NCBI GenBank assembly: GCA_944377745.1
Contig: CALWFV010000021.1
Coordinates: 1-52,085, forward strand
Source: an uncultured Mediterraneibacter sp.
Lineage (GTDB): Bacteria > Bacillota > Clostridia > Lachnospirales > Lachnospiraceae
Direction: 5' to 3'
Length of the DNA: 52,085 nt
Position numbers and translations under genes: made by a program
Part shown: positions 1 through 52,085 of the stretch, piece after piece
Layout of the letters: the number at the start of each line of letters is the position of its first letter
Position numbering within the stretch: the first letter of the stretch is position 1
Notes under the pieces: generated by a model
The model's database searches: none
The model's input: the letters and a program-made list of their open reading frames with translations, nothing else
What the model was told of the DNA's origin: nothing

Positions 1-1485
1 GCTGATAAAATTTACGGCATCATTACCTGTTATGACCGCATGATCATCCAGGGATATATCCCGAACTGGAGCCATGCCGATGCAATGACCACATATATGA
101 AGCTCAACGGTATCCGTATTTTTGATTATCCCGGTTTCTCACAGCCCCTTACGGAACAGATCCGGCAGAATGCGGAAAAAATCGCTCAGGAGAATGGGAT
201 TGAAATTGAGTTTATCCGAAAACTCCATGCATTCCGCAAAGATGACCGCATCCAGAAGATCATTGCTGAAACCGGGAAAACAGAAGGCCTGGTTCACATT
301 TTCTCTGCCATGGAATGCTGTAATACTTACAAGCCATGGCATGATAAAACAACCGGTAAGACTTTCCTGAAGTTTGACCAGAGCAAGTGCCTCCATTACT
401 ATTTCTATTTTATCGACAGGGAACTCGGTCTCTGCTATCTCCGCGTTCCTACATGGCCGCCTTTCCGACTTCAGTTTTACATGAACGGCCATAACCTGCT
501 TGCCCACAAGCTGGATAAAAAGCAGATTGCTTACCGGATGCAGGATAATGCGTTCCTTGAAATCTCCGATACAGATGCGGCCCAGAAACTTTCTGACCGT
601 ATTAACCCGGAGGGACTCCACAAGGTTCTTGATGTTTTTGCCAGACGATACTGTCCTGTTCCGGAATCTCTTGGACTCGGTTATACATGGACAGTCCAGC
701 AGATCGAATGCGCAACTGACATTATGTTCCGCAGGCAGGAATATCTCGAACCGCTTTATGATGAGATCATCCGCACGGCAATCTTCACTGTGAAACCAGA
801 CAATATCGCCACTTTCCTGGGGCAGCGTATTACTTATAACTGCACCAAAGAGATTGGTACGAATTATAACCAGCGTATCCTCGGTACGAGGATCAAACAC
901 CATATGGGTGATGTATCGATCAAAATGTATGACAAGTTCGGCTGCGTCTTACGGATTGAAAGCACCTGTAATGACATCAGCACGTTCCGTGTGGAACGGG
1001 AAGTCCAACACAGGGATGGGACATCTGATATCCGGAAAGCTCCTTTAAAAAAGAGCATCTACAGTCTCTACCAGCTGTTCACAATCCTGAAATCGGCGAA
1101 CTATCGTTACCTTGAGTTCATTTCATCCTTTGATGACCACAGCAGCGGCAGGAAGAAACTGGATGATGTCAGCCGTTCTCAGAAAGAAAAGGAACGTTCC
1201 TACCGCGGATTCAATTTTTTCGATTCCCGCGACCTTTCCGTACTGGAAACCATCAGCAGATGAGAATATATGACTTTCGGGATGCAGGGGAAAAATATCC
1301 GCGAGCATCTTCCGGGGATCACTCCGTCCGCAATGACAAGGATTTTTAAACGGCTGAAAGTTCATGGTCTGATTGAAAGGATTCCTGGTACCTATAAATA
1401 TTTGATTACTTCTCTTGGCAAGGAAATCATAGCTGCCGGTTTAACTATAAAAAATCTTATCCTTGTTCCTGCACTTACATCTTGA
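1..1485 (+). pseudogene. Unrecognised protein with C-terminal winged helix, split by an in-frame TGA; 5' end outside window
   Basis: The frame is open from base 1, so the gene begins left of the window; the Met at 40 is probably internal. Translation runs to a TGA at 1261-1263 and then continues in the same frame for 74 codons to the stop at 1483-1485. The part after the stop reads as a helix-turn-helix (SAMTRIFKRLKVHGLIER) with a wing (GTYKYLITSLGKEI), the usual form of a MarR-like C-terminal domain. The codons around the stop read SR-stop-EYMTFGM; a single base change from GGA (Gly) would explain it. I do not recognise the N-terminal ~400 residues. The broken product would lack its putative DNA-binding tail. 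Selenocysteine readthrough is unlikely, since no Sec-type context was seen. The 53 bases to the next gene hold nothing recognisable. Confidence 0.7.
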
Positions 1486-1538
1486 TTTACTGATACCGAA
1501 ATTTTGCCATTTTGCGTAGAAAATCATTTATAAGTGGC

Positions 1539-2855
1539 CTAACATATCTTCTGTTCCCTCTCTGCTGTCTCTTCCTTCTCTGTCTCTTCTGCGTCATCTG
1601 TTTCCAGCATCTCCAGGAATGCTTCCAGCCTGGTCTTGATCTGTCCGTCATGGCTGTTGCGCCGGTCGATTCCATCTCCGTCCAGGATCAGCATGGGGAC
1701 ATCCATTTCCTTCAGTTTCTCTTTCAGAAGGATACTTCCCCCCGAAGACTGCTTGCATCCCCAGTGGCAGAACTGGATCACCGCGTCCGGATGGAGAGTG
1801 TCTGCCAGCTTTCCAACCATATCAGCCTTGTGGGAGTAGGAACCATTATACAGGTTTCGGATAATCTTCTTTGCAAGGGCATGGAATGGCTTTGTCTCAT
1901 CCATTTCTTCCATAGAATCGATGATGATATCACTTGCAATGATCTGGTACTTACGGCTGGCGTTGAAATAGCTCTGCAGTGTCTCCTGATAGAACGGGAG
2001 CAGATGGATCCACAGAATCTTTTTCCCGTCAAACTTCGGATAGTTCTCGATATCCTTTATCATGAACCGGATCAGATCCAGGAACTCCTGTGTCCCGATG
2101 AGCAGATGCATCCCCATCATCATATAGAGATGGCTGATCAGTTCTCCCGGATAGTACCTTTCACTCTGAAGCTCAAAGAACCGCATCAGTTCCTTTCTTG
2201 TCTCATTCTCGATCCGTATCGCTTTTTTCAGTCTCTCCATATCGAACGGAGTCCCAAAACGTCTCTCCAGCTCCGCTGTAAATTCCTTTAACTGCTCTGC
2301 CAGGTAATCCACTGAGGCCTCATCGTCCCGGTAGGGCACATCCAGGAAAGTAAAAGGCACGCCCTTTTTCTTCTCCAGATAGCGGAACGTATTCAGATTT
2401 CCGTCACAGGACAGGGACGTTGTCACCGCATATTCCGGCACAGGAACTGCTCCGCTGTCAATGGCACCCACAAAGGTCTTATGATAGGAACACAATGTCG
2501 GCGCGATCCCTGTATTCTGCGCATAGTCTATAAAAAAGTCCTCCAGATGATATCCGCTGAAATAGCAGGAAAGGCACTCGATAGAGAGTGTCCTGAGCCC
2601 GAAACACCCGATGATCTCACAGGGTGAAAAAATATTTCCCCACACATATCTGTCCGGACGGCCAAGAGAATCGGCCACAAAGGACATCATCATCGCCTCC
2701 AGCTTCTGATAGCCCTTTGATATTCCTTTCTTCGGAAGCAGCTTTGTCCGGAGCTTGTTCAGTTTAAAACCGAGAAGCATCTGATCCCAGCTCTCTCCGG
2801 GATGCTCCGTGGTCTCTTCTTTTACGTGGTCAATATATTTGTCTGCGATCCACAT
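1539..2855 (-). CDS. 2-hydroxyacyl-CoA dehydratase family protein (HgdB/BcrB-like, D component type)
   Basis: A 438-residue protein of the 2-hydroxyglutaryl-CoA dehydratase D-component family, whose members bind a [4Fe-4S] cluster and carry out radical-based dehydration or ring reduction after activation by an ATP-driven reductase. Visible candidate cluster cysteines are FSPCEIIGC (about 79-84), SCDGN (about 150) and the C-terminal CHWGCKQSSGG, a family signature. The start is the ATG at 2855, preceded by GGAGGG six bases away; an upstream in-frame ATG at 2891 has no ribosome site. The acidic tail (DDAEETEKEETAE) is unusual. No partner subunit or activator (HgdC) lies next to it, so the substrate cannot be told; many stand-alone members in Clostridia are uncharacterised. 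Confidence 0.82.
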   Translation of the reverse strand: MWIADKYIDHVKEETTEHPGESWDQMLLGFKLNKLRTKLLPKKGISKGYQKLEAMMMSFVADSLGRPDRYVWGNIFSPCEIIGCFGLRTLSIECLSCYFSGYHLEDFFIDYAQNTGIAPTLCSYHKTFVGAIDSGAVPVPEYAVTTSLSCDGNLNTFRYLEKKKGVPFTFLDVPYRDDEASVDYLAEQLKEFTAELERRFGTPFDMERLKKAIRIENETRKELMRFFELQSERYYPGELISHLYMMMGMHLLIGTQEFLDLIRFMIKDIENYPKFDGKKILWIHLLPFYQETLQSYFNASRKYQIIASDIIIDSMEEMDETKPFHALAKKIIRNLYNGSYSHKADMVGKLADTLHPDAVIQFCHWGCKQSSGGSILLKEKLKEMDVPMLILDGDGIDRRNSHDGQIKTRLEAFLEMLETDDAEETEKEETAEREQKIC

Positions 2856-3042
2856 CCTATTCCCTCCAGATCTTATACTATTATTGTACATTTCATATAC
2901 AGTTTCTCTATGATGTCTCAGGTTCCAGCTTCCGTCGTTTCATGCAGGCGCAGAGCGGCAGTACCTTTTCCAAGGCATCATAAAGTAAATATATAGCACA
3001 TTTTCACGAAAATTTCCAGAGGGGATGATGTGAAAGAAAGTC

Positions 3043-3072
3043 TTGACTTTACAGGAACAGATGTGATAGAAT
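3043..3072 (+). promoter_or_regulatory. Sigma-A type promoter for the DUF2798 gene at 3186
   Basis: TTGACT (3043-3048), an 18-base spacer and TAGAAT (3067-3072). The leader that follows holds a short hairpin, CAACA at 3136-3140 with TGTTG at 3149-3153, and then a run of six T, just before the AAAGGAGG ribosome site. This is a weak terminator-like element. The rest of the 330-base gap 2856-3185 shows nothing else recognisable. Confidence 0.55.
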
Positions 3073-3185
3073 CTTGCCCGTTGAGAAAATCCCGGTCTAT
3101 ATTGGAAACGTCCATTCTCCTGAATGATTAACGAACAACACGGATTTCTGTTGCCTGTTTTTTCATTATTAAAGGAGGTTTTTTT

Positions 3186-3680
3186 ATGCCCAGAACTAAA
3201 TTTGAAGATGTGATCTTTACAATTATCATGGTATTCGTCATGGTGTACGCGATGATCTGCTACAACATTGCGCTGAACACAGGAGGGATGAGTTCTTCGG
3301 TCTTTCTGTCCGCTTTTCACGAGCTTGTGATCATGGCTCCCGTTGCCTTTATCCTCGACTTTTTCTTTGTCGGGAAAATGGCAAAGAAAACTGCGTTCAA
3401 ACTGGTCAATCCGGAAAAGGAGAACCCGTTCCATCTGGTACTTGCGATTTCCGCTGTATCTGTCATGTGGATGTGCCCGCTGATGAGTTTTGTCGCGACA
3501 CTTCTTTTCAAAAATGCCGGAACGAATCTTATCCCGGTATGGCTCCAGACTGTCGCTCTGAACTTCCCGATGGCGTTCTTCTGGCAGATGTGCTACGCAG
3601 GACCGCTTGTCCGCTTTGTCTTCCGGCTCATCTTCAGACGCGCAGGATCCGCAGCCGCAGCGGCGGAGGAATGTGCATAA
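3186..3680 (+). CDS. DUF2798 family membrane protein
   Basis: A 164-residue membrane protein with four predicted hydrophobic segments (about residues 8-28, 40-65, 82-105 and 120-150) and a basic, Ala-rich tail. The pattern fits DUF2798, a small membrane family of unknown function. The start has a strong AAAGGAGG site. A paralogue lies at 14786-15292. They share the late motif NFPMAFFW followed by M, a short Ala-rich stretch, a Pro and a basic end. Both genes stand alone behind good promoters and long leaders containing hairpin plus T-run elements, which hints at regulated expression. A strong terminator follows at 3696. Confidence 0.75.
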   Translation: MPRTKFEDVIFTIIMVFVMVYAMICYNIALNTGGMSSSVFLSAFHELVIMAPVAFILDFFFVGKMAKKTAFKLVNPEKENPFHLVLAISAVSVMWMCPLMSFVATLLFKNAGTNLIPVWLQTVALNFPMAFFWQMCYAGPLVRFVFRLIFRRAGSAAAAAEECA

Positions 3681-3695
3681 TCAAATAGAGAATAT

Positions 3696-3741
3696 GAAAA
3701 GGGAAGCACCTGCTCCACTAAAAGCCTGTGCTTCCCTTTTC
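3696..3741. terminator. Bidirectional intrinsic terminator
   Basis: A perfect 14-bp inverted repeat, GAAAAGGGAAGCAC (3696-3709) and its complement (3728-3741). A-rich flanking on one side and T-rich on the other lets it serve both the DUF2798 gene and the small minus-strand ORF ending at 3790. Confidence 0.85.
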
Positions 3742-3789
3742 TGTTCTTTACCGTTTTTTCGTTTCTACGGCTTTTCCACTCCCGGACAT

Positions 3790-3909
3790 TCACTCTTTCT
3801 TATCCGTCACATTGTCCGTGAACTCTTTCCATGCCCTTCCTCGCAGAAACATTACGGCGGCTACGCCTCCGCATGCGAGTATAAAGAGTACAAATCCCAG
3901 TATATCCAT
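3790..3909 (-). CDS. Small single-pass membrane protein, 39 residues
   Basis: A 39-residue ORF beginning MDILGFVLFILACGG. Residues 3-22 form one hydrophobic helix and the rest is a charged cytoplasmic-type tail ending DKKE. It has a strong ribosome site (GGGAGGTGAG, about four bases before ATG) and lies between its own upstream region and the bidirectional terminator at 3696-3741, so it looks like a complete transcription unit. No family is recognised. Small proteins of this form are often toxins of type I systems, modulators of membrane complexes or stress peptides; nothing here chooses between these. An antisense RNA gene was not visible. Confidence 0.6.
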   Translation of the reverse strand: MDILGFVLFILACGGVAAVMFLRGRAWKEFTDNVTDKKE

Positions 3910-4039
3910 ACGCTCACCTCCCGGTAAATATCCGCACGATATGTTCTGACTGTATTATAGCACACCCGATCTGATGCATACAGTAAAACTGTGACTTTTC
4001 GGAGCGTTTACACACAGGATCCCGGAGATTCGTGCATCC

Positions 4040-4366
4040 TCAAAACACAAGCTGCACCAGCAGCATATAGCACACGGTCCCTCCCGCAATAGACAAAAGC
4101 ATCTGCCGCTTCCACACATGCAGGATGATGACCAGAAGAATGGCGATCATCTCCGGAATACCATGACTTCCTGCGAAGACATTCACATCCTTCAGACTGT
4201 AGATGACAAGAAGTCCGAACACTGCCGCTGGGAGAAATTTCCCAAGGAACTGCACATACTTCGGTGTTGGCTTACCGGATGGGAAAACCAGAAACGGAAG
4301 GAATCTGGTGACTGCCGTCCCCAGAACCACCATTGCGACTGTAATGATCTGTTGCGTCAGTGTCAT
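4040..4366 (-). CDS. azlD: AzlD family branched-chain amino acid transport subunit
   Basis: A 108-residue membrane protein with four hydrophobic segments and the family pattern TAVTRFLPF near the start. AzlD is the small subunit that works with AzlC to export branched-chain amino acids or analogues across the membrane. Its ATG overlaps the azlC stop by four bases (ATGA), so the two are translationally coupled. The length matches the family (about 100-110 residues). The 130-base stretch between its stop and the small ORF at 3909 shows no clear terminator. Confidence 0.88.
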
Positions 4367-5118
4367 CGCACTATCCCTCCTTCCTTCTTCTCAAGCGTCC
4401 TCCTCAACAGCGTCAGGACTGCGAGGATCGACAGCATCGCCGGAATGATAAAACGGTCTGCCCCGAATGCAGTCAAACAGACCAGGGAGATCCCCAGCCC
4501 CAGGAACGAACTCATATGGTCCTTTTCTTTGAGCCACTGTTCCAGAAAGATCACCACGAACATGGCGACCATGACAAACTCAAGTCCCTCCGTACTGAAA
4601 TTGATCAGGGACCCGAAGATTCCTCCAAGCGTGGCTCCGGAGAACCAGTACAGATGGTTCAAAAGAGTGACAAAGAACATAAACCATCCCCGGTCCACAT
4701 CCTCCGGGATGTCCGCCGTATAATTGATGGAAAATGTCTCATCGCACATTCCGAAGATCAGATAGAATTTCTTCCATCCCATTCCCCGAAATTTATCCAG
4801 CATGGAAATTCCGTAAAACAGATGCCTCGCATTGATCATCAGCGTCATTGCAAACGCCTGCAAAGGATCAAACGCTCCGAGAAGCATGTTGACGGTGACA
4901 AATTCTATGGATCCGGCAAAGATCGTAACGCTCATAAGCATCGGATACAGAAAACTGAACCCTGACACATTCATATAGATCCCGTATGTAATGCCGAGAA
5001 ACCAGAAGCCCGCAAAGATCGGTATGGTATAGGGAAAGGCCGCTCTAAACGCCTTTTTCAGTATCCCTGATTTTGTAACAGTCTGGTCTGTCTGTAAAAC
5101 GGTTGATTCTGACTGCAT
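4363..5118 (-). CDS. azlC: AzlC family branched-chain amino acid exporter, large subunit
   Basis: A 251-residue membrane protein with about six to seven hydrophobic segments. The AzlC signature is visible: [19 protein letters not shown] near the N-terminus, then [12 protein letters not shown] and GMCDETFSI in the middle. With AzlD it forms an exporter for branched-chain amino acids or toxic analogues. The start at 5118 has GAGG five bases upstream; an in-frame start at 5148 lacks a site and falls inside a leader hairpin. It is divergent from a MocR-type regulator with a repeat-containing control region between them, so that regulator is the likely controller. Its 5' leader is highly structured (see 5137-5252). 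Confidence 0.88.
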
Positions 5119-5136
5119 GTTTTCCTCTGTACAGAA

Positions 5137-5252
5137 GCGGACCGGCAAAGTCCGCCTCTCTCCTTCCTCTCAATTTTCTTTCAAGACTCGCTCGCGAGTC
5201 TTGGCGCGGGATTCGGGTCAGCTTTAGCTGACATAATACATCTCCGAATCCC
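5137..5252 (-). promoter_or_regulatory. Structured 5' leader of azlC with three hairpins
   Basis: Reading the minus strand toward azlC: an outer stem GGGATTCGG/CCGAATCCC (5244-5252 with 5208-5216) encloses a perfect hairpin GTCAGCT-TT-AGCTGAC (5217-5232). Then comes a 9-bp stem CAAGACTCG/CGAGTCTTG (5182-5203), then GCGGAC/GTCCGC (5137-5155) just ahead of the ribosome site. No T-box or known riboswitch consensus was recognised. It may be a leader RNA or an inserted palindromic repeat. Confidence 0.5.
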
Positions 5253-5297
5253 TGCGTTCTTCGTTCACCTGATATACAGACTATCACCATATTTACA

Positions 5298-5323
5298 TAC
5301 AATCAACATGATAATTGTATGGA
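5298..5323. promoter_or_regulatory. Candidate regulator-binding repeat, azlC-proximal copy
   Basis: ATAATTGTATGGA at 5311-5323 recurs exactly at 5435-5447 in the same orientation. The copy is preceded by ATACAAT at 5298-5304, forming an inverted repeat with ATTGTAT. MocR regulators of the PdxR/GabR type bind direct repeats of this size near their own promoter. Confidence 0.5.
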
Positions 5324-5418
5324 TTACAATTTTAGCAAATGGAGCATTACAGTTCAAATGCGGACGGCGGTCAGGTGTAGACTGAACTGCTGCCAATTTC
5401 CTTGACGCCTTGTTTTTT

Positions 5419-5447
5419 CCATACATTTTGCATTATAATTGTATGGA
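5419..5447 (+). promoter_or_regulatory. Candidate operator and -10 region of the MocR-type regulator
   Basis: CCATAC (5419-5424) and GTATGG (5441-5446) form an inverted repeat around TATAAT (5434-5439), a perfect -10 hexamer. The second copy of the 13-base repeat lies at 5435-5447, so a bound protein would block this promoter, consistent with autoregulation. No convincing -35 hexamer was found at 17 bases. Confidence 0.5.
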
Positions 5448-5523
5448 ATCCAGTACCAGACTTAAAATCCAACACCGGACTTACAAGTATCATTTAAAAC
5501 AGACACAGAGGAGGAGCGATCTC

Positions 5524-6912
5524 ATGCCGTTCAATTCATTCTTAAACTATCCAATGTCATGGAAGCCGGAACGAAGCCGACTGAAGCGCCCTATCTACCG
5601 TTCTCTTGCCGAACAGATGGAGAAAGATATCGCCACAGGATTCCTGCCGCCCGGTACAAGGCTCCCGCCCCAGAGGGAACTGGCAGATTTTCTGGATATC
5701 AACTTTACCACGGTCACCCGTGCCTACCGTTTGTGCGAACTGAAGGGACTGATCTATGCGGTGACCGGAAGCGGCACCTTTGTAGCGCCCAATGCCGCAA
5801 AATCTGTAACGATCTCTGCAGATACACTGGCAGGTGGCAGCATTGATCTGGGCTTCGTCAGTTCTTTTGAGCAGTGCAACAATATGATCAGCGATACCAT
5901 TGTCTCCGTCATAAAAAAACGCCGCTTCGCGGAACTCCTGGACTACGAATACCCCACCGGAATGCCCCACCACAAAGCCGCTGCTGTAAACTGGCTGGGA
6001 AACCTAGAAATACATACTGATCCGGATCACCTTGCCCTTGCATCAGGCACTCTGAATGCGATCGCGCTCGCCCTTTTTTCCCTCTTTGAGCCAGGAAACA
6101 GAATTGCAGTAGATACCTATGCATTCGTTAATTTTATTGAACTGGCAAAGATGCACCGTCTCCAGCTTGTCCCCATCAGCGGAGACGAAGAGGGGATGCT
6201 CGCTGAGGAACTGGAGGCACAACACAGGATCAAGCCCATCCACGGCGTCTTCCTCTCCCCCTCCTGCTGCAACCCTACTACGATCATGATCACGGAACGC
6301 AGAAAAGCCGCTCTTGCCGACGTGATCGGCAGGTGCGGCATGATCCTGATCGAAGACGATATCCACGCCTTCTTAAGCGCGGGCATCATAGAAGGCTACG
6401 CCGGGCCCATCTCCCGGTTTCTTCCTGACCAGTCCGTCTATATCTGCGGGACCTCCAAATCCTTATGTTCCGGACTCCGGGTCGCTTATCTCGTCTACCC
6501 TGACCGGTTTCGGGAACAGCTTTTAAGCGCACTCTTTAACATCAATGTCAAAACATCTTCTCTTGACGCTGAGGTCATCACAGAGCTGATCCTCTCCGGA
6601 AAAGCAGGCAAGATCACAGAGAAAAAGCACGTCCTTGCTGAAGAGATGAACGCGCTGTTCTATGAATTCTTTCCGGAGCAGAAAGGCGTCGGACATCCTT
6701 TGAGCTTCTACCGGTGGCTGCCTATCCAGGACACGAGAAAAGGCTCCGAAGTAGAGAGAGAACTTCTGAACGCCGGGATCCGTGTCTATCACTCAGACCG
6801 GTTCCTCAGCGGTCCCCGGGAAGGACAGTGCTATCTGCGCATTTCTCTTGCCACAGTCAGGGAAAAAGAACTGCTGAAGAAAGGGCTGACCATACTGGCA
6901 GAACATATATAG
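5524..6912 (+). CDS. MocR-type transcriptional regulator (GntR winged helix plus class I aminotransferase domain)
   Basis: A 462-residue fusion. Residues ~20-90 are a GntR winged helix (PIYRSLAEQMEKDIATGFL, LPPQRELADFLDINFTTVTRAY). The rest is an aminotransferase-like fold with the PLP lysine in GTSKSLCSGLR (Lys312) and the typical LIEDDIHAFL. Members sense PLP or an amino-acid aldimine and control transport or metabolism genes nearby. The ATG at 5524 has GGAGGAG eight bases upstream; in-frame codons from 5410 overlap the promoter and are not expected to be translated. It is divergent from azlC-azlD, which makes that exporter the likely target, with the repeat pair at 5311 and 5435 as the likely binding site. 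Confidence 0.85.
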   Translation: MPFNSFLNYPMSWKPERSRLKRPIYRSLAEQMEKDIATGFLPPGTRLPPQRELADFLDINFTTVTRAYRLCELKGLIYAVTGSGTFVAPNAAKSVTISADTLAGGSIDLGFVSSFEQCNNMISDTIVSVIKKRRFAELLDYEYPTGMPHHKAAAVNWLGNLEIHTDPDHLALASGTLNAIALALFSLFEPGNRIAVDTYAFVNFIELAKMHRLQLVPISGDEEGMLAEELEAQHRIKPIHGVFLSPSCCNPTTIMITERRKAALADVIGRCGMILIEDDIHAFLSAGIIEGYAGPISRFLPDQSVYICGTSKSLCSGLRVAYLVYPDRFREQLLSALFNINVKTSSLDAEVITELILSGKAGKITEKKHVLAEEMNALFYEFFPEQKGVGHPLSFYRWLPIQDTRKGSEVERELLNAGIRVYHSDRFLSGPREGQCYLRISLATVREKELLKKGLTILAEHI

Positions 6913-6978
6913 AACGCCCTGGCGTCCGCACCGCCTCTGTTTCCGCCCGGCGTTTCTCTCCCGTCATGTTTTTCCCGG

Positions 6979-7854
6979 TCAGCTGCACTTCCCGCACTCC
7001 GAACATCCGTTGCAGGTCAGTCTGCTCCCGCACTCCCTGCACGTGACCGGATGATAGCGGGGAACATAAAGATTTTTCTCCGGAATGTCATATCCCCATT
7101 CATCTGTCAGATGAAACCGGATCTCTCTTCCCTGAAAGCTCAATCCGGAGCGGTACGCCTGGACGGACTGGGTACGCTTGTCAGGGATCCGGTATGTCTT
7201 TCCGTCTTTCACAAAATATGTGCCTGTCTCTATAAAGTCAAAGGTGACGTCATATGCCCGGCACTGATCGCTTAAGAGTTTCACCCACTCATATCTGCAC
7301 GGACGGGAGCCGTCATAATTCTCCCCGCCGCAGAGTACCTGCTCGATCTGTCCCTCGGGAAGGTACTTTTCAAGGTCCACCGGTCCCACCAGCGGCGCCG
7401 TCATGATCCCCTTGTGCCGGAACGGAAGTTCAAACAGGATCGGGATCCTCTCATCCGCTCGCCTCTGGTTCTCGCATGTCACATTAAAAAAGATATGATC
7501 CCAGCCTTCGCCCCAGTCATAGGGCAGACAGGAAGCGACCCGCTCCGGCCGCTTTGTCAGGAGAAAGAATTTCACGTCCCGCCTCCGGCGCATGACTGCC
7601 CACGCCTCGTCCCGCCAGGCGTCCGCCTCCTCCAGAAAAAAATCCGAGGTCATACAGACCCGGATCATTTCTCCGCTCTTCACCTTATATCTTCCCTGCC
7701 GGTCTTTGGACAGGGGATAGCGGAAGCCGCCCTTTGTGCGATAGATCCGGCTTCCATCCTGATCCCGCATCCGGTCCAGGAAATACATATAACAGTTTTC
7801 ACACCCCTCGGAGCATTTTCTGCACCCGTGCCAGGGATTCCAGATATCATGCAT
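6979..7854 (-). CDS. DUF5131 family protein (phage Gp37/Gp68-like)
   Basis: A 291-residue protein that opens with the family signature WNPWHGC followed by CRKCSEGCENCY (Cys 11, 14, 18, 21), resembling an iron-sulfur or radical-SAM-like cluster motif. It ends with another Cys-rich block (CRECG, CNGCSECGKC) that could bind zinc or a second cluster. Known members occur in phages and bacterial genomes and have no settled function. The start is the ATG at 7854 with AAGGAG eight bases before it; a TTG seven codons upstream lies over that site. It follows the Lrp gene and the 53-residue ORF on the same strand with a short gap, so it may be the last gene of that unit. Confidence 0.75.
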   Translation of the reverse strand: MHDIWNPWHGCRKCSEGCENCYMYFLDRMRDQDGSRIYRTKGGFRYPLSKDRQGRYKVKSGEMIRVCMTSDFFLEEADAWRDEAWAVMRRRRDVKFFLLTKRPERVASCLPYDWGEGWDHIFFNVTCENQRRADERIPILFELPFRHKGIMTAPLVGPVDLEKYLPEGQIEQVLCGGENYDGSRPCRYEWVKLLSDQCRAYDVTFDFIETGTYFVKDGKTYRIPDKRTQSVQAYRSGLSFQGREIRFHLTDEWGYDIPEKNLYVPRYHPVTCRECGSRLTCNGCSECGKCS

Positions 7855-7895
7855 TGTTTTCGGCTCCTTTTTCAAAAATCAGGAAACTGCCGCTT

Positions 7896-8057
7896 TCATT
7901 CCCGTAAAAACCCGCAGCATGTCTCCCCGGTCTGCTCATTATTACAGTACCACAGATCCTCCGGCTCTGTCACCCGGAACATACCGAACAATTCCTTCCG
8001 GTCCGGGCAGATGTCAGGGAAAATGTTCTCCAGTCCGGCAAACAGTTCTTCACTCAT
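7896..8057 (-). CDS. Small protein of 53 residues, translationally coupled to the Lrp gene
   Basis: The ATG at 8057 shares one base with the Lrp stop (TGATG), and GGAGG lies six bases upstream inside the last codons of Lrp, a classic coupling arrangement. The product starts MSEELFAGLENIFPDICPDRKELFGMF, is acidic and has Cys residues at 17, 38, 46 and 47 (C-C pair near the end). No membrane segment and no known family was recognised. It may be a partner of the Lrp regulator or of the DUF5131 protein encoded 42 bases downstream. Confidence 0.55.
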   Translation of the reverse strand: MSEELFAGLENIFPDICPDRKELFGMFRVTEPEDLWYCNNEQTGETCCGFLRE

Positions 8058-8533
8058 CATCCTCCTCCATACTGCATCGTCCCCTCCTCTGCCGGGATTC
8101 CCCGATGTTCGACTGACGTGGAAAAGACGATCAGCGTCTTTGTCCTCCCGAATCTCTGCAGTTCTCCGATAAACTGATCCAGTTCCACCGTGCTCGGGAA
8201 AAGCACCTCCAGCACCATGGAATAGTCCCCTGTCACACAGTTGCATTCGATCACATTGCCGCACTCTTTGACAAAAGGATAGAAATCCTTCTTATCCTCC
8301 GGCGGGACCTCAAGGTTGATCAGTGCCTTGATGTGATAACCCAGCGCTGACGGGTCTATCTGGGCGTGATACCCCGTGATAACTCCCTCCCGCTCCATCT
8401 TTTCTATCCTCGCCGACACAGCCGGTGTGGAAAGATAAACTTTATTTGCAATTTCTTTTAAAGGTGTCTTGGCATTTTCCTGCAGAATATCCAGTATGAT
8501 CCTGTCCACTGTATCCAGCTTTTCATGTTTCAT
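8057..8533 (-). CDS. Lrp/AsnC family transcriptional regulator
   Basis: A 158-residue regulator with the usual layout. The N-terminal helix-turn-helix reads LDTVDRIILDILQENAKTP and then STPAVSARIEKMEREGVITG. The RAM/AsnC ligand domain follows (LINLEVPPEDKKDF, CNCVTGDYSMVLEVL). Such proteins form octamers and respond to amino acids. The start at 8533 has AAGGAG nine bases upstream; in-frame codons to 8605 overlap the -10 side of the leader and lack a site. It is divergent from glutamate dehydrogenase, which it may control together with itself. Its own promoter (8656-8684) is strong. Confidence 0.88.
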   Translation of the reverse strand: MKHEKLDTVDRIILDILQENAKTPLKEIANKVYLSTPAVSARIEKMEREGVITGYHAQIDPSALGYHIKALINLEVPPEDKKDFYPFVKECGNVIECNCVTGDYSMVLEVLFPSTVELDQFIGELQRFGRTKTLIVFSTSVEHRGIPAEEGTMQYGGG

Positions 8534-8655
8534 GATCCTTTTCTCCTTTTTCTCAGTCAATATGGCTTTTTCTGATAAATCAGGACAGAAAAAAAGCGCA
8601 TCCATTTCTGAATACGCCTTTGTAATCTTTCTATATAGTACAAATATTTTTTAAT

Positions 8656-8684
8656 ACCATATCATTCAATATTGTTTTTGTCAA
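8656..8684 (-). promoter_or_regulatory. Promoter of the Lrp-family gene
   Basis: On the minus strand TTGACA (8684-8679), a 17-base spacer and TATGGT (8661-8656). The -35 is a perfect consensus. Confidence 0.6.
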
Positions 8685-8688
8685 TCAT

Positions 8689-8705
8689 ACTTAATTTTTT
8701 TAAGT
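8689..8705. promoter_or_regulatory. AT-rich palindrome in the lrp-gdhA control region
   Basis: ACTTAA (8689-8694), five T, TTAAGT (8700-8705). It abuts the -35 of the Lrp promoter. AT-rich dyads of this kind are typical Lrp-type sites, but the assignment is an inference. Confidence 0.35.
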
Positions 8706-8781
8706 GACCCCCCTGAATTTCTTCCAATTTTAAGAGTGTTTGCTGAAAAAAATAAATATTTCTCGTTCTTAACCGGTCATA

Positions 8782-8810
8782 TTGACTTAGATCATGCAAA
8801 GTCATACCAT
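8782..8810 (+). promoter_or_regulatory. Candidate promoter of the glutamate dehydrogenase gene
   Basis: TTGACT (8782-8787), a 17-base spacer and TACCAT (8805-8810), 52 bases ahead of the start codon. Confidence 0.5.
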
Positions 8811-8862
8811 TGCATTCAGTTGATGCGCAGCAACAAAACATGCAGCAAAGGAGAATCAGAAA

Positions 8863-10122
8863 ATGTCACATTCTTACAATCCATATACCAACGTGATCGA
8901 TACGATGACAAAAGCAATGGAGCTTGGCCATATCGATCAGTCCATGTTCGAGATACTGAAAAATCCCCAGCGGGAGACAAAAGTATATCTTCCTGTTGAG
9001 ATGGATGACGGTACTGTCAGAGTTTTCGAAGGGTATCGTGTCCAGCACTCCAACATCCGCGGACCCTTCAAGGGCGGGATCCGTTATCATCAGAACTGCG
9101 ATCTGGACGAGGTAAAGGCACTTGCCACATGGATGACCCTGAAATGTGCTGTCGCCGACATTCCATACGGCGGAGCAAAGGGCGGGATCCAGGTGGATCC
9201 TCACACTCTTTCCCCAAGAGAACTCCGTAATCTGACACGCCGTTACACCTTTGCCATCGCCCCGATCATCGGTGCCGATACTGATATCCCTGCGCCGGAT
9301 GTCAATACCAATGCACAGACCATGGCATGGGTGCTTGATACCTACAGCCAGCTGAAAGGACATCCCTGCCCCGGCGTAGTGACCGGAAAACCGGTTGAGC
9401 TGGGAGGTTCCAGAGGAAGAAATTCCGCAACAGGCCGGGGTGTCGTGATCAGCACAAAACTTCTGCTCGCTCTGAGCGGGAAAAAACTTGCAGGTACTAC
9501 CGTTGCCATTCAGGGCATGGGGAATGTGGGCGCCAACGCTGCACGGGTCTTCTATCACAGAGGGGTAAAAGTCCTGGCTATAAGCGACGTTTCCGGAGGG
9601 CTGTTCTGCAAAGACGGCCTTGATATCGATACGATCTCCGTCTTCCTGGAAAAGGATGGCGCTCTGTTGAAGGATTATGACGCGCCGGGTGTGGAGCATA
9701 TTTCCAATGCAGAAGTCCTCACCTGCAAATGCGACGTGCTCGTTCCTGCTGCTCTGGAGAATCAGATCACAGCCGAGAATGCAGGAGATCTGAACTGTTC
9801 CTGTATCGTAGAGGCCGCCAACGGACCGACCACCGAGGAGGCTGACGCTATCCTCGAAAAAAGAGGAATCACGCTGATCCCGGATATCTTCGCCAACAGC
9901 GGCGGGGTCATCGTCTCTTACTTCGAATGGGTACAGAACATTCAGGAGCTGACCTGGGATCGGGATCAGGTTAATGAAATGCTGGAGAAACTGATGAGCA
10001 GATCTTTCCAGAGCATCCTTGACGTAACAGAAGAATGTCACTGTACCTTCAGGATGGCAGCTTATATCGTCGCACTCCGGAAACTGGTGACAGCAGAAAA
10101 AATGAAGGGGATCTTCCCGTAA
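8863..10122 (+). CDS. gdhA: Glutamate dehydrogenase (Glu/Leu/Phe/Val dehydrogenase family)
   Basis: A 419-residue soluble enzyme that interconverts glutamate and 2-oxoglutarate plus ammonia. The substrate domain has RGPFKGGIRYH and the catalytic lysine in PYGGAKGG (Lys106). The Rossmann domain shows GMGNVGANAARVFYHRG, and VEAANGPTT and the late NSGGVIVSYFEW are family signatures. The length fits the short hexameric NAD-type enzymes of Clostridia, which mostly run in the catabolic direction. The start has AAAGGAG eight bases upstream. It is divergent from an Lrp/AsnC regulator, a natural link to amino acid supply. Substrate preference (glutamate versus leucine or valine) cannot be fixed by eye. 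Confidence 0.9.
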   Translation: MSHSYNPYTNVIDTMTKAMELGHIDQSMFEILKNPQRETKVYLPVEMDDGTVRVFEGYRVQHSNIRGPFKGGIRYHQNCDLDEVKALATWMTLKCAVADIPYGGAKGGIQVDPHTLSPRELRNLTRRYTFAIAPIIGADTDIPAPDVNTNAQTMAWVLDTYSQLKGHPCPGVVTGKPVELGGSRGRNSATGRGVVISTKLLLALSGKKLAGTTVAIQGMGNVGANAARVFYHRGVKVLAISDVSGGLFCKDGLDIDTISVFLEKDGALLKDYDAPGVEHISNAEVLTCKCDVLVPAALENQITAENAGDLNCSCIVEAANGPTTEEADAILEKRGITLIPDIFANSGGVIVSYFEWVQNIQELTWDRDQVNEMLEKLMSRSFQSILDVTEECHCTFRMAAYIVALRKLVTAEKMKGIFP

Positions 10123-10186
10123 AACATACTGTTCTCCGCTCCTTCTTCTTTCTCTGTCCATTATCCGTTCAGTTACCTTTGCTTTT

Positions 10187-11557
10187 TCACGCCTCCCGGG
10201 CCCGCGCCTGAAGCTGCAGGATGCACTTCTTCCTCACAAACCAGAAGCAGACCGCCTGCATGATGATGGTCGCGATCCAGGATCCCGGGTAGGAAATAAA
10301 CAGGAAATACAATGACCTGTGATGCGGGAAGAACACATAGATCCACAGGACTCTGGTTCCCACCGTACCGATCACGGACAGCACCATCGGTACCGCTGAA
10401 TGCCCCATTCCCCGCAAAGCGCCGGGAATCAGATCCATGATCCCGCAGAGGAAATAGGGAACCGTTGTGATTGACAGGATCTCCAGTCCGCATCGGATCA
10501 CTTCCTTATCCGAAGTATATATTCCAAGAAGCTGTGTTCCGAACACATAGGCGCCCACTCCTAGAACGGCCGCCGCTCCTGCCGAAAGGATCACACAGTC
10601 CAGAAGCACACGGTCCATACGCTTCTGTTTTCCAACACTGTAGTTCTGACTGGTAAAACTCATGCATGCCTGGGTGACCGCGTTCACCGACACATAGAGA
10701 AATCCCAGGATATTGTTCGCCGCCGTATAACCGGCCATCGCCGTGGATCCGAAGGAGTTGACGGAGGACTGGAGCAGTGCGTTTGAAAAATTGATCACCG
10801 TGCTCTGGATCCCTGCCGGGATTCCCACCTGGAAAATCCGCTTCATGTAGACCCATTTCAAGGTCAGCTTCGAAAACCGGAGCTGATAGCTTCCCTCCGA
10901 CTTATAAAGACAGCGGAGGACCAGGATGCAGGAAATGAACTGGGAACTGACCGTACCGATGGCCACGCCGGCTACACCCAGCGGGATCACGATCACCAGC
11001 AGCAGGTCCAGCGCCACATTTGCCATTCCCGCAGCAGCAAGGAACATCAGCGGACGTTTTGTATCTCCCACCGCCCGAAGGATCGCGGCGCCATAGTTAT
11101 AAAGCATGAAGAAAGGCATCCCGCCGAAATAGATCCGCATATATGTCACAGAAAGATCGATCACATCTGCAGGCGTGTCCATCAGTTCCAGAGCGAACCT
11201 GGACATGCCGATCCCCACAAAGATCATAATGATCCCGCTGACCAGCGCAAGCGCGATCGAGGTATGTACCGATTCCGACATTTCTCTGTCCCGCCCCGCC
11301 GCGAAATATCTTGCCGCCAGGACATTTGCCCCCAGAGATATCCCGATAAAAAGATTTGTGAAAATGCTGATCAGCGCTGTTGTCGATCCCACCGCCGCAA
11401 GAGCCTGGCTGCTGTCAAACCGTCCTACCACGATGATGTCCACTGCGTTGAACATCAGCTGCAGGATGCTGGAGAGCATCAGCGGCAGAGAAAACGAGAT
11501 CAGCTTGTCCATGATGGATCCGTTGCACATATCAATCTCATATTTACTGTGTTTCAC
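10187..11557 (-). CDS. MATE family efflux transporter
   Basis: A 456-residue membrane protein with about twelve hydrophobic segments and the two-fold repeat of the MATE family. It starts with the common pattern GSIMDKLISFSLPLMLSSILQLMFNAVDIIVVG. Members export cationic drugs, metabolites or peptides using a sodium or proton gradient; the substrate here is unknown. The start is probably GTG at 11557, with AGGGGTGA about six bases upstream. It stands between metY (same strand, separated by a 29-bp perfect palindrome) and gdhA (convergent). Confidence 0.88.
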   Translation of the reverse strand: MKHSKYEIDMCNGSIMDKLISFSLPLMLSSILQLMFNAVDIIVVGRFDSSQALAAVGSTTALISIFTNLFIGISLGANVLAARYFAAGRDREMSESVHTSIALALVSGIIMIFVGIGMSRFALELMDTPADVIDLSVTYMRIYFGGMPFFMLYNYGAAILRAVGDTKRPLMFLAAAGMANVALDLLLVIVIPLGVAGVAIGTVSSQFISCILVLRCLYKSEGSYQLRFSKLTLKWVYMKRIFQVGIPAGIQSTVINFSNALLQSSVNSFGSTAMAGYTAANNILGFLYVSVNAVTQACMSFTSQNYSVGKQKRMDRVLLDCVILSAGAAAVLGVGAYVFGTQLLGIYTSDKEVIRCGLEILSITTVPYFLCGIMDLIPGALRGMGHSAVPMVLSVIGTVGTRVLWIYVFFPHHRSLYFLFISYPGSWIATIIMQAVCFWFVRKKCILQLQARAREA

Positions 11558-11583
11558 TTTCAGTCACCCCTGTATTTCTTGTA

Positions 11584-11646
11584 TAAGATAACGTCGGTGT
11601 CAAAGGAAACAGGATCTCTGTTTCCTTTGACACCGACGTTATCTTA
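11584..11646. repeat. Perfect 29-bp inverted repeat with five-base loop
   Basis: Left arm 11584-11612, loop GATCT 11613-11617, right arm 11618-11646, with no mismatch. The arm contains GTCGGTGTCAAAGGAAACAG. It lies 19 bases after the metY stop and 27 bases before the MATE start. There is no T-run on the minus strand after it, so it is not a textbook intrinsic terminator, though it would form a very stable hairpin. Confidence 0.85.
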
Positions 11647-11665
11647 GCTCTTTCTACTGCGTTCG

Positions 11666-12973
11666 TCAATAGCTGACCGCGTCAAATGCCGACTCCAGCG
11701 CGGCGATCAGGTCCTCTGCTTTTTCGATCCCGATGGAAAGGCGGATCGTGTTCGGCCGAATTCCCTGTTCTCTCAGTTCTTCCGGGGTGCACTGACTGTG
11801 TGTTGTGGTTGCCGGGTGGATTACCAGAGACTTTACATCCGCCACATTTGCAAGCAGAGAAAAGATCGGAAGATGATCGATAAATTTCTTCGCCGTATCT
11901 CCATCCCCTTTGATCTCGAATGTGAAAATAGATCCTCCTCCGTTCGGAAAGTATTTCTCATACAGCGCATGGGTCGGTTCGCTCTCAAGAGACGGGTGAT
12001 GAACCGCCTCCACCAGTGGATGCGCTGCCAGATATTCCACTATCTTCAGTGCGTTTTCCACATGCCGCTCCACGCGCAGAGACAGCGTCTCCAGGCCCTG
12101 AAGGAGAAGAAATGCATGGAAGGGCGACAGCACAGCCCCCGTATCGCGGAGAAGCACAGCCCTCACATATGTGACAAAAGCGCTTCCCGGAGCCGCATCC
12201 ACAAATGAGACTCCGTGGTAGCTGGGATTGGGCTCAGAAATCCAGGGATATTTTCCGGAATCTTTCCAGTCAAAATTTCCTCCCTCAATGATCACTCCGC
12301 CCAGAGTCGTTCCGTGTCCGCCGATAAATTTTGTGGCGGAATGGATCACAATATCCGCACCGTATTCAACAGGCCGGATCAGATAAGGGGTGGCAAAGGT
12401 GGAGTCCACCACCAGCGGGATCCCGTGCCTGTGCGCGATTCCGGCAAGTTCCTCCAGATCCGCCACATTGGAATTGGGATTTCCCAGCGTTTCCACAAAA
12501 ATCGCCTTTGTATTCTCCCGGATCGCTGCCTCAAACGCTCCCTCTTCCTCCGGATCCACAAACGTGGCTGTGATGCCGCTGGTCAGGGGCAGAGTATGTG
12601 CCAGAAGATTATAGGTTCCCCCATAGATGGTCTTAGACGCCACAATATGCTCTCCTGCCTTTGCCAGCGCCTGAAAAGTGTAGGTGATCGCCGCCGCGCC
12701 TGACGCAGTCGCGAGCGCTGCTGTCCCGTTCTCCAATGCTGCGATCCGCCGCTCGAACACTTCCTCCGTCGGATTGGTCATCCTGCTGTAAATATTTCCC
12801 GACTGCTTCAGAGCGAACAGATCCTCCGCATGACGGCAGTCCTCAAACACGAAGGATGTGGATGCATAGATCGGGACTGCCCTGGCGCCTGTCGCCGGAT
12901 CTGCCTGCTCCTGTCCGATATGAATCTGCTTTGTCTCAAAACCCCAGTTTTCTGATTTTCTGATGTCTGCCAT
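11666..12973 (-). CDS. metY: O-acetylhomoserine aminocarboxypropyltransferase (sulfhydrylase)
   Basis: A 435-residue PLP enzyme of the Cys/Met metabolism family. It makes homocysteine from O-acetylhomoserine and sulfide, or cysteine from O-acetylserine. The PLP lysine is in [11 protein letters not shown] (Lys215). The N-terminal [11 protein letters not shown] and the [11 protein letters not shown]-type stretch (IYSRMTNPT) are typical, and the length fits MetY (about 425-435) rather than MetB (about 380). A strong AAGGAGG lies upstream. No SAM riboswitch or T-box was seen in the 170-base leader. The gene appears to be monocistronic. Confidence 0.9.
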
Positions 12974-13100
12974 GATGAATTCCTCCTTAACTCTGCAGTT
13001 CTGCTTCCTGCCGGACTGCCGATCCTGATATCTTCTTAATTTCTTTCCTGGTTTCTGCGACTATCCTATCATACCGGTTCTATTTTCCGCCAATACATAT

Positions 13101-13138
13101 AAAAAATATCCGGCTATAGTTTAAAACTATAACCGGAT
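13101..13138 (-). terminator. Intrinsic terminator of the flavodoxin gene
   Basis: A near-perfect 15-bp palindrome, 13108-13122 with 13124-13138, one C/T change. On the minus strand it is followed by ATTTTTT (13107-13101). It lies just after the flavodoxin stop. Confidence 0.8.
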
Positions 13139-13146
13139 AATCTTTT

Positions 13147-13620
13147 TTACAGGCTTTCCACCCATTTTTTCAGTTCAGTCACCGATGGAGTTCCATTGAG
13201 AAGCTTGCCTTCCCTGATCTCCGCTCCCGGACAGCTCGGCGCAAGTGCCTGGGCTGTCTTACCAAGCCCGCTGCCTCCTGACGTCGCGAAAAGGATGATC
13301 TCCTTTCCCGCAAAATCGTAGCTCTCCAGAAATGTATTGATGATGGTCGGAGCCACATACCACCAGATCGGAAATCCCAGGAAGATTCTGTCATAAGATG
13401 CAATATCCGCATCTCTGTCAGCGAGTTCCGGACGGAATGCCCTGTCGTTCATCTCCACAGAACTGCGGGACTTCTTGTCCATCCAGTTCAAATCCGCCGA
13501 TGTATAGGGAACTGCAGGTTTTATCTCATAGAGGTCTGCTCCGGCCGCTTCCGCAAGCCGTTTTGCCGTCTGCTCTGTCGTTCCGCTTGCTGAAAAATAT
13601 GCCACAAGTGTCTTGCTCAT
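13147..13620 (-). CDS. Flavodoxin
   Basis: A 157-residue FMN-binding electron carrier of the short-chain type. The phosphate-binding loop is SASGTTEQTAKRLAE (residues 10-24), and the flavin-flanking segments are FLGFPIWWYVAPTIINTFLE and FATSGGSGLGKT. This sequence style is common in Lachnospiraceae proteins annotated flavodoxin or NAD(P)H-dependent oxidoreductase. A GAGGAG site precedes the ATG. The remnant aldo/keto reductase upstream on the same strand is not linked closely (150 bases). It has its own terminator, so it is likely a single-gene unit. Confidence 0.87.
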   Translation of the reverse strand: MSKTLVAYFSASGTTEQTAKRLAEAAGADLYEIKPAVPYTSADLNWMDKKSRSSVEMNDRAFRPELADRDADIASYDRIFLGFPIWWYVAPTIINTFLESYDFAGKEIILFATSGGSGLGKTAQALAPSCPGAEIREGKLLNGTPSVTELKKWVESL

Positions 13621-13769
13621 AATATCGTCTCCTCTTTTATTTTTTTGTCGATATCATTATAAATCTTCCCCGAGCAGCTGTCTAATGCTTATCTTTCATC
13701 CGAAGTCATGCCTGTTGTGCATAATTCAGCCATTTTCTTTTCCTGTCTCATTCCCGTCCCATTCACTGG

Positions 13770-14426
13770 CTACTTCCCGAATATCTCTTTTGCCTGTTTC
13801 ATATTTTCCATAATGGGTACTCCGAAGGGGCATCTCGTCTCACAGGCTCCGCACCGGATGCACTCTCCCCCGTGGTGAGGGAGCACCTCGTAGTGTTCCC
13901 TTACTGTCTCGGGCACAGTCCCCTGAGCTTTCGCCAGATTCAGAAATTTCGTGACAGATGCCACGTCGATCTTTTTCGGACAGAGGGAGCAGTGACTGCA
14001 GTACATACAGTGCCCTTCCCAGCTGATCTTCGGGAAAGAAGCAAACGCCATGGCATAATCACGTTTCGCCTCCGTTGCATCTTCATAGGCCGTACTGGTC
14101 CGCAGCTGCTCCACGCTGTGTGCTCCTGCAAGGACGGTTGCCACAGCCGGACGGGTCAGAGCATAGTGGATACACTGGTTTACCGTCAGGGCCTTTCCTG
14201 CCGGAGAAAGTTTCTCATCCAGAAGGTCGCCTCCTCCGAAAGCCTTCATGACTGCGATTCCCACGCCCAGCCGCTGGCATGTCTCGTAGAGTTCCTGTCT
14301 TTCAGGATCCATATTGACCAGATGGTCTTCATAGTTTTTTTCCGCCCACAATTCTTCCACATCCACGCTTGCAGGCTGCAGGTCATAGCACGGATTCACG
14401 CTGAACATCAGCACCTCAACGCCCCC
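13770..14426 (-). pseudogene. Aldo/keto reductase with C-terminal ferredoxin domain, N-terminal half deleted
   Basis: About 214 residues match only the C-terminal half of an iron-sulfur aldo/keto reductase (family length about 370-390). VEVLMFSVNPCYDLQP is followed by the TIM-barrel end (GVGIAVMKAFGGG, ATVLAGAHSVEQL) and two cluster motifs, CMYCSHCSLC and CIRCGACETRCPFGVP. Upstream of about 14426 the homologous frame is lost and hits a stop within a few codons; the catalytic Asp-Tyr-Lys half is missing. A GTG at 14414 could act as a start but has no good ribosome site. The break coincides with the tail of a gene on the other strand. Confidence 0.8.
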
Positions 14427-14428
14427 GC

Positions 14429-14524
14429 GATGAAAAGATCATCATCCCGCACCGAAGCTGGATCCAGATCATTGACCAGAAGGCACTGGAAGCTTACTGC
14501 TCCTCTGAAACACTGCAATCCTGA
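14429..14524 (+). pseudogene. C-terminal remnant of a plus-strand gene, possibly a Crp/Fnr-type regulator
   Basis: The frame from 14429 to the TGA at 14522-14524 reads DEKIIIPHRSWIQIIDQ and then KALEAYC before a short tail. A perfect 11-bp terminator follows at once, as expected for a real gene end. The pattern (strand, turn, strand, then DxxALEAY) resembles the last wing of Crp/Fnr regulators, but this identification is weak. The frame upstream runs into the aldo/keto reductase remnant, so a deletion has fused two gene tails near 14426-14429. Confidence 0.45.
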
Positions 14525-14526
14525 CT

Positions 14527-14566
14527 ATGCCGGCAGAGAATCGGCACTGTTCTGCCGGCATTTTTT
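14527..14566 (+). terminator. Intrinsic terminator after the plus-strand remnant
   Basis: ATGCCGGCAGA (14527-14537) pairs with TCTGCCGGCAT (14551-14561), followed by a run of T. Confidence 0.85.
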
Positions 14567-14668
14567 CTCTTTGCTTTCCTGTCTATATTATCATGCTCCC
14601 TCAATTTTTTCTGTAACATTGTTTACAGTTTTCACAATCAGTTTTTTCAACTTTGTGCAAAATTGCCT

Positions 14669-14697
14669 TTGATACCTGAATGGAAATTGTATAAAAT
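14669..14697 (+). promoter_or_regulatory. Promoter of the second DUF2798 gene
   Basis: TTGATA (14669-14674), a 17-base spacer and TAAAAT (14692-14697). Confidence 0.6.
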
Positions 14698-14704
14698 AAT
14701 ATTT

Positions 14705-14757
14705 GACGTGTGGCATTCTACTGCGTAAATCCAGTTGAATTCCACACGTCTTTTTTT
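14705..14757 (+). terminator. Leader terminator (candidate attenuator) before the DUF2798 gene
   Basis: GACGTGTGG (14705-14713) pairs perfectly with CCACACGTC (14742-14750), extended inward by ATTC/GAAT, and is followed by seven T (14751-14757). It lies between the promoter at 14669-14697 and the start codon at 14786, so transcription must pass or disrupt it for the gene to be expressed. Confidence 0.7.
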
Positions 14758-14785
14758 AACCAAAATACGAAAGGAGCAGATACAA

Positions 14786-15292
14786 ATGCCAAAAAACAAA
14801 ACACGGGGAATCATTTTCGGGATCATCATGTCCTATGCCATGGCATACGGCATGGAGGTCTACAATATCGCCATCAAGGAAGGGATAAATCTGACAGCCG
14901 GCGGATTCAGCAATATGACAAATATCATATTCCGGGATGCACTAGTTGAAACGCTCTACATGGGTGTTCTTGTCATTTTGTTTTCCAGTCTCTGGGGGAA
15001 CCGGGTCGGCGCTGCGTTCGCCGCAAGACACTGTGATCCGAAAAGTGACAACCCTTACATATGCCTGCTCCTGCGTCAGGCCGGCACAGTCGCCATCATG
15101 TGCCCTACAATGAGTCTTGCGGCATCCATACTTTTCAACATTATTATGGCGGGAGCACCGCTTTCGCAGCTTCCCGCCATCTGGGTCGGAACCCTTCTGA
15201 AGAACTTCCCGATGGCGTTTTTCTGGAACATGTTCGCCGCAGCTCCGTTTACACACTGGATCTTCGGAAAGATCTTCCCTGATCACAAATAA
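14786..15292 (+). CDS. DUF2798 family membrane protein, second copy
   Basis: A 168-residue membrane protein with four hydrophobic stretches (about 8-28, 48-72, 92-118 and 128-155), function unknown. The start at 14786 has AAAGGAG about ten bases upstream; in-frame codons to 14735 fall inside the leader terminator and are not expected to be translated. The end (LLKNFPMAFFWNMFAAAP) matches the paralogue at 3186-3680. The leader holds a perfect terminator hairpin, suggesting attenuation. It is convergent with the ribonucleotide reductase gene. Confidence 0.75.
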   Translation: MPKNKTRGIIFGIIMSYAMAYGMEVYNIAIKEGINLTAGGFSNMTNIIFRDALVETLYMGVLVILFSSLWGNRVGAAFAARHCDPKSDNPYICLLLRQAGTVAIMCPTMSLAASILFNIIMAGAPLSQLPAIWVGTLLKNFPMAFFWNMFAAAPFTHWIFGKIFPDHK

Positions 15293-15388
15293 ATGAGTTT
15301 CTTCAGACTGTTCGAAGATACCTACATTGTCACACCTGTTTCTTATCGGTGCTCTGCAAAAATCACACACCGATCTTTCCTCAAATGA

Positions 15389-17686
15389 TCATAAACATTT
15401 GCTCCATCCGCAGCACTTGCAGATATTGCATCCTTCTTCAAAAACAAGCGGTTCCCCGCATTCCGGACAGTACATCTTGTCTGTCTCCGCCTCCGAATTC
15501 ACAGCCTTCGGCTTCGGCGCTTTCTGGATCTTGCGCGCGGCCTTCACTGTTCCTTCTTCGTTTTTCGCCCCAAGTTCCTCCTGCATCTCACTGTACATAT
15601 CCATCAGGGCATTCCCGACCGCCATCGGGCAGCATGCCCCCTTGCTGGTATCTTTTCTTGATACGCGCCGCGCTGTATAGGACGGACATGATCCGCTGGA
15701 ATTGAGCTGGTCCACGATCGTCTCGATCGGGATTCCTCCTCTGGCGCTGATGGAGATCATACGTGAAAGTCCCACCATGAAGTTGTTGCATCCACCGGTA
15801 GAGCCCTTGCTCAGATAAGTCTCAAGGAGTGCTCCGGTATGGGGATCGAACAGCGCGATACAGTGGAGGCTTCCGCAGCCTGTGGTCAGTTTCCGTTTCT
15901 TTCCTACCACATCATCTGTGACAAGAAGGATCTCGCCCCGCCTGAGTCCTTCTCCCGCAACTACCTGCCTGCTCTCCTTTTCCTTCTTCTCACTGGTATT
16001 CAGGATTCCGATCCTCTTGCAGCCGTCGCGGAAGATAGTGATACCCTTGAGACCTTTCTCATAAGCGTACATGTAAAGGTTCTCCGTCTCCTCCACCGTA
16101 AACCGGTTCGGCACGTTCACTGTAGAGCTGATCGACGCGTCAATATGGTTCTGCCACACTGACTGCATGTCGATCCTCTGTCGGTAATCCAGGGTCATCG
16201 CTGTCACGAAATAGTCCGGCAGCTCAGCATCATTCTTAAGACCGTGCTGTTTCATATAGTTCTCCACGATCTTTGTATATACTTTATAGTAGACGTCTGT
16301 CCCGTGGAGAGACTCGGTCTTGCGCTCATAATAGTTTGCATACACCGGCTCGATCCCTCCGGAGATTCCCAGCATCGTGGAAAGCGTTCCGGTGGGCGCG
16401 ATCGTAAGCAGCTGAGAGTTTCTCATACCGTATTTGCGCACCAGCTCCCTCGTCTTTTCCGTGGTGTTTGCGATGAAATACGGCGTGGTCATGATTTCCT
16501 CTGTATTGCATGCCGCAAAAGGTCCTTTTTCCTTCGCCAGCAATGCGGAAGCGGCGATAGCGGAATCTGCCATGGCAAAACCAATGTTATCGCACATCTC
16601 CACAGCATCCTCTTCTCCGTAGGTCAGTCCCAGCTTGATCAGACAGTCTGCAAGACCCATGATCCCCAGACCGATCTGTCTCCACTGTCCCACACTGTCC
16701 TGCTGCTCTTTCAGGGGATGGAGGGGAAGACCTTCCTCCAGCACCTCGTTGAGCGCCCTCACAGATACCTGAACACAGTGTTTCAGACCTTCAAAATCGA
16801 ACTGAGCATGATCTGTGAACGGATCCATAACAAACTCTGACAGGTTGATGCTTCCCAGCAGACAGCTTCCACCGGCGGGAAGGGGCTCCTCCGCACAGGG
16901 GTTCACTCCTGCATAGGAGAACTCTTTTGTATTGCTCAGAAGGTTCCAGCCTTCGATCCGATCCCAGAAAAGCGCCCCCGGTTCTGCGTAATCCCAGTTC
17001 GTCTCTGCGATCCTGTGGAACAGATCCCTCGCGTTTACAGAGCGTTCGATGATCTCTCCGGTGGCCTCCCTCTTATAATGAAGGAGATACTCTTCATTCT
17101 TTTTCACCGCTTCCATGAAATCCTCATGAATCCTCACAGAGATATTGGCCTTTGTCACTTTCTCAAGATCTGTCTTGAGATCGATAAACTCCTCCACATC
17201 CGGATGGGAGCAGTCAATGGAGATCATCAGAGCTCCCCTTCTCCCGTTCTGTCCGATGAGAGCAGTCACCAGCGAATACAGTTCCATAAATGAAACAGAG
17301 CCGCTGGTCTCTTTTGCCGCGTTGTTGATCTTTGCACCTCTCGGACTCAGTTTTGAGATATCTACCCCGCAGCCTCCTCCGTAACTGTATGTCCTTGCCA
17401 GTTTTTTTGCACAGTCAAAGATACTTTCGATATTGTCCTCCGGCGGGTCGACCACATAGCAGTTGGAGTATGTTACCTTTCTCCCCTGCTGATCCAGCCC
17501 TCTGTTGGAAAGGATCCTTCCTCCGAACAGGAACTTTTTCTTCCGTATATACTCTGCGATCTCCTCGTTCCCTCCGCTGATACGCGCAAGCCACTCATCA
17601 AAGGACTCTCCTTCATTGCAGTATTTTTTTGTCCAGATATCTGTCCCCAGCTGATTCTCTTCGCCCAGCCATTCTTCTACTGTCAT
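15389..17686 (-). CDS. nrdJ: Adenosylcobalamin-dependent (class II) ribonucleotide reductase
   Basis: A 765-residue enzyme that reduces ribonucleotides to deoxyribonucleotides without oxygen, using a B12-derived radical. The first redox cysteine is in VTYSNCYVVD (Cys76) and the radical-site motif is NPCAEEPL (Asn262, Cys264, Glu266). SYGGGCGVDIS and GSCLLGSINLSEF are also typical. The C-terminus carries the redox-relay or zinc tail (CPECG, CNICKCCGWSKC). A ribosome site (GAGGG) precedes the ATG. A 16-base NrdR-box-like dyad lies about 190 bases upstream. No B12 riboswitch was seen. The gene stands alone. Confidence 0.92.
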   Translation of the reverse strand: MTVEEWLGEENQLGTDIWTKKYCNEGESFDEWLARISGGNEEIAEYIRKKKFLFGGRILSNRGLDQQGRKVTYSNCYVVDPPEDNIESIFDCAKKLARTYSYGGGCGVDISKLSPRGAKINNAAKETSGSVSFMELYSLVTALIGQNGRRGALMISIDCSHPDVEEFIDLKTDLEKVTKANISVRIHEDFMEAVKKNEEYLLHYKREATGEIIERSVNARDLFHRIAETNWDYAEPGALFWDRIEGWNLLSNTKEFSYAGVNPCAEEPLPAGGSCLLGSINLSEFVMDPFTDHAQFDFEGLKHCVQVSVRALNEVLEEGLPLHPLKEQQDSVGQWRQIGLGIMGLADCLIKLGLTYGEEDAVEMCDNIGFAMADSAIAASALLAKEKGPFAACNTEEIMTTPYFIANTTEKTRELVRKYGMRNSQLLTIAPTGTLSTMLGISGGIEPVYANYYERKTESLHGTDVYYKVYTKIVENYMKQHGLKNDAELPDYFVTAMTLDYRQRIDMQSVWQNHIDASISSTVNVPNRFTVEETENLYMYAYEKGLKGITIFRDGCKRIGILNTSEKKEKESRQVVAGEGLRRGEILLVTDDVVGKKRKLTTGCGSLHCIALFDPHTGALLETYLSKGSTGGCNNFMVGLSRMISISARGGIPIETIVDQLNSSGSCPSYTARRVSRKDTSKGACCPMAVGNALMDMYSEMQEELGAKNEEGTVKAARKIQKAPKPKAVNSEAETDKMYCPECGEPLVFEEGCNICKCCGWSKCL

Positions 17687-17876
17687 TTTCCTATCCCTCT
17701 TTCTGCCTTTTTTCCTGTTGTTTTCCGCGCCGATGATGCAGGCTGTGCGTGTATATTCTCATCACAAAACCTGATTTTCACGTGCCCTCTTCTCCCATTC
17801 GGCGTCCGACATATAAAATGTTATCATCCCATCCCGATAATATCAAGGCTTGACATCTGGAAAAGAATTGTTCCAA

Positions 17877-17925
17877 ACACAAAATATGGTGTTTTTTCAC
17901 CCTCTTTTCATACGATATATGCACA
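17877..17925 (-). promoter_or_regulatory. NrdR-box-like pair upstream of nrdJ
   Basis: ACACCATATTTTGTGT on the minus strand (17892-17877) closely matches the NrdR box pattern (ACACwATATATwGTGT). A degenerate second site centred on CGATATATG lies at 17910-17925, 33 bases away start to start, close to the three-turn spacing usual for NrdR pairs. The rest of the 374-base gap 17687-18060 shows only GC-rich short palindromes near 17940-17975. Confidence 0.55.
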
Positions 17926-18011
17926 CATAACCTGTATCTGCCGGACTTTGGCCCGGCGCGGGCGCACATCCCGGGGAGCGTTTTGCTTAATAGGGAACAA
18001 AATTTCCTGCT

Positions 18012-18043
18012 AAACAAAAGGGGCAGTGTCTGCCACTGTCCCC
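18012..18043 (-). terminator. Terminator after the DUF47 gene
   Basis: On the minus strand GGGGACAGTG (18043-18034) pairs with CACTGCCCC (18028-18020), one bulge, followed by TTTTGTTT. Confidence 0.75.
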
Positions 18044-18060
18044 GGTAATCTCTCTGTACT

Positions 18061-18684
18061 TTATGAATTTTTCATGACTACGCTTCCTACCACATCCGCC
18101 GCATGCTCGCATGCGTCCGCGCACTTCTCCATATAGTCATAGATTTCTCTCCACGCGATGATCTGCAGCGGATCCTTCTCCTCCATATGAAGGTTCCTCA
18201 TACTGTCAATGTAAAGTTTATCCGCTTTCTCCTCCAGCGTATTGATCGCGATGATCTTCTCTCCAAGTTTCTTTGACTTCCTGAAATTGGGAAACTCCTG
18301 CATAAGCTCATGAAGTGCGTCACAGCATTCTATGACTGTGTCCAGGAGACGCAGCGCCTCCGGACGGATCTGCTGTACATTATTGATATAAACACGGATC
18401 AGGACATCCTCGATCTTGTCCGTAACCTCATCGATATCATGGCTCAGCGCCGCGATATCCTCTCTCTCGATCGGTGTGATAAAGGCTTTCACCAGCATAT
18501 CGCTGAGCTGATGCTTCGCCTCGTCTGCCTGACGCTCGATTTCATGGAGTTCATCAAAGTTTTTTGAAATCTCCTCCGGTCTGAAATCTGTCAGAATCTC
18601 TTTCAGACGGTGTGCCGCCTTGCAGGAAAACCCCGCACAAGCGGCAAAATTATCAAAATAAAATGCATCCTGTTTATTTGCCAT
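18061..18684 (-). CDS. DUF47 family (PhoU-like) phosphate transporter accessory protein
   Basis: A 207-residue, all-helical protein of the DUF47/Pit-accessory family related to PhoU, with typical ExxxD-type metal-binding helices (HEIERQADEAKHQL, ALSHDIDEVTDKIEDVL, NTLEEKADKLY, EKCADACEHAADVV). It lies 15 bases after the phosphate transporter gene on the same strand; such partners gate or stabilise Pit-type permeases. The start has GAGGAAAAAC upstream. A clear terminator closes the two-gene unit. Confidence 0.88.
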   Translation of the reverse strand: MANKQDAFYFDNFAACAGFSCKAAHRLKEILTDFRPEEISKNFDELHEIERQADEAKHQLSDMLVKAFITPIEREDIAALSHDIDEVTDKIEDVLIRVYINNVQQIRPEALRLLDTVIECCDALHELMQEFPNFRKSKKLGEKIIAINTLEEKADKLYIDSMRNLHMEEKDPLQIIAWREIYDYMEKCADACEHAADVVGSVVMKNS

Positions 18685-18699
18685 TGTTTTTCCTCCTCA

Positions 18700-19755
18700 T
18701 TATCCGAAAACAAACATAAATATCTTCGCCATCACAAAACTGATCAGCCCGCAGCCCGGAAATGTAAAGATCCAGGTGAGCATCATGTCTTTTACCACAC
18801 CGAAATTAATGGCCGAGAGTCTCTTTACCGCACCCACGCCCATGATCGCGCTGGTCTTCGTATGCGTCGTCGAAACCGGAATTCCGAACAGACTGGAAAA
18901 CAGCAGGCAGAGCGCGCCCGCCAGATCCGCGGAGAATCCCTGATACCGCTCCAGCTTCACCATGTCCATTCCAACAGACTTGATGATCTTCTCACCGCCC
19001 ACACTGGTTCCGACGCCCATCACGATACTGCAGATCATCATCAGCCAGACCGGGATCTCCATCCCTGTGACGGATCCCTGCCCATTGGCGAACGCGATTC
19101 CCAGGAACAGGACTCCGATGAACTTCTGCCCGTCCTGAGCTCCGTGCATGAAACTCATTGCCGCGGCGCCGGCAATCTGAGCGCCCGCAAAAAAACCATT
19201 TGTCTTTCTCCGGTCCATTTCCCGGCAGAGGATCGTGATGATCTTACACACCACCCATCCGGTGAAAAAGCCGAGAGCCAGGCTGAGCACGAGACCGTAC
19301 AGCACCTTGACCCACTCGCTGCCGTTGATTCCTCCGATCCCGCCCTGGATCGCGATCGCAGCGCCGGAAAGTCCCGCGATCAGACTGTGGCTTTCACTGG
19401 TCGGTATCCCGAACACCGACGCTGCCACACTGTACACCACGATCGACACAAGCGCCGCACAGAGTGCGATCAGCGCCTCGTGGGTACTGTTTCCGAAATC
19501 CACCATGTTGCTGATCGTCGACGCCACTGAGCTGTTGATCTGAGTCATGATAAAAACGCCCAGGAAATTAAACGCCGCACTCATCAGAATCGCCCTGCGG
19601 GGGCTCATGCACCGCGTTGTCACGCAGGTGGCGATCGCATTCGGGGCATCCGTCCATCCGTTTACAAAGATCACACCCAGAGTCAGAAGCACCGTGATCA
19701 GGAGGATCGGATTTCCCGCAATATTATTCAGAAAATAATCAAGTGATACATCCAT
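18700..19755 (-). CDS. pit: Inorganic phosphate transporter, PiT family
   Basis: A 351-residue membrane protein with the two PiT signature repeats: GWTDAPNAIATCVTTR near residue 35 and, in the second half, GIPVSTTHTKTSAIMG. Also seen is FMHGAQDGQKFIGV. It imports phosphate, probably as a metal-phosphate complex with cation symport. The start at 19755 has AAGGAG five bases upstream; the ORF could extend to 19800 but without a site. The DUF47 gene follows directly. No PHO-type box was identified. Confidence 0.9.
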   Translation of the reverse strand: MDVSLDYFLNNIAGNPILLITVLLTLGVIFVNGWTDAPNAIATCVTTRCMSPRRAILMSAAFNFLGVFIMTQINSSVASTISNMVDFGNSTHEALIALCAALVSIVVYSVAASVFGIPTSESHSLIAGLSGAAIAIQGGIGGINGSEWVKVLYGLVLSLALGFFTGWVVCKIITILCREMDRRKTNGFFAGAQIAGAAAMSFMHGAQDGQKFIGVLFLGIAFANGQGSVTGMEIPVWLMMICSIVMGVGTSVGGEKIIKSVGMDMVKLERYQGFSADLAGALCLLFSSLFGIPVSTTHTKTSAIMGVGAVKRLSAINFGVVKDMMLTWIFTFPGCGLISFVMAKIFMFVFG

Positions 19756-19839
19756 AGTAACTCCTTCTGCGCAGATTTTGCGCGCAACATTCCTCTCCAT
19801 GCATTCTTTTCACTTTTAGCATGGACCATCTGCTGTATT

Positions 19840-20247
19840 TTATCCCTCGAAGGAGCATCTGCGTTTTTTCCCGTCTTTTTTCAGCCGGATCAGCAGTTCA
19901 TGCAGAAACCGGAAGGACGGAGCTTCCATTCTCCGTACCCATACGCTGCCTGCCCGTTTCTTTCTCACACAAAAAACAAACGCCATGGCCGCCATTGCAA
20001 ATGTCAGGAGCCGCTGTACATTTCCCGTTGTCCTTCCCGACCAGGATACCAGTACCGGCAGCCCGGTCTCAAACCCTGCCTCATTTCCCCGAAGATTTTC
20101 GGAGCCGGCATCCTCAAAACTCAGCGTCCCCGCGCGGTCTGCCTGCGGCTGAACGTCTGTCCCGTTTATGTGAACACTGAAAGAAAGAAAAAAACTGACG
20201 AACCCTATCATCAGCGCCGCAGATACTGTTTTTATCTTCTGCCGCAT
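19840..20247 (-). CDS. Small exported or membrane protein of unknown function
   Basis: A 135-residue protein with an N-terminal hydrophobic segment after MRQKIK (residues 7-27, a signal peptide or anchor). A ~50-residue polar outside region follows, then a second hydrophobic segment (LLTFAMAAMAFVFCV, about 80-94) and a strongly basic C-terminus (RKKR, RLKKDGKKRR), so both ends are probably cytoplasmic. A strong ribosome site (AAAGGAGG) supports it as a real gene. No family recognised. It lies 84 bases upstream of the phosphate transporter on the same strand, but a functional link is not evident. Confidence 0.6.
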   Translation of the reverse strand: MRQKIKTVSAALMIGFVSFFLSFSVHINGTDVQPQADRAGTLSFEDAGSENLRGNEAGFETGLPVLVSWSGRTTGNVQRLLTFAMAAMAFVFCVRKKRAGSVWVRRMEAPSFRFLHELLIRLKKDGKKRRCSFEG

Positions 20248-20410
20248 TTTCCTTTCCTCCTTTGTTAATATTAATTTAAATCCTTGTTAAATCCATTTTA
20301 AAAGATATCATCTCAGGCAGAATGTGTCAATTACTGTTTTTATGGTATACTAGGTAACAGAAAGGCATCGCGCGGAGCTCTCCGCGCATGAAGAAGAAAG
20401 GAGAATCACC

Positions 20411-21631
20411 ATGAATCCGGTTGAAAGATTATTAAAATATGTTACGATCCGCACTCCCAGCGACGAATACAGCGACACAGTTCCTTCAAGCGCCTGCCAG
20501 TTTGAGCTTGCCCAGCATCTCTGCCGCGAACTCTTTACCATGGGGATCACGGACGTAAAAGTTGATACACAGTGTTATCTCTATGCTCATATCCCTCCAT
20601 CGCCCGGCTGTGAAGGCCGGCCGGCTTTGGGATTCATCGCCCACCTGGACACAGTGTCTGACTTCTGCAGCCAGCGCATCTGCCCTGAGCTCCACGAGGA
20701 TTATAATGGAAGAGAGCTCCCGCTCGGATCGTCCGGACGGGTCCTTTCCCCGGAGATGTTCCCCCATCTGAAGGATCTGAAAGGGCGCACCCTGATCACC
20801 AGCGACGGCACTACGATCCTTGGCGCCGATGACAAAGCAGGGATCGCGGAGATCATGACCATGGCAGAGCGTATTCTTACGGAGGAGATTCCTCACGGGC
20901 CAATCTCCATCGCTTTTACTCCGGATGAGGAAATCGGAATGGGTGCGGAACATTTTGATCTGGAAGCCTTCGGAGCTGACTTCGCCTATACCCTGGACGG
21001 AGATACGGAAGGCGAGATCCAGTATGAGAATTTCAACGCCGCGAAAGCAGTCTTTGACATCCGGGGCGTTAACGTTCATCCCGGGTCCGCAAAAAACGTT
21101 ATGGTCAACGCCTCCCTGGTCGCCATGGAGATCAATGCCCTTCTCCCTGAACATGAAACGCCACGGGACACAGACGGCTATGAAGGGTTCTACCACCTGA
21201 TCGATATGAAAGGAGACGTGGCACAGGCACAGCTCCGGTATATCATCCGTGACCATGACGGAACCCGGTTTGAAGAGCGCAAAGGCCGCCTCAGGGAGAT
21301 TACGGATATCATAAACCAGAAATGGGGACGGGATACCGTCACCCTCACTGTCACCGATCAATACCGTAACATGTCCGAAATCATTGCCGGATGCATGCAC
21401 CTGATCGAAAACGCAAAAAAGGCCTGCGAAAACGCAGGCGTAAAGCCATTGATCCTCCCGATCCGCGGAGGGACCGACGGAGCACAGCTCAGCTTCAAAG
21501 GACTCCCCTGTCCGAATCTCGGGACCGGCGGTCACGGATACCACGGCCCTTATGAGCATATTACAGCCGAGGGGATGGAAGCCGCCTGCCGGATCGCACT
21601 GGAACTGGTAAAGATTTATGCCTCTGAATGA
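20411..21631 (+). CDS. pepT: Peptidase T (tripeptide aminopeptidase)
   Basis: A 406-residue M20 metallopeptidase that releases the N-terminal residue from tripeptides in the cytoplasm. The metal ligands line up with the well-studied family: His78 and Asp80 (FIAHLDTVSD), Asp140 (LGADDKAG), Glu173/Glu174 (TPDEEIG), Asp196 (YTLDGD) and the late His in GTGGHGYHGPYE. AAAGGAG stands seven bases before the ATG. A good -10 (TATACT, 20346-20351) lies upstream with only a weak -35. It is followed by a pair of hairpin repeats and a terminator shared with the convergent hemerythrin gene. Confidence 0.93.
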   Translation: MNPVERLLKYVTIRTPSDEYSDTVPSSACQFELAQHLCRELFTMGITDVKVDTQCYLYAHIPPSPGCEGRPALGFIAHLDTVSDFCSQRICPELHEDYNGRELPLGSSGRVLSPEMFPHLKDLKGRTLITSDGTTILGADDKAGIAEIMTMAERILTEEIPHGPISIAFTPDEEIGMGAEHFDLEAFGADFAYTLDGDTEGEIQYENFNAAKAVFDIRGVNVHPGSAKNVMVNASLVAMEINALLPEHETPRDTDGYEGFYHLIDMKGDVAQAQLRYIIRDHDGTRFEERKGRLREITDIINQKWGRDTVTLTVTDQYRNMSEIIAGCMHLIENAKKACENAGVKPLILPIRGGTDGAQLSFKGLPCPNLGTGGHGYHGPYEHITAEGMEAACRIALELVKIYASE

Positions 21632-21634
21632 TCA

Positions 21635-21712
21635 CCTGAAGTGCCATAAGGCATATTCCCCGGGCGTATCGCACAATCGCCGGAAGTGCCCAAAGGCACA
21701 TTCCGGGATTGT
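21635..21712. repeat. Two tandem copies of a short hairpin repeat after pepT
   Basis: First unit CTGAAGTGCC-ATAA-GGCATATTC (about 21635-21659) and second unit GGAAGTGCC-CAAA-GGCACATTCC (about 21681-21704) are related copies, 45 bases apart. The second is embedded in a longer stem closed by CAATC/GATTG. REP-like extragenic palindromes are the closest known type. Confidence 0.6.
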
Positions 21713-21732
21713 AAGCGGTCGCCGTTACAAAA

Positions 21733-21775
21733 AGAGAGGGACGGAGCCAAACTGAATCTGACGCCGTCCCTCTCT
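21733..21775. terminator. Terminator shared by pepT and the hemerythrin gene
   Basis: AGAGAGGGACGG (21733-21744) pairs perfectly with CCGTCCCTCTCT (21764-21775). On the minus strand it is followed by five T, six bases beyond the hemerythrin stop. Confidence 0.8.
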
Positions 21776-21781
21776 GACGTT

Positions 21782-22204
21782 TTACAGCCTTTCGCTGCTC
21801 TCATTCATGAATTTGTATTCCGCCACCGAACGGTCAAAGCCCTTGATGTGCCTGTAGAGCCATTCGATCACGTTTTTATTGACCTGCTCCACGAACGCAT
21901 CGGAAGGACCTTCTTCTTCCTCAAGCATCTCATACAGATCTTTCACGACCTGGCGAAGCTTGTCGTGTTCTTTCTTATGTTCATTGATCCCCGGGTAGCC
22001 GATGGATTCCTGAAGTTTCTCCTCTTCTCCGAAGTGGAACTCCGTATAATCCGCAAGATAGTCCAGTGTCTTCACCGCCACCAGCTTGTCCTTGCTCGTC
22101 TCGCAGCTGTCAAGAAGATTGTTGATCTTCCCGATCAGTTCTTTATGCTGTCCGTCGATCATCTCATTTCCTGTCACAAGGCTGTCGTCAAATTCTGCTC
22201 TCAT
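21782..22204 (-). CDS. Bacteriohemerythrin
   Basis: A 140-residue four-helix protein with a complete set of di-iron ligands: His20 (DGQHKEL), His57 and Glu61 (EFHFGEEE), His76 and His80 (NEHKKEH), His119 and Asp124 (YRHIKGFD). Such proteins bind oxygen reversibly and in anaerobes are thought to sense, carry or scavenge it. TAGGAGG precedes the ATG. It lies 14 bases after the NudC-type gene on the same strand, so the two are probably co-transcribed; both would fit redox stress care. Confidence 0.9.
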   Translation of the reverse strand: MRAEFDDSLVTGNEMIDGQHKELIGKINNLLDSCETSKDKLVAVKTLDYLADYTEFHFGEEEKLQESIGYPGINEHKKEHDKLRQVVKDLYEMLEEEEGPSDAFVEQVNKNVIEWLYRHIKGFDRSVAEYKFMNESSERL

Positions 22205-22218
22205 AAGTCTGTTACCTC

Positions 22219-23055
22219 CTATACTTCTCCGTTCTTAAATCTCATGATCATCTCATTCGTCAGACTTTCGTGTGAGGTCACCTCGGGAATCTCCTCACGC
22301 TCAAACCACTCTGCCAGCGCCAGTTCTTCCCGGTCCAGCGTGATGCTCCCGCTGCCGTCGAGATCGCAGTAAAATCCCATCAGGAGCGTATCGCTGAAAG
22401 ACCATGGCTGAGATTTGTAATATCGGATATTCTTCACCTTAAGTCCGACCTCTTCCATGACTTCCCGGGCAACGGTCTCCTCCACCGTCTCACCGATCTC
22501 GGTAAATCCCGCCAGCAGGGCGTATTTTTTATAGGTCCGCCCCGCATACTTTGACATCAGGATCCTGCTGCCGTCCGTAACTCCGATGATCACTGCCGGA
22601 CAAATCTTCGGATACACCATGTTCCCGCATTTCTCACAGCGCAGCATCCTCTCTTTTTCATCCAGTTTCAGCATCCGGCCGCACCGGCCGCAGAACTTGT
22701 GATCCCGATACCAGTTATGGAGCTGATATCCGGTGATCCCGGCAAAAGACTGATACCTGGGCTTTGAACTTCGGAAGATCTCCGTATTCTCCATCGTAAA
22801 TTCCGACAGCGGCTCCCGGTTGATCTCATGTACAAGATAATAGCGCTTCCCGTCGATCATAAAAAGGTAGATACAGTCGCTGTATATATCCTCGTTCAGA
22901 CGTTCCAGATCCCGGAACCTCGGGAACTCGATCCCGTCTTCTGTCCGCTTCACAAGCGCCGTCCGCCCCTCATAATACATCGCATAGCTTTCTCTGTCCG
23001 GCGGGACCGGCCTGTACTGATTGTCATAATGATGCGGCTGTATATCCTGTATCAT
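22219..23055 (-). CDS. nudC: NAD(+) diphosphatase (NudC-type Nudix hydrolase)
   Basis: A 278-residue protein in NudC order: a variable N-terminal domain, a four-Cys zinc ribbon (FCGRCG and LRCEKCG, about 121-142), then the Nudix domain. The Nudix box reads GFTEIGETVEETVAREVMEEVG-like, with all catalytic Glu residues. The NudC-specific SQPWSFSDTLLMGF follows it (SQPWPFPxS in characterised members). It hydrolyses NAD(H) or removes NAD caps from RNA. A GGAGAG site precedes the ATG. It is upstream of the hemerythrin gene. Confidence 0.9.
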   Translation of the reverse strand: MIQDIQPHHYDNQYRPVPPDRESYAMYYEGRTALVKRTEDGIEFPRFRDLERLNEDIYSDCIYLFMIDGKRYYLVHEINREPLSEFTMENTEIFRSSKPRYQSFAGITGYQLHNWYRDHKFCGRCGRMLKLDEKERMLRCEKCGNMVYPKICPAVIIGVTDGSRILMSKYAGRTYKKYALLAGFTEIGETVEETVAREVMEEVGLKVKNIRYYKSQPWSFSDTLLMGFYCDLDGSGSITLDREELALAEWFEREEIPEVTSHESLTNEMIMRFKNGEV

Positions 23056-23127
23056 CTTTCGTCTCTCCTGTCTGACTTAAGTTCCCGTATATCATACCAC
23101 ACTTTAGGTGCAGTGTAAAACCAAGTT

Positions 23128-24393
23128 TCATCTCCGGATCCGATATATATACTCCGGAAGGGCCTCCTTCCTTGCGCCTTCCTCCACTTTATTGCAGAGA
23201 TATCTCACATTTCCCGCCTCGTCTGTCCGGATGACGAGACAGTGCGTGAGGAATGAGTCATCCGCCATGCTCTCGCACACCGCATCCACAGTAAGCGTCA
23301 TAGTCCCGTCATCGTTTTTTTCTGCCGCGGTGACCTCCGGTATACATGAGACAATTGCTCCAAGCGTCCGGTTCCCTACTCCGAGATCAATCCACTCATA
23401 CATTCCCGAATCACTGTCATAGGCTGCATATTCTCTCAGTTCTTCCCGTGTGACCGGCAGACAGGAAGTCATCAGTTCTTCAAATTCCTGTCCCGGTATT
23501 CCGTTCGTATACCGTGCCTGGTCAAACGTCCCGTACCCCCTTACTTCATAGAGATATTCAAACAGGCCGTTGTAATCAATCCCCTCCATATGTTCCTCGT
23601 CCCAGTCCGTCCAGAACAGGTTGTTCCCGTTGTAGGCGATCGTTTTTAAATACTGCTCTGTGATCTGTGCACATTCTTTCTCCAGAGGCTTCACCCGTAT
23701 CATGGCGCTGGAGTAGACAGGCTCCGTCACTTCCGGATATTCCGGTACGCAGAGTTCATAGAAAAACCAGCCTTTCTCCGTGTAACTCCAGTCTCTTACC
23801 TTTGAATATGAAATATCCCCCAGCACCACATTGTCCCCGTTCCAGTAAGAAGATATGGCCAGAAGATACATTGTCTCTCCGTCAAAGCTGAATTTTTTCC
23901 GCCCGATCCGACCGTCACTATACAATTCATATTCCGTGATCTCGCCGCTCTCTCCATTCTCACAGCCTTCCAGAAACCGCTCCATATCTTTACTGTTTTC
24001 CATCCCACTGTAGACATCTGTTCCCGACACAGGGGCCCCGGAGGTTCCCATGGCTTTCACTGCTTCCTCTGCTGCTTCCCCGGGCAGCTCCGAAGCATCC
24101 GCCTGTCGGATCTCCGGACAGACCTCCGCCGCAAGTTCAAACATCCTTGTACAGTCTTCCCTTGCCGCTTTCTTATCCGCTTCTTCTACCGGAAGATCAT
24201 AGTCTCTTCCCTTACCGTTTTCCGCTCCTCCTTTTTCTCCTGCTTCATCCTGCTCCTGCCTCCCGTCCGGCACACCTTCAGGCTCGGTAACTCTCCCGTC
24301 CTTTCCGGCGCATCCGGCGAGGAACACTGTCATTATCATAAAGACCATATAGCATGCTATAATGCTTTTCCCTTTTCTGTTCCTTATGCGCAT
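23128..24393 (-). CDS. Lipoprotein of unknown function
   Basis: A 421-residue secreted protein. The N-terminus is basic (MRIRNRKGK), then a hydrophobic core and the lipobox LAGC with the lipidated Cys at 28. A Gly/Glu/Lys-rich linker follows and then a globular domain of about 330 residues without cysteine clusters or enzyme motifs I can name. The start at 24393 has GAGGGAG upstream; the frame to 24420 lacks a site. Lachnospiraceae carry related uncharacterised lipoproteins (possibly DUF6070; not certain). It is a single gene between nudC and a signal peptidase gene, the latter being the enzyme class that would process it. Confidence 0.75.
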   Translation of the reverse strand: MRIRNRKGKSIIACYMVFMIMTVFLAGCAGKDGRVTEPEGVPDGRQEQDEAGEKGGAENGKGRDYDLPVEEADKKAAREDCTRMFELAAEVCPEIRQADASELPGEAAEEAVKAMGTSGAPVSGTDVYSGMENSKDMERFLEGCENGESGEITEYELYSDGRIGRKKFSFDGETMYLLAISSYWNGDNVVLGDISYSKVRDWSYTEKGWFFYELCVPEYPEVTEPVYSSAMIRVKPLEKECAQITEQYLKTIAYNGNNLFWTDWDEEHMEGIDYNGLFEYLYEVRGYGTFDQARYTNGIPGQEFEELMTSCLPVTREELREYAAYDSDSGMYEWIDLGVGNRTLGAIVSCIPEVTAAEKNDDGTMTLTVDAVCESMADDSFLTHCLVIRTDEAGNVRYLCNKVEEGARKEALPEYIYRIRR

Positions 24394-24568
24394 GTTCCGC
24401 TCCCTCTGTACTTTTATCACTTCTTACATTTGTAAGATATAATGTATCTCAGAACACACCCGCTGTCAACCCCAAATCGCCGTAATCATCAGAAAGCCCC
24501 TTCCGGGATTACAGCAGCCACAGGGATTTCCAGACAAGGCTGAGTCTGTCCTGCTCCGAACGCAAAGG

Positions 24569-24597
24569 GACCGGCAGGCCTTTCCGGTCTGCCGGTC
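24569..24597 (-). terminator. Terminator after the signal peptidase II gene
   Basis: GACCGGCAG (24569-24577) pairs perfectly with CTGCCGGTC (24589-24597), three bases beyond the stop. Only a short T-rich tail (CCCTTTG) follows on the minus strand. Confidence 0.55.
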
Positions 24598-24599
24598 TC

Positions 24600-25121
24600 C
24601 TATTCTTTCTTCGGTATCTCGCTCTGGTACTCTCCTCTGTCCTTTTTCCCCTTTGTTCCGTCCTTTCTGAACAAAGACGCGAGAAGCGCTGCCATGCCCC
24701 CTGCCGCGAGAAAGAAATCTCCCAGATTGTATGTAACATCAGAGACTTTTTTATTCTCACAGCGAAATCCTATATAATCTACAACATGTCCGCGGACGCA
24801 CCGGTCAAATGTATTGCTCCAGGCGCCCGCCGCCATGAATGCCAGCCCGCTTTTTCTCCAGAATCCCCTGCGCCGCGCCAAGCTAACCCCATAGACAAGG
24901 GTCAGAATAGACGCTGAAAATACAGAAAGATATTTTACCAGATCCGGTTCGCGGTCCAGCAGGTTCAGGCACATGCCTTTGTTATGCACTCTGCGAAGCA
25001 GGACCCGGTCTGTCAGCTTTTTTTCCTCGCCTATGTCAAGGTTCTGCTCAACATATGTCTTCATAAGCTGGTCTGCCCCGAACAGCACCACGCTTTCCCC
25101 GAGAAACCATCGTCTTTTCAT
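24600..25121 (-). CDS. lspA: Signal peptidase II-like (lipoprotein signal peptidase)
   Basis: A 173-residue membrane protein with four hydrophobic segments and the LspA motifs in order: ADQLMKTYV (residues 16-24), HNKGM, GAWSNTFDR, GHVVDYIGF with catalytic Asp115 and YNLGDFFLAAG with catalytic Asp135. It would cleave prolipoproteins at the lipidated Cys. The start at 25121 has AAGGCGG eight bases upstream; an ATG pair at 25172 overlaps the preceding gene and has no site. The charged C-terminal tail (GTKGKKDRGEYQ) is longer than usual. Divergence from textbook LspA suggests a second, specialised copy; the housekeeping one would be elsewhere. Confidence 0.78.
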   Translation of the reverse strand: MKRRWFLGESVVLFGADQLMKTYVEQNLDIGEEKKLTDRVLLRRVHNKGMCLNLLDREPDLVKYLSVFSASILTLVYGVSLARRRGFWRKSGLAFMAAGAWSNTFDRCVRGHVVDYIGFRCENKKVSDVTYNLGDFFLAAGGMAALLASLFRKDGTKGKKDRGEYQSEIPKKE

Positions 25122-25149
25122 CACTTTGTCCGCCTTATCCGGTGTTTTT

Positions 25150-25797
25150 CTATTTCTCCTGCTCTGCATCATCCGGTGTATTCTTAATCTTTTCCGCCGC
25201 TTCGCTCAGTTTATCCGCTGCCTTCCCTGCAGCTTCTCCGAACTTCTGTGCTGCCTTATCCGCCATATCTCCGGTCTTCTGCGCTGCTTTCTCTGCCATG
25301 TCTCCGGCCTTCTGTGCCGCCTCGTCTGCCTTTTCCGCCACTGTCTCCGCCGCGGAAGCAGCTTTCTCTCTTACAATATCAACGTAATCTCCTTCTTCGA
25401 ACTCAGCCTCTGTCTCGTCCGCATCATATACAGCCGCATCGATCTTCTCTCCACAGTAAGGACAGAACGACATGTCTCTTGCAACCATCTTTCCGCAGTT
25501 TCCGCATTCAGACGCGCCTTTGATCCTGGCGATCTTCTTCTCATAGTTTTCCATGCTCGCCTCACGGTTCTGGATTGCCTCGCAGAGCCCCTTTGCCGAC
25601 TCCTCAACCTCTTCTCCTGCTTTGAAGCGGTCGTAGATCGTCTTACCAAGTTCCATCAGATCTACTGCGTTTCCGCGGGCAAGGCTTCTCACCTGGCTTT
25701 TCAGTTTCTGGATCTCGATCGCGTCCCCCGCCTTGCTTGTCATCGTCTCCGCAGTCTCACCAAGTCGTTTCCCTAAATCTTCAAAAAAGTCTTTCAT
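25150..25797 (-). CDS. Zinc-ribbon protein with coiled coil and 11-residue amphipathic repeats
   Basis: A 215-residue cytosolic protein. Residues 1-95 are helical and charged. A four-Cys zinc ribbon follows (Cys98, 101, 112, 115: CGNCG, CPYCG). From about 157 to 200 there are four tandem 11-residue units of the form AEKAAQKTGDM, giving an Ala-rich amphipathic helix like LEA or apolipoprotein-type membrane-surface helices. The last codons lie just ahead of the lspA start, so the pair is probably one operon. Function unknown; the repeat could bind membrane or coat a surface. Start context is ordinary. Confidence 0.7.
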   Translation of the reverse strand: MKDFFEDLGKRLGETAETMTSKAGDAIEIQKLKSQVRSLARGNAVDLMELGKTIYDRFKAGEEVEESAKGLCEAIQNREASMENYEKKIARIKGASECGNCGKMVARDMSFCPYCGEKIDAAVYDADETEAEFEEGDYVDIVREKAASAAETVAEKADEAAQKAGDMAEKAAQKTGDMADKAAQKFGEAAGKAADKLSEAAEKIKNTPDDAEQEK

Positions 25798-26008
25798 CTT
25801 TCCGTTCTCCCTTCTTCCGGCAGTCCTGCTGCCGTATCCGAAATTGCATTTTTAACCTATTCCCATTATACCCCATTATCCGGTATCTTCAACCGATTCC
25901 CGGATTAATTTATACTTTTTTTAGCTGCTCTTTCTCTGTTCTTCAGGTATATTTTCCCCGGACCAGGCATATGTTCTGATAACACTTTTTTCTGCGGACG
26001 GACCTTCT

Positions 26009-27715
26009 ATGACCGATCTTGAAACATGCCGGCAGCAGATTTTATCTGAAGACTACCGGGACTTTATCGGCGATCACGTGAGAACGCCATTCTTTGACAG
26101 TATCATGCGGGACGGACTGTGTGAACAGGATGCCGGCTTCGATTATAAATGCATTTATATTCCAAAAGAGGAGGCCGGGCCTGTGACACTCACCCGTTTT
26201 TCCTACAATTCAATTCCCAAATGCTATGCGCCTCTCAGTATGGAAACACTGAACCAGGCGGGCATCCTTCCCATCCAGAATTATCCCACCCTGCAGCTTA
26301 AGGGTAAAGGAGTGCTCATTGGATTTCTCGACAGCGGGATTGATTATGAAAATGAAGTATTCCGGAACATAGACGGGACTACCCGGATCGAGGCGATCTG
26401 GGACCAGACTATGCAGAGCGGAACTCCGCCGGATGGATTTGCATACGGGAGCGAATATTCCCGTGAAATGATCGACGCGGCTCTCACATCTGAAGATCCG
26501 CTCTCTCTGGTTCCTTCTGCAGACGAAAGCGGACACGGTACCTACGCCGCAAGCATTGCTGCCGGCGGAGCCAATGCCGAAGAACAGTTTCTCGGCGCCG
26601 CCCCGGAAACCTCCATCGCCATGGTCAAGCTGAAGCAGGCAAAGGAGTACCTGAGAGATTACTACTTTATCCCGCGCAGCGCTGTCTGCTACCAGGAGAC
26701 TGACCTGATGCTGGGGCTGAAATATCTGAACGACCTTGCCGACAGACTCGGACTTCCGCTTGTGGTCTGCATCACTACCGGCACGAACATGGGCGGTCAT
26801 ATCGGCACACTTCCTTTCCCTTATCTGATTGAAGGATACAGCACCCAGGCCAATCGGATCATCGTGATCGGCACCGGCAACGAGGCGGACAAACGGCATC
26901 ATTACTATAATGTTATCGCCGGGAGCACAGATTCGCGTACGGTAGAGCTGAGGGTCGGCGAAAATGTTTCCGGTTTCTCCCTGGAACTCTGGAGCGATAT
27001 TCCCAACGTGTTTTCCATTTCCATGACCTCTCCCTCCGGCGAAAGCACTTCCAGGATCCCATTCCGGGTAGGGGCCGGCGCGGAGATCGACTTTCTTTTT
27101 GAGAAGACAAAAGTCTCCGTGGATTACCGCCTTCTCGTGGAAAAAAGTACCTCCGAGCTGGTCTTCTTCCGTTTTCAGGCCCCCGCGCCGGGTATCTGGA
27201 AGATCATCGTGGAACCCCTTTCCTCCATCGACGGGAATTTCCACATGTGGCTACCATTGACGGAATTTCTGAGCGGAGAGGTGTATTTCCTTGAGTCAGA
27301 TCCCTACTACACCCTCACCGCTCCCGCCAATACGAGCAGTCCGGTCATCGTATCCTGGTATAACGGCAATACCGGCGCTGTATCTCAGGCGTCAGGAAGA
27401 GGATATACCCGGACCAGGAACATCAATCCGGATATCACAGCCCCCGGTGTGGATGTACGGGGCGCTCTTCCGGGCGGACGTTTCTCCTCCCGCTCCGGCT
27501 CCTGCGTCTCCGCCGCTGTCACCGCGGGTGCTGTCGCGCTGATGCTGGAATGGCTGATCTATGACCAGGACGTCCCCGGCATCGACTCCTATCAGATCAA
27601 AAGCCTGCTGATCCTCGGCGCCGTGCGGCCACGTATTATGGAATATCCCAACCGGGAGTGGGGATATGGGCAGCTCAATCTGTATAACACGTTTGAAACC
27701 ATGCGGCAGTTGTGA
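26009..27715 (+). CDS. S8 (subtilisin-type) peptidase homologue with Cys in place of the catalytic Ser
   Basis: A 568-residue protein without signal peptide, of the clostridial Csp-like S8 type. Catalytic Asp108 (GFLDSGIDY), His176 (ESGHGTYAAS) and the oxyanion Asn291 (GTGNEADKRHH) are all present. The nucleophile segment, normally SGTSxAAA, reads RSGSCVSAAVTAG, so the catalytic position is Cys499 (TGC, one base from TCC). It may be a thiol subtilase, a weakened enzyme or a pseudoprotease like CspA/CspC. The large insert between His and Ser domains (about 300-450) is the jelly-roll typical of this group. The ribosome site is weak. It is convergent with the ClpX gene. Confidence 0.85.
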   Translation: MTDLETCRQQILSEDYRDFIGDHVRTPFFDSIMRDGLCEQDAGFDYKCIYIPKEEAGPVTLTRFSYNSIPKCYAPLSMETLNQAGILPIQNYPTLQLKGKGVLIGFLDSGIDYENEVFRNIDGTTRIEAIWDQTMQSGTPPDGFAYGSEYSREMIDAALTSEDPLSLVPSADESGHGTYAASIAAGGANAEEQFLGAAPETSIAMVKLKQAKEYLRDYYFIPRSAVCYQETDLMLGLKYLNDLADRLGLPLVVCITTGTNMGGHIGTLPFPYLIEGYSTQANRIIVIGTGNEADKRHHYYNVIAGSTDSRTVELRVGENVSGFSLELWSDIPNVFSISMTSPSGESTSRIPFRVGAGAEIDFLFEKTKVSVDYRLLVEKSTSELVFFRFQAPAPGIWKIIVEPLSSIDGNFHMWLPLTEFLSGEVYFLESDPYYTLTAPANTSSPVIVSWYNGNTGAVSQASGRGYTRTRNINPDITAPGVDVRGALPGGRFSSRSGSCVSAAVTAGAVALMLEWLIYDQDVPGIDSYQIKSLLILGAVRPRIMEYPNREWGYGQLNLYNTFETMRQL

Positions 27716-27721
27716 ATATTT

Positions 27722-27765
27722 TAACGGGTGCCGTGTACTTTTTACAAAGCACACGGCACCCGTTA
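27722..27765. terminator. Palindromic terminator between S8 and clpX, copy 1 of a repeated palindrome
   Basis: TAACGGGTGCCGTGT (27722-27736) pairs with its complement (27751-27765), extended by CTTT/AAAG toward the loop. On the plus strand TGTTTTT follows. The 34-base core (27727-27760) recurs with two differences at 41842-41875. Confidence 0.85.
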
Positions 27766-27779
27766 TGTTTTTAACAATC

Positions 27780-29249
27780 TTACCCCAGCCTGGGCACTTC
27801 CTGTCCCCTCAGTTGTATGATCGGTCCTCCTGTCCCTTCTATGTATTCTCTGGTGATCGTAACCTGTCCGATGCTGTCATCCTTCGGGATCTCATACATG
27901 ATATCCAGCATGAACTCTTCGATGATAGCGCGCAGCGCCCTGGCGCCGGTATCCTTCTCCATCGCCTTCTCCGCGATCGCCTCCAGCGCCCCGTCGTCAA
28001 ATTCCAGCTTCACCTCGTCGAGGGCGAGCAGTTTCTGATACTGTTTCAGGATTGCGTTCCTGGGCTCCTTCAGGATCTTCACCAGCATGTCCTTATCCAG
28101 CCCTTTCAGCGTGAAGATAATGGGAAGCCGGCCGAGGAACTCCGGGATCATCCCGAATTTTCTCAGATCCTCCACCGTCACTTTGGACAGCAGGTCTTTG
28201 TCATGCTCATACTTATCCTTCAGCTCTGCATTGAATCCCATAGAAGTCTTCTTCTGCAGACGCTCCCTTATGATCTCCTCCAGATCCGGGAAAGCCCCTC
28301 CGCAGATAAAGAGGATATTCTTCGTGTTCACCGTTGTCAGGGGAACCATGGCGTTCTTGCTGTTTGCTCCGACCGGCACCTCGACCTCACTTCCCTCCAG
28401 AAGTTTGAGCATCCCCTGTTGTACAGATTCTCCGCTCACATCCCTCTGATTGGAGTTTCTCTTCTTCGCGATCTTGTCGATCTCATCAATGAAAATGATC
28501 CCCTGCTCTGCACGTTCCACGTCATTGTCCGCCGCAGCAAGGAGTTTCGATACCACGCTCTCGATATCATCGCCTATGTATCCCGCCTCCGTAAGAGACG
28601 TGGCATCCGTAATCGCCAGCGGCACGTCCAGAAGCCGCGCCAGCGTCTTTACCAGATAGGTCTTTCCGCTTCCTGTCGGTCCGATCATGAGCATATTCGA
28701 CTTCTCAATCTCGATATCATCCATCGTGTCCGTCACCACTCTCTTATAGTGATTGTATACCGCGACAGACATGGCCTTCTTCGCATACTCCTGCCCCACC
28801 ACATACTCGTCCAGTCTGGCCTTAATCTTGTGCGGCGCCGGGATGTCCTTGATATTAAGCTGGTGGAACTCTTTTGGTTTTTCCTTTTTCTTCTTGATCT
28901 TCTGCGGCCTGGGCTGCATGTTCTCAAAATCTGACATATTAAAGAACTGCACCCCTGGCATATTCATAAGACGGCTCAGATCGATGGAGCCATTGTTCAT
29001 GACATCAAAGCTTCTCTGCATGCAGTCTGGACACACCGTGATATTATTCGGCAGCTCGATCATCTTACCGGTCACACTCTCGGGCCGGTGGCAGATAAAA
29101 CAGATCTTCTCATATCCGTCGTCATCCTTGTCCTTCTTCTGCTCCGGGGCAGTCACTTCCGCCTTCTCTTTCTCTCCAGTCTCCTGTGCCGATGAGGAAT
29201 CTTCTTTCGTTTCATCCTCGTCCAATATGATAAAATCGTGGTCTGACAT
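27780..29249 (-). CDS. clpX: ClpX-type AAA+ unfoldase with acidic N-terminal extension
   Basis: A 489-residue ATPase, longer than usual ClpX (about 420). An acidic, low-complexity stretch (residues 1-45) precedes the four-Cys zinc finger (Cys50, 53, 73, 76). Walker A is GPTGSGKT (190-197), the pore loop GYIG (223-226), and Walker B IIFIDEID (251-258). The ClpP-docking loop, usually IGF, reads SMGF. It would unfold substrates for ClpP. The start at 29249 has GGAAGGGATGG upstream; codons to 29336 lack a site. No clpP is adjacent, so this may be a second, divergent ClpX. It follows the PII/DUF1538 pair on the same strand. Confidence 0.85.
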   Translation of the reverse strand: MSDHDFIILDEDETKEDSSSAQETGEKEKAEVTAPEQKKDKDDDGYEKICFICHRPESVTGKMIELPNNITVCPDCMQRSFDVMNNGSIDLSRLMNMPGVQFFNMSDFENMQPRPQKIKKKKEKPKEFHQLNIKDIPAPHKIKARLDEYVVGQEYAKKAMSVAVYNHYKRVVTDTMDDIEIEKSNMLMIGPTGSGKTYLVKTLARLLDVPLAITDATSLTEAGYIGDDIESVVSKLLAAADNDVERAEQGIIFIDEIDKIAKKRNSNQRDVSGESVQQGMLKLLEGSEVEVPVGANSKNAMVPLTTVNTKNILFICGGAFPDLEEIIRERLQKKTSMGFNAELKDKYEHDKDLLSKVTVEDLRKFGMIPEFLGRLPIIFTLKGLDKDMLVKILKEPRNAILKQYQKLLALDEVKLEFDDGALEAIAEKAMEKDTGARALRAIIEEFMLDIMYEIPKDDSIGQVTITREYIEGTGGPIIQLRGQEVPRLG

Positions 29250-29361
29250 AATCCATCCCTTCCTGTCAAATAATGCCGGCATCAGCACATACTGACGCTC
29301 TTTTTTCATTATAGTACACCGGGAACGGTTATACAAATGAACTTTTTCTAAACCTCATTCC

Positions 29362-30042
29362 TTACTGAATCTCCTGTAGCCTCAGTCCTGCCGTATCCGC
29401 CACTGGCAGTGAGAATACTACCGATCTCGCCTTACTCTCAAGCCCCGCGTTCTCCATGATGGATTTCATGATCCTGTTTTTCTGTTCCGCCTTTGACACG
29501 ATAAAGATCATCTCTTTCTCGTCCGCAATAGACACGCCCAGGAATTTCTCCGCCTTCTCAAGACCGGTCCCTTTCGCGTGAATGACCGTTCCTCCCCCGG
29601 CGCCCTCCGCCCGCGCTGCGTCCATCACTTCCTCACTGTATCCGTGGTTGGCTATTACAACGATCAGTTCATATTTTGTATCCTTCATCACACTCTCCTC
29701 TTCTTTTTCATAACTCTGTCCGTCTGTCAGGAACCGGAATACTTTCTTGCCTCCTATGCTGGAGAGAGGCACGAGAAATGCGATCCCTGTCCCCGGGACG
29801 TCGATCTGAAACCGGTCCTCCAGCTCTCTTCTGACCCGTTTCCATGTATCATCTGAAACCACCATCATAGTGACCATCTTCTCTGTCACTTCCAGTCCGA
29901 AATAATCCAGTGTCTCACTGGTCGCCGTTCCCTGCGCCAGAGTGCAGAGCACGGATGAAAGACCGTTTTCTTCATAGCATGCGACCAGTTTCTTTCCCAT
30001 CGACCTCTTTGTGATCGTCATCATCCAATATAATTCACTCAT
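29362..30042 (-). CDS. Tandem PII-like signalling protein
   Basis: A 226-residue protein that reads as two PII-like ferredoxin-fold halves. The first runs about 1-108 (MGKKLVACYEENGLSSVL, then TLDYFGLEV) and the second about 122-226 (ELIVVIANHGYSEEVMDAARAEGAGGGTVIHAKG), the latter with the glycine-rich turn before the T-loop of PII trimers. PII-like proteins bind nucleotides and regulate a partner transporter. It lies 20 bases after the DUF1538 membrane protein and is probably its regulator. GAGGTGG precedes the ATG. The uridylylated Tyr of GlnB is not evident, so it is not a classical GlnB. Confidence 0.8.
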   Translation of the reverse strand: MSELYWMMTITKRSMGKKLVACYEENGLSSVLCTLAQGTATSETLDYFGLEVTEKMVTMMVVSDDTWKRVRRELEDRFQIDVPGTGIAFLVPLSSIGGKKVFRFLTDGQSYEKEEESVMKDTKYELIVVIANHGYSEEVMDAARAEGAGGGTVIHAKGTGLEKAEKFLGVSIADEKEMIFIVSKAEQKNRIMKSIMENAGLESKARSVVFSLPVADTAGLRLQEIQ

Positions 30043-30062
30043 ATATCCACCTCATGTCGTCA

Positions 30063-31670
30063 TTAAAGTTCTATGATCTCGTCGTCCGGAAGCTGTTCGA
30101 ACTCTGCCACAGCCTTCGCTGCCTCCTGCTTCTCGAGACGTCTGGAGTTGATCTCATACACAAGTCCCAGGATCTGTATCGTGATCAGCGGCGTCATGGC
30201 GACCATTGCCACCACGCCGAATGCATCCGTTACGATGTTCCCGCCCACGCTCACACAGGCGCCCATGGCAAAGGGCAGAAGGAATGTCGCCGTCATGGGA
30301 CCGGATGCCACTCCACCCGAGTCGAACGCGATGGCTGTAAATATCTTCGGCACGAGGAAGGACAGCGCCAGCGCCAGGACGTATCCGGGGATCACGAACC
30401 AGAAAATGGAGATTCCCGTCAGCACGCGGATCATCGCCAGTCCCAGGGATACCGCCACACCAATGGAAAGGCTCATGCTCATGGCTCCTGCCGTGATCGT
30501 CCCGGAAGTGATATCCTCTACCTGTCTTGTCAGGACAAACACCGCCGGCTCGGCACGAACGATGAAGTATCCGATGATCATGCCGATCGGTACAATGACC
30601 CATTTATAAGGATTGTCCGCAAGGACCTGCCCCAGATAATTTCCCGCCGGCATAAATCCTACATTGACTCCCGTAAGGAAGAGCACCAGTCCGGCATAGG
30701 TATACACCATACCGACGGCGATTCGAATGAGCATCCTCCGCTGCATCCTTCGGAAGATCAGCTGAAAGATCACAAAGAACACGATGATCGGAAGCAGCGA
30801 GACCGCCATCTCTCCCATGTAGTCCGGAAGTTCCTCCGCAAAGATCTTCCACAGTTCCACCGAGTCGCTGATATCCGGAATGCTTGTCGGAGTATATTCC
30901 GCGCTCTCCGGATGATAGATCAGACTCAGCACAAGAACGGAGAGGATCGGTCCCACGGATGAGAGCGCCACCAGACCGAAGCTGTCGTCCTCCGCCCTCT
31001 CATCGCTTCGGATCGCGGAAATACCGATACCGAGCGACATGATAAATGGCACGGTCATGGGTCCCGTCGTCACGCCGCCCGCGTCGAACGCCACCGCGAT
31101 AAAATCTCCCGGCGCCAGAAACGCCAGCGCGAACACGATGATATACAGCACGATCAGCATGTGTGCCAGTGTGATGTTAAAAAGCATACGCAGAAGTGAT
31201 GCCACGAGAAACAGTCCCACGCCTGCTGCCACCGACAGCACAAGGACCATGTTCGGCACCGAAGGTACCTGCTCTGCAAGGACCTGCAGATCCGGTTCAG
31301 ATATGGTTACGATAAATCCGAGGATGAAGCTTAAGAGGCCCATCAGCCACAGCTTCTTCGTCTGTGTCATGCAGGTTCCCACGCTCTCGCCGATGGGGGT
31401 CATGGACATGTCCACCCCCAGCGTAAAGAACATCATCCCCACGATCAGGAGCACCGCTCCCAGAAGAAATGACAGCAGTATTCCCGTCTCGATCGGGGCG
31501 ATCGTAAAGCACAGGAGCAGTACGATCGCGATGATCGGGAGTACCGCTTTTAGTGTTTCATTGAGTTTTTCCTGTAATTTTTCTTTTAATTTGGCTGTCT
31601 TGAAATTCACGCCTTCCCTGCCTTTCTTGTCTTGTCTCTTTCCTGTTTCTTTCCCTTTCCTGCCCGGCAT
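30063..31670 (-). CDS. DUF1538 family membrane transporter-like protein
   Basis: A 535-residue membrane protein with about twelve to fourteen hydrophobic segments and an internal duplication. The motif AFDAGGVTTGPMTVPF in the first half recurs as AFDSGGVASGPMTATF in the second. This inverted or tandem repeat with Gly-Gly and Pro in the membrane suggests a transporter or channel. A PII-like gene follows directly, as often seen for this family. The first 20 residues are very basic; an alternative GTG start at 31610 has AGGGAAGG upstream, while the ATG at 31670 has a modest AGGCGG. Substrate unknown. Confidence 0.82.
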   Translation of the reverse strand: MPGRKGKETGKRQDKKGREGVNFKTAKLKEKLQEKLNETLKAVLPIIAIVLLLCFTIAPIETGILLSFLLGAVLLIVGMMFFTLGVDMSMTPIGESVGTCMTQTKKLWLMGLLSFILGFIVTISEPDLQVLAEQVPSVPNMVLVLSVAAGVGLFLVASLLRMLFNITLAHMLIVLYIIVFALAFLAPGDFIAVAFDAGGVTTGPMTVPFIMSLGIGISAIRSDERAEDDSFGLVALSSVGPILSVLVLSLIYHPESAEYTPTSIPDISDSVELWKIFAEELPDYMGEMAVSLLPIIVFFVIFQLIFRRMQRRMLIRIAVGMVYTYAGLVLFLTGVNVGFMPAGNYLGQVLADNPYKWVIVPIGMIIGYFIVRAEPAVFVLTRQVEDITSGTITAGAMSMSLSIGVAVSLGLAMIRVLTGISIFWFVIPGYVLALALSFLVPKIFTAIAFDSGGVASGPMTATFLLPFAMGACVSVGGNIVTDAFGVVAMVAMTPLITIQILGLVYEINSRRLEKQEAAKAVAEFEQLPDDEIIEL

Positions 31671-31753
31671 TTTTCTGTCCGCCTGCGTCCGGCACGGATA
31701 CCGGACGCCTCATTCCCGGTTTCCGGCTCCTGATGCACGGATTATCTCTGTAC

Positions 31754-33712
31754 TCAGCCGAGCATTTTCATAAACTCTTCCTCTGATATGATCGGAATGC
31801 CAAGTTCCCTCGCCTTCCGGTTTTTCGATGAAGTCGAATTCACATCGTTGTTGATGAGATAATTCGTCTTCGAAGTCACGCTTCCCGTGACCTTGCCGCC
31901 CCGCTTTTCGATCTCTTCCTTCACTTCTCCGCGGTTGGCAAAATGTTCCACGCTTCCCGTGATCACAAAATTGATCCCGGCGAGATTCTGGCCTCCCGCC
32001 GGCGCTTCCTCCTCAGGGATCTCCACTTCATCCAGGAGTTTCCTGAAGATGTCCCGGTGTTCCTCATCTGCGAAATATTCCACAAATGTCTTTGCGATGA
32101 CTTCCCCCACACCCTGGATCTCGTCCAGCTCTTCCTCCGTGGCATTCGCCACCCGTTCCGGGTCATTTCCCAGCGCCTGGCAGATCATCCTTGCATTGGA
32201 AATGCCGATGTTGGGGATCCCGAGACTGTAGACTAGCCGCGGGAGCGTTGTCACCCGGGCATTCCGGATGCTCGCCTGGAGATTCTGGTAGGACTTCTCC
32301 CCGAATCCTTCCATGTTCTTGATCTCATCCTCATAGCGCTCCAGATGGAAGATATCTGTAAAGTCCTTTATGAATCCATTCATGATGAACTTCTCCAGAG
32401 TCGCCTCCGACAGGCCTTCGATGTTCATGGCGTCCCGGCTTGCAAACAGGGCGAACGCCTTCACATGCTTTGCCTGACACCTCGGATTGGTACAGTAGAG
32501 GGTCTTCGTCTCATTCTCCATCCGGATCTTTGTCGGGCCGCCGCACACGGGACAGGCCTCCGGGATATCCTTGACGCCGCTGCGCGTCAGATTTTCCGCG
32601 ATCTGGGGGATGATCATGTTGGCCTTGTAAACCTGGATCGTATCCCCCACGCCCAGTTCCAGTTCCTCCATGATGCTGATGTTGTGGACGCTGGCGCGGC
32701 TCACCGTAGTCCCCTCCAGTTCCACCGGTTCAAAGATTGCCACCGGATTGATCAGCCCGGTCCTGGATGGGCTCCACGCGATCTCCAGAAGAGTCGTCTC
32801 CCGGATCTCGTCCGCCCACTTGAAGGCGAAGGAATCTCTCGGGAATTTCGCCGTCGTCCCCAGGGATTCCCCGTAGGCAATATCGTCATAGACCAGGACC
32901 AGTCCGTCCGAGGGGACGTCGTTTTCTGAAATATGCTCGGAAAACCACTGCACTTCCCCGTCGATGGTCTCTCTGGTGACCGGATGATGCTCCACCACGT
33001 CGAACCCCTGCTCTGTCAGCCAGTCCATCTGGTACAGCCTGGAATTGTGGAAATCCACTCCATCCGCCCTCACCAGAGTAAAGGCGTAGAACCTGACGTT
33101 GCGCTTCGCCGTGATCTCGTTATTGAGCTGCCGCACGGAACCGCTGCACAGATTTCTCGGGTTCTTGTACCTGGCGTCCACGTCCTCGATCTCTTCGTTG
33201 ATCCGCTCGAAATCCTTATATCCGATGACCGCCTCCCCCCGGAGCACCAGTTCCCCCTGGAACGGGATGCTGAGAGGGACATTTTTGAACACCCGCGCAT
33301 TGCCGGTGATGACTTCCCCCACCTCTCCGTTTCCACGGGTCACCGCCTTCTCCAGGCTTCCTCCCCGGTAGGTGAGCACGATGGTCAGTCCGTCCAGCTT
33401 CCAGGAGATCATTGCCTTCTGATCTCCCAGGAACTCCTTCAGCCGCTCCACATCCTTTGTCTTGTCCAGGGAGAGCATGGGGCGCTCATGCCGTTCTTTG
33501 GGAAGCTCGCTGAGCACTTCATACCCTACATTAACAGTAGGGCTGGAAGCAAGAGTCGTATTCAGCTCCTGTTCCAGTCCCTGAAGTTCGTCATACAGCT
33601 GATCATATTCATAGTTGCTCATGATCTCCTGATCTTCCTGTTCATAGGCGCGCCGCGCCCTGTTCAGGAGATCCACAAGCTCCTTCATGCGTTCCATCTT
33701 ATTTTCTGCCAT
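31754..33712 (-). CDS. ligA: NAD-dependent DNA ligase
   Basis: A 652-residue ligase that seals nicks in replication and repair. Order: Ia domain, adenylation domain with the nucleotidyl lysine in SWKLDGLT (Lys105), OB fold, four-Cys zinc finger (CPVCGGP and CTNPRCQ), helix-hairpin-helix region (GIPNIGISNARMI, IQGVGEVIAKTF) and a C-terminal BRCT domain (NFVITGSVEHFANRGE). All domains are complete. GGAGGAG precedes the ATG. The start overlaps the end of the RluF gene by 14 bases, so the two are co-transcribed. Some spacing of the adenylation motifs differs from E. coli LigA, as in other Lachnospiraceae. Confidence 0.93.
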   Translation of the reverse strand: MAENKMERMKELVDLLNRARRAYEQEDQEIMSNYEYDQLYDELQGLEQELNTTLASSPTVNVGYEVLSELPKERHERPMLSLDKTKDVERLKEFLGDQKAMISWKLDGLTIVLTYRGGSLEKAVTRGNGEVGEVITGNARVFKNVPLSIPFQGELVLRGEAVIGYKDFERINEEIEDVDARYKNPRNLCSGSVRQLNNEITAKRNVRFYAFTLVRADGVDFHNSRLYQMDWLTEQGFDVVEHHPVTRETIDGEVQWFSEHISENDVPSDGLVLVYDDIAYGESLGTTAKFPRDSFAFKWADEIRETTLLEIAWSPSRTGLINPVAIFEPVELEGTTVSRASVHNISIMEELELGVGDTIQVYKANMIIPQIAENLTRSGVKDIPEACPVCGGPTKIRMENETKTLYCTNPRCQAKHVKAFALFASRDAMNIEGLSEATLEKFIMNGFIKDFTDIFHLERYEDEIKNMEGFGEKSYQNLQASIRNARVTTLPRLVYSLGIPNIGISNARMICQALGNDPERVANATEEELDEIQGVGEVIAKTFVEYFADEEHRDIFRKLLDEVEIPEEEAPAGGQNLAGINFVITGSVEHFANRGEVKEEIEKRGGKVTGSVTSKTNYLINNDVNSTSSKNRKARELGIPIISEEEFMKMLG

Positions 33713-34535
33713 TCTTCTCCTCCTGCCGCTCTTTTTTCCCGTCCTGCCCGCGCTTCTGCCCTGCGGCGGCCATGCGAGCCGCGCCCGGCGTCCCCGGGGA
33801 ATCCTTGATCAGTTCATATAATCCGTTCAGCTCTTCGTCTGTCAGCTTCCTGTACTGCCCGTCTTTCAGCCCGTCAAGCCGGATATTCATGACCCTCACT
33901 CTCAGAAGATCCTTCACCTCGTACCCCAGCGCACTGCACATCCTTCGGATCTGCCGGTTCAGCCCCTGGGTCAGTATGATGGAAAATGTATATTTCCCGA
34001 TCTGCTTTACCTGACACGGCCTGGTCACTGTGTCCAGGATCGGCACGCCGGAGGACATCTTCTCCAGAAATTCCTCCGTGATCTCATGATCCACCGTCAC
34101 CTTGTACTCCTTCTCATGACGGTTCGCCGCACGCATCATCCGGTTGATGATATCCCCGTTGTTGGTCATGAGCAGAAGCCCGTGGGAATCTTTGTCCAGC
34201 CTTCCGATATAGGTCACCCGGATCGGATAATCCAGGAACCGGACAATGCTGTTCCTCTCCCTGCGTTCCTCCGTGCAGACGATCCCTTTTGGCTTGTTCA
34301 CGGCAAGGACCACCATCTCATCCTGTTTTGACACGACTCTGCGCCCCACCTTCACGACCTGCCCCGGAAGGATCCTCATACCGGTCTGCGCCCGCTGCCC
34401 GTCCACGGTCACTCTGCCGCTCTCGATCAGGCGGTCCGCCTCCCGTCTGGAACAGACTCCTGCCTCGCTCAGATATTTGTTGAGCCTGACCGTCTCCTTT
34501 TTCTGCATAAATTCTTCACTGATCCGATTACTCAC
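33699..34535 (-). CDS. rluF: 23S rRNA pseudouridine synthase, RluF/RsuA type
   Basis: A 278-residue enzyme that isomerises uridine in rRNA. The N-terminal S4 RNA-binding domain (RLNKYLSEAGVCSRREADRL) is followed by the catalytic domain with the Asp in YIGRLDKDSHGLLLMTNNGD and the late LTQGLNRQIRRMCSALGY, typical of RluF/RluB/RsuA. The start is probably GTG at 34535 (GGAG nine bases upstream), overlapping the DHHW gene by eight bases. The C-terminus is a Lys/Arg/Gly-rich low-complexity tail (GQKRGQDGKKERQEEKNG), probably an RNA-binding extension. The exact target uridine (2604 for RluF) is inferred. Confidence 0.87.
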   Translation of the reverse strand: MSNRISEEFMQKKETVRLNKYLSEAGVCSRREADRLIESGRVTVDGQRAQTGMRILPGQVVKVGRRVVSKQDEMVVLAVNKPKGIVCTEERRERNSIVRFLDYPIRVTYIGRLDKDSHGLLLMTNNGDIINRMMRAANRHEKEYKVTVDHEITEEFLEKMSSGVPILDTVTRPCQVKQIGKYTFSIILTQGLNRQIRRMCSALGYEVKDLLRVRVMNIRLDGLKDGQYRKLTDEELNGLYELIKDSPGTPGAARMAAAGQKRGQDGKKERQEEKNGRK

Positions 34536-35685
34536 TGGCAAACACTCCGCTGATACTGTTATCTGTAAAAAATGTATTCCCGCTGTACAGGAACAGCACG
34601 TCCGTGATCCGGTACGTGTCCATAAGATCTGTTATCGTCCCGCTGTAATATCTGGGATCCACCACCACGATCTCCCGGTAATAGGGAGCAAGGAATGGCA
34701 CGAAACAGTTTGCGAAAGAATCCTTGATGACAAGGAGCCTGTCCTGACTGGTGGAGACGGTCCGGATGTCCAGAACTGATGTGTTTCCCCCAAGATACAC
34801 AGAATACTGATCCCTGGTCTCCAGTTTCGAAGAATCGTAAAGCGATGTTGTCCTCTTTGACTCATCCACATAGCTGACAATCACATCGGGATCCCCCTGG
34901 GTCGGTGCATAGATATCAATGGACTCTTTCTCCCCCAGTCCCACGCCGCACTGTGCCGCAAGAACCCCGTTAAAGTTGTCCGATACAACATAGGACACAT
35001 ATTTGTCTGATACATCTTCCTGGATCCCCAGAACCGGGGCCGCCGACTGAAATACATAGAAGGCGCCCAGCGCAGTCCAGCGCGAATCCGTCTTATAATA
35101 TATCTTTTCGTTTTTGTGCTGATTCAATACAGAAACCGCATCAATCCAATTCACGCAATCTCCGAGATTTCTCTGCACCATACCGATCATCTGAGTCTGA
35201 TCCTCCACTGATGCAAGCGCCGGAAGACTGTCACTGAGCACGCATGCCGCATCCGGTACAAGGAGCATGCTTACCGGAATATCCGAATATGACTCTGCAA
35301 AACTCCTGATCGAGTCCAGATTAGCCGAAAGATGTTCCTGATCCGGAAGTTCGATGGGCTCCAGCAGCTGTCCGTTCTTCCCGAGGTACACGCCGTTTTC
35401 CATCCGGCTCCCCCCGAGCCGCGACAGCGTTGTCTTCACTCCGCGCAGAAGGCTTCTTCCCACAAACTGATCACTCATCCAGTTCTCAAACTGCTCCGCG
35501 AAATCTCCCGCCATGATCGTCGTCAGATTGAGTTTCGGGCTGGAAGCCAGAACACGGTACTCACTTTCCGAACTCTCCCGGTCCGGAACGATCAGATTTA
35601 TGAGCATAACGCACAGAAGCCCCAGTATGAATATTTTTCCTATCAGGCCCTCGATCCGGCCTTTTTTCCTTTTTCTGCCTCTCAT
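34528..35685 (-). CDS. DHHW/AlgX-like protein with altered DHHW motif
   Basis: A 385-residue protein with a basic N-terminus and one membrane anchor (about 15-34), the rest outside. Family members (DHHW, related to AlgJ/AlgX) work with MBOAT proteins in O-acetylation of surface polymers. The motif that gives the family its name, normally TDHHW with a catalytic Asp and His, reads KTDSRWTALGA here (Asp200, Ser201, Arg202, Trp203), so the usual His is gone. The Ser motif near the C-terminus (VIKDSFANC) and DPRYY are kept. It is 10 bases after the MBOAT gene. It may be a binding rather than catalytic partner. Confidence 0.8.
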   Translation of the reverse strand: MRGRKRKKGRIEGLIGKIFILGLLCVMLINLIVPDRESSESEYRVLASSPKLNLTTIMAGDFAEQFENWMSDQFVGRSLLRGVKTTLSRLGGSRMENGVYLGKNGQLLEPIELPDQEHLSANLDSIRSFAESYSDIPVSMLLVPDAACVLSDSLPALASVEDQTQMIGMVQRNLGDCVNWIDAVSVLNQHKNEKIYYKTDSRWTALGAFYVFQSAAPVLGIQEDVSDKYVSYVVSDNFNGVLAAQCGVGLGEKESIDIYAPTQGDPDVIVSYVDESKRTTSLYDSSKLETRDQYSVYLGGNTSVLDIRTVSTSQDRLLVIKDSFANCFVPFLAPYYREIVVVDPRYYSGTITDLMDTYRITDVLFLYSGNTFFTDNSISGVFASE

Positions 35686-35694
35686 CTTATCACC

Positions 35695-37104
35695 CTAGAA
35701 CCTGAAATATAGAAACGGATTATAGTCCCCTGTCACCAGGAAAGCCACCGACACCAGAAACATCCCAAAGTACAGGACCAGCGCAGCTGCCGTCCGCGCT
35801 CTGCTGCCGTCCCATATCTCTGTCACACCCCGTATCAGCCTGTATCCCACTCTGGTGGATCCGAGCACGGCAAGCAGATACAGAAGCCAGTGCGAGAAGA
35901 TGATAAACCATGCTCCCCTGTCTGCGATCCCGGCTCCACCGCCAAACATTGCCGCCAGATAACGAAGCGCATAGCCGATGCTGGGACTGAAGAAAAACAC
36001 CCAGCCGATCAGAATCAGAACAAGGGAATAAATCCGTCTCACAGGGCTGGGAAACTGATCCAAAGAAGCTCCCCAGACATATTTCTCCATCACGAGAAGG
36101 ACACCGTAATACACTCCCCAGACGATAAAGTTCCATGCGGCTCCATGCCACATTCCGGTCAGTGTCCATACGATCATCAGATTGACCATATTTCTCCCCC
36201 CGGAACAGCGGTTTCCGCCAAGAGGGATATATACATACTCCCGGAACCATGTGCTGAGGGAGATATGCCATCGTCTCCAGAACTCCGTGATACTCTTCGA
36301 CGTATACGGGTAGTCGAAATTCTTCTGAAACTCAAACCCGAACATTCTTCCCAATCCCAGCGCCATGTCAGAATATCCACTGAAATCAAAATAAATCTGG
36401 AAAGCATAGGAAACGCATCCCAGCCATGCCATAAGAAACGTCATCTGGCTCGCCTGCATATCCGATATCTGCTGAAAGATCTCTCCGGTCATATTTGCAA
36501 TGACCGCCTTTTTCGCCAGTCCCCGGATAAAAAGAACTGCCCCACGGCCGAGCCGGACAACTGACGTCTTCCTGTTTGCCAACTGTTCCTCAATGTCTAT
36601 ATATCGAACGATCGGCCCGGCGATCAACTGGGGGAACATGGAAATATAGACCGCGTACAGCAGCAGGCTGTTCTGAGGTTTCACTTTTTTTCTGTATACA
36701 TCTATGATATAAGAGAGACTTTGAAACGTATAGAACGAAATGCCTATGGGAAGAGACAATTCTCTGTACGGAATCTCACCGGGCAGCACTGAGTTCAGCA
36801 TATCCAGCAGAAACCCGTAATATTTGAAAAACCCGAGGATCAGGATGTTCACGGCAACGGCAAAGATCACACTCCTTTTCGCCCTGACAGGATCTTCTGC
36901 CTTTCTGCCGATATCAAGACCACAGAAATAGTTCAGCAGAATGGAGAGGAGCATCAGAACGACATAGACCGGTTCTCCCCATGCGTAAAAGAAGATGCTC
37001 GCGACCAGAAGTATGATATTTTTAAGCTTTTCCGGAGCAATATAGTACACTGCCAGTACGACCGGCAGAAACAGAAACAGAAATGTTATACTGCTGAATA
37101 CCAT
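35695..37104 (-). CDS. MBOAT family O-acyltransferase (AlgI/DltB-like)
   Basis: A 469-residue polytopic membrane enzyme that moves an acyl group from a cytoplasmic donor across the membrane to a surface glycan or carrier. Both conserved His are present: FWRRWHISLSTWFREYVYIPLGG-type segment (His280) and TGMWHGAAWNF (His320). Start VFSSITFLFLFLPVVLAVYY is typical. GAGAGGAAAG lies upstream of the ATG. It sits between DUF4358 and the DHHW-like gene in what looks like a four-gene O-acylation cassette. The acceptor polymer is unknown. Confidence 0.92.
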   Translation of the reverse strand: MVFSSITFLFLFLPVVLAVYYIAPEKLKNIILLVASIFFYAWGEPVYVVLMLLSILLNYFCGLDIGRKAEDPVRAKRSVIFAVAVNILILGFFKYYGFLLDMLNSVLPGEIPYRELSLPIGISFYTFQSLSYIIDVYRKKVKPQNSLLLYAVYISMFPQLIAGPIVRYIDIEEQLANRKTSVVRLGRGAVLFIRGLAKKAVIANMTGEIFQQISDMQASQMTFLMAWLGCVSYAFQIYFDFSGYSDMALGLGRMFGFEFQKNFDYPYTSKSITEFWRRWHISLSTWFREYVYIPLGGNRCSGGRNMVNLMIVWTLTGMWHGAAWNFIVWGVYYGVLLVMEKYVWGASLDQFPSPVRRIYSLVLILIGWVFFFSPSIGYALRYLAAMFGGGAGIADRGAWFIIFSHWLLYLLAVLGSTRVGYRLIRGVTEIWDGSRARTAAALVLYFGMFLVSVAFLVTGDYNPFLYFRF

Positions 37105-37121
37105 TTTTACTTTCCTCTCCC

Positions 37122-37619
37122 CTATAGACTCGTATCAAATGCATTCCTGTATTCCGCCGCCTGAGATGACACCACGAAGAACACATATCTTCCCCGCACA
37201 CTCTGCTGCGCGTCTTCCAGCAGTCTGACCTGCTCCGGAGCATATCCCTCAAACGCATCCATTCTCGTATTGATCCGCTCATCAATCGCATCTGTGATCT
37301 GCTGGATCTGCTTCCGGCTGTTCACCCTGATCAGCAGTACCTCCTCTACAGACATACTGGATGTGGATGTATAATACATAACTCCGCTGTAATCCGCGCT
37401 GTTCAGGCCGAAATTGCGCTTCAGCATCCGGTCATCCATCTGAGTGAGCACTTCCATATCAAGAGAATCGCTCACCGCCGCCGCAACCTCTTCAAAGGGT
37501 CTGCTGCTTCCGCTTGCAAACAGCAGGAGCAGGACCACATAGGCAATGACCAGCACAAACACGATATATTTAGCGATTTCCGGGATTTCCGGCCTGCTCT
37601 TTCGATTTTCTCCCGTCAT
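37122..37619 (-). CDS. DUF4358 family protein
   Basis: A 165-residue protein with one N-terminal membrane anchor (about 16-36) and an outside domain matching DUF4358 (DRMLKRNFGLNSADYSGVMYY, then VEEVLLIRV, and EGYAPEQVRLLEDA). The family is of unknown role and typically lies in MBOAT/DHHW clusters of Clostridia, as here. The ATG overlaps the stop of the SGNH-like gene by four bases (ATGA), so they are coupled. It may be a structural part of the O-acylation complex. Confidence 0.82.
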   Translation of the reverse strand: MTGENRKSRPEIPEIAKYIVFVLVIAYVVLLLLFASGSSRPFEEVAAAVSDSLDMEVLTQMDDRMLKRNFGLNSADYSGVMYYTSTSSMSVEEVLLIRVNSRKQIQQITDAIDERINTRMDAFEGYAPEQVRLLEDAQQSVRGRYVFFVVSSQAAEYRNAFDTSL

Positions 37620-38371
37620 AATGCTGCCACCTCCGCCATCCTGTCAGCCCAGACCGGATAGAACCCCGCAGTGAAATGGATCCCGTCCTCCTCATAATAC
37701 CTCGCCTGGGCAAGATCCGTGCTGTCAATAAATCCAATCTGCATATCTGCACACATTGTGTGAAGCACCTCATTGTAATCAGGGATTTTCTCCAGAGCCG
37801 GTTCCTCCTCCAGAGCCTGATCCGATACCGGGAAGATCGCATTGACAAAGATGTGTGCATCGGGGATCTCTTCCTCGATCTTTCTCACCAGAGCCTCATA
37901 TTCCGAGCGGAACTGTCCGGTATCTCCGTCCGTCTCAATCACGTCGCTCATCCCGTAAGAGAGGAAAATGATCTGCGGATCCAGTTCCTTTGCCTGCGCC
38001 ACCTGGTCGTCCAGTTCATCCAGGTGCACCCCGTTTTTTGACACGACACTGGAAGCGTTGAGCACATCATATTCTGCCAGCCCTTCCGCCACAGCGTCTC
38101 CCATCACGACCGAACTTGCAAACTTCTCTTTGCTGCTCCTTGAGTCCTCCTCATCGCTGTCCGTGCTTTCAAGCTGCGCGATCTTCTGTTCGATCGTCGC
38201 GATATCCTCTGATTCCGCCGCCCTGATATATTCGATCCCCTCCTGCGTATCCGCGCCGGACGCCGTGAGATAACGCACTCCTCTGACGATCAGCACGATA
38301 CAGATCACCAGGATCAGAAGGATACTGCATATAATAAGTAATCTTTTTTTCTTTCTGCTTAATTTCTTCAT
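37616..38371 (-). CDS. SGNH-like hydrolase family protein lacking the nucleophile Ser
   Basis: A 251-residue membrane-anchored protein (hydrophobic 11-29) with an SGNH/GDSL fold outside. Block I, normally GDS, reads VVMGDAVAEGL, so the nucleophile Ser is Ala93 (GCT). The block III Gly-x-Asn-Asp reads YGMSDV with Ser142 in place of Asn. The Asp/His pair is kept (EEDGIHF, Asp229 and His232). It is therefore probably a pseudoenzyme or glycan-binding partner. It is the first gene of the O-acylation cassette and follows a strong promoter (38455-38483). Its own ribosome site is weak. Confidence 0.78.
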   Translation of the reverse strand: MKKLSRKKKRLLIICSILLILVICIVLIVRGVRYLTASGADTQEGIEYIRAAESEDIATIEQKIAQLESTDSDEEDSRSSKEKFASSVVMGDAVAEGLAEYDVLNASSVVSKNGVHLDELDDQVAQAKELDPQIIFLSYGMSDVIETDGDTGQFRSEYEALVRKIEEEIPDAHIFVNAIFPVSDQALEEEPALEKIPDYNEVLHTMCADMQIGFIDSTDLAQARYYEEDGIHFTAGFYPVWADRMAEVAAL

Positions 38372-38454
38372 AAAATCTATGCTTAACTCTCTGTAAAGAT
38401 ATTATCGTCAACAGCCATTTGACCGATAGCTAGAATACACCATAATACCTTCTA

Positions 38455-38483
38455 ATAATACTTTTTTTGCCTTCAAAAGTCAA
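38455..38483 (-). promoter_or_regulatory. Promoter of the O-acylation cassette
   Basis: On the minus strand TTGACT (38483-38478), a 17-base spacer and TATTAT (38460-38455), about 85 bases before the SGNH-like gene. Genes from 38371 down to 31754 are tightly spaced or overlapping and may all depend on it. Confidence 0.65.
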
Positions 38484-38498
38484 TGGCGCGGATATTTT

Positions 38499-38510
38499 CC
38501 GCATATGCGG
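38499..38510. promoter_or_regulatory. 12-base palindrome in the divergent control region
   Basis: CCGCATATGCGG, perfect, with a further GCGGA/TCCGC pair overlapping it to the left. It lies just upstream of the O-acylation promoter and 52 bases ahead of the DUF5721 gene, so it could be an operator for either. Confidence 0.35.
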
Positions 38511-38561
38511 TGAAATGCTCCTTTTTTTGTGATATGATAGCATGGTAATGGAGGAATACTT

Positions 38562-39044
38562 ATGATCGCACTGACACTGACCGAAATAAAAGATTTTACA
38601 TCCCATCTTCTTCTGAAGGATACCTTCGACAGCTTTTATTTTATCGAAGGCGAGATCGTAACATTCAACACCTTTCGGATAGACGGGTTTATACAGAAGG
38701 AATTCTTTGACACGGATACGGATCTCCCGGAATATTCCTACTGGAAAAACATACGGGAATACTGCTTTTCTCTGATCCGCGGGAAACGCACCCCCTTAAG
38801 TTTCCGTTTTATTTTCAGCCTTTCACACAAAAATATCGCGCGTCTCATCGAGCAGAATCACCTTCCGCTGGATCCTGCCGAGATACAGGGGCTCTATCTG
38901 AATATCCGCTTTGACGGAAAATCCCTCGCCTGCGTGACCGGGAGTTCGTTTAAAACGTTTTCCATGGATAAGACCCTGGAACATGCCTGGGATGAGATGG
39001 TAGAAAAATTCTTCAGACAAAAACAGATCGCGTTTGAGAAATAG
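38562..39044 (+). CDS. DUF5721 family protein
   Basis: A 160-residue soluble protein. The opening MIALTLTEIKDFTSHLLLKDTFDSF is the mark of DUF5721, a family of unknown function found mainly in Lachnospiraceae. No enzyme motifs are visible. GGAGGA precedes the ATG and a TATGAT -10 lies at 38533-38538, without a convincing -35. It is divergent from the O-acylation cassette and convergent with htpG. Confidence 0.75.
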   Translation: MIALTLTEIKDFTSHLLLKDTFDSFYFIEGEIVTFNTFRIDGFIQKEFFDTDTDLPEYSYWKNIREYCFSLIRGKRTPLSFRFIFSLSHKNIARLIEQNHLPLDPAEIQGLYLNIRFDGKSLACVTGSSFKTFSMDKTLEHAWDEMVEKFFRQKQIAFEK

Positions 39045-39153
39045 CCGCAAAGGACACGGCTTTCTCTCTCGCGCGATCCTGCACCGATCCGGCGCAGCCC
39101 GGGAACGCACATCGTTTCCCGCCTGCTGCCGGATCATTTTCTTGATCTGTTTT

Positions 39154-41304
39154 CTATTTTGTAAGAAGCATCATAATCTCATTGCTTCTCTGGACGAATG
39201 CTGTCATCTCTTCCGGGTTCAGCGGCTTATGAGCAAGCATCGCCAGATCATAGAGCTGTTTGCAGATGATCGGCACATTCTTGCTGCGCTTATGCTCCAC
39301 AAGGAATTTTACCAGCGGATGGTTCGCGTTGAGGACCAGCGTTGCCTGGCTTCCGAACATGGACGGATCCATTCCGTTCATTCCGTACATCCTCATCATC
39401 TCCGCCATACGTCTCTCCTGCTCGGAAAGGACTGCCATGGAAGCGATCTTGTCATCTTTGAGCTTTTCTACTTTCACATCAAGCTTATCGTTGTTCAGCT
39501 CTTTCCGGAAGATCTCCACAAGGCTGTCTGCCGTCTTCTGGAACTCTTCCTTCTCATCCGCCGCCACCTCGTCTTTCAGCGATTCATGGACATCCGCATC
39601 GATGCGCAGGAACTGGATATCCTGATGTTTCTGCTCCAGGTACGTCACAAAGGCGGAATCAATATTGTGCGACAGGATGATCGCGTCCTGCCCCTGAGCC
39701 TTGAACATATTGATGTACTGGCTCTGCTGTACCTCGTCGGTTACATAGTAGATCCGCGTCTTCTCCTCTTCCTTGTTCTCATCCTCCGCGCCGTTTTCCT
39801 CTGCTGCCGCGCTGTCATCTGCTTTCGTCTCTTCGGTCTGCGCTTCTTCGCCCTCTGCCTTCTCTTCTGTGTTCTGCGCGTCGGCATTCTCCGCATTCTC
39901 TTCGTTTGCTTTCTCCGGTTCTCCCTTGCTCTCTTTGATCACATCCTCGAGAGTCAGATATTTGTGATCCAGATTCTTGTAGATCATGGAATCTTTCATC
40001 TTCTCGCCGAACTTCTCGTCCTTCAAGCAGCCGAATTTGATGAACGGGCTGATGTCATCCCAGTATTTCTCATAGTTCTCGCGGTCTGTCTTGAACATTC
40101 CGGTGAGCTTATCCGCTACCTTCTTGGAAATGTAATCCGCTACCTTATTTACAAAGCCGTCATTCTGCAGCGCGCTTCGGGAAACGTTCAGCGGCAGGTC
40201 CGGACAGTCGATGACTCCCTTTAATACCATCAGGAATTCCGGGATCACTTCTTTGATATTGTCCGCGATGAACACCTGATTGTTGTACAGCTTGATGATT
40301 CCCTCGATGGACTCATATTCCGTATTGATCTTCGGAAAGTAGAGGATTCCCTTTAAGTTAAACGGATAGTCCATGTTCAGGTGGATCCAGAACAGGGGCT
40401 CCTTGTAATCCATGAAGACTTTTCTGTAGAATGCTACATACTCGTCTTTCGTGCACTCGCTCGGGTTCTTCGCCCACAGGGGATGGATATCGTTGATCGG
40501 GACCGGACGTTTCAGGATCTTGACCTTCTTCTTTGGCGCTTCCTTCTCCTCGCCCTCCTTGCCTTCTTCCTTCTTGTCGTCGGCTTTCTCCGGAGCCTCT
40601 TCGATATGTTCTATGACGGTATCCGTATCCAGAAGATCTTCCTCGTTGATCGTCTCGTACTCCGGCTCAGCGTTCGCCTTAGAGAGATAGATCTCCACCG
40701 GCATGAAGGAGCAGTATTTCTCCAGGACTTCCCTTGCCCTGTACTCGTTCGCAAACTCAAGGCTGTCGTCGTTCAGGAACAGGGTGATCTCTGAACCGAC
40801 TGTGGTCTTATTGCCGTCCTGCATCTCGTACTCTGTGCCTCCCTGGCTTGCCCAGTGTACCGGAGTCGCTCCCTCTTTATAGGAAAGTGTATCGATCTGC
40901 ACCTCATCCGCAACCATGAATGCAGAATAGAATCCCAGACCGAAATGCCCGATCATGTCGTCCTCTGTAGTCTTGTCCTTATATTTCTCAAGGAACTGTG
41001 TCGCACCGGAAAATGCGATCTGCGTAATGTATTCTTCCACTTCATCCGCTGTCATGCCAAGACCGTTATCGATGAACTTCATCGTCTTCTCCTCCGGATT
41101 GACGATCACTTCAATCTTCGGCTTGTATCCCTCCGGGAGCTCATACTCTCCCATCATATCCAGCTTTTTCAGCTTTGTGATCGCGTCACATCCGTTGGAC
41201 ACCATCTCACGTACAAAAATGTCATGATCCGAATACACCCATTTTTTTATGATCGGGAATATATTCTCGCTGTCAATGGATAAGTTTCCTTTCTTTAATT
41301 CCAT
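39154..41304 (-). CDS. htpG: Chaperone protein HtpG (bacterial Hsp90) with charged linkers
   Basis: A 716-residue ATP-dependent chaperone, longer than E. coli HtpG (624). The N-terminal ATPase has Glu33 and Asn37 (VREMVSNGCDAI), FIDNGLGMT and GHFGLGFYSAFMV. A Lys/Glu-rich linker (about 222-250) precedes the middle domain (PLWAKNPSECTKDEY), at the place where eukaryotic Hsp90 has its charged linker. A second, ~60-residue Glu/Ala-rich insert interrupts the C-terminal part before TRIYYVTDEVQQSQY. The start at 41304 has AAAGGAG eight bases upstream. A CIRCE operator next to the promoter implies HrcA control. Confidence 0.93.
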   Translation of the reverse strand: MELKKGNLSIDSENIFPIIKKWVYSDHDIFVREMVSNGCDAITKLKKLDMMGEYELPEGYKPKIEVIVNPEEKTMKFIDNGLGMTADEVEEYITQIAFSGATQFLEKYKDKTTEDDMIGHFGLGFYSAFMVADEVQIDTLSYKEGATPVHWASQGGTEYEMQDGNKTTVGSEITLFLNDDSLEFANEYRAREVLEKYCSFMPVEIYLSKANAEPEYETINEEDLLDTDTVIEHIEEAPEKADDKKEEGKEGEEKEAPKKKVKILKRPVPINDIHPLWAKNPSECTKDEYVAFYRKVFMDYKEPLFWIHLNMDYPFNLKGILYFPKINTEYESIEGIIKLYNNQVFIADNIKEVIPEFLMVLKGVIDCPDLPLNVSRSALQNDGFVNKVADYISKKVADKLTGMFKTDRENYEKYWDDISPFIKFGCLKDEKFGEKMKDSMIYKNLDHKYLTLEDVIKESKGEPEKANEENAENADAQNTEEKAEGEEAQTEETKADDSAAAEENGAEDENKEEEKTRIYYVTDEVQQSQYINMFKAQGQDAIILSHNIDSAFVTYLEQKHQDIQFLRIDADVHESLKDEVAADEKEEFQKTADSLVEIFRKELNNDKLDVKVEKLKDDKIASMAVLSEQERRMAEMMRMYGMNGMDPSMFGSQATLVLNANHPLVKFLVEHKRSKNVPIICKQLYDLAMLAHKPLNPEEMTAFVQRSNEIMMLLTK

Positions 41305-41391
41305 GTCTACCACTCCTTTGAAAATACATTTTAAATATTGTATCAGCCTTTTTCTCAAGCTGTTGAAGGCTGTGTCCTATGCCTAAAAGAC

Positions 41392-41420
41392 ATTCTAGCT
41401 CACGAAAATTTAAAAGTCAA
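41392..41420 (-). promoter_or_regulatory. Promoter of htpG
   Basis: On the minus strand TTGACT (41420-41415), a 17-base spacer and TAGAAT (41397-41392). Confidence 0.75.
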
Positions 41421-41427
41421 TAGAAAA

Positions 41428-41454
41428 TTAGCACTCTTTAGAGTTGAGTGCTGA
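41428..41454. promoter_or_regulatory. CIRCE operator (HrcA binding site)
   Basis: TTAGCACTC (41428-41436), nine bases, GAGTGCTGA (41446-41454). This matches the CIRCE consensus TTAGCACTC-N9-GAGTGCTAA with one change. It lies seven bases upstream of the htpG -35. Confidence 0.88.
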
Positions 41455-41536
41455 TAATCGATCTGAAATAAAATATCTTCTACTGTCTTATGTTGTTCCT
41501 GTATGGTACAATGATCAAAAGGAAGGGGGGATCTTT

Positions 41537-41814
41537 TTGGATCAATACTCTATTTTCATATTCATAGCTTCTACTGTATGTGCCGTGCTCGGTCTGATCG
41601 TGATCATATTGGAGAAAAAGGGATCTGGTCTCCTCTGGAGACAGCGAGCGCCTCAGGCGCCGTCCCTGTCTCTTCCGGATTTATGGCCCTGCTGTTCGGG
41701 ACAATATTTGGCACGGTTCAACTGTATGGATTTTCGGCTTTCTGCGCCGCTGTATATGCCTTGTTTTTTCTCGTTCTCTTCATCCTGGTGCAGGTGATGT
41801 TCAGGAAGAAGTGA
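41537..41814 (+). pseudogene. Small membrane protein gene, probably frameshifted by a palindromic insertion
   Basis: A TTG at 41537 with a strong GGAAGGGGGG six bases upstream starts a frame reading LDQYSIFIFIASTVCAVLGL and then IVIILEKKG, a clear membrane helix. After about 41625 this frame becomes Pro/Ser-rich and ends at 41797. The second frame, ending at 41814, then carries the next hydrophobic part (SGFMALLFGTIFGTVQLYGF, then CAAVYALFFLVLFILVQVMF, then RKK). Between them, about 41636-41672, is an imperfect palindrome (GAGACAG to CTGTCTC). Joining both frames gives a two- to three-helix protein of about 92 residues. It may be truly broken, or a programmed or sequencing shift. No family recognised. 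Confidence 0.5.
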
Positions 41815-41832
41815 CCTCTAAACTTAGTTAAC

Positions 41833-41884
41833 AATTTAACAGGTGCCGTGTACTTTCTACAAAGTACACGGCACCTGTTAAATT
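41833..41884. terminator. Perfect 24-bp palindrome between convergent genes, copy 2 of a repeated palindrome
   Basis: Arms 41833-41856 and 41861-41884 are perfectly complementary around the loop CTAC. The core 41842-41875 matches 27727-27760 at 32 of 34 positions. It lies between the small membrane gene (plus) and the cyclophilin gene (minus) and is likely a bidirectional terminator. Confidence 0.85.
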
Positions 41885-41896
41885 CATAACAATCTG

Positions 41897-42415
41897 TCAA
41901 ACCGTCTCCGGCTCGCCGTACTCTTCTCCGAACGTCTCAACCGTAACTTTCTTCATCACCTGTTTCTCCAGCGGGCGGTCGCTGTAGTCCGTCGCGGTCT
42001 CCGCGATCTTATTCACAACATCCATTCCCTCGATGATCTTTCCGAAAGCCGCATACGCGCCGTCGAGGTGCGGTGATTTCTCGTGCATGATGAAGAACTG
42101 GCTTCCTGCCGAATCGGGATGCATCGCGCGCGCCATAGAAAGGACGCCCGGGTCATGCGCCAGATCATTTTTAAAGCCGTTCTGGGAAAACTCTCCTTTG
42201 ATCGAATATCCCGGACCGCCCATACCGGTCCCGTCCGGGCATCCGCCCTGGATCATAAACCCGCGGATGACACGGTGAAAGATAAGCCCGTCGTAAAACC
42301 CTTTATTGACCAGCGAAATAAAATTTTTCACTGTATTCGGTGCGATCTCCGGATAAAGTTCCGCTTTCATGATATCGCCGTTTTCCATCTCAAATGTAAC
42401 AACTGGATTTGCCAT
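41897..42415 (-). CDS. Peptidyl-prolyl cis-trans isomerase, cyclophilin type
   Basis: A 172-residue cytoplasmic cyclophilin that speeds proline isomerisation during folding. The active-site segment is LIFHRVIRGFMIQGGCPDGTG, with the catalytic Arg after FH, followed by SMARAMHPDSAGSQFFIMH and the late LDGAYAAFGKIIEGMDVV. No signal peptide. The ATG has GGAGGAA upstream. It appears monocistronic and shares the palindromic terminator at 41833. Confidence 0.93.
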   Translation of the reverse strand: MANPVVTFEMENGDIMKAELYPEIAPNTVKNFISLVNKGFYDGLIFHRVIRGFMIQGGCPDGTGMGGPGYSIKGEFSQNGFKNDLAHDPGVLSMARAMHPDSAGSQFFIMHEKSPHLDGAYAAFGKIIEGMDVVNKIAETATDYSDRPLEKQVMKKVTVETFGEEYGEPETV

Positions 42416-42599
42416 GATAATTCCTCCTCACTGTCCATAAACGTGTAATCCTGTCCAGCGCTATTGTATCGGATTCCCTTTATTTCGTCAACAGTGCTTT
42501 CCTATACTGTTATGATGCACTTCCATCTGTTTTTTAGTGACCTGTCCACATTCTGGTGGTATGATAATTCATAAGAAATAACAACAGGAGGATCATCCA

Positions 42600-44648
42600 A
42601 TGAAATATTACGTTGACGCATCCGCCGCCCGCACAGGCAGCGGCACTAAAGACAGCCCTTTCCAGACGATCCGGGAAGCCGCCCTCATCGCACTCCCCGG
42701 AGATGAAGTACTGGTCGCTCCCGGTCTCTACCGGGAATACGTTGACCCGGCAAACGGAGGCACGAAGGACGCACCCATCGTCTACCGCTCTCTTGTAAAG
42801 GGCGGCGCCCATATCACCGGCGCCGAGCCTGTCAAAAACTGGGAAAACATAGGTGGGAACGTATGGACCGCCAGGATCCCGAACGGGCTCTTCGGCTCCT
42901 ATAACCCGTTTACTACCCTGGTCTCCGGTGACTGGTACATCGCATTAAGCCCAGCACACACCGGGGACGTTTACCTAAACGGGCATTCCATGTACGAGTC
43001 CACGGATCTGGAGGGAGTCCAGGCTCCGAAGGAGCACGAATCGTCCTGGGAGCCGGAATTTTCTCTTTATACCTGGTACACCGAACAGGATGCCGCGAAA
43101 CATGAAACCGTCCTCTATGCCAACTTCCGGGGGCTTGACCCAAATCAGGAAAATGTGGAGATCAGCGTCCGCCGCAACTGCTTCTATCCTTCTGAAGAGG
43201 GAAAGGGCTATATCACCCTCTCCGGCTTTCGCATCAGCCAGGCAGCCACTCAGTGGGCTCCGCCCACCGCATACCAGGAAGGCATGGTCGGTCCTCACTG
43301 GTCCAAAGGATGGATCATTGAAGACTGCGAGATCTATGAGTCCAAGTGCTGCGGCATTTCTCTCGGGAAATACCTTCAGCCCGAAAATGACAACAAATGG
43401 CTGAAATGGAAATATAAAGACGGAACCCAGACCGAGCGCGACTGCATCTGCCAGGCTTCCTATGAAGGCTGGGACAAGGAACACATCGGTTCCCACATCA
43501 TCCGCCGGTGCGATATCCATCACTGCGGGCAGACCGGGATCGTGGGGCATCTCGGCGGAGTGTTCTCCCTGATCGAAGACAACCATATCCACCATATCAA
43601 CAACAAACAGAATCTTGCCGGCGCGGAGATCGGCGGGATCAAAATGCACGCCGCCATCGACGTCACCATCCGCCGGAACCATATCCATCACTGCACCCGC
43701 GGGATCTGGCTGGACTGGCAGGCTCAGGGGACACGCGTCACCGGGAACCTGTTCCACGACAACTGCCTTCCCTATGATTTCAAACTGGTGGGAGGTACCT
43801 TCAGCAGCGTCGGCGAAGACCTTTTTGTAGAGGTTTCCCACGGTCCCACTCTGATCGATCACAATATCATGCTCTCAGACCGGAGTTTAAAGCTGGCGAC
43901 CCAGGGCGTAGCAGTGGTCCACAACCTGATCCACGGCTCCATTGCTGCGGTGGGGATCGGCACGGACAACGGCGCCCCGGACCTTCCTTCCCCGCGCTAT
44001 ACCCCGTATCATGTCAAGCACGGCACACAGATCGCAGGGTTTATGACGATCCTCCACGGAGACAGCCGGTTCTACAACAATATCTTCGTCCAGAAACCGG
44101 TCCGGAAATGTATGCAGGCGCTCGCCGACATCATGGGAAGCGACGGAAATATGTGGGACGACTGTAATGTAAAATGCGGCACCTTTCCCTACGACGGCTA
44201 CCCCACTTTTGAGGAATGGGACAGCCAGTTTGAGGGCTACTGCGGAAACGGCGTTCCTGCCGGGAACAAATATTACGACCATCTTCCCGTCTGGGCAGAA
44301 GGCAACGTTTACTTCAACGGAGCAAAAGCCTGGGAAAAGGAGACAGACGCAGCAGAAAACACGACAGATACGATCCGTATCTTGCTTACAGAAAAAGAAG
44401 ACGGCTGGTATCTTGACACTAACCTTTACGATATCCTGACCGAAAAGTCCTGTGGGATCATCTCCACTGAAACTCTGGGAATGGCTTTCGAGCCGGAGCA
44501 GAAATTTGAAAACCCGGACGGATCTCCCATCACCTTTGACCAGGACTACTTTGGAACCCATCGGGGCGTCCTGACGCTGCCCGGACCCTTTGCAGAAAAA
44601 GAGGCGGCGGAAAGGAATCTCTTCCCCGGGTCCTGCTCAAAGGCTTGA
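42600..44648 (+). CDS. Beta-xylosidase-like right-handed beta-helix enzyme (GH120 type)
   Basis: A 682-residue protein with repeated beta-helix coils (HIIRRCDIHHCGQTGIVGHLGG, NHIHHCTRGIWLDWQ). It recalls the GH120 beta-xylosidase of Thermoanaerobacterium: WAPPTAYQEGMVGPHWSKGW, GIWLDWQAQGTRV with the nucleophile Asp372, and DLFVEVSHGP with acid/base Glu411. An insert of about 15 residues lies between those two motifs. No signal peptide, so it should act on imported xylo-oligosaccharides. AGGAGG lies upstream of the ATG. No transporter or xylose genes are adjacent; it is an orphan. Single amino acid substrates and exact linkage cannot be told. Confidence 0.8.
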   Translation: MKYYVDASAARTGSGTKDSPFQTIREAALIALPGDEVLVAPGLYREYVDPANGGTKDAPIVYRSLVKGGAHITGAEPVKNWENIGGNVWTARIPNGLFGSYNPFTTLVSGDWYIALSPAHTGDVYLNGHSMYESTDLEGVQAPKEHESSWEPEFSLYTWYTEQDAAKHETVLYANFRGLDPNQENVEISVRRNCFYPSEEGKGYITLSGFRISQAATQWAPPTAYQEGMVGPHWSKGWIIEDCEIYESKCCGISLGKYLQPENDNKWLKWKYKDGTQTERDCICQASYEGWDKEHIGSHIIRRCDIHHCGQTGIVGHLGGVFSLIEDNHIHHINNKQNLAGAEIGGIKMHAAIDVTIRRNHIHHCTRGIWLDWQAQGTRVTGNLFHDNCLPYDFKLVGGTFSSVGEDLFVEVSHGPTLIDHNIMLSDRSLKLATQGVAVVHNLIHGSIAAVGIGTDNGAPDLPSPRYTPYHVKHGTQIAGFMTILHGDSRFYNNIFVQKPVRKCMQALADIMGSDGNMWDDCNVKCGTFPYDGYPTFEEWDSQFEGYCGNGVPAGNKYYDHLPVWAEGNVYFNGAKAWEKETDAAENTTDTIRILLTEKEDGWYLDTNLYDILTEKSCGIISTETLGMAFEPEQKFENPDGSPITFDQDYFGTHRGVLTLPGPFAEKEAAERNLFPGSCSKA

Positions 44649-44697
44649 CACTTATTCAAGATTGATCGCAGCATCAAACGGTATACTATTTTAATAT

Positions 44698-45174
44698 TTA
44701 CGGAAGTTCCTCTGACTCCGGGTCAAAATCCAGCTCATGATTTTTATAATAATATTTCCGGTCATGTTCCCCGATTTCCCTGAGGACACGGCAGGGACTT
44801 CCAACCGCAACTACATTTGCCGGGATATCTTTTGTGACAACAGAACCTGCGCCGATCACACTGTTATCCCCGATCGTAACCCCCGGCATGATCTGTGCGC
44901 CGGAGCCGATCCATACATTTTTCCCTATACGGATCGGAAGGGTATAGACATAACGAAGTTCTCTGAGACGGGGATGGACCGGCGTATCGATCGTACAGTT
45001 TTCACCAACCTCCGCCATGAGATGCTTCAGCATTTCCGCTCTTTTTTCATGCTCAGAAGGCATTGTCCGATTATACTTTGCAAGTTCATCCTGATACCTG
45101 TACTGCTCATCGAGAATGGCAGGGTCATTGTATCGATACGGAAGTCCTGTTTCTCTGCGTTCTAATGGATTCAT
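44698..45174 (-). CDS. Sugar O-acetyltransferase (LacA/Maa-like) with an internal deletion
   Basis: A 158-residue left-handed beta-helix acetyltransferase; relatives are usually 185-205 residues. The N-terminus (Maa-type, up to VGENCTI at 55-62) and the C-terminus (IGKNVWIGSGAQIMPGVTIG, then NSVIGAGSVVTKDIP) are normal. The middle coils (PPFxCDYGYNIxIGxNxFxN through IGDNVxxxPNVxIYT) are absent: GENCTI runs straight into DTPVHPRLRELRY. The catalytic His region (xxxHP) is kept. This is an in-frame loss of about 45-50 residues. The start at 45174 has GAGAGG upstream. Whether it still folds as a trimer is unclear. Confidence 0.78.
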   Translation of the reverse strand: MNPLERRETGLPYRYNDPAILDEQYRYQDELAKYNRTMPSEHEKRAEMLKHLMAEVGENCTIDTPVHPRLRELRYVYTLPIRIGKNVWIGSGAQIMPGVTIGDNSVIGAGSVVTKDIPANVVAVGSPCRVLREIGEHDRKYYYKNHELDFDPESEELP

Positions 45175-45243
45175 TTTATCCTCTCCTCTCTTTCTTTGGC
45201 AAAGAGAACACATAACTGATCAGCTCTCCTTACTCTAAAGCAT

Positions 45244-45275
45244 ATAAAAAAGACCAAAACTCTCAGGTTTCAGTC
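45244..45275 (-). terminator. Terminator of the tRNA operon
   Basis: On the minus strand GACTGAAAC (45275-45267) pairs with GTTTTGGTC (45260-45252), with G-U pairs, followed by TTTTTTAT. It starts 11 bases beyond tRNA-Leu. Confidence 0.8.
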
Positions 45276-45285
45276 TCTTTTCCAA

Positions 45286-45371
45286 TGCCGCAGACCGGAA
45301 TCGAACCGGTACGGGTATCACTACCCACGGGATTTTAAGTCCCGGGCGTCTGCCAGTTCCGCCACTGCGGC
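45286..45371 (-). tRNA. tRNA-Leu (anticodon UAA)
   Basis: 86 bases. Acceptor GCCGCAG pairs with CTGCGGC, discriminator A. Anticodon loop CTTAAAA within GGGA/TCCC gives anticodon TAA. The long variable arm (GTGGGTAGTGATACCC region) is that of a class II tRNA. CCA is not encoded. It is the last gene of the operon. Confidence 0.95.
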
Positions 45372-45408
45372 AGCTATAAAATTTTCATTCTCTTATCTCT
45401 AAGAGAAA

Positions 45409-45482
45409 CGACCCAGAAGAGACTCGAACTCTCGACCTCCGCCGTGACAGGGCGGCGCTCTAACCAACTGAGCCACTGGGCC
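45409..45482 (-). tRNA. tRNA-Asp (anticodon GUC)
   Basis: 74 bases. Acceptor GGCCCAG pairs with CTGGGTC (one G-U), discriminator G as expected for Asp. Anticodon loop CTGTCAC inside CCGCC/GGCGG gives GTC. CCA is not encoded. Confidence 0.95.
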
Positions 45483-45483
45483 T

Positions 45484-45574
45484 CGCTATGAGCACTTAGC
45501 GACCGTACTTTGGTCGCTTACGTGCGATGCATGTCGCCGCCGTTAGCAAGGTACTTTCGAGCTTACAAGGCGAC
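45484..45574. repeat. tRNA-spacer hairpin element, copy A
   Basis: Begins CGCTATGAGCACTTAGCG. Stem I: GCAC..GCGACC (loop GTACTTT) GGTCGC..GTGC. Then GATGCATG and stem II, GTCGCC (45533-45538) with GGCGAC (45569-45574), enclosing GTTAGC/GCTTAC. It lies next to tRNA-Asp and head to tail with copy B. Confidence 0.85.
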
Positions 45575-45575
45575 T

Positions 45576-45668
45576 CGCTATGAGCACTTAGCGTCTGTAT
45601 TTTAGACGCTTATGTGCGATGCATGCCGGCATCCTTAGTAATCGCACACGCGAACTTAGCATCCGGCA
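45576..45668. repeat. tRNA-spacer hairpin element, copy B
   Basis: Same opening 18 bases as copy A. Stem I inner helix is GCGTCT/AGACGC instead of GCGACC/GGTCGC, a compensatory three-pair change. Stem II is TGCCGG (45624-45629) with CCGGCA (45663-45668), different from A but still paired. Confidence 0.85.
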
Positions 45669-45673
45669 CGAAA

Positions 45674-45747
45674 TGGACCTTCGGGGACTCGAACCCAGGA
45701 CCGACCGGTTATGAGCCGGTTGCTCTAACCAACTGAGCTAAAGGTCC
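45674..45747 (-). tRNA. tRNA with CAU anticodon (tRNA-Ile2 or elongator tRNA-Met)
   Basis: 74 bases. Acceptor GGACCTT/AAGGTCC, discriminator A. Anticodon arm ACCGG-CTCATAA-CCGGT gives CAT. The body resembles the Firmicutes tRNA whose C34 is changed to lysidine to read AUA (Ile2), but elongator Met cannot be excluded by eye. The T stem is CTGGG/CCCCG, with one U-C mismatch at pair 50-64. CCA is not encoded. Confidence 0.85.
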
Positions 45748-45772
45748 AAAAAACCTGTTCCCGAAGGAACAA

Positions 45773-45845
45773 AGCCGATGATCGGACTCGAACCGATAAC
45801 CTGCTGATTACAAATCAGCTGCTCTGCCAATTGAGCCACATCGGC
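45773..45845 (-). tRNA. tRNA-Thr (anticodon UGU)
   Basis: 73 bases. Acceptor GCCGATG/CATCGGC, discriminator U. Anticodon arm GCTGA-TTTGTAA-TCAGC gives TGT. CCA is not encoded. A short hairpin, GTTCC-CGAA-GGAAC, lies in the spacer after it (45758-45770). Copy C of the hairpin element lies directly upstream, and a rearranged relative lies at 45955-46029. Confidence 0.95.
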
Positions 45846-45846
45846 G

Positions 45847-45940
45847 CGCTATGAGCACTTAGCGACCGTACTTTGGTCGCTTATGTGCGATGCCTGCCGA
45901 CGCCCTTAGTGAGCATGAAATGCGAACTTAGTAGTCGGCA
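45847..45940. repeat. tRNA-spacer hairpin element, copy C
   Basis: Opening as in A and B. Stem I is GCGACC/GGTCGC. Stem II is TGCCGAC/GTCGGCA, enclosing GCAT-GAA-ATGC with flanking CTTAGT/ACTTAGT. It is one base from the tRNA-Thr 5' end. Confidence 0.85.
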
Positions 45941-45954
45941 TATTTAATTTTTAC

Positions 45955-46029
45955 GCAGAGCGGCTGATTTGTAATCAGGCTCTGCCTGCGATTGACGTGG
46001 TCAATCTTATTGAATTGAGCCACATCGGC
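45955..46029 (-). pseudogene. Rearranged tRNA-Thr remnant
   Basis: On the minus strand the first 17 bases (GCCGATGTGGCTCAATT) equal tRNA-Thr. An insert of about 25 bases with a GATTGAC/GTCAATC hairpin (45990-46006) follows. Then comes GGCAGAGC, also from the tRNA, and the anticodon arm in reversed orientation (CTGATTACAAATCAG in place of CTGATTTGTAATCAG), closed by GCAGAGC/GCTCTGC. The T arm and 3' acceptor strand are missing, so it cannot work as a tRNA. Confidence 0.75.
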
Positions 46030-46030
46030 G

Positions 46031-46124
46031 CGCTATGAGCACTTGGCGACCGTACTTTAGTCGCTTACGTGCGATGCCTGCCGACGCCCTTAGTGAGCAT
46101 GAAATGCGAACTTAGTAGTCGGCG
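46031..46124. repeat. tRNA-spacer hairpin element, copy D
   Basis: Nearly identical to copy C, with a few substitutions (ACTTGGCG for ACTTAGCG, TTTAGTCGC for TTTGGTCGC, TTACGTGC for TTATGTGC). Stem II as in C. It joins the tRNA-Thr remnant exactly as C joins the intact tRNA-Thr, pointing to a tandem duplication. Confidence 0.85.
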
Positions 46125-46130
46125 CGCTAC

Positions 46131-46202
46131 TGACCCCGACGGGAATCGAACCCGTGTTACCGCCGTGAAAGGGCGATGTCTTAACCGCTTGACCACGGGG
46201 CC
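46131..46202 (-). tRNA. tRNA-Glu (anticodon UUC)
   Basis: 72 bases. Acceptor GGCCCCG/CGGGGTC (one G-U), discriminator A. Anticodon loop CTTTCAC within CGCC/GGCG gives TTC. CCA is not encoded. It is the first gene of the operon, directly behind the promoter at 46242-46270. Confidence 0.95.
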
Positions 46203-46241
46203 ATACAAATGCGCATGGAACACCTGTCCAGCGCAAAGTCT

Positions 46242-46270
46242 ATATTATCATAGCCTTCTCCATTTTGCAA
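46242..46270 (-). promoter_or_regulatory. Promoter of the tRNA operon
   Basis: On the minus strand TTGCAA (46270-46265), a 17-base spacer and TAATAT (46247-46242), 40 bases before tRNA-Glu. An alternative pair, TTGCTT and TATGAT, overlaps it. Confidence 0.6.
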
Positions 46271-46331
46271 GCAAAAAATTTATACAAATACTGCAAAATG
46301 CACCTGGAAGTTAAAGTTCACACCGTACTCA

Positions 46332-46386
46332 GGAACAGGGAGGATGCATCGTCATGCCTGCATATAAGAGGCATTCTCTCTGTTCC
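46332..46386. repeat. Inverted repeat between the glp operon end and the tRNA promoter
   Basis: GGAACAGGGAGGATGC (46332-46347) pairs, with one mismatch, with GCATTCTCTCTGTTCC (46371-46386), around a 23-base loop that itself holds GCAT/ATGC. There is no T-run, so a terminator role for the DUF1667 gene (ends 46455) is uncertain. No gene is seen in 46203-46454. Confidence 0.5.
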
Positions 46387-46454
46387 CGAGAGCGAATGGA
46401 ACCCGCAGCCCAAAATGTACCTTAATCCACCAGGGATATTATCGTTCACGTACT

Positions 46455-46820
46455 TTACGCCCGCTCCACATTCTTCGTGGCGACAATATCAACTCCTGTC
46501 CCGGCAGCATCCGGCACGATCACGTCTCCGATATGCACCGGCGCCTCCACTTCCACTCCTTTCAGCGACTTCACACAGTCAAAGATCTTCCCCTTCGGGA
46601 TATCTTCCTTCGTCTTGACCGATACCATATCCGCTTTTCCGCCGATGACCCTGACCGTGGAAGTGACGATCCTGGTCGGGTTCGTCACTTCCTTCCGGGC
46701 ATACACATCTCCTCTTTTACAGGTATTTCCGGTCACACTCACAACTTCATTCCCGTCCATCTCCACAGTGATCTGGCATCCCATCGGACAACTGATACAC
46801 GTCAAATTTCTGATTTCCAT
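46455..46820 (-). CDS. DUF1667 family protein
   Basis: A 121-residue protein with the family motif LTCISCPMGCQITV (Cys8, 11, 15) and a fourth Cys in NTCKRGD, a likely iron-sulfur or zinc site. DUF1667 proteins are the usual third partner of the two FAD oxidoreductases in clostridial glycerol operons and may pass electrons, standing in for GlpC. It is separated from the upstream gene by two bases and is the operon end. Confidence 0.88.
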   Translation of the reverse strand: MEIRNLTCISCPMGCQITVEMDGNEVVSVTGNTCKRGDVYARKEVTNPTRIVTSTVRVIGGKADMVSVKTKEDIPKGKIFDCVKSLKGVEVEAPVHIGDVIVPDAAGTGVDIVATKNVERA

Positions 46821-46822
46821 TT

Positions 46823-48124
46823 TTACGCCTCCTCTATCTTCACTGTGATCGTCTTCAGATCAGGATATTTTAAAAGCTGATCTTTCGTCAGTCGGATCTC
46901 TTCCATCTCTCCCGGAGCCACGATCTGACGTTTTCTGTGAATGACTCTCTCATCGTCAAAATAAGCGCTTACATAACAGTTCTTGAACACTGCGCCGACG
47001 CGGAAACGCACGGTCAGCTCTTCATCCATGCGCGCAGTGTTGATCGATACCGGCACGGTATAACGGACTCCGTCCACCGGGCTCAGCCTGATCTCTCTGC
47101 CGCCCTCCGCGCTTCTCTCTCCTCTGACGTATGCGGCTGCATTCTTTCCCGCAGCCGCTGCCTCCTCGGAGACAAAATCCACAAGATCATGCACATGGAG
47201 CACATTGCCGCAGGCGAAGACGCCTTCTATATTTGTCTCAAGGCTCTCGTTTACTACAGGACCGGAGGTGACTCTGCTCATCTCTACTCCCATGCCTCTG
47301 GAAAGCTCATTCTCCGGGATCAGTCCCACGGAAAGGAGCAGCGTATCACAGGAGTACTCCTCCTCCGTCCCGGGGATGGGTTTCCCGTTCTGATCCACCT
47401 CGGCAAGGGTAACTCCCTCCAGCCTTTCTTTCCCTTTAATGTCCACGACTGTGTGGCTCAGTTTCAGCGGGATGCCGTAGTCGTCGAGGCACTGGACGAT
47501 ATTTCTTTTCAGACCGCCCGAATAGGGCATCAGTTCCGCGACGACTTTTACCTTCGCTCCCTCAAATGTCATACGTCTCGCCATGATCAGTCCGATATCT
47601 CCGGATCCAAGGATAACGACCTCTCGTCCCGGCATCAGCCCTTCCATATTCACAAGCCGCTGCGCCGTTCCCGCGGAATAGATCCCTGCGGGGCGATATC
47701 CCGGGATATTCAGTGCGCCCCTGGAACGCTCCCGGCATCCCATGGCGAGTATGACGGCTTTCGCCTGGATCTCAAAGAGCCCTTCCTCCCGGTTCATCGC
47801 CGTGACCACCTTCTCATGACTGATGTCCATGACCATTGTATTCAGGCGGTATTCGATATCAAGTTCTTTCGCCTGATCGATAAATCTCTGGGCGTACTCC
47901 GGTCCGGTCAGCTCCTCCTTGAATGTATGGAGACCGAATCCGTTATGGATGCACTGGTTGAGGATCCCGCCCAGTTCTTTGTCCCTCTCAAGGATCAGGA
48001 TACTGTCGATCCCGCTCTTCTTTGCCGAAACAGCGGCCGCAAGACCTGCCGGACCTCCCCCGATGATGACGATATCATAATTTTTCATATCTGAAGCCTG
48101 CCTTTCTGTAACTCTGATTTTCAT
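46823..48124 (-). CDS. FAD/NAD-dependent oxidoreductase of the glycerol-3-phosphate operon (GlpB-like role)
   Basis: A 433-residue flavoprotein of the pyridine-nucleotide-disulfide oxidoreductase fold: FAD loop IGGGPAGLAAAVSAKKSG, NAD loop VVILGSGDIGLIMARRM and the late GVFACGNVLHVHDLVDF. It lies between the GlpA-like and DUF1667 genes and probably forms one complex with them, taking electrons from glycerol-3-phosphate oxidation. The ATG at 48124 overlaps the previous stop by four bases with AAGGA upstream. A second ATG at 48088 (AGGCAGG upstream) begins right before the FAD motif and may be the real start. Confidence 0.87.
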   Translation of the reverse strand: MKIRVTERQASDMKNYDIVIIGGGPAGLAAAVSAKKSGIDSILILERDKELGGILNQCIHNGFGLHTFKEELTGPEYAQRFIDQAKELDIEYRLNTMVMDISHEKVVTAMNREEGLFEIQAKAVILAMGCRERSRGALNIPGYRPAGIYSAGTAQRLVNMEGLMPGREVVILGSGDIGLIMARRMTFEGAKVKVVAELMPYSGGLKRNIVQCLDDYGIPLKLSHTVVDIKGKERLEGVTLAEVDQNGKPIPGTEEEYSCDTLLLSVGLIPENELSRGMGVEMSRVTSGPVVNESLETNIEGVFACGNVLHVHDLVDFVSEEAAAAGKNAAAYVRGERSAEGGREIRLSPVDGVRYTVPVSINTARMDEELTVRFRVGAVFKNCYVSAYFDDERVIHRKRQIVAPGEMEEIRLTKDQLLKYPDLKTITVKIEEA

Positions 48125-49557
48125 ATCCTGTCCTTGTTTGTCCCCACCACGAGCCTGGACTTCCCTCCGGATTTCGTGATATCAGACATGCTCACTCCCA
48201 GCTCCCTTGCCAGGATCTCCATTGTCCTCGGCGAGCAGAAGCCCGACTGGCAGCGTCCCATTCCTGCCCGTGTCCTGCGCTTGACTCCATCCAGTGACTT
48301 TGCTCCCAGCGGACGCCGGATAGCGTCAATGATCTCGCCCTCCGTGATCGACTCGCAGCGGCAGATGATATTCCCGTAGGCAGGTTCCTTTTTGATCAGC
48401 TCCGCCCGCTCCTCTTTCGTCAGCGTATCCGGATCAAGGATTCCCTTCCTGGTGGCGATAAAGTTTTCTTTTTCTTCCAGGTTCATCTTCTCTTTTAAGA
48501 TACCGGCAACCATCTCTCCGATCGCCGGGCAGCTTGTCAGACCAGGCGACTCGATCCCCGCGCAGTCAATGAATCCTTCCGCGTCCTCAACTTCCCCGAT
48601 GATAAACTCGGACCCGTCCTCATGGGCGCGCAGTCCGGCAAAGGATGTGATGACCTGGCGCATGGGAAGATCCTTCACGTTCTGCCCTGCTTTTGTGATC
48701 ACCTCATCCAGCCCTTCCCGGGTCGTATTCGTTCCTTCTTTGTTCTCAATATCAATGGCCGTGGGGCCCACCAGAAGGTTTCCGTGAACAGTGGGGGTGA
48801 CCAGCACGCCTTTTCCATATTTTGTAGGCAGCGAGAAGATCGTCCTGCTGACATGATCTCCCGCGGTTTTATCAAGGAGACAATAGTCTCCCCGTCTCGG
48901 TGTGATATGGATCTTCTTTTCGCTCACCATGTTGTGGAATTTATCCGCGTAGACTCCCGCCGCATTGACCACATATTTCGCCTGGAATTTTCCCCGGCTG
49001 GTCTCAAGTTCATAGCCTCCGTCAATCTTTACGATGCTTTGAACTTCCGTATCAAACTTAAATTCCACACCGTTCTCACAGGCATTTTCCGCAAGGGCGA
49101 TATTCAGATTGAACGGGCAGACGATCCCTGCCGTGGGAGCGTACAGCGCCGCGTACACCTGATCCGTGATATTTGGCTCCATCGCCCGGACCTCTTCTCC
49201 GCTCACGATCTGAAGCCCCCGCACGCCGTTTTTTACTCCTCTTTCATACAGTTCTTCCAGAGCCGGCATGTCCTCCTCGTTCAGGCAGATGACAAGAGAC
49301 CCGATCCTTTTGAACGGGAAATCCAGATCCTTTGCGAGCTGCTCCATCATCTCATTTCCCTTGACGTTCAGCTTTGCCATAAGCGATCCCGGCACCGCAT
49401 CATAGCCCGCATGGACGATCGCGCTGTTGGCCTTGGATGTTCCGCAGCACACGTCCTCCTCTTTCTCCAGCACACACACGCTGGCTTTATAGCGGGACAG
49501 TTCCCGTGCAGAAGCCGCACCGGACACCCCGACTCCGATTATGATCACATCATACAT
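48121..49557 (-). CDS. glpA: GlpA-like glycerol-3-phosphate dehydrogenase with [2Fe-2S] BFD-like domain
   Basis: A 478-residue FAD enzyme: DAO-fold N-terminal part (VIIIGVGVSGAASARELSRY, then CCGTSKANSAIVHAGYD) and a C-terminal Cys-rich BFD-like domain (IICRCESITEGEI, then GRCQSGFCSPR) that holds a [2Fe-2S] cluster. It would oxidise glycerol-3-phosphate to dihydroxyacetone phosphate under anaerobic conditions. It lies 40 bases after glpK and overlaps the next flavoprotein gene. A membrane GlpC is absent; DUF1667 probably replaces it. An L-2-hydroxyglutarate-type substrate is a less likely alternative given the glp context. Confidence 0.85.
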   Translation of the reverse strand: MYDVIIIGVGVSGAASARELSRYKASVCVLEKEEDVCCGTSKANSAIVHAGYDAVPGSLMAKLNVKGNEMMEQLAKDLDFPFKRIGSLVICLNEEDMPALEELYERGVKNGVRGLQIVSGEEVRAMEPNITDQVYAALYAPTAGIVCPFNLNIALAENACENGVEFKFDTEVQSIVKIDGGYELETSRGKFQAKYVVNAAGVYADKFHNMVSEKKIHITPRRGDYCLLDKTAGDHVSRTIFSLPTKYGKGVLVTPTVHGNLLVGPTAIDIENKEGTNTTREGLDEVITKAGQNVKDLPMRQVITSFAGLRAHEDGSEFIIGEVEDAEGFIDCAGIESPGLTSCPAIGEMVAGILKEKMNLEEKENFIATRKGILDPDTLTKEERAELIKKEPAYGNIICRCESITEGEIIDAIRRPLGAKSLDGVKRRTRAGMGRCQSGFCSPRTMEILARELGVSMSDITKSGGKSRLVVGTNKDRI

Positions 49558-49597
49558 GACAACTTTCTCCCTTCCATAGCAGTCAAACTCTTATATC

Positions 49598-51097
<1,500 letters not shown>

Positions 51098-51143
51098 TTA
51101 GTTCCTCCTTTTTCCCGGCTTTCTGCCGTTCTCTATTTTTCAG

Positions 51144-51262
51144 CGTCCGCCTTCCGGTACGCTTAATTTCTCCTGCGCCTGCTCTCCGGTACGCTTATTT
51201 CCTGCTGCGCCTGCTCTCCGGTACGCTTATTTCCTGCTGCGCCTGCTCTTTGGTACGCTCAG
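51144..51262. repeat. 32-bp tandem repeat, 3.7 copies, between glpP and glpK
   Basis: Units: 51144-51175 (diverged), 51176-51207 and 51208-51239 (identical), 51240-51262 (partial). Each holds CCGGTACGCTTA and GCGCCTG. It is non-coding, lies in the transcribed gap of the operon 50 bases before the glpK start, and lacks spacers, so it is not a CRISPR array. Confidence 0.92.
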
Positions 51263-51279
51263 ATCCAGCCAGCCTCATC

Positions 51280-51849
51280 TCACATCGTCCACACATCCTG
51301 ATTTGTCGACGAGACGCACACAGCGCCTGCGGAAAGTGCCGCCATGACCGATTTCTTATCCGTGATGAGCCCGCCTGCGATGACCGGCGTCCGTGATGTC
51401 CTGCAGATCTTCCGGATAATATCCGGCATCAGTCCGGGAAGGACCTCGATCACATCCGGTCTCACTCCATTCTGGTTTGTCCGGATATTCTCCAGCGCCA
51501 TGGAATCGATCAGGAAATATCTCATGACAGTGAACAGCCCCAGTTCCTTTCCTCTTTTGATCAGCAGCGGTTTCGTGGAAATGATCCCGTCCGCCCGGGT
51601 GCTGTTTTTTATAAAATCTACTGCAACCTCTCTTGAGCCCAGCCCGTTTATGAGATCCACATGGACCACCGCCATCTTATCCGACTCCTTTATCTTTCCG
51701 ACGATATCCGGTATATTCAGGATATCTCCAAACAGGATGAAAACGACTTTGATATCCTCAAGCCGGCAGCATTTTTCCAGCCCTTCCATATCTTTCACCG
51801 CGGCGATCACCGGGCTGCTCTCAAGCATGTCATAAAATCTCTGGTCCAT
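51280..51849 (-). CDS. glpP: Glycerol-3-phosphate responsive antiterminator
   Basis: A 189-residue TIM-barrel-like RNA-binding regulator. Typical stretches are SSPVIAAVKDMEGLEKC, VVFILFGDILNIPDIV, VHVDLINGLGSREVAVDF, ADGIISTKPLLIKRGKELG, and the end PVIAGGLITDKKSVMAALSAGAVCVSST. With glycerol-3-phosphate it lets transcription pass a leader terminator in glp genes. The start at 51849 has GAGG six bases upstream; a GTG at 51861 sits over that site. It is the first gene of the glp unit. Palindromes at 51891-51919 upstream and the tandem repeat downstream are candidate targets. Confidence 0.92.
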   Translation of the reverse strand: MDQRFYDMLESSPVIAAVKDMEGLEKCCRLEDIKVVFILFGDILNIPDIVGKIKESDKMAVVHVDLINGLGSREVAVDFIKNSTRADGIISTKPLLIKRGKELGLFTVMRYFLIDSMALENIRTNQNGVRPDVIEVLPGLMPDIIRKICRTSRTPVIAGGLITDKKSVMAALSAGAVCVSSTNQDVWTM

Positions 51850-51890
51850 TGCAATCCTCACTTTCGTATTTTCTAAATGCGAAACGGGTC

Positions 51891-51919
51891 GGATAGGGGA
51901 AGAGAAACTTCCCCTATCC
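51891..51919. promoter_or_regulatory. Perfect 12-bp hairpin upstream of glpP
   Basis: GGATAGGGGAAG (51891-51902), loop AGAAA, CTTCCCCTATCC (51908-51919). No T-run follows on either strand. Candidate antitermination or regulatory element for the operon. Confidence 0.5.
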
Positions 51920-51980
51920 TCCGCGATACCGCGGGCAGCTCACATCATTGCTGTTCGCTGTCAATTGCCCGGCAAATGTC

Positions 51981-52010
51981 TGCCCGTGCGGGCACGACAG
52001 CCGCTTGTCG
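51981..52010. repeat. Two stacked short hairpins in the glpP upstream region
   Basis: TGCCCG-TG-CGGGCA (51981-51994) followed directly by CGACA-GCCGCT-TGTCG (51995-52010). They lie next to the putative intron end and may be the exon hairpin that group II introns often insert beside. Confidence 0.45.
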
Positions 52011-52015
52011 GGCTT

Positions 52016-52085
52016 ATCGGTAGAGTAGGTTAGAGGGCTTTAGCCCTCTTTCCCCTCATCAAACCGTGCATGAGGTTCTCCCTCA
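52016..52085 (-). mobile_element. 3' end of a group II intron (domains V and VI), continuing beyond the right edge
   Basis: On the minus strand the window opens with TGAGGGAGAACCTCATGCAC and GGTTT, the 3' part of a domain V hairpin; its 5' strand (GAGCCGTG-like) would be just outside. Domain VI follows: GAGGGGAAAGAGGGC-TAAA-GCCCTCT, then AACCTACTC with an unpaired A as the likely branch point. The element then ends in CTACCGAT near 52016. The reverse transcriptase ORF is expected to the right. The boundary is estimated. Confidence 0.7.

Follow-up and report, generated by a model that had tools for sequence, protein, structure and literature searches.

Small mobile repeats are usually thought to land loosely in intergenic DNA. 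The described kinds nearest to the repeat reported here are the bcr repeats and the REP/BIME elements, each of which has at least one defining feature that we looked for and that is absent from the new family. Two accounts (PMC6542083, PMC3446304) describe bcr1–bcr18 of the Bacillus cereus group as intergenic repeats of 100–400 bp that are restricted to this group and display traits of mobile elements; some of them have a conserved secondary structure and are present in 5' UTRs, and their mobility has been tied to a TTTAT motif. REPs, according to PMC3733652, are tagged by GTAG or CGTC, are frequently found next to RAYT genes and are thought to be mobilised as hairpins. The bacterial stem-loop survey of Cozzuto et al. 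2008 (PMC2267715) reports intergenic repeats with a common fold, many of them ~70–170 bp long, for example in Clostridium; other species were covered there, rRNA- and tRNA-related clusters were removed, and these repeats are set apart from the present ones by description only.

The locus studied here lies in the window, that is, the whole 52,085-nt stretch of DNA analysed, which comes from an uncultured Mediterraneibacter sp. Its repeat differs from bcr in forming arrays of ~92–95-nt units with two hairpins (I and II), in being often flush with the starts of RNAs and in its host family. TTTAT does precede some units located before tRNA-Asp, where it belongs to the native tRNA-Met/Asp spacer, and is absent at the Hungatella edges read. 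Like REP/BIME sequences, the units are short imperfect palindromes that form arrays and are dispersed; unlike REPs, they had no neighbouring Y1 gene in the loci searched. No GTAG or CGTC was seen by eye at the hairpin foot in 37 aligned units, and in Diplocloster GTAG occurs near the mismatch step of hairpin II. As regards the marks of a MITE, the inverted repeats are internal to each hairpin; the Diplocloster units are followed by TAAAAAAT, which resembles the units' own first bases. The rtT repeats of the Escherichia coli tyrT operon, which carry tRNA 3'-end sequence, are likewise repeats in a tRNA operon; the units of the window have no Rfam match over them. No description of this two-hairpin family was found in the literature searched.

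Four two-hairpin units in a tRNA operon

The original prediction of four copies of a two-hairpin element, in sense with the tRNAs of an operon, was borne out. The units fill spacers of the operon and were scored with R1, a covariance model built from 37 aligned units. The features are:

45285..45372, minus strand: tRNA-Leu(UAA), last gene of the operon in sense
45409..45482, minus strand: tRNA-Asp(GUC), downstream of copies A and B
45483..45574, minus strand: copy A, a full unit, with hairpin II at 45533–45574 and then hairpin I at 45484–45530; R1 109.2 bits
45575..45668, minus strand: copy B; R1 93.4 bits
45673..45748, minus strand: tRNA-Met(CAU)
45773..45845, minus strand: tRNA-Thr(UGU), downstream of copy C
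45846..45940, minus strand: copy C; R1 102.3 bits
45941..46029, minus strand: tRNA-Thr-derived pseudogene in the C–D spacer, identified by eye
46030..46124, minus strand: copy D; R1 98 bits
46130..46203, minus strand: tRNA-Glu(UUC), first gene of the operon in sense

As delimited in the original prediction, the copies lie at 45484–45574 (A), 45576–45668 (B), 45847–45940 (C) and 46031–46124 (D). All five tRNAs lie on the minus strand, in the order Glu-Thr-Met-Asp-Leu, and the RNA strand of the units is therefore the minus strand, on which hairpin II is followed by hairpin I, a tail of ~9 nt and then the tRNA. By these coordinates, A and C lie 1 nt off the 5' ends of tRNA-Asp and tRNA-Thr, respectively; as listed above, both are flush with those ends, and D with the start of the pseudogene that follows it. 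Copy B starts 4 nt past the 3' end of tRNA-Met and stands in direct tandem with A before tRNA-Asp; D starts 5 nt past the 3' end of tRNA-Glu and is 1 nt away from the tRNA-Thr-like pseudogene. Transcription of the units together with the tRNAs, which had also been proposed, agrees by position only.

The opening CGCTATGAGCACTTAGCG, expected to be common to all copies, is exact in A–C and has one mismatch in D; with up to three mismatches allowed it was found four times, against 0.06 expected. Compensatory changes in the stems were seen as predicted, apart from the last stem I pair of D, which is C.A on the plus strand and U.G in the RNA sense. Folding z-scores on both strands of the four copies ranged from −1.67 (D, plus strand) to −4.65 (C, plus strand), D being the weakest fold on either strand. 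A BLAST search of the same genome (E≤0.001) returned no copy beyond these four, and weaker covariance-model matches add distant relatives.

The pseudogene at 45941–46029 (minus strand) appears by eye to consist of the 5' part of tRNA-Thr, an added hairpin and an inverted anticodon arm. In the collected set, locus L013 has two related pieces and L065 has one, and remnants are present in L012 and L015.

Anatomy and covariation

Arrays have the form I-(II-I)n; in the genus set n is 0 to 2, and some arrays begin with hairpin II. The two hairpins are alike in design. A lower stem leads to a UAA/UAA step, whose A.A mismatch is fixed and is kept in both hairpins in 37/37 units, and an upper stem follows. 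A 7-nt loop close to AAARNAC closes hairpin I and one class of hairpin II, six AAARNAC forms accounting for 94 of the 156 distinct hairpin I sequences. In hairpin I a GCAC/GTGC stem is kept and the upper stem varies on both sides. The CGCTA/TAGCG alternative fold suggested by the original prediction does not hold as a general feature, given that the Cys subfamily ends in ...TACTCA and that a covarying pair, 50/93 (C-G 17, G-C 12, U-A 6), favours another pairing.

Across the 37 units, 93.7% of the cells are paired and double changes occur in 16 of the 28 pairs. None of 500 shuffles reached the observed covariation on four of five measures; together with the copy number this rules out chance or an assembly artefact. 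The remaining measure is reversed, with 27 further standard pair types against 31.2 in the shuffled alignments (499/500), as expected if G.U pairs are rare. The prediction of a structured repeat family is thus supported by strong covariation and by many further copies, which in the genus lie mostly beside tRNA genes.

Distribution in Lachnospiraceae

BLAST (E≤0.001) found the unit in 31 of the 58 genomes of the genus Mediterraneibacter. Searching genus and family with a covariance model, the check proposed with the original prediction, yielded many copies: R1 (E≤0.01) matched 50 of the 58 genus genomes, many of the matches being weak. In the family it matched 100 of 397 genomes, which represent 87 of the 334 genera. 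Family-wide copy numbers are at-least values, drawn from ten scored candidates per genome. In a class-wide sample (E≤1e-5) 5 of 391 genomes matched, and all five are Lachnospiraceae, the window's own family, whereas bcr is confined to the B. cereus group. Among named genomes, a pattern scan gave at least 119 stretches, including ones in Hungatella effluvii, Diplocloster and Enterocloster; the named hosts among the matches listed are Lachnospiraceae or records titled only as clostridia.

Carriage by phages or plasmids was rejected, since no copy was found in the viral contigs searched (no match to one exact pattern) or among 50,697 phage and 72,556 plasmid records (no match to copy C). At Rfam 15 gathering scores the window contains tRNAs alone, and the matches in two sets of further element loci (12 and 11) were to tRNA, T-box and 16S only, none of them over the unit. 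A permissive scan of 45470–46140 gave six matches, all on or around the tRNAs, other families falling far below their cut-offs. In the loci scanned, the unit accordingly matches no Rfam 15 family, in line with the expectation that the element had no name.

Position at the 5' boundaries of RNAs

In the genus, 54 of the 61 arrays listed are followed by a same-strand tRNA, which is tRNA-Cys in 33 arrays, tRNA-Asp in 12 and tRNA-Thr in 9; the count leaves out the loci of the window's own genome (L001–L011), save that the C–D stretch of the window is entered twice. The distance from the end of hairpin I to the tRNA is 8–10 nt in 42 of the 51 arrays in which it was measurable (three of the 54 were not). 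As this is the length of the element's own tail, most arrays are flush with the tRNA. Single copies at tRNA-Cys sit between a promoter-like sequence, recognised by eye, and the tRNA. One of the seven other arrays is copy D of the window, and six have common flanks. The gene behind the array was read in four of those six loci. In one (L033) it is metG, encoding methionine--tRNA ligase, and the unit lies inside the metG T-box leader; the T-box (RF00230) still scores 59.1 bits (E=3.6e-12, cut-off 93) and is the host RNA of the unit, which is not part of the T-box fold.

Of 88 distinct copies outside arrays in the named loci, 27 directly abut a Shine-Dalgarno sequence that has a start codon behind it. 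For random positions drawn from those loci, coding DNA included, this was so in 1604 of 100000 cases (1.6%; p=4.5e-27). The 88 copies derive from 113 matches, of which 109 were left after removal of duplicates and cut ends, and 21 of these were array-internal. Ten genes behind units were scanned and nine could be named (metG, adk, etfB-like, argG, pyrG, clpB, fabG, maf and hydF); the nine have no common theme.

Among the more divergent R1 matches listed, six stop exactly one base short of 5S rRNA; they come from three genomes and represent fewer than six independent events. The 5S search matched 6 of 58 genomes, and 18 of the 19 loci fetched were read, L415 being left out. At 16S rRNA, one R1 match (L096) runs 8 nt past the start of the 16S model, and two further loci (L400, L408) are alike by sequence. 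Overall, the 3' edge of the unit is often flush with the 5' boundary of a tRNA, 5S rRNA or Shine-Dalgarno sequence, and the left edge varies. The right-edge rule has exceptions: Diplocloster units have an AT-rich right edge, and two copies in Enterocloster MAGs (L170, L181) face a T-box leader of the opposite strand. An element specific to tRNAs is ruled out by the Shine-Dalgarno, 5S, 16S and T-box sites.

Filled and empty sites

The junction before an etfB-like gene is filled in one genome (G417) and empty in another (G103); GGAGG is kept, and the ~10 nt preceding it are not the same in the two. At adk, the junction is filled in M. agrestimuris (L168) and holds no unit in 30/30 other loci of the genus, read from 42 genomes that matched the query (at least one of the 42, G054, did so only through the unit). 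These 30 loci contain 11 weak R1 matches (17–32 bits) in nine loci, none of them at the junction. The nine loci (L359, L364–L367, L376, L383, L386, L387) possibly hold distant relatives of the unit.

The tRNA-Met/Asp spacer is TTTAT in L335. In L342 one unit is added to TTTAT, and L338 has five hairpins in this spacer; the L335/L342 pair represents a clean insertion with no loss of sequence. Insertion is not always clean: in two cases filled and empty sites disagree over the ~10 nt that precede GGAGG or 5S. Both states can also be found within one genome, G018 having three filled and two empty 5S sites and G002 one of each. At another site in G103, a chimeric hairpin has arisen via a deletion between two AAAAGAC loops.

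Wobble pairs in the hairpins

If a folded RNA were under selection, G.U should exceed A.C among the non-Watson-Crick combinations. In 936 cells of hairpin I (156 distinct stems) there were 21 G.U and 24 A.C, against 94 and 6 in 1486 cells of tRNA stems from the same loci (Fisher p 4.6e-10); this control comprised the acceptor stems of 123 of 125 distinct tRNAs, plus T stems where found. Split by context, the G.U:A.C ratio in hairpin I stayed near one, with counts of 8:5 for tRNA-flush, 3:6 for Shine-Dalgarno-flush and 10:17 for other copies. Over all 28 pairs of the 37 units the counts were 18 and 31, falling to 5 and 14 when pairs 49/94, 19/28 and 20/27 were left out. The safe positions of hairpin II gave 3 G.U and 2 A.C in 258 cells. 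At its outer positions, which were paired without gaps and are not trusted, G.U was commoner (e.g. U.G 18 at one position), and this speaks against a DNA-level reading. RNA-like features are also present in the U.G at columns 8/39, kept in 36 of the 37 units, and in the G.U at pair 49/94, found in 12 of the 37; the flush placement at RNA starts likewise counts against a DNA-level reading.

The near-equal numbers in hairpin I indicate that its pairing is not plainly kept as that of a wobble-tolerant RNA. Either the pairing may be kept as DNA, or old copies may decay freely while masters keep their pairing; equal counts of G.U and A.C could equally stem from neutral decay of copies. Strong covariation alone is no proof of function at the RNA level, as hairpin I covaries without the wobble signature of the tRNA stems in the same loci.

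Nature of the element

In our view the units are copies of a mobile but non-autonomous family of hairpin-bearing repeats in Lachnospiraceae, and we put the probability of this reading at roughly two in three. The family is dispersed and has both filled and empty orthologous sites, which are the general marks of a mobile repeat. A trans-acting enzyme would recognise the hairpins by their sequence and Watson-Crick shape, probably as single-stranded DNA, and would place the unit directly on the 5' side of the target; arrays would then grow and shrink in tandem via recombination between repeats, and the insertion would be tolerated because the downstream functional RNA stays intact. The targets differ in sequence, being GGAGG, tRNA starts, TTTGGTGG or, in Diplocloster, AT-rich DNA, and no DNA motif common to the first three is evident. 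Against this reading, the Y1 search found no transposase with the repeat family. A mobile palindromic repeat that targets tRNA spacers was among the alternatives of the original prediction; it is the one that fits best, although its target was drawn too narrowly, because elsewhere units are also found at Shine-Dalgarno sites, at 5S and 16S and in a T-box leader. Within the genus, many of the tRNA positions are shared by different species, which fits vertical inheritance and a possible function; a processing or protective role at tRNAs is conceivable.

The flush right edge at tRNA, 5S and Shine-Dalgarno starts could instead reflect a cis-acting RNA, in which precursor hairpins stack on the 5' end of the RNA and guide 5' processing or block 5'-to-3' decay. 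The sense orientation of 54/54 genus tRNA arrays, the strong covariation, the conserved U.G and the single tRNA-Cys copies placed behind promoter-like sequence all agree with it. We nevertheless regard it as unlikely, as the element is patchy, with orthologous spacers that may be 5–6 nt long without it, and as the two Enterocloster copies face a leader on the opposite strand; a purely RNA-level reading is further weakened by the absent G.U preference in hairpin I. That same absence, the imperfect hairpins with a fixed mismatch, the two hairpins on one plan in the same direction and the lack, by eye, of target-site duplications in three filled/empty comparisons would suit a REP/BIME-class element that an IS200/IS605-type (RAYT) HUH transposase moves by acting on its hairpins in single-stranded form. 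Y1 (PF01797) genes were indeed present in 6 of 10 genomes searched, but G338 and G448 gave no PF01797 match despite 10 and 8 model matches, no unit lay at the ten Y1 places searched of 15, and the unit is far longer than the 20–40 bp given for REPs in PMC3733652. A Y1/RAYT mover is therefore unsupported, Y1 being neither consistently present nor accompanied by a unit at those ten places, and assignment to the class seems improbable.

Insertion could also be templated by RNA, a reverse transcriptase at a processed RNA 5' end switching to the element RNA and the cDNA recombining into the genome. This would amount to a bacterial SINE-like system in which a ~95-nt element RNA is joined by template switching to the 5' ends of tRNA, 5S, 16S and ribosome-protected mRNA, its DNA copies thereby landing with single-base accuracy at RNA 5' boundaries throughout the genome, an idea to which we give small odds. 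It would explain why the right edge meets the 5' ends of unrelated RNAs while the left edge is variable, as well as the copies made of hairpin I only and the replacement of some native sequence. The reverse transcriptase is putative, however, and none is linked to the repeat family; it has to be assumed that mRNAs are processed to a 5' end at the Shine-Dalgarno sequence; the AT-rich Diplocloster sites and the opposite-strand T-box sites are not obvious RNA 5' ends; and the TTTAT pair is a clean insertion without loss. RNA-templated insertion is accordingly decidedly doubtful. Hardly credible is a riboswitch or attenuator recruited to many operons: a structured leader with conserved loops directly before ribosome-binding sites would fit, yet the nine named genes behind units share no theme and the unit also precedes tRNAs. 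The kept U.G and the clean TTTAT insertion take slightly from the weight of both the mobile-repeat reading and RNA-templated insertion.

As a mobile repeat, the family would be of interest because, across a large gut-bacterial family, many of its copies lie at the exact starts of tRNAs, 5S rRNA or ribosome-binding sites; this raises the testable question of what marks an RNA 5' boundary for a moving element. It also offers a tool for genome comparison: fixed sites can be scored for whether they hold a unit, arrays by their length, and the rrn operons of a single genome as filled or empty.

Related repeats at other loci

Several loci contain parts of the unit in other settings. G338 has a longer repeat that lies before genes (L165, L180, L190, L192, L203, L216) and harbours the unit, at one position in six of seven repeat copies and at another in L216; Rfam gave no match to this longer repeat in L165, L192 and L216. 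In four genomes (L402, L403, L404, L406), hairpin II-type arrays are followed by a conserved stretch starting ACGGTGCAA before the gene start. The window's own genome has a hairpin II-type array (L393, G000:C6:28800-29500) before a stretch that looks by eye like a T-box and resembles, again by eye, the metG leader of relatives. On three contigs of the same genome (C6, C61 and C59; L394, L395 and L407), the hairpin I core tips another, longer multi-copy palindrome, and partial matches of this kind are also present in other genomes of the genus.
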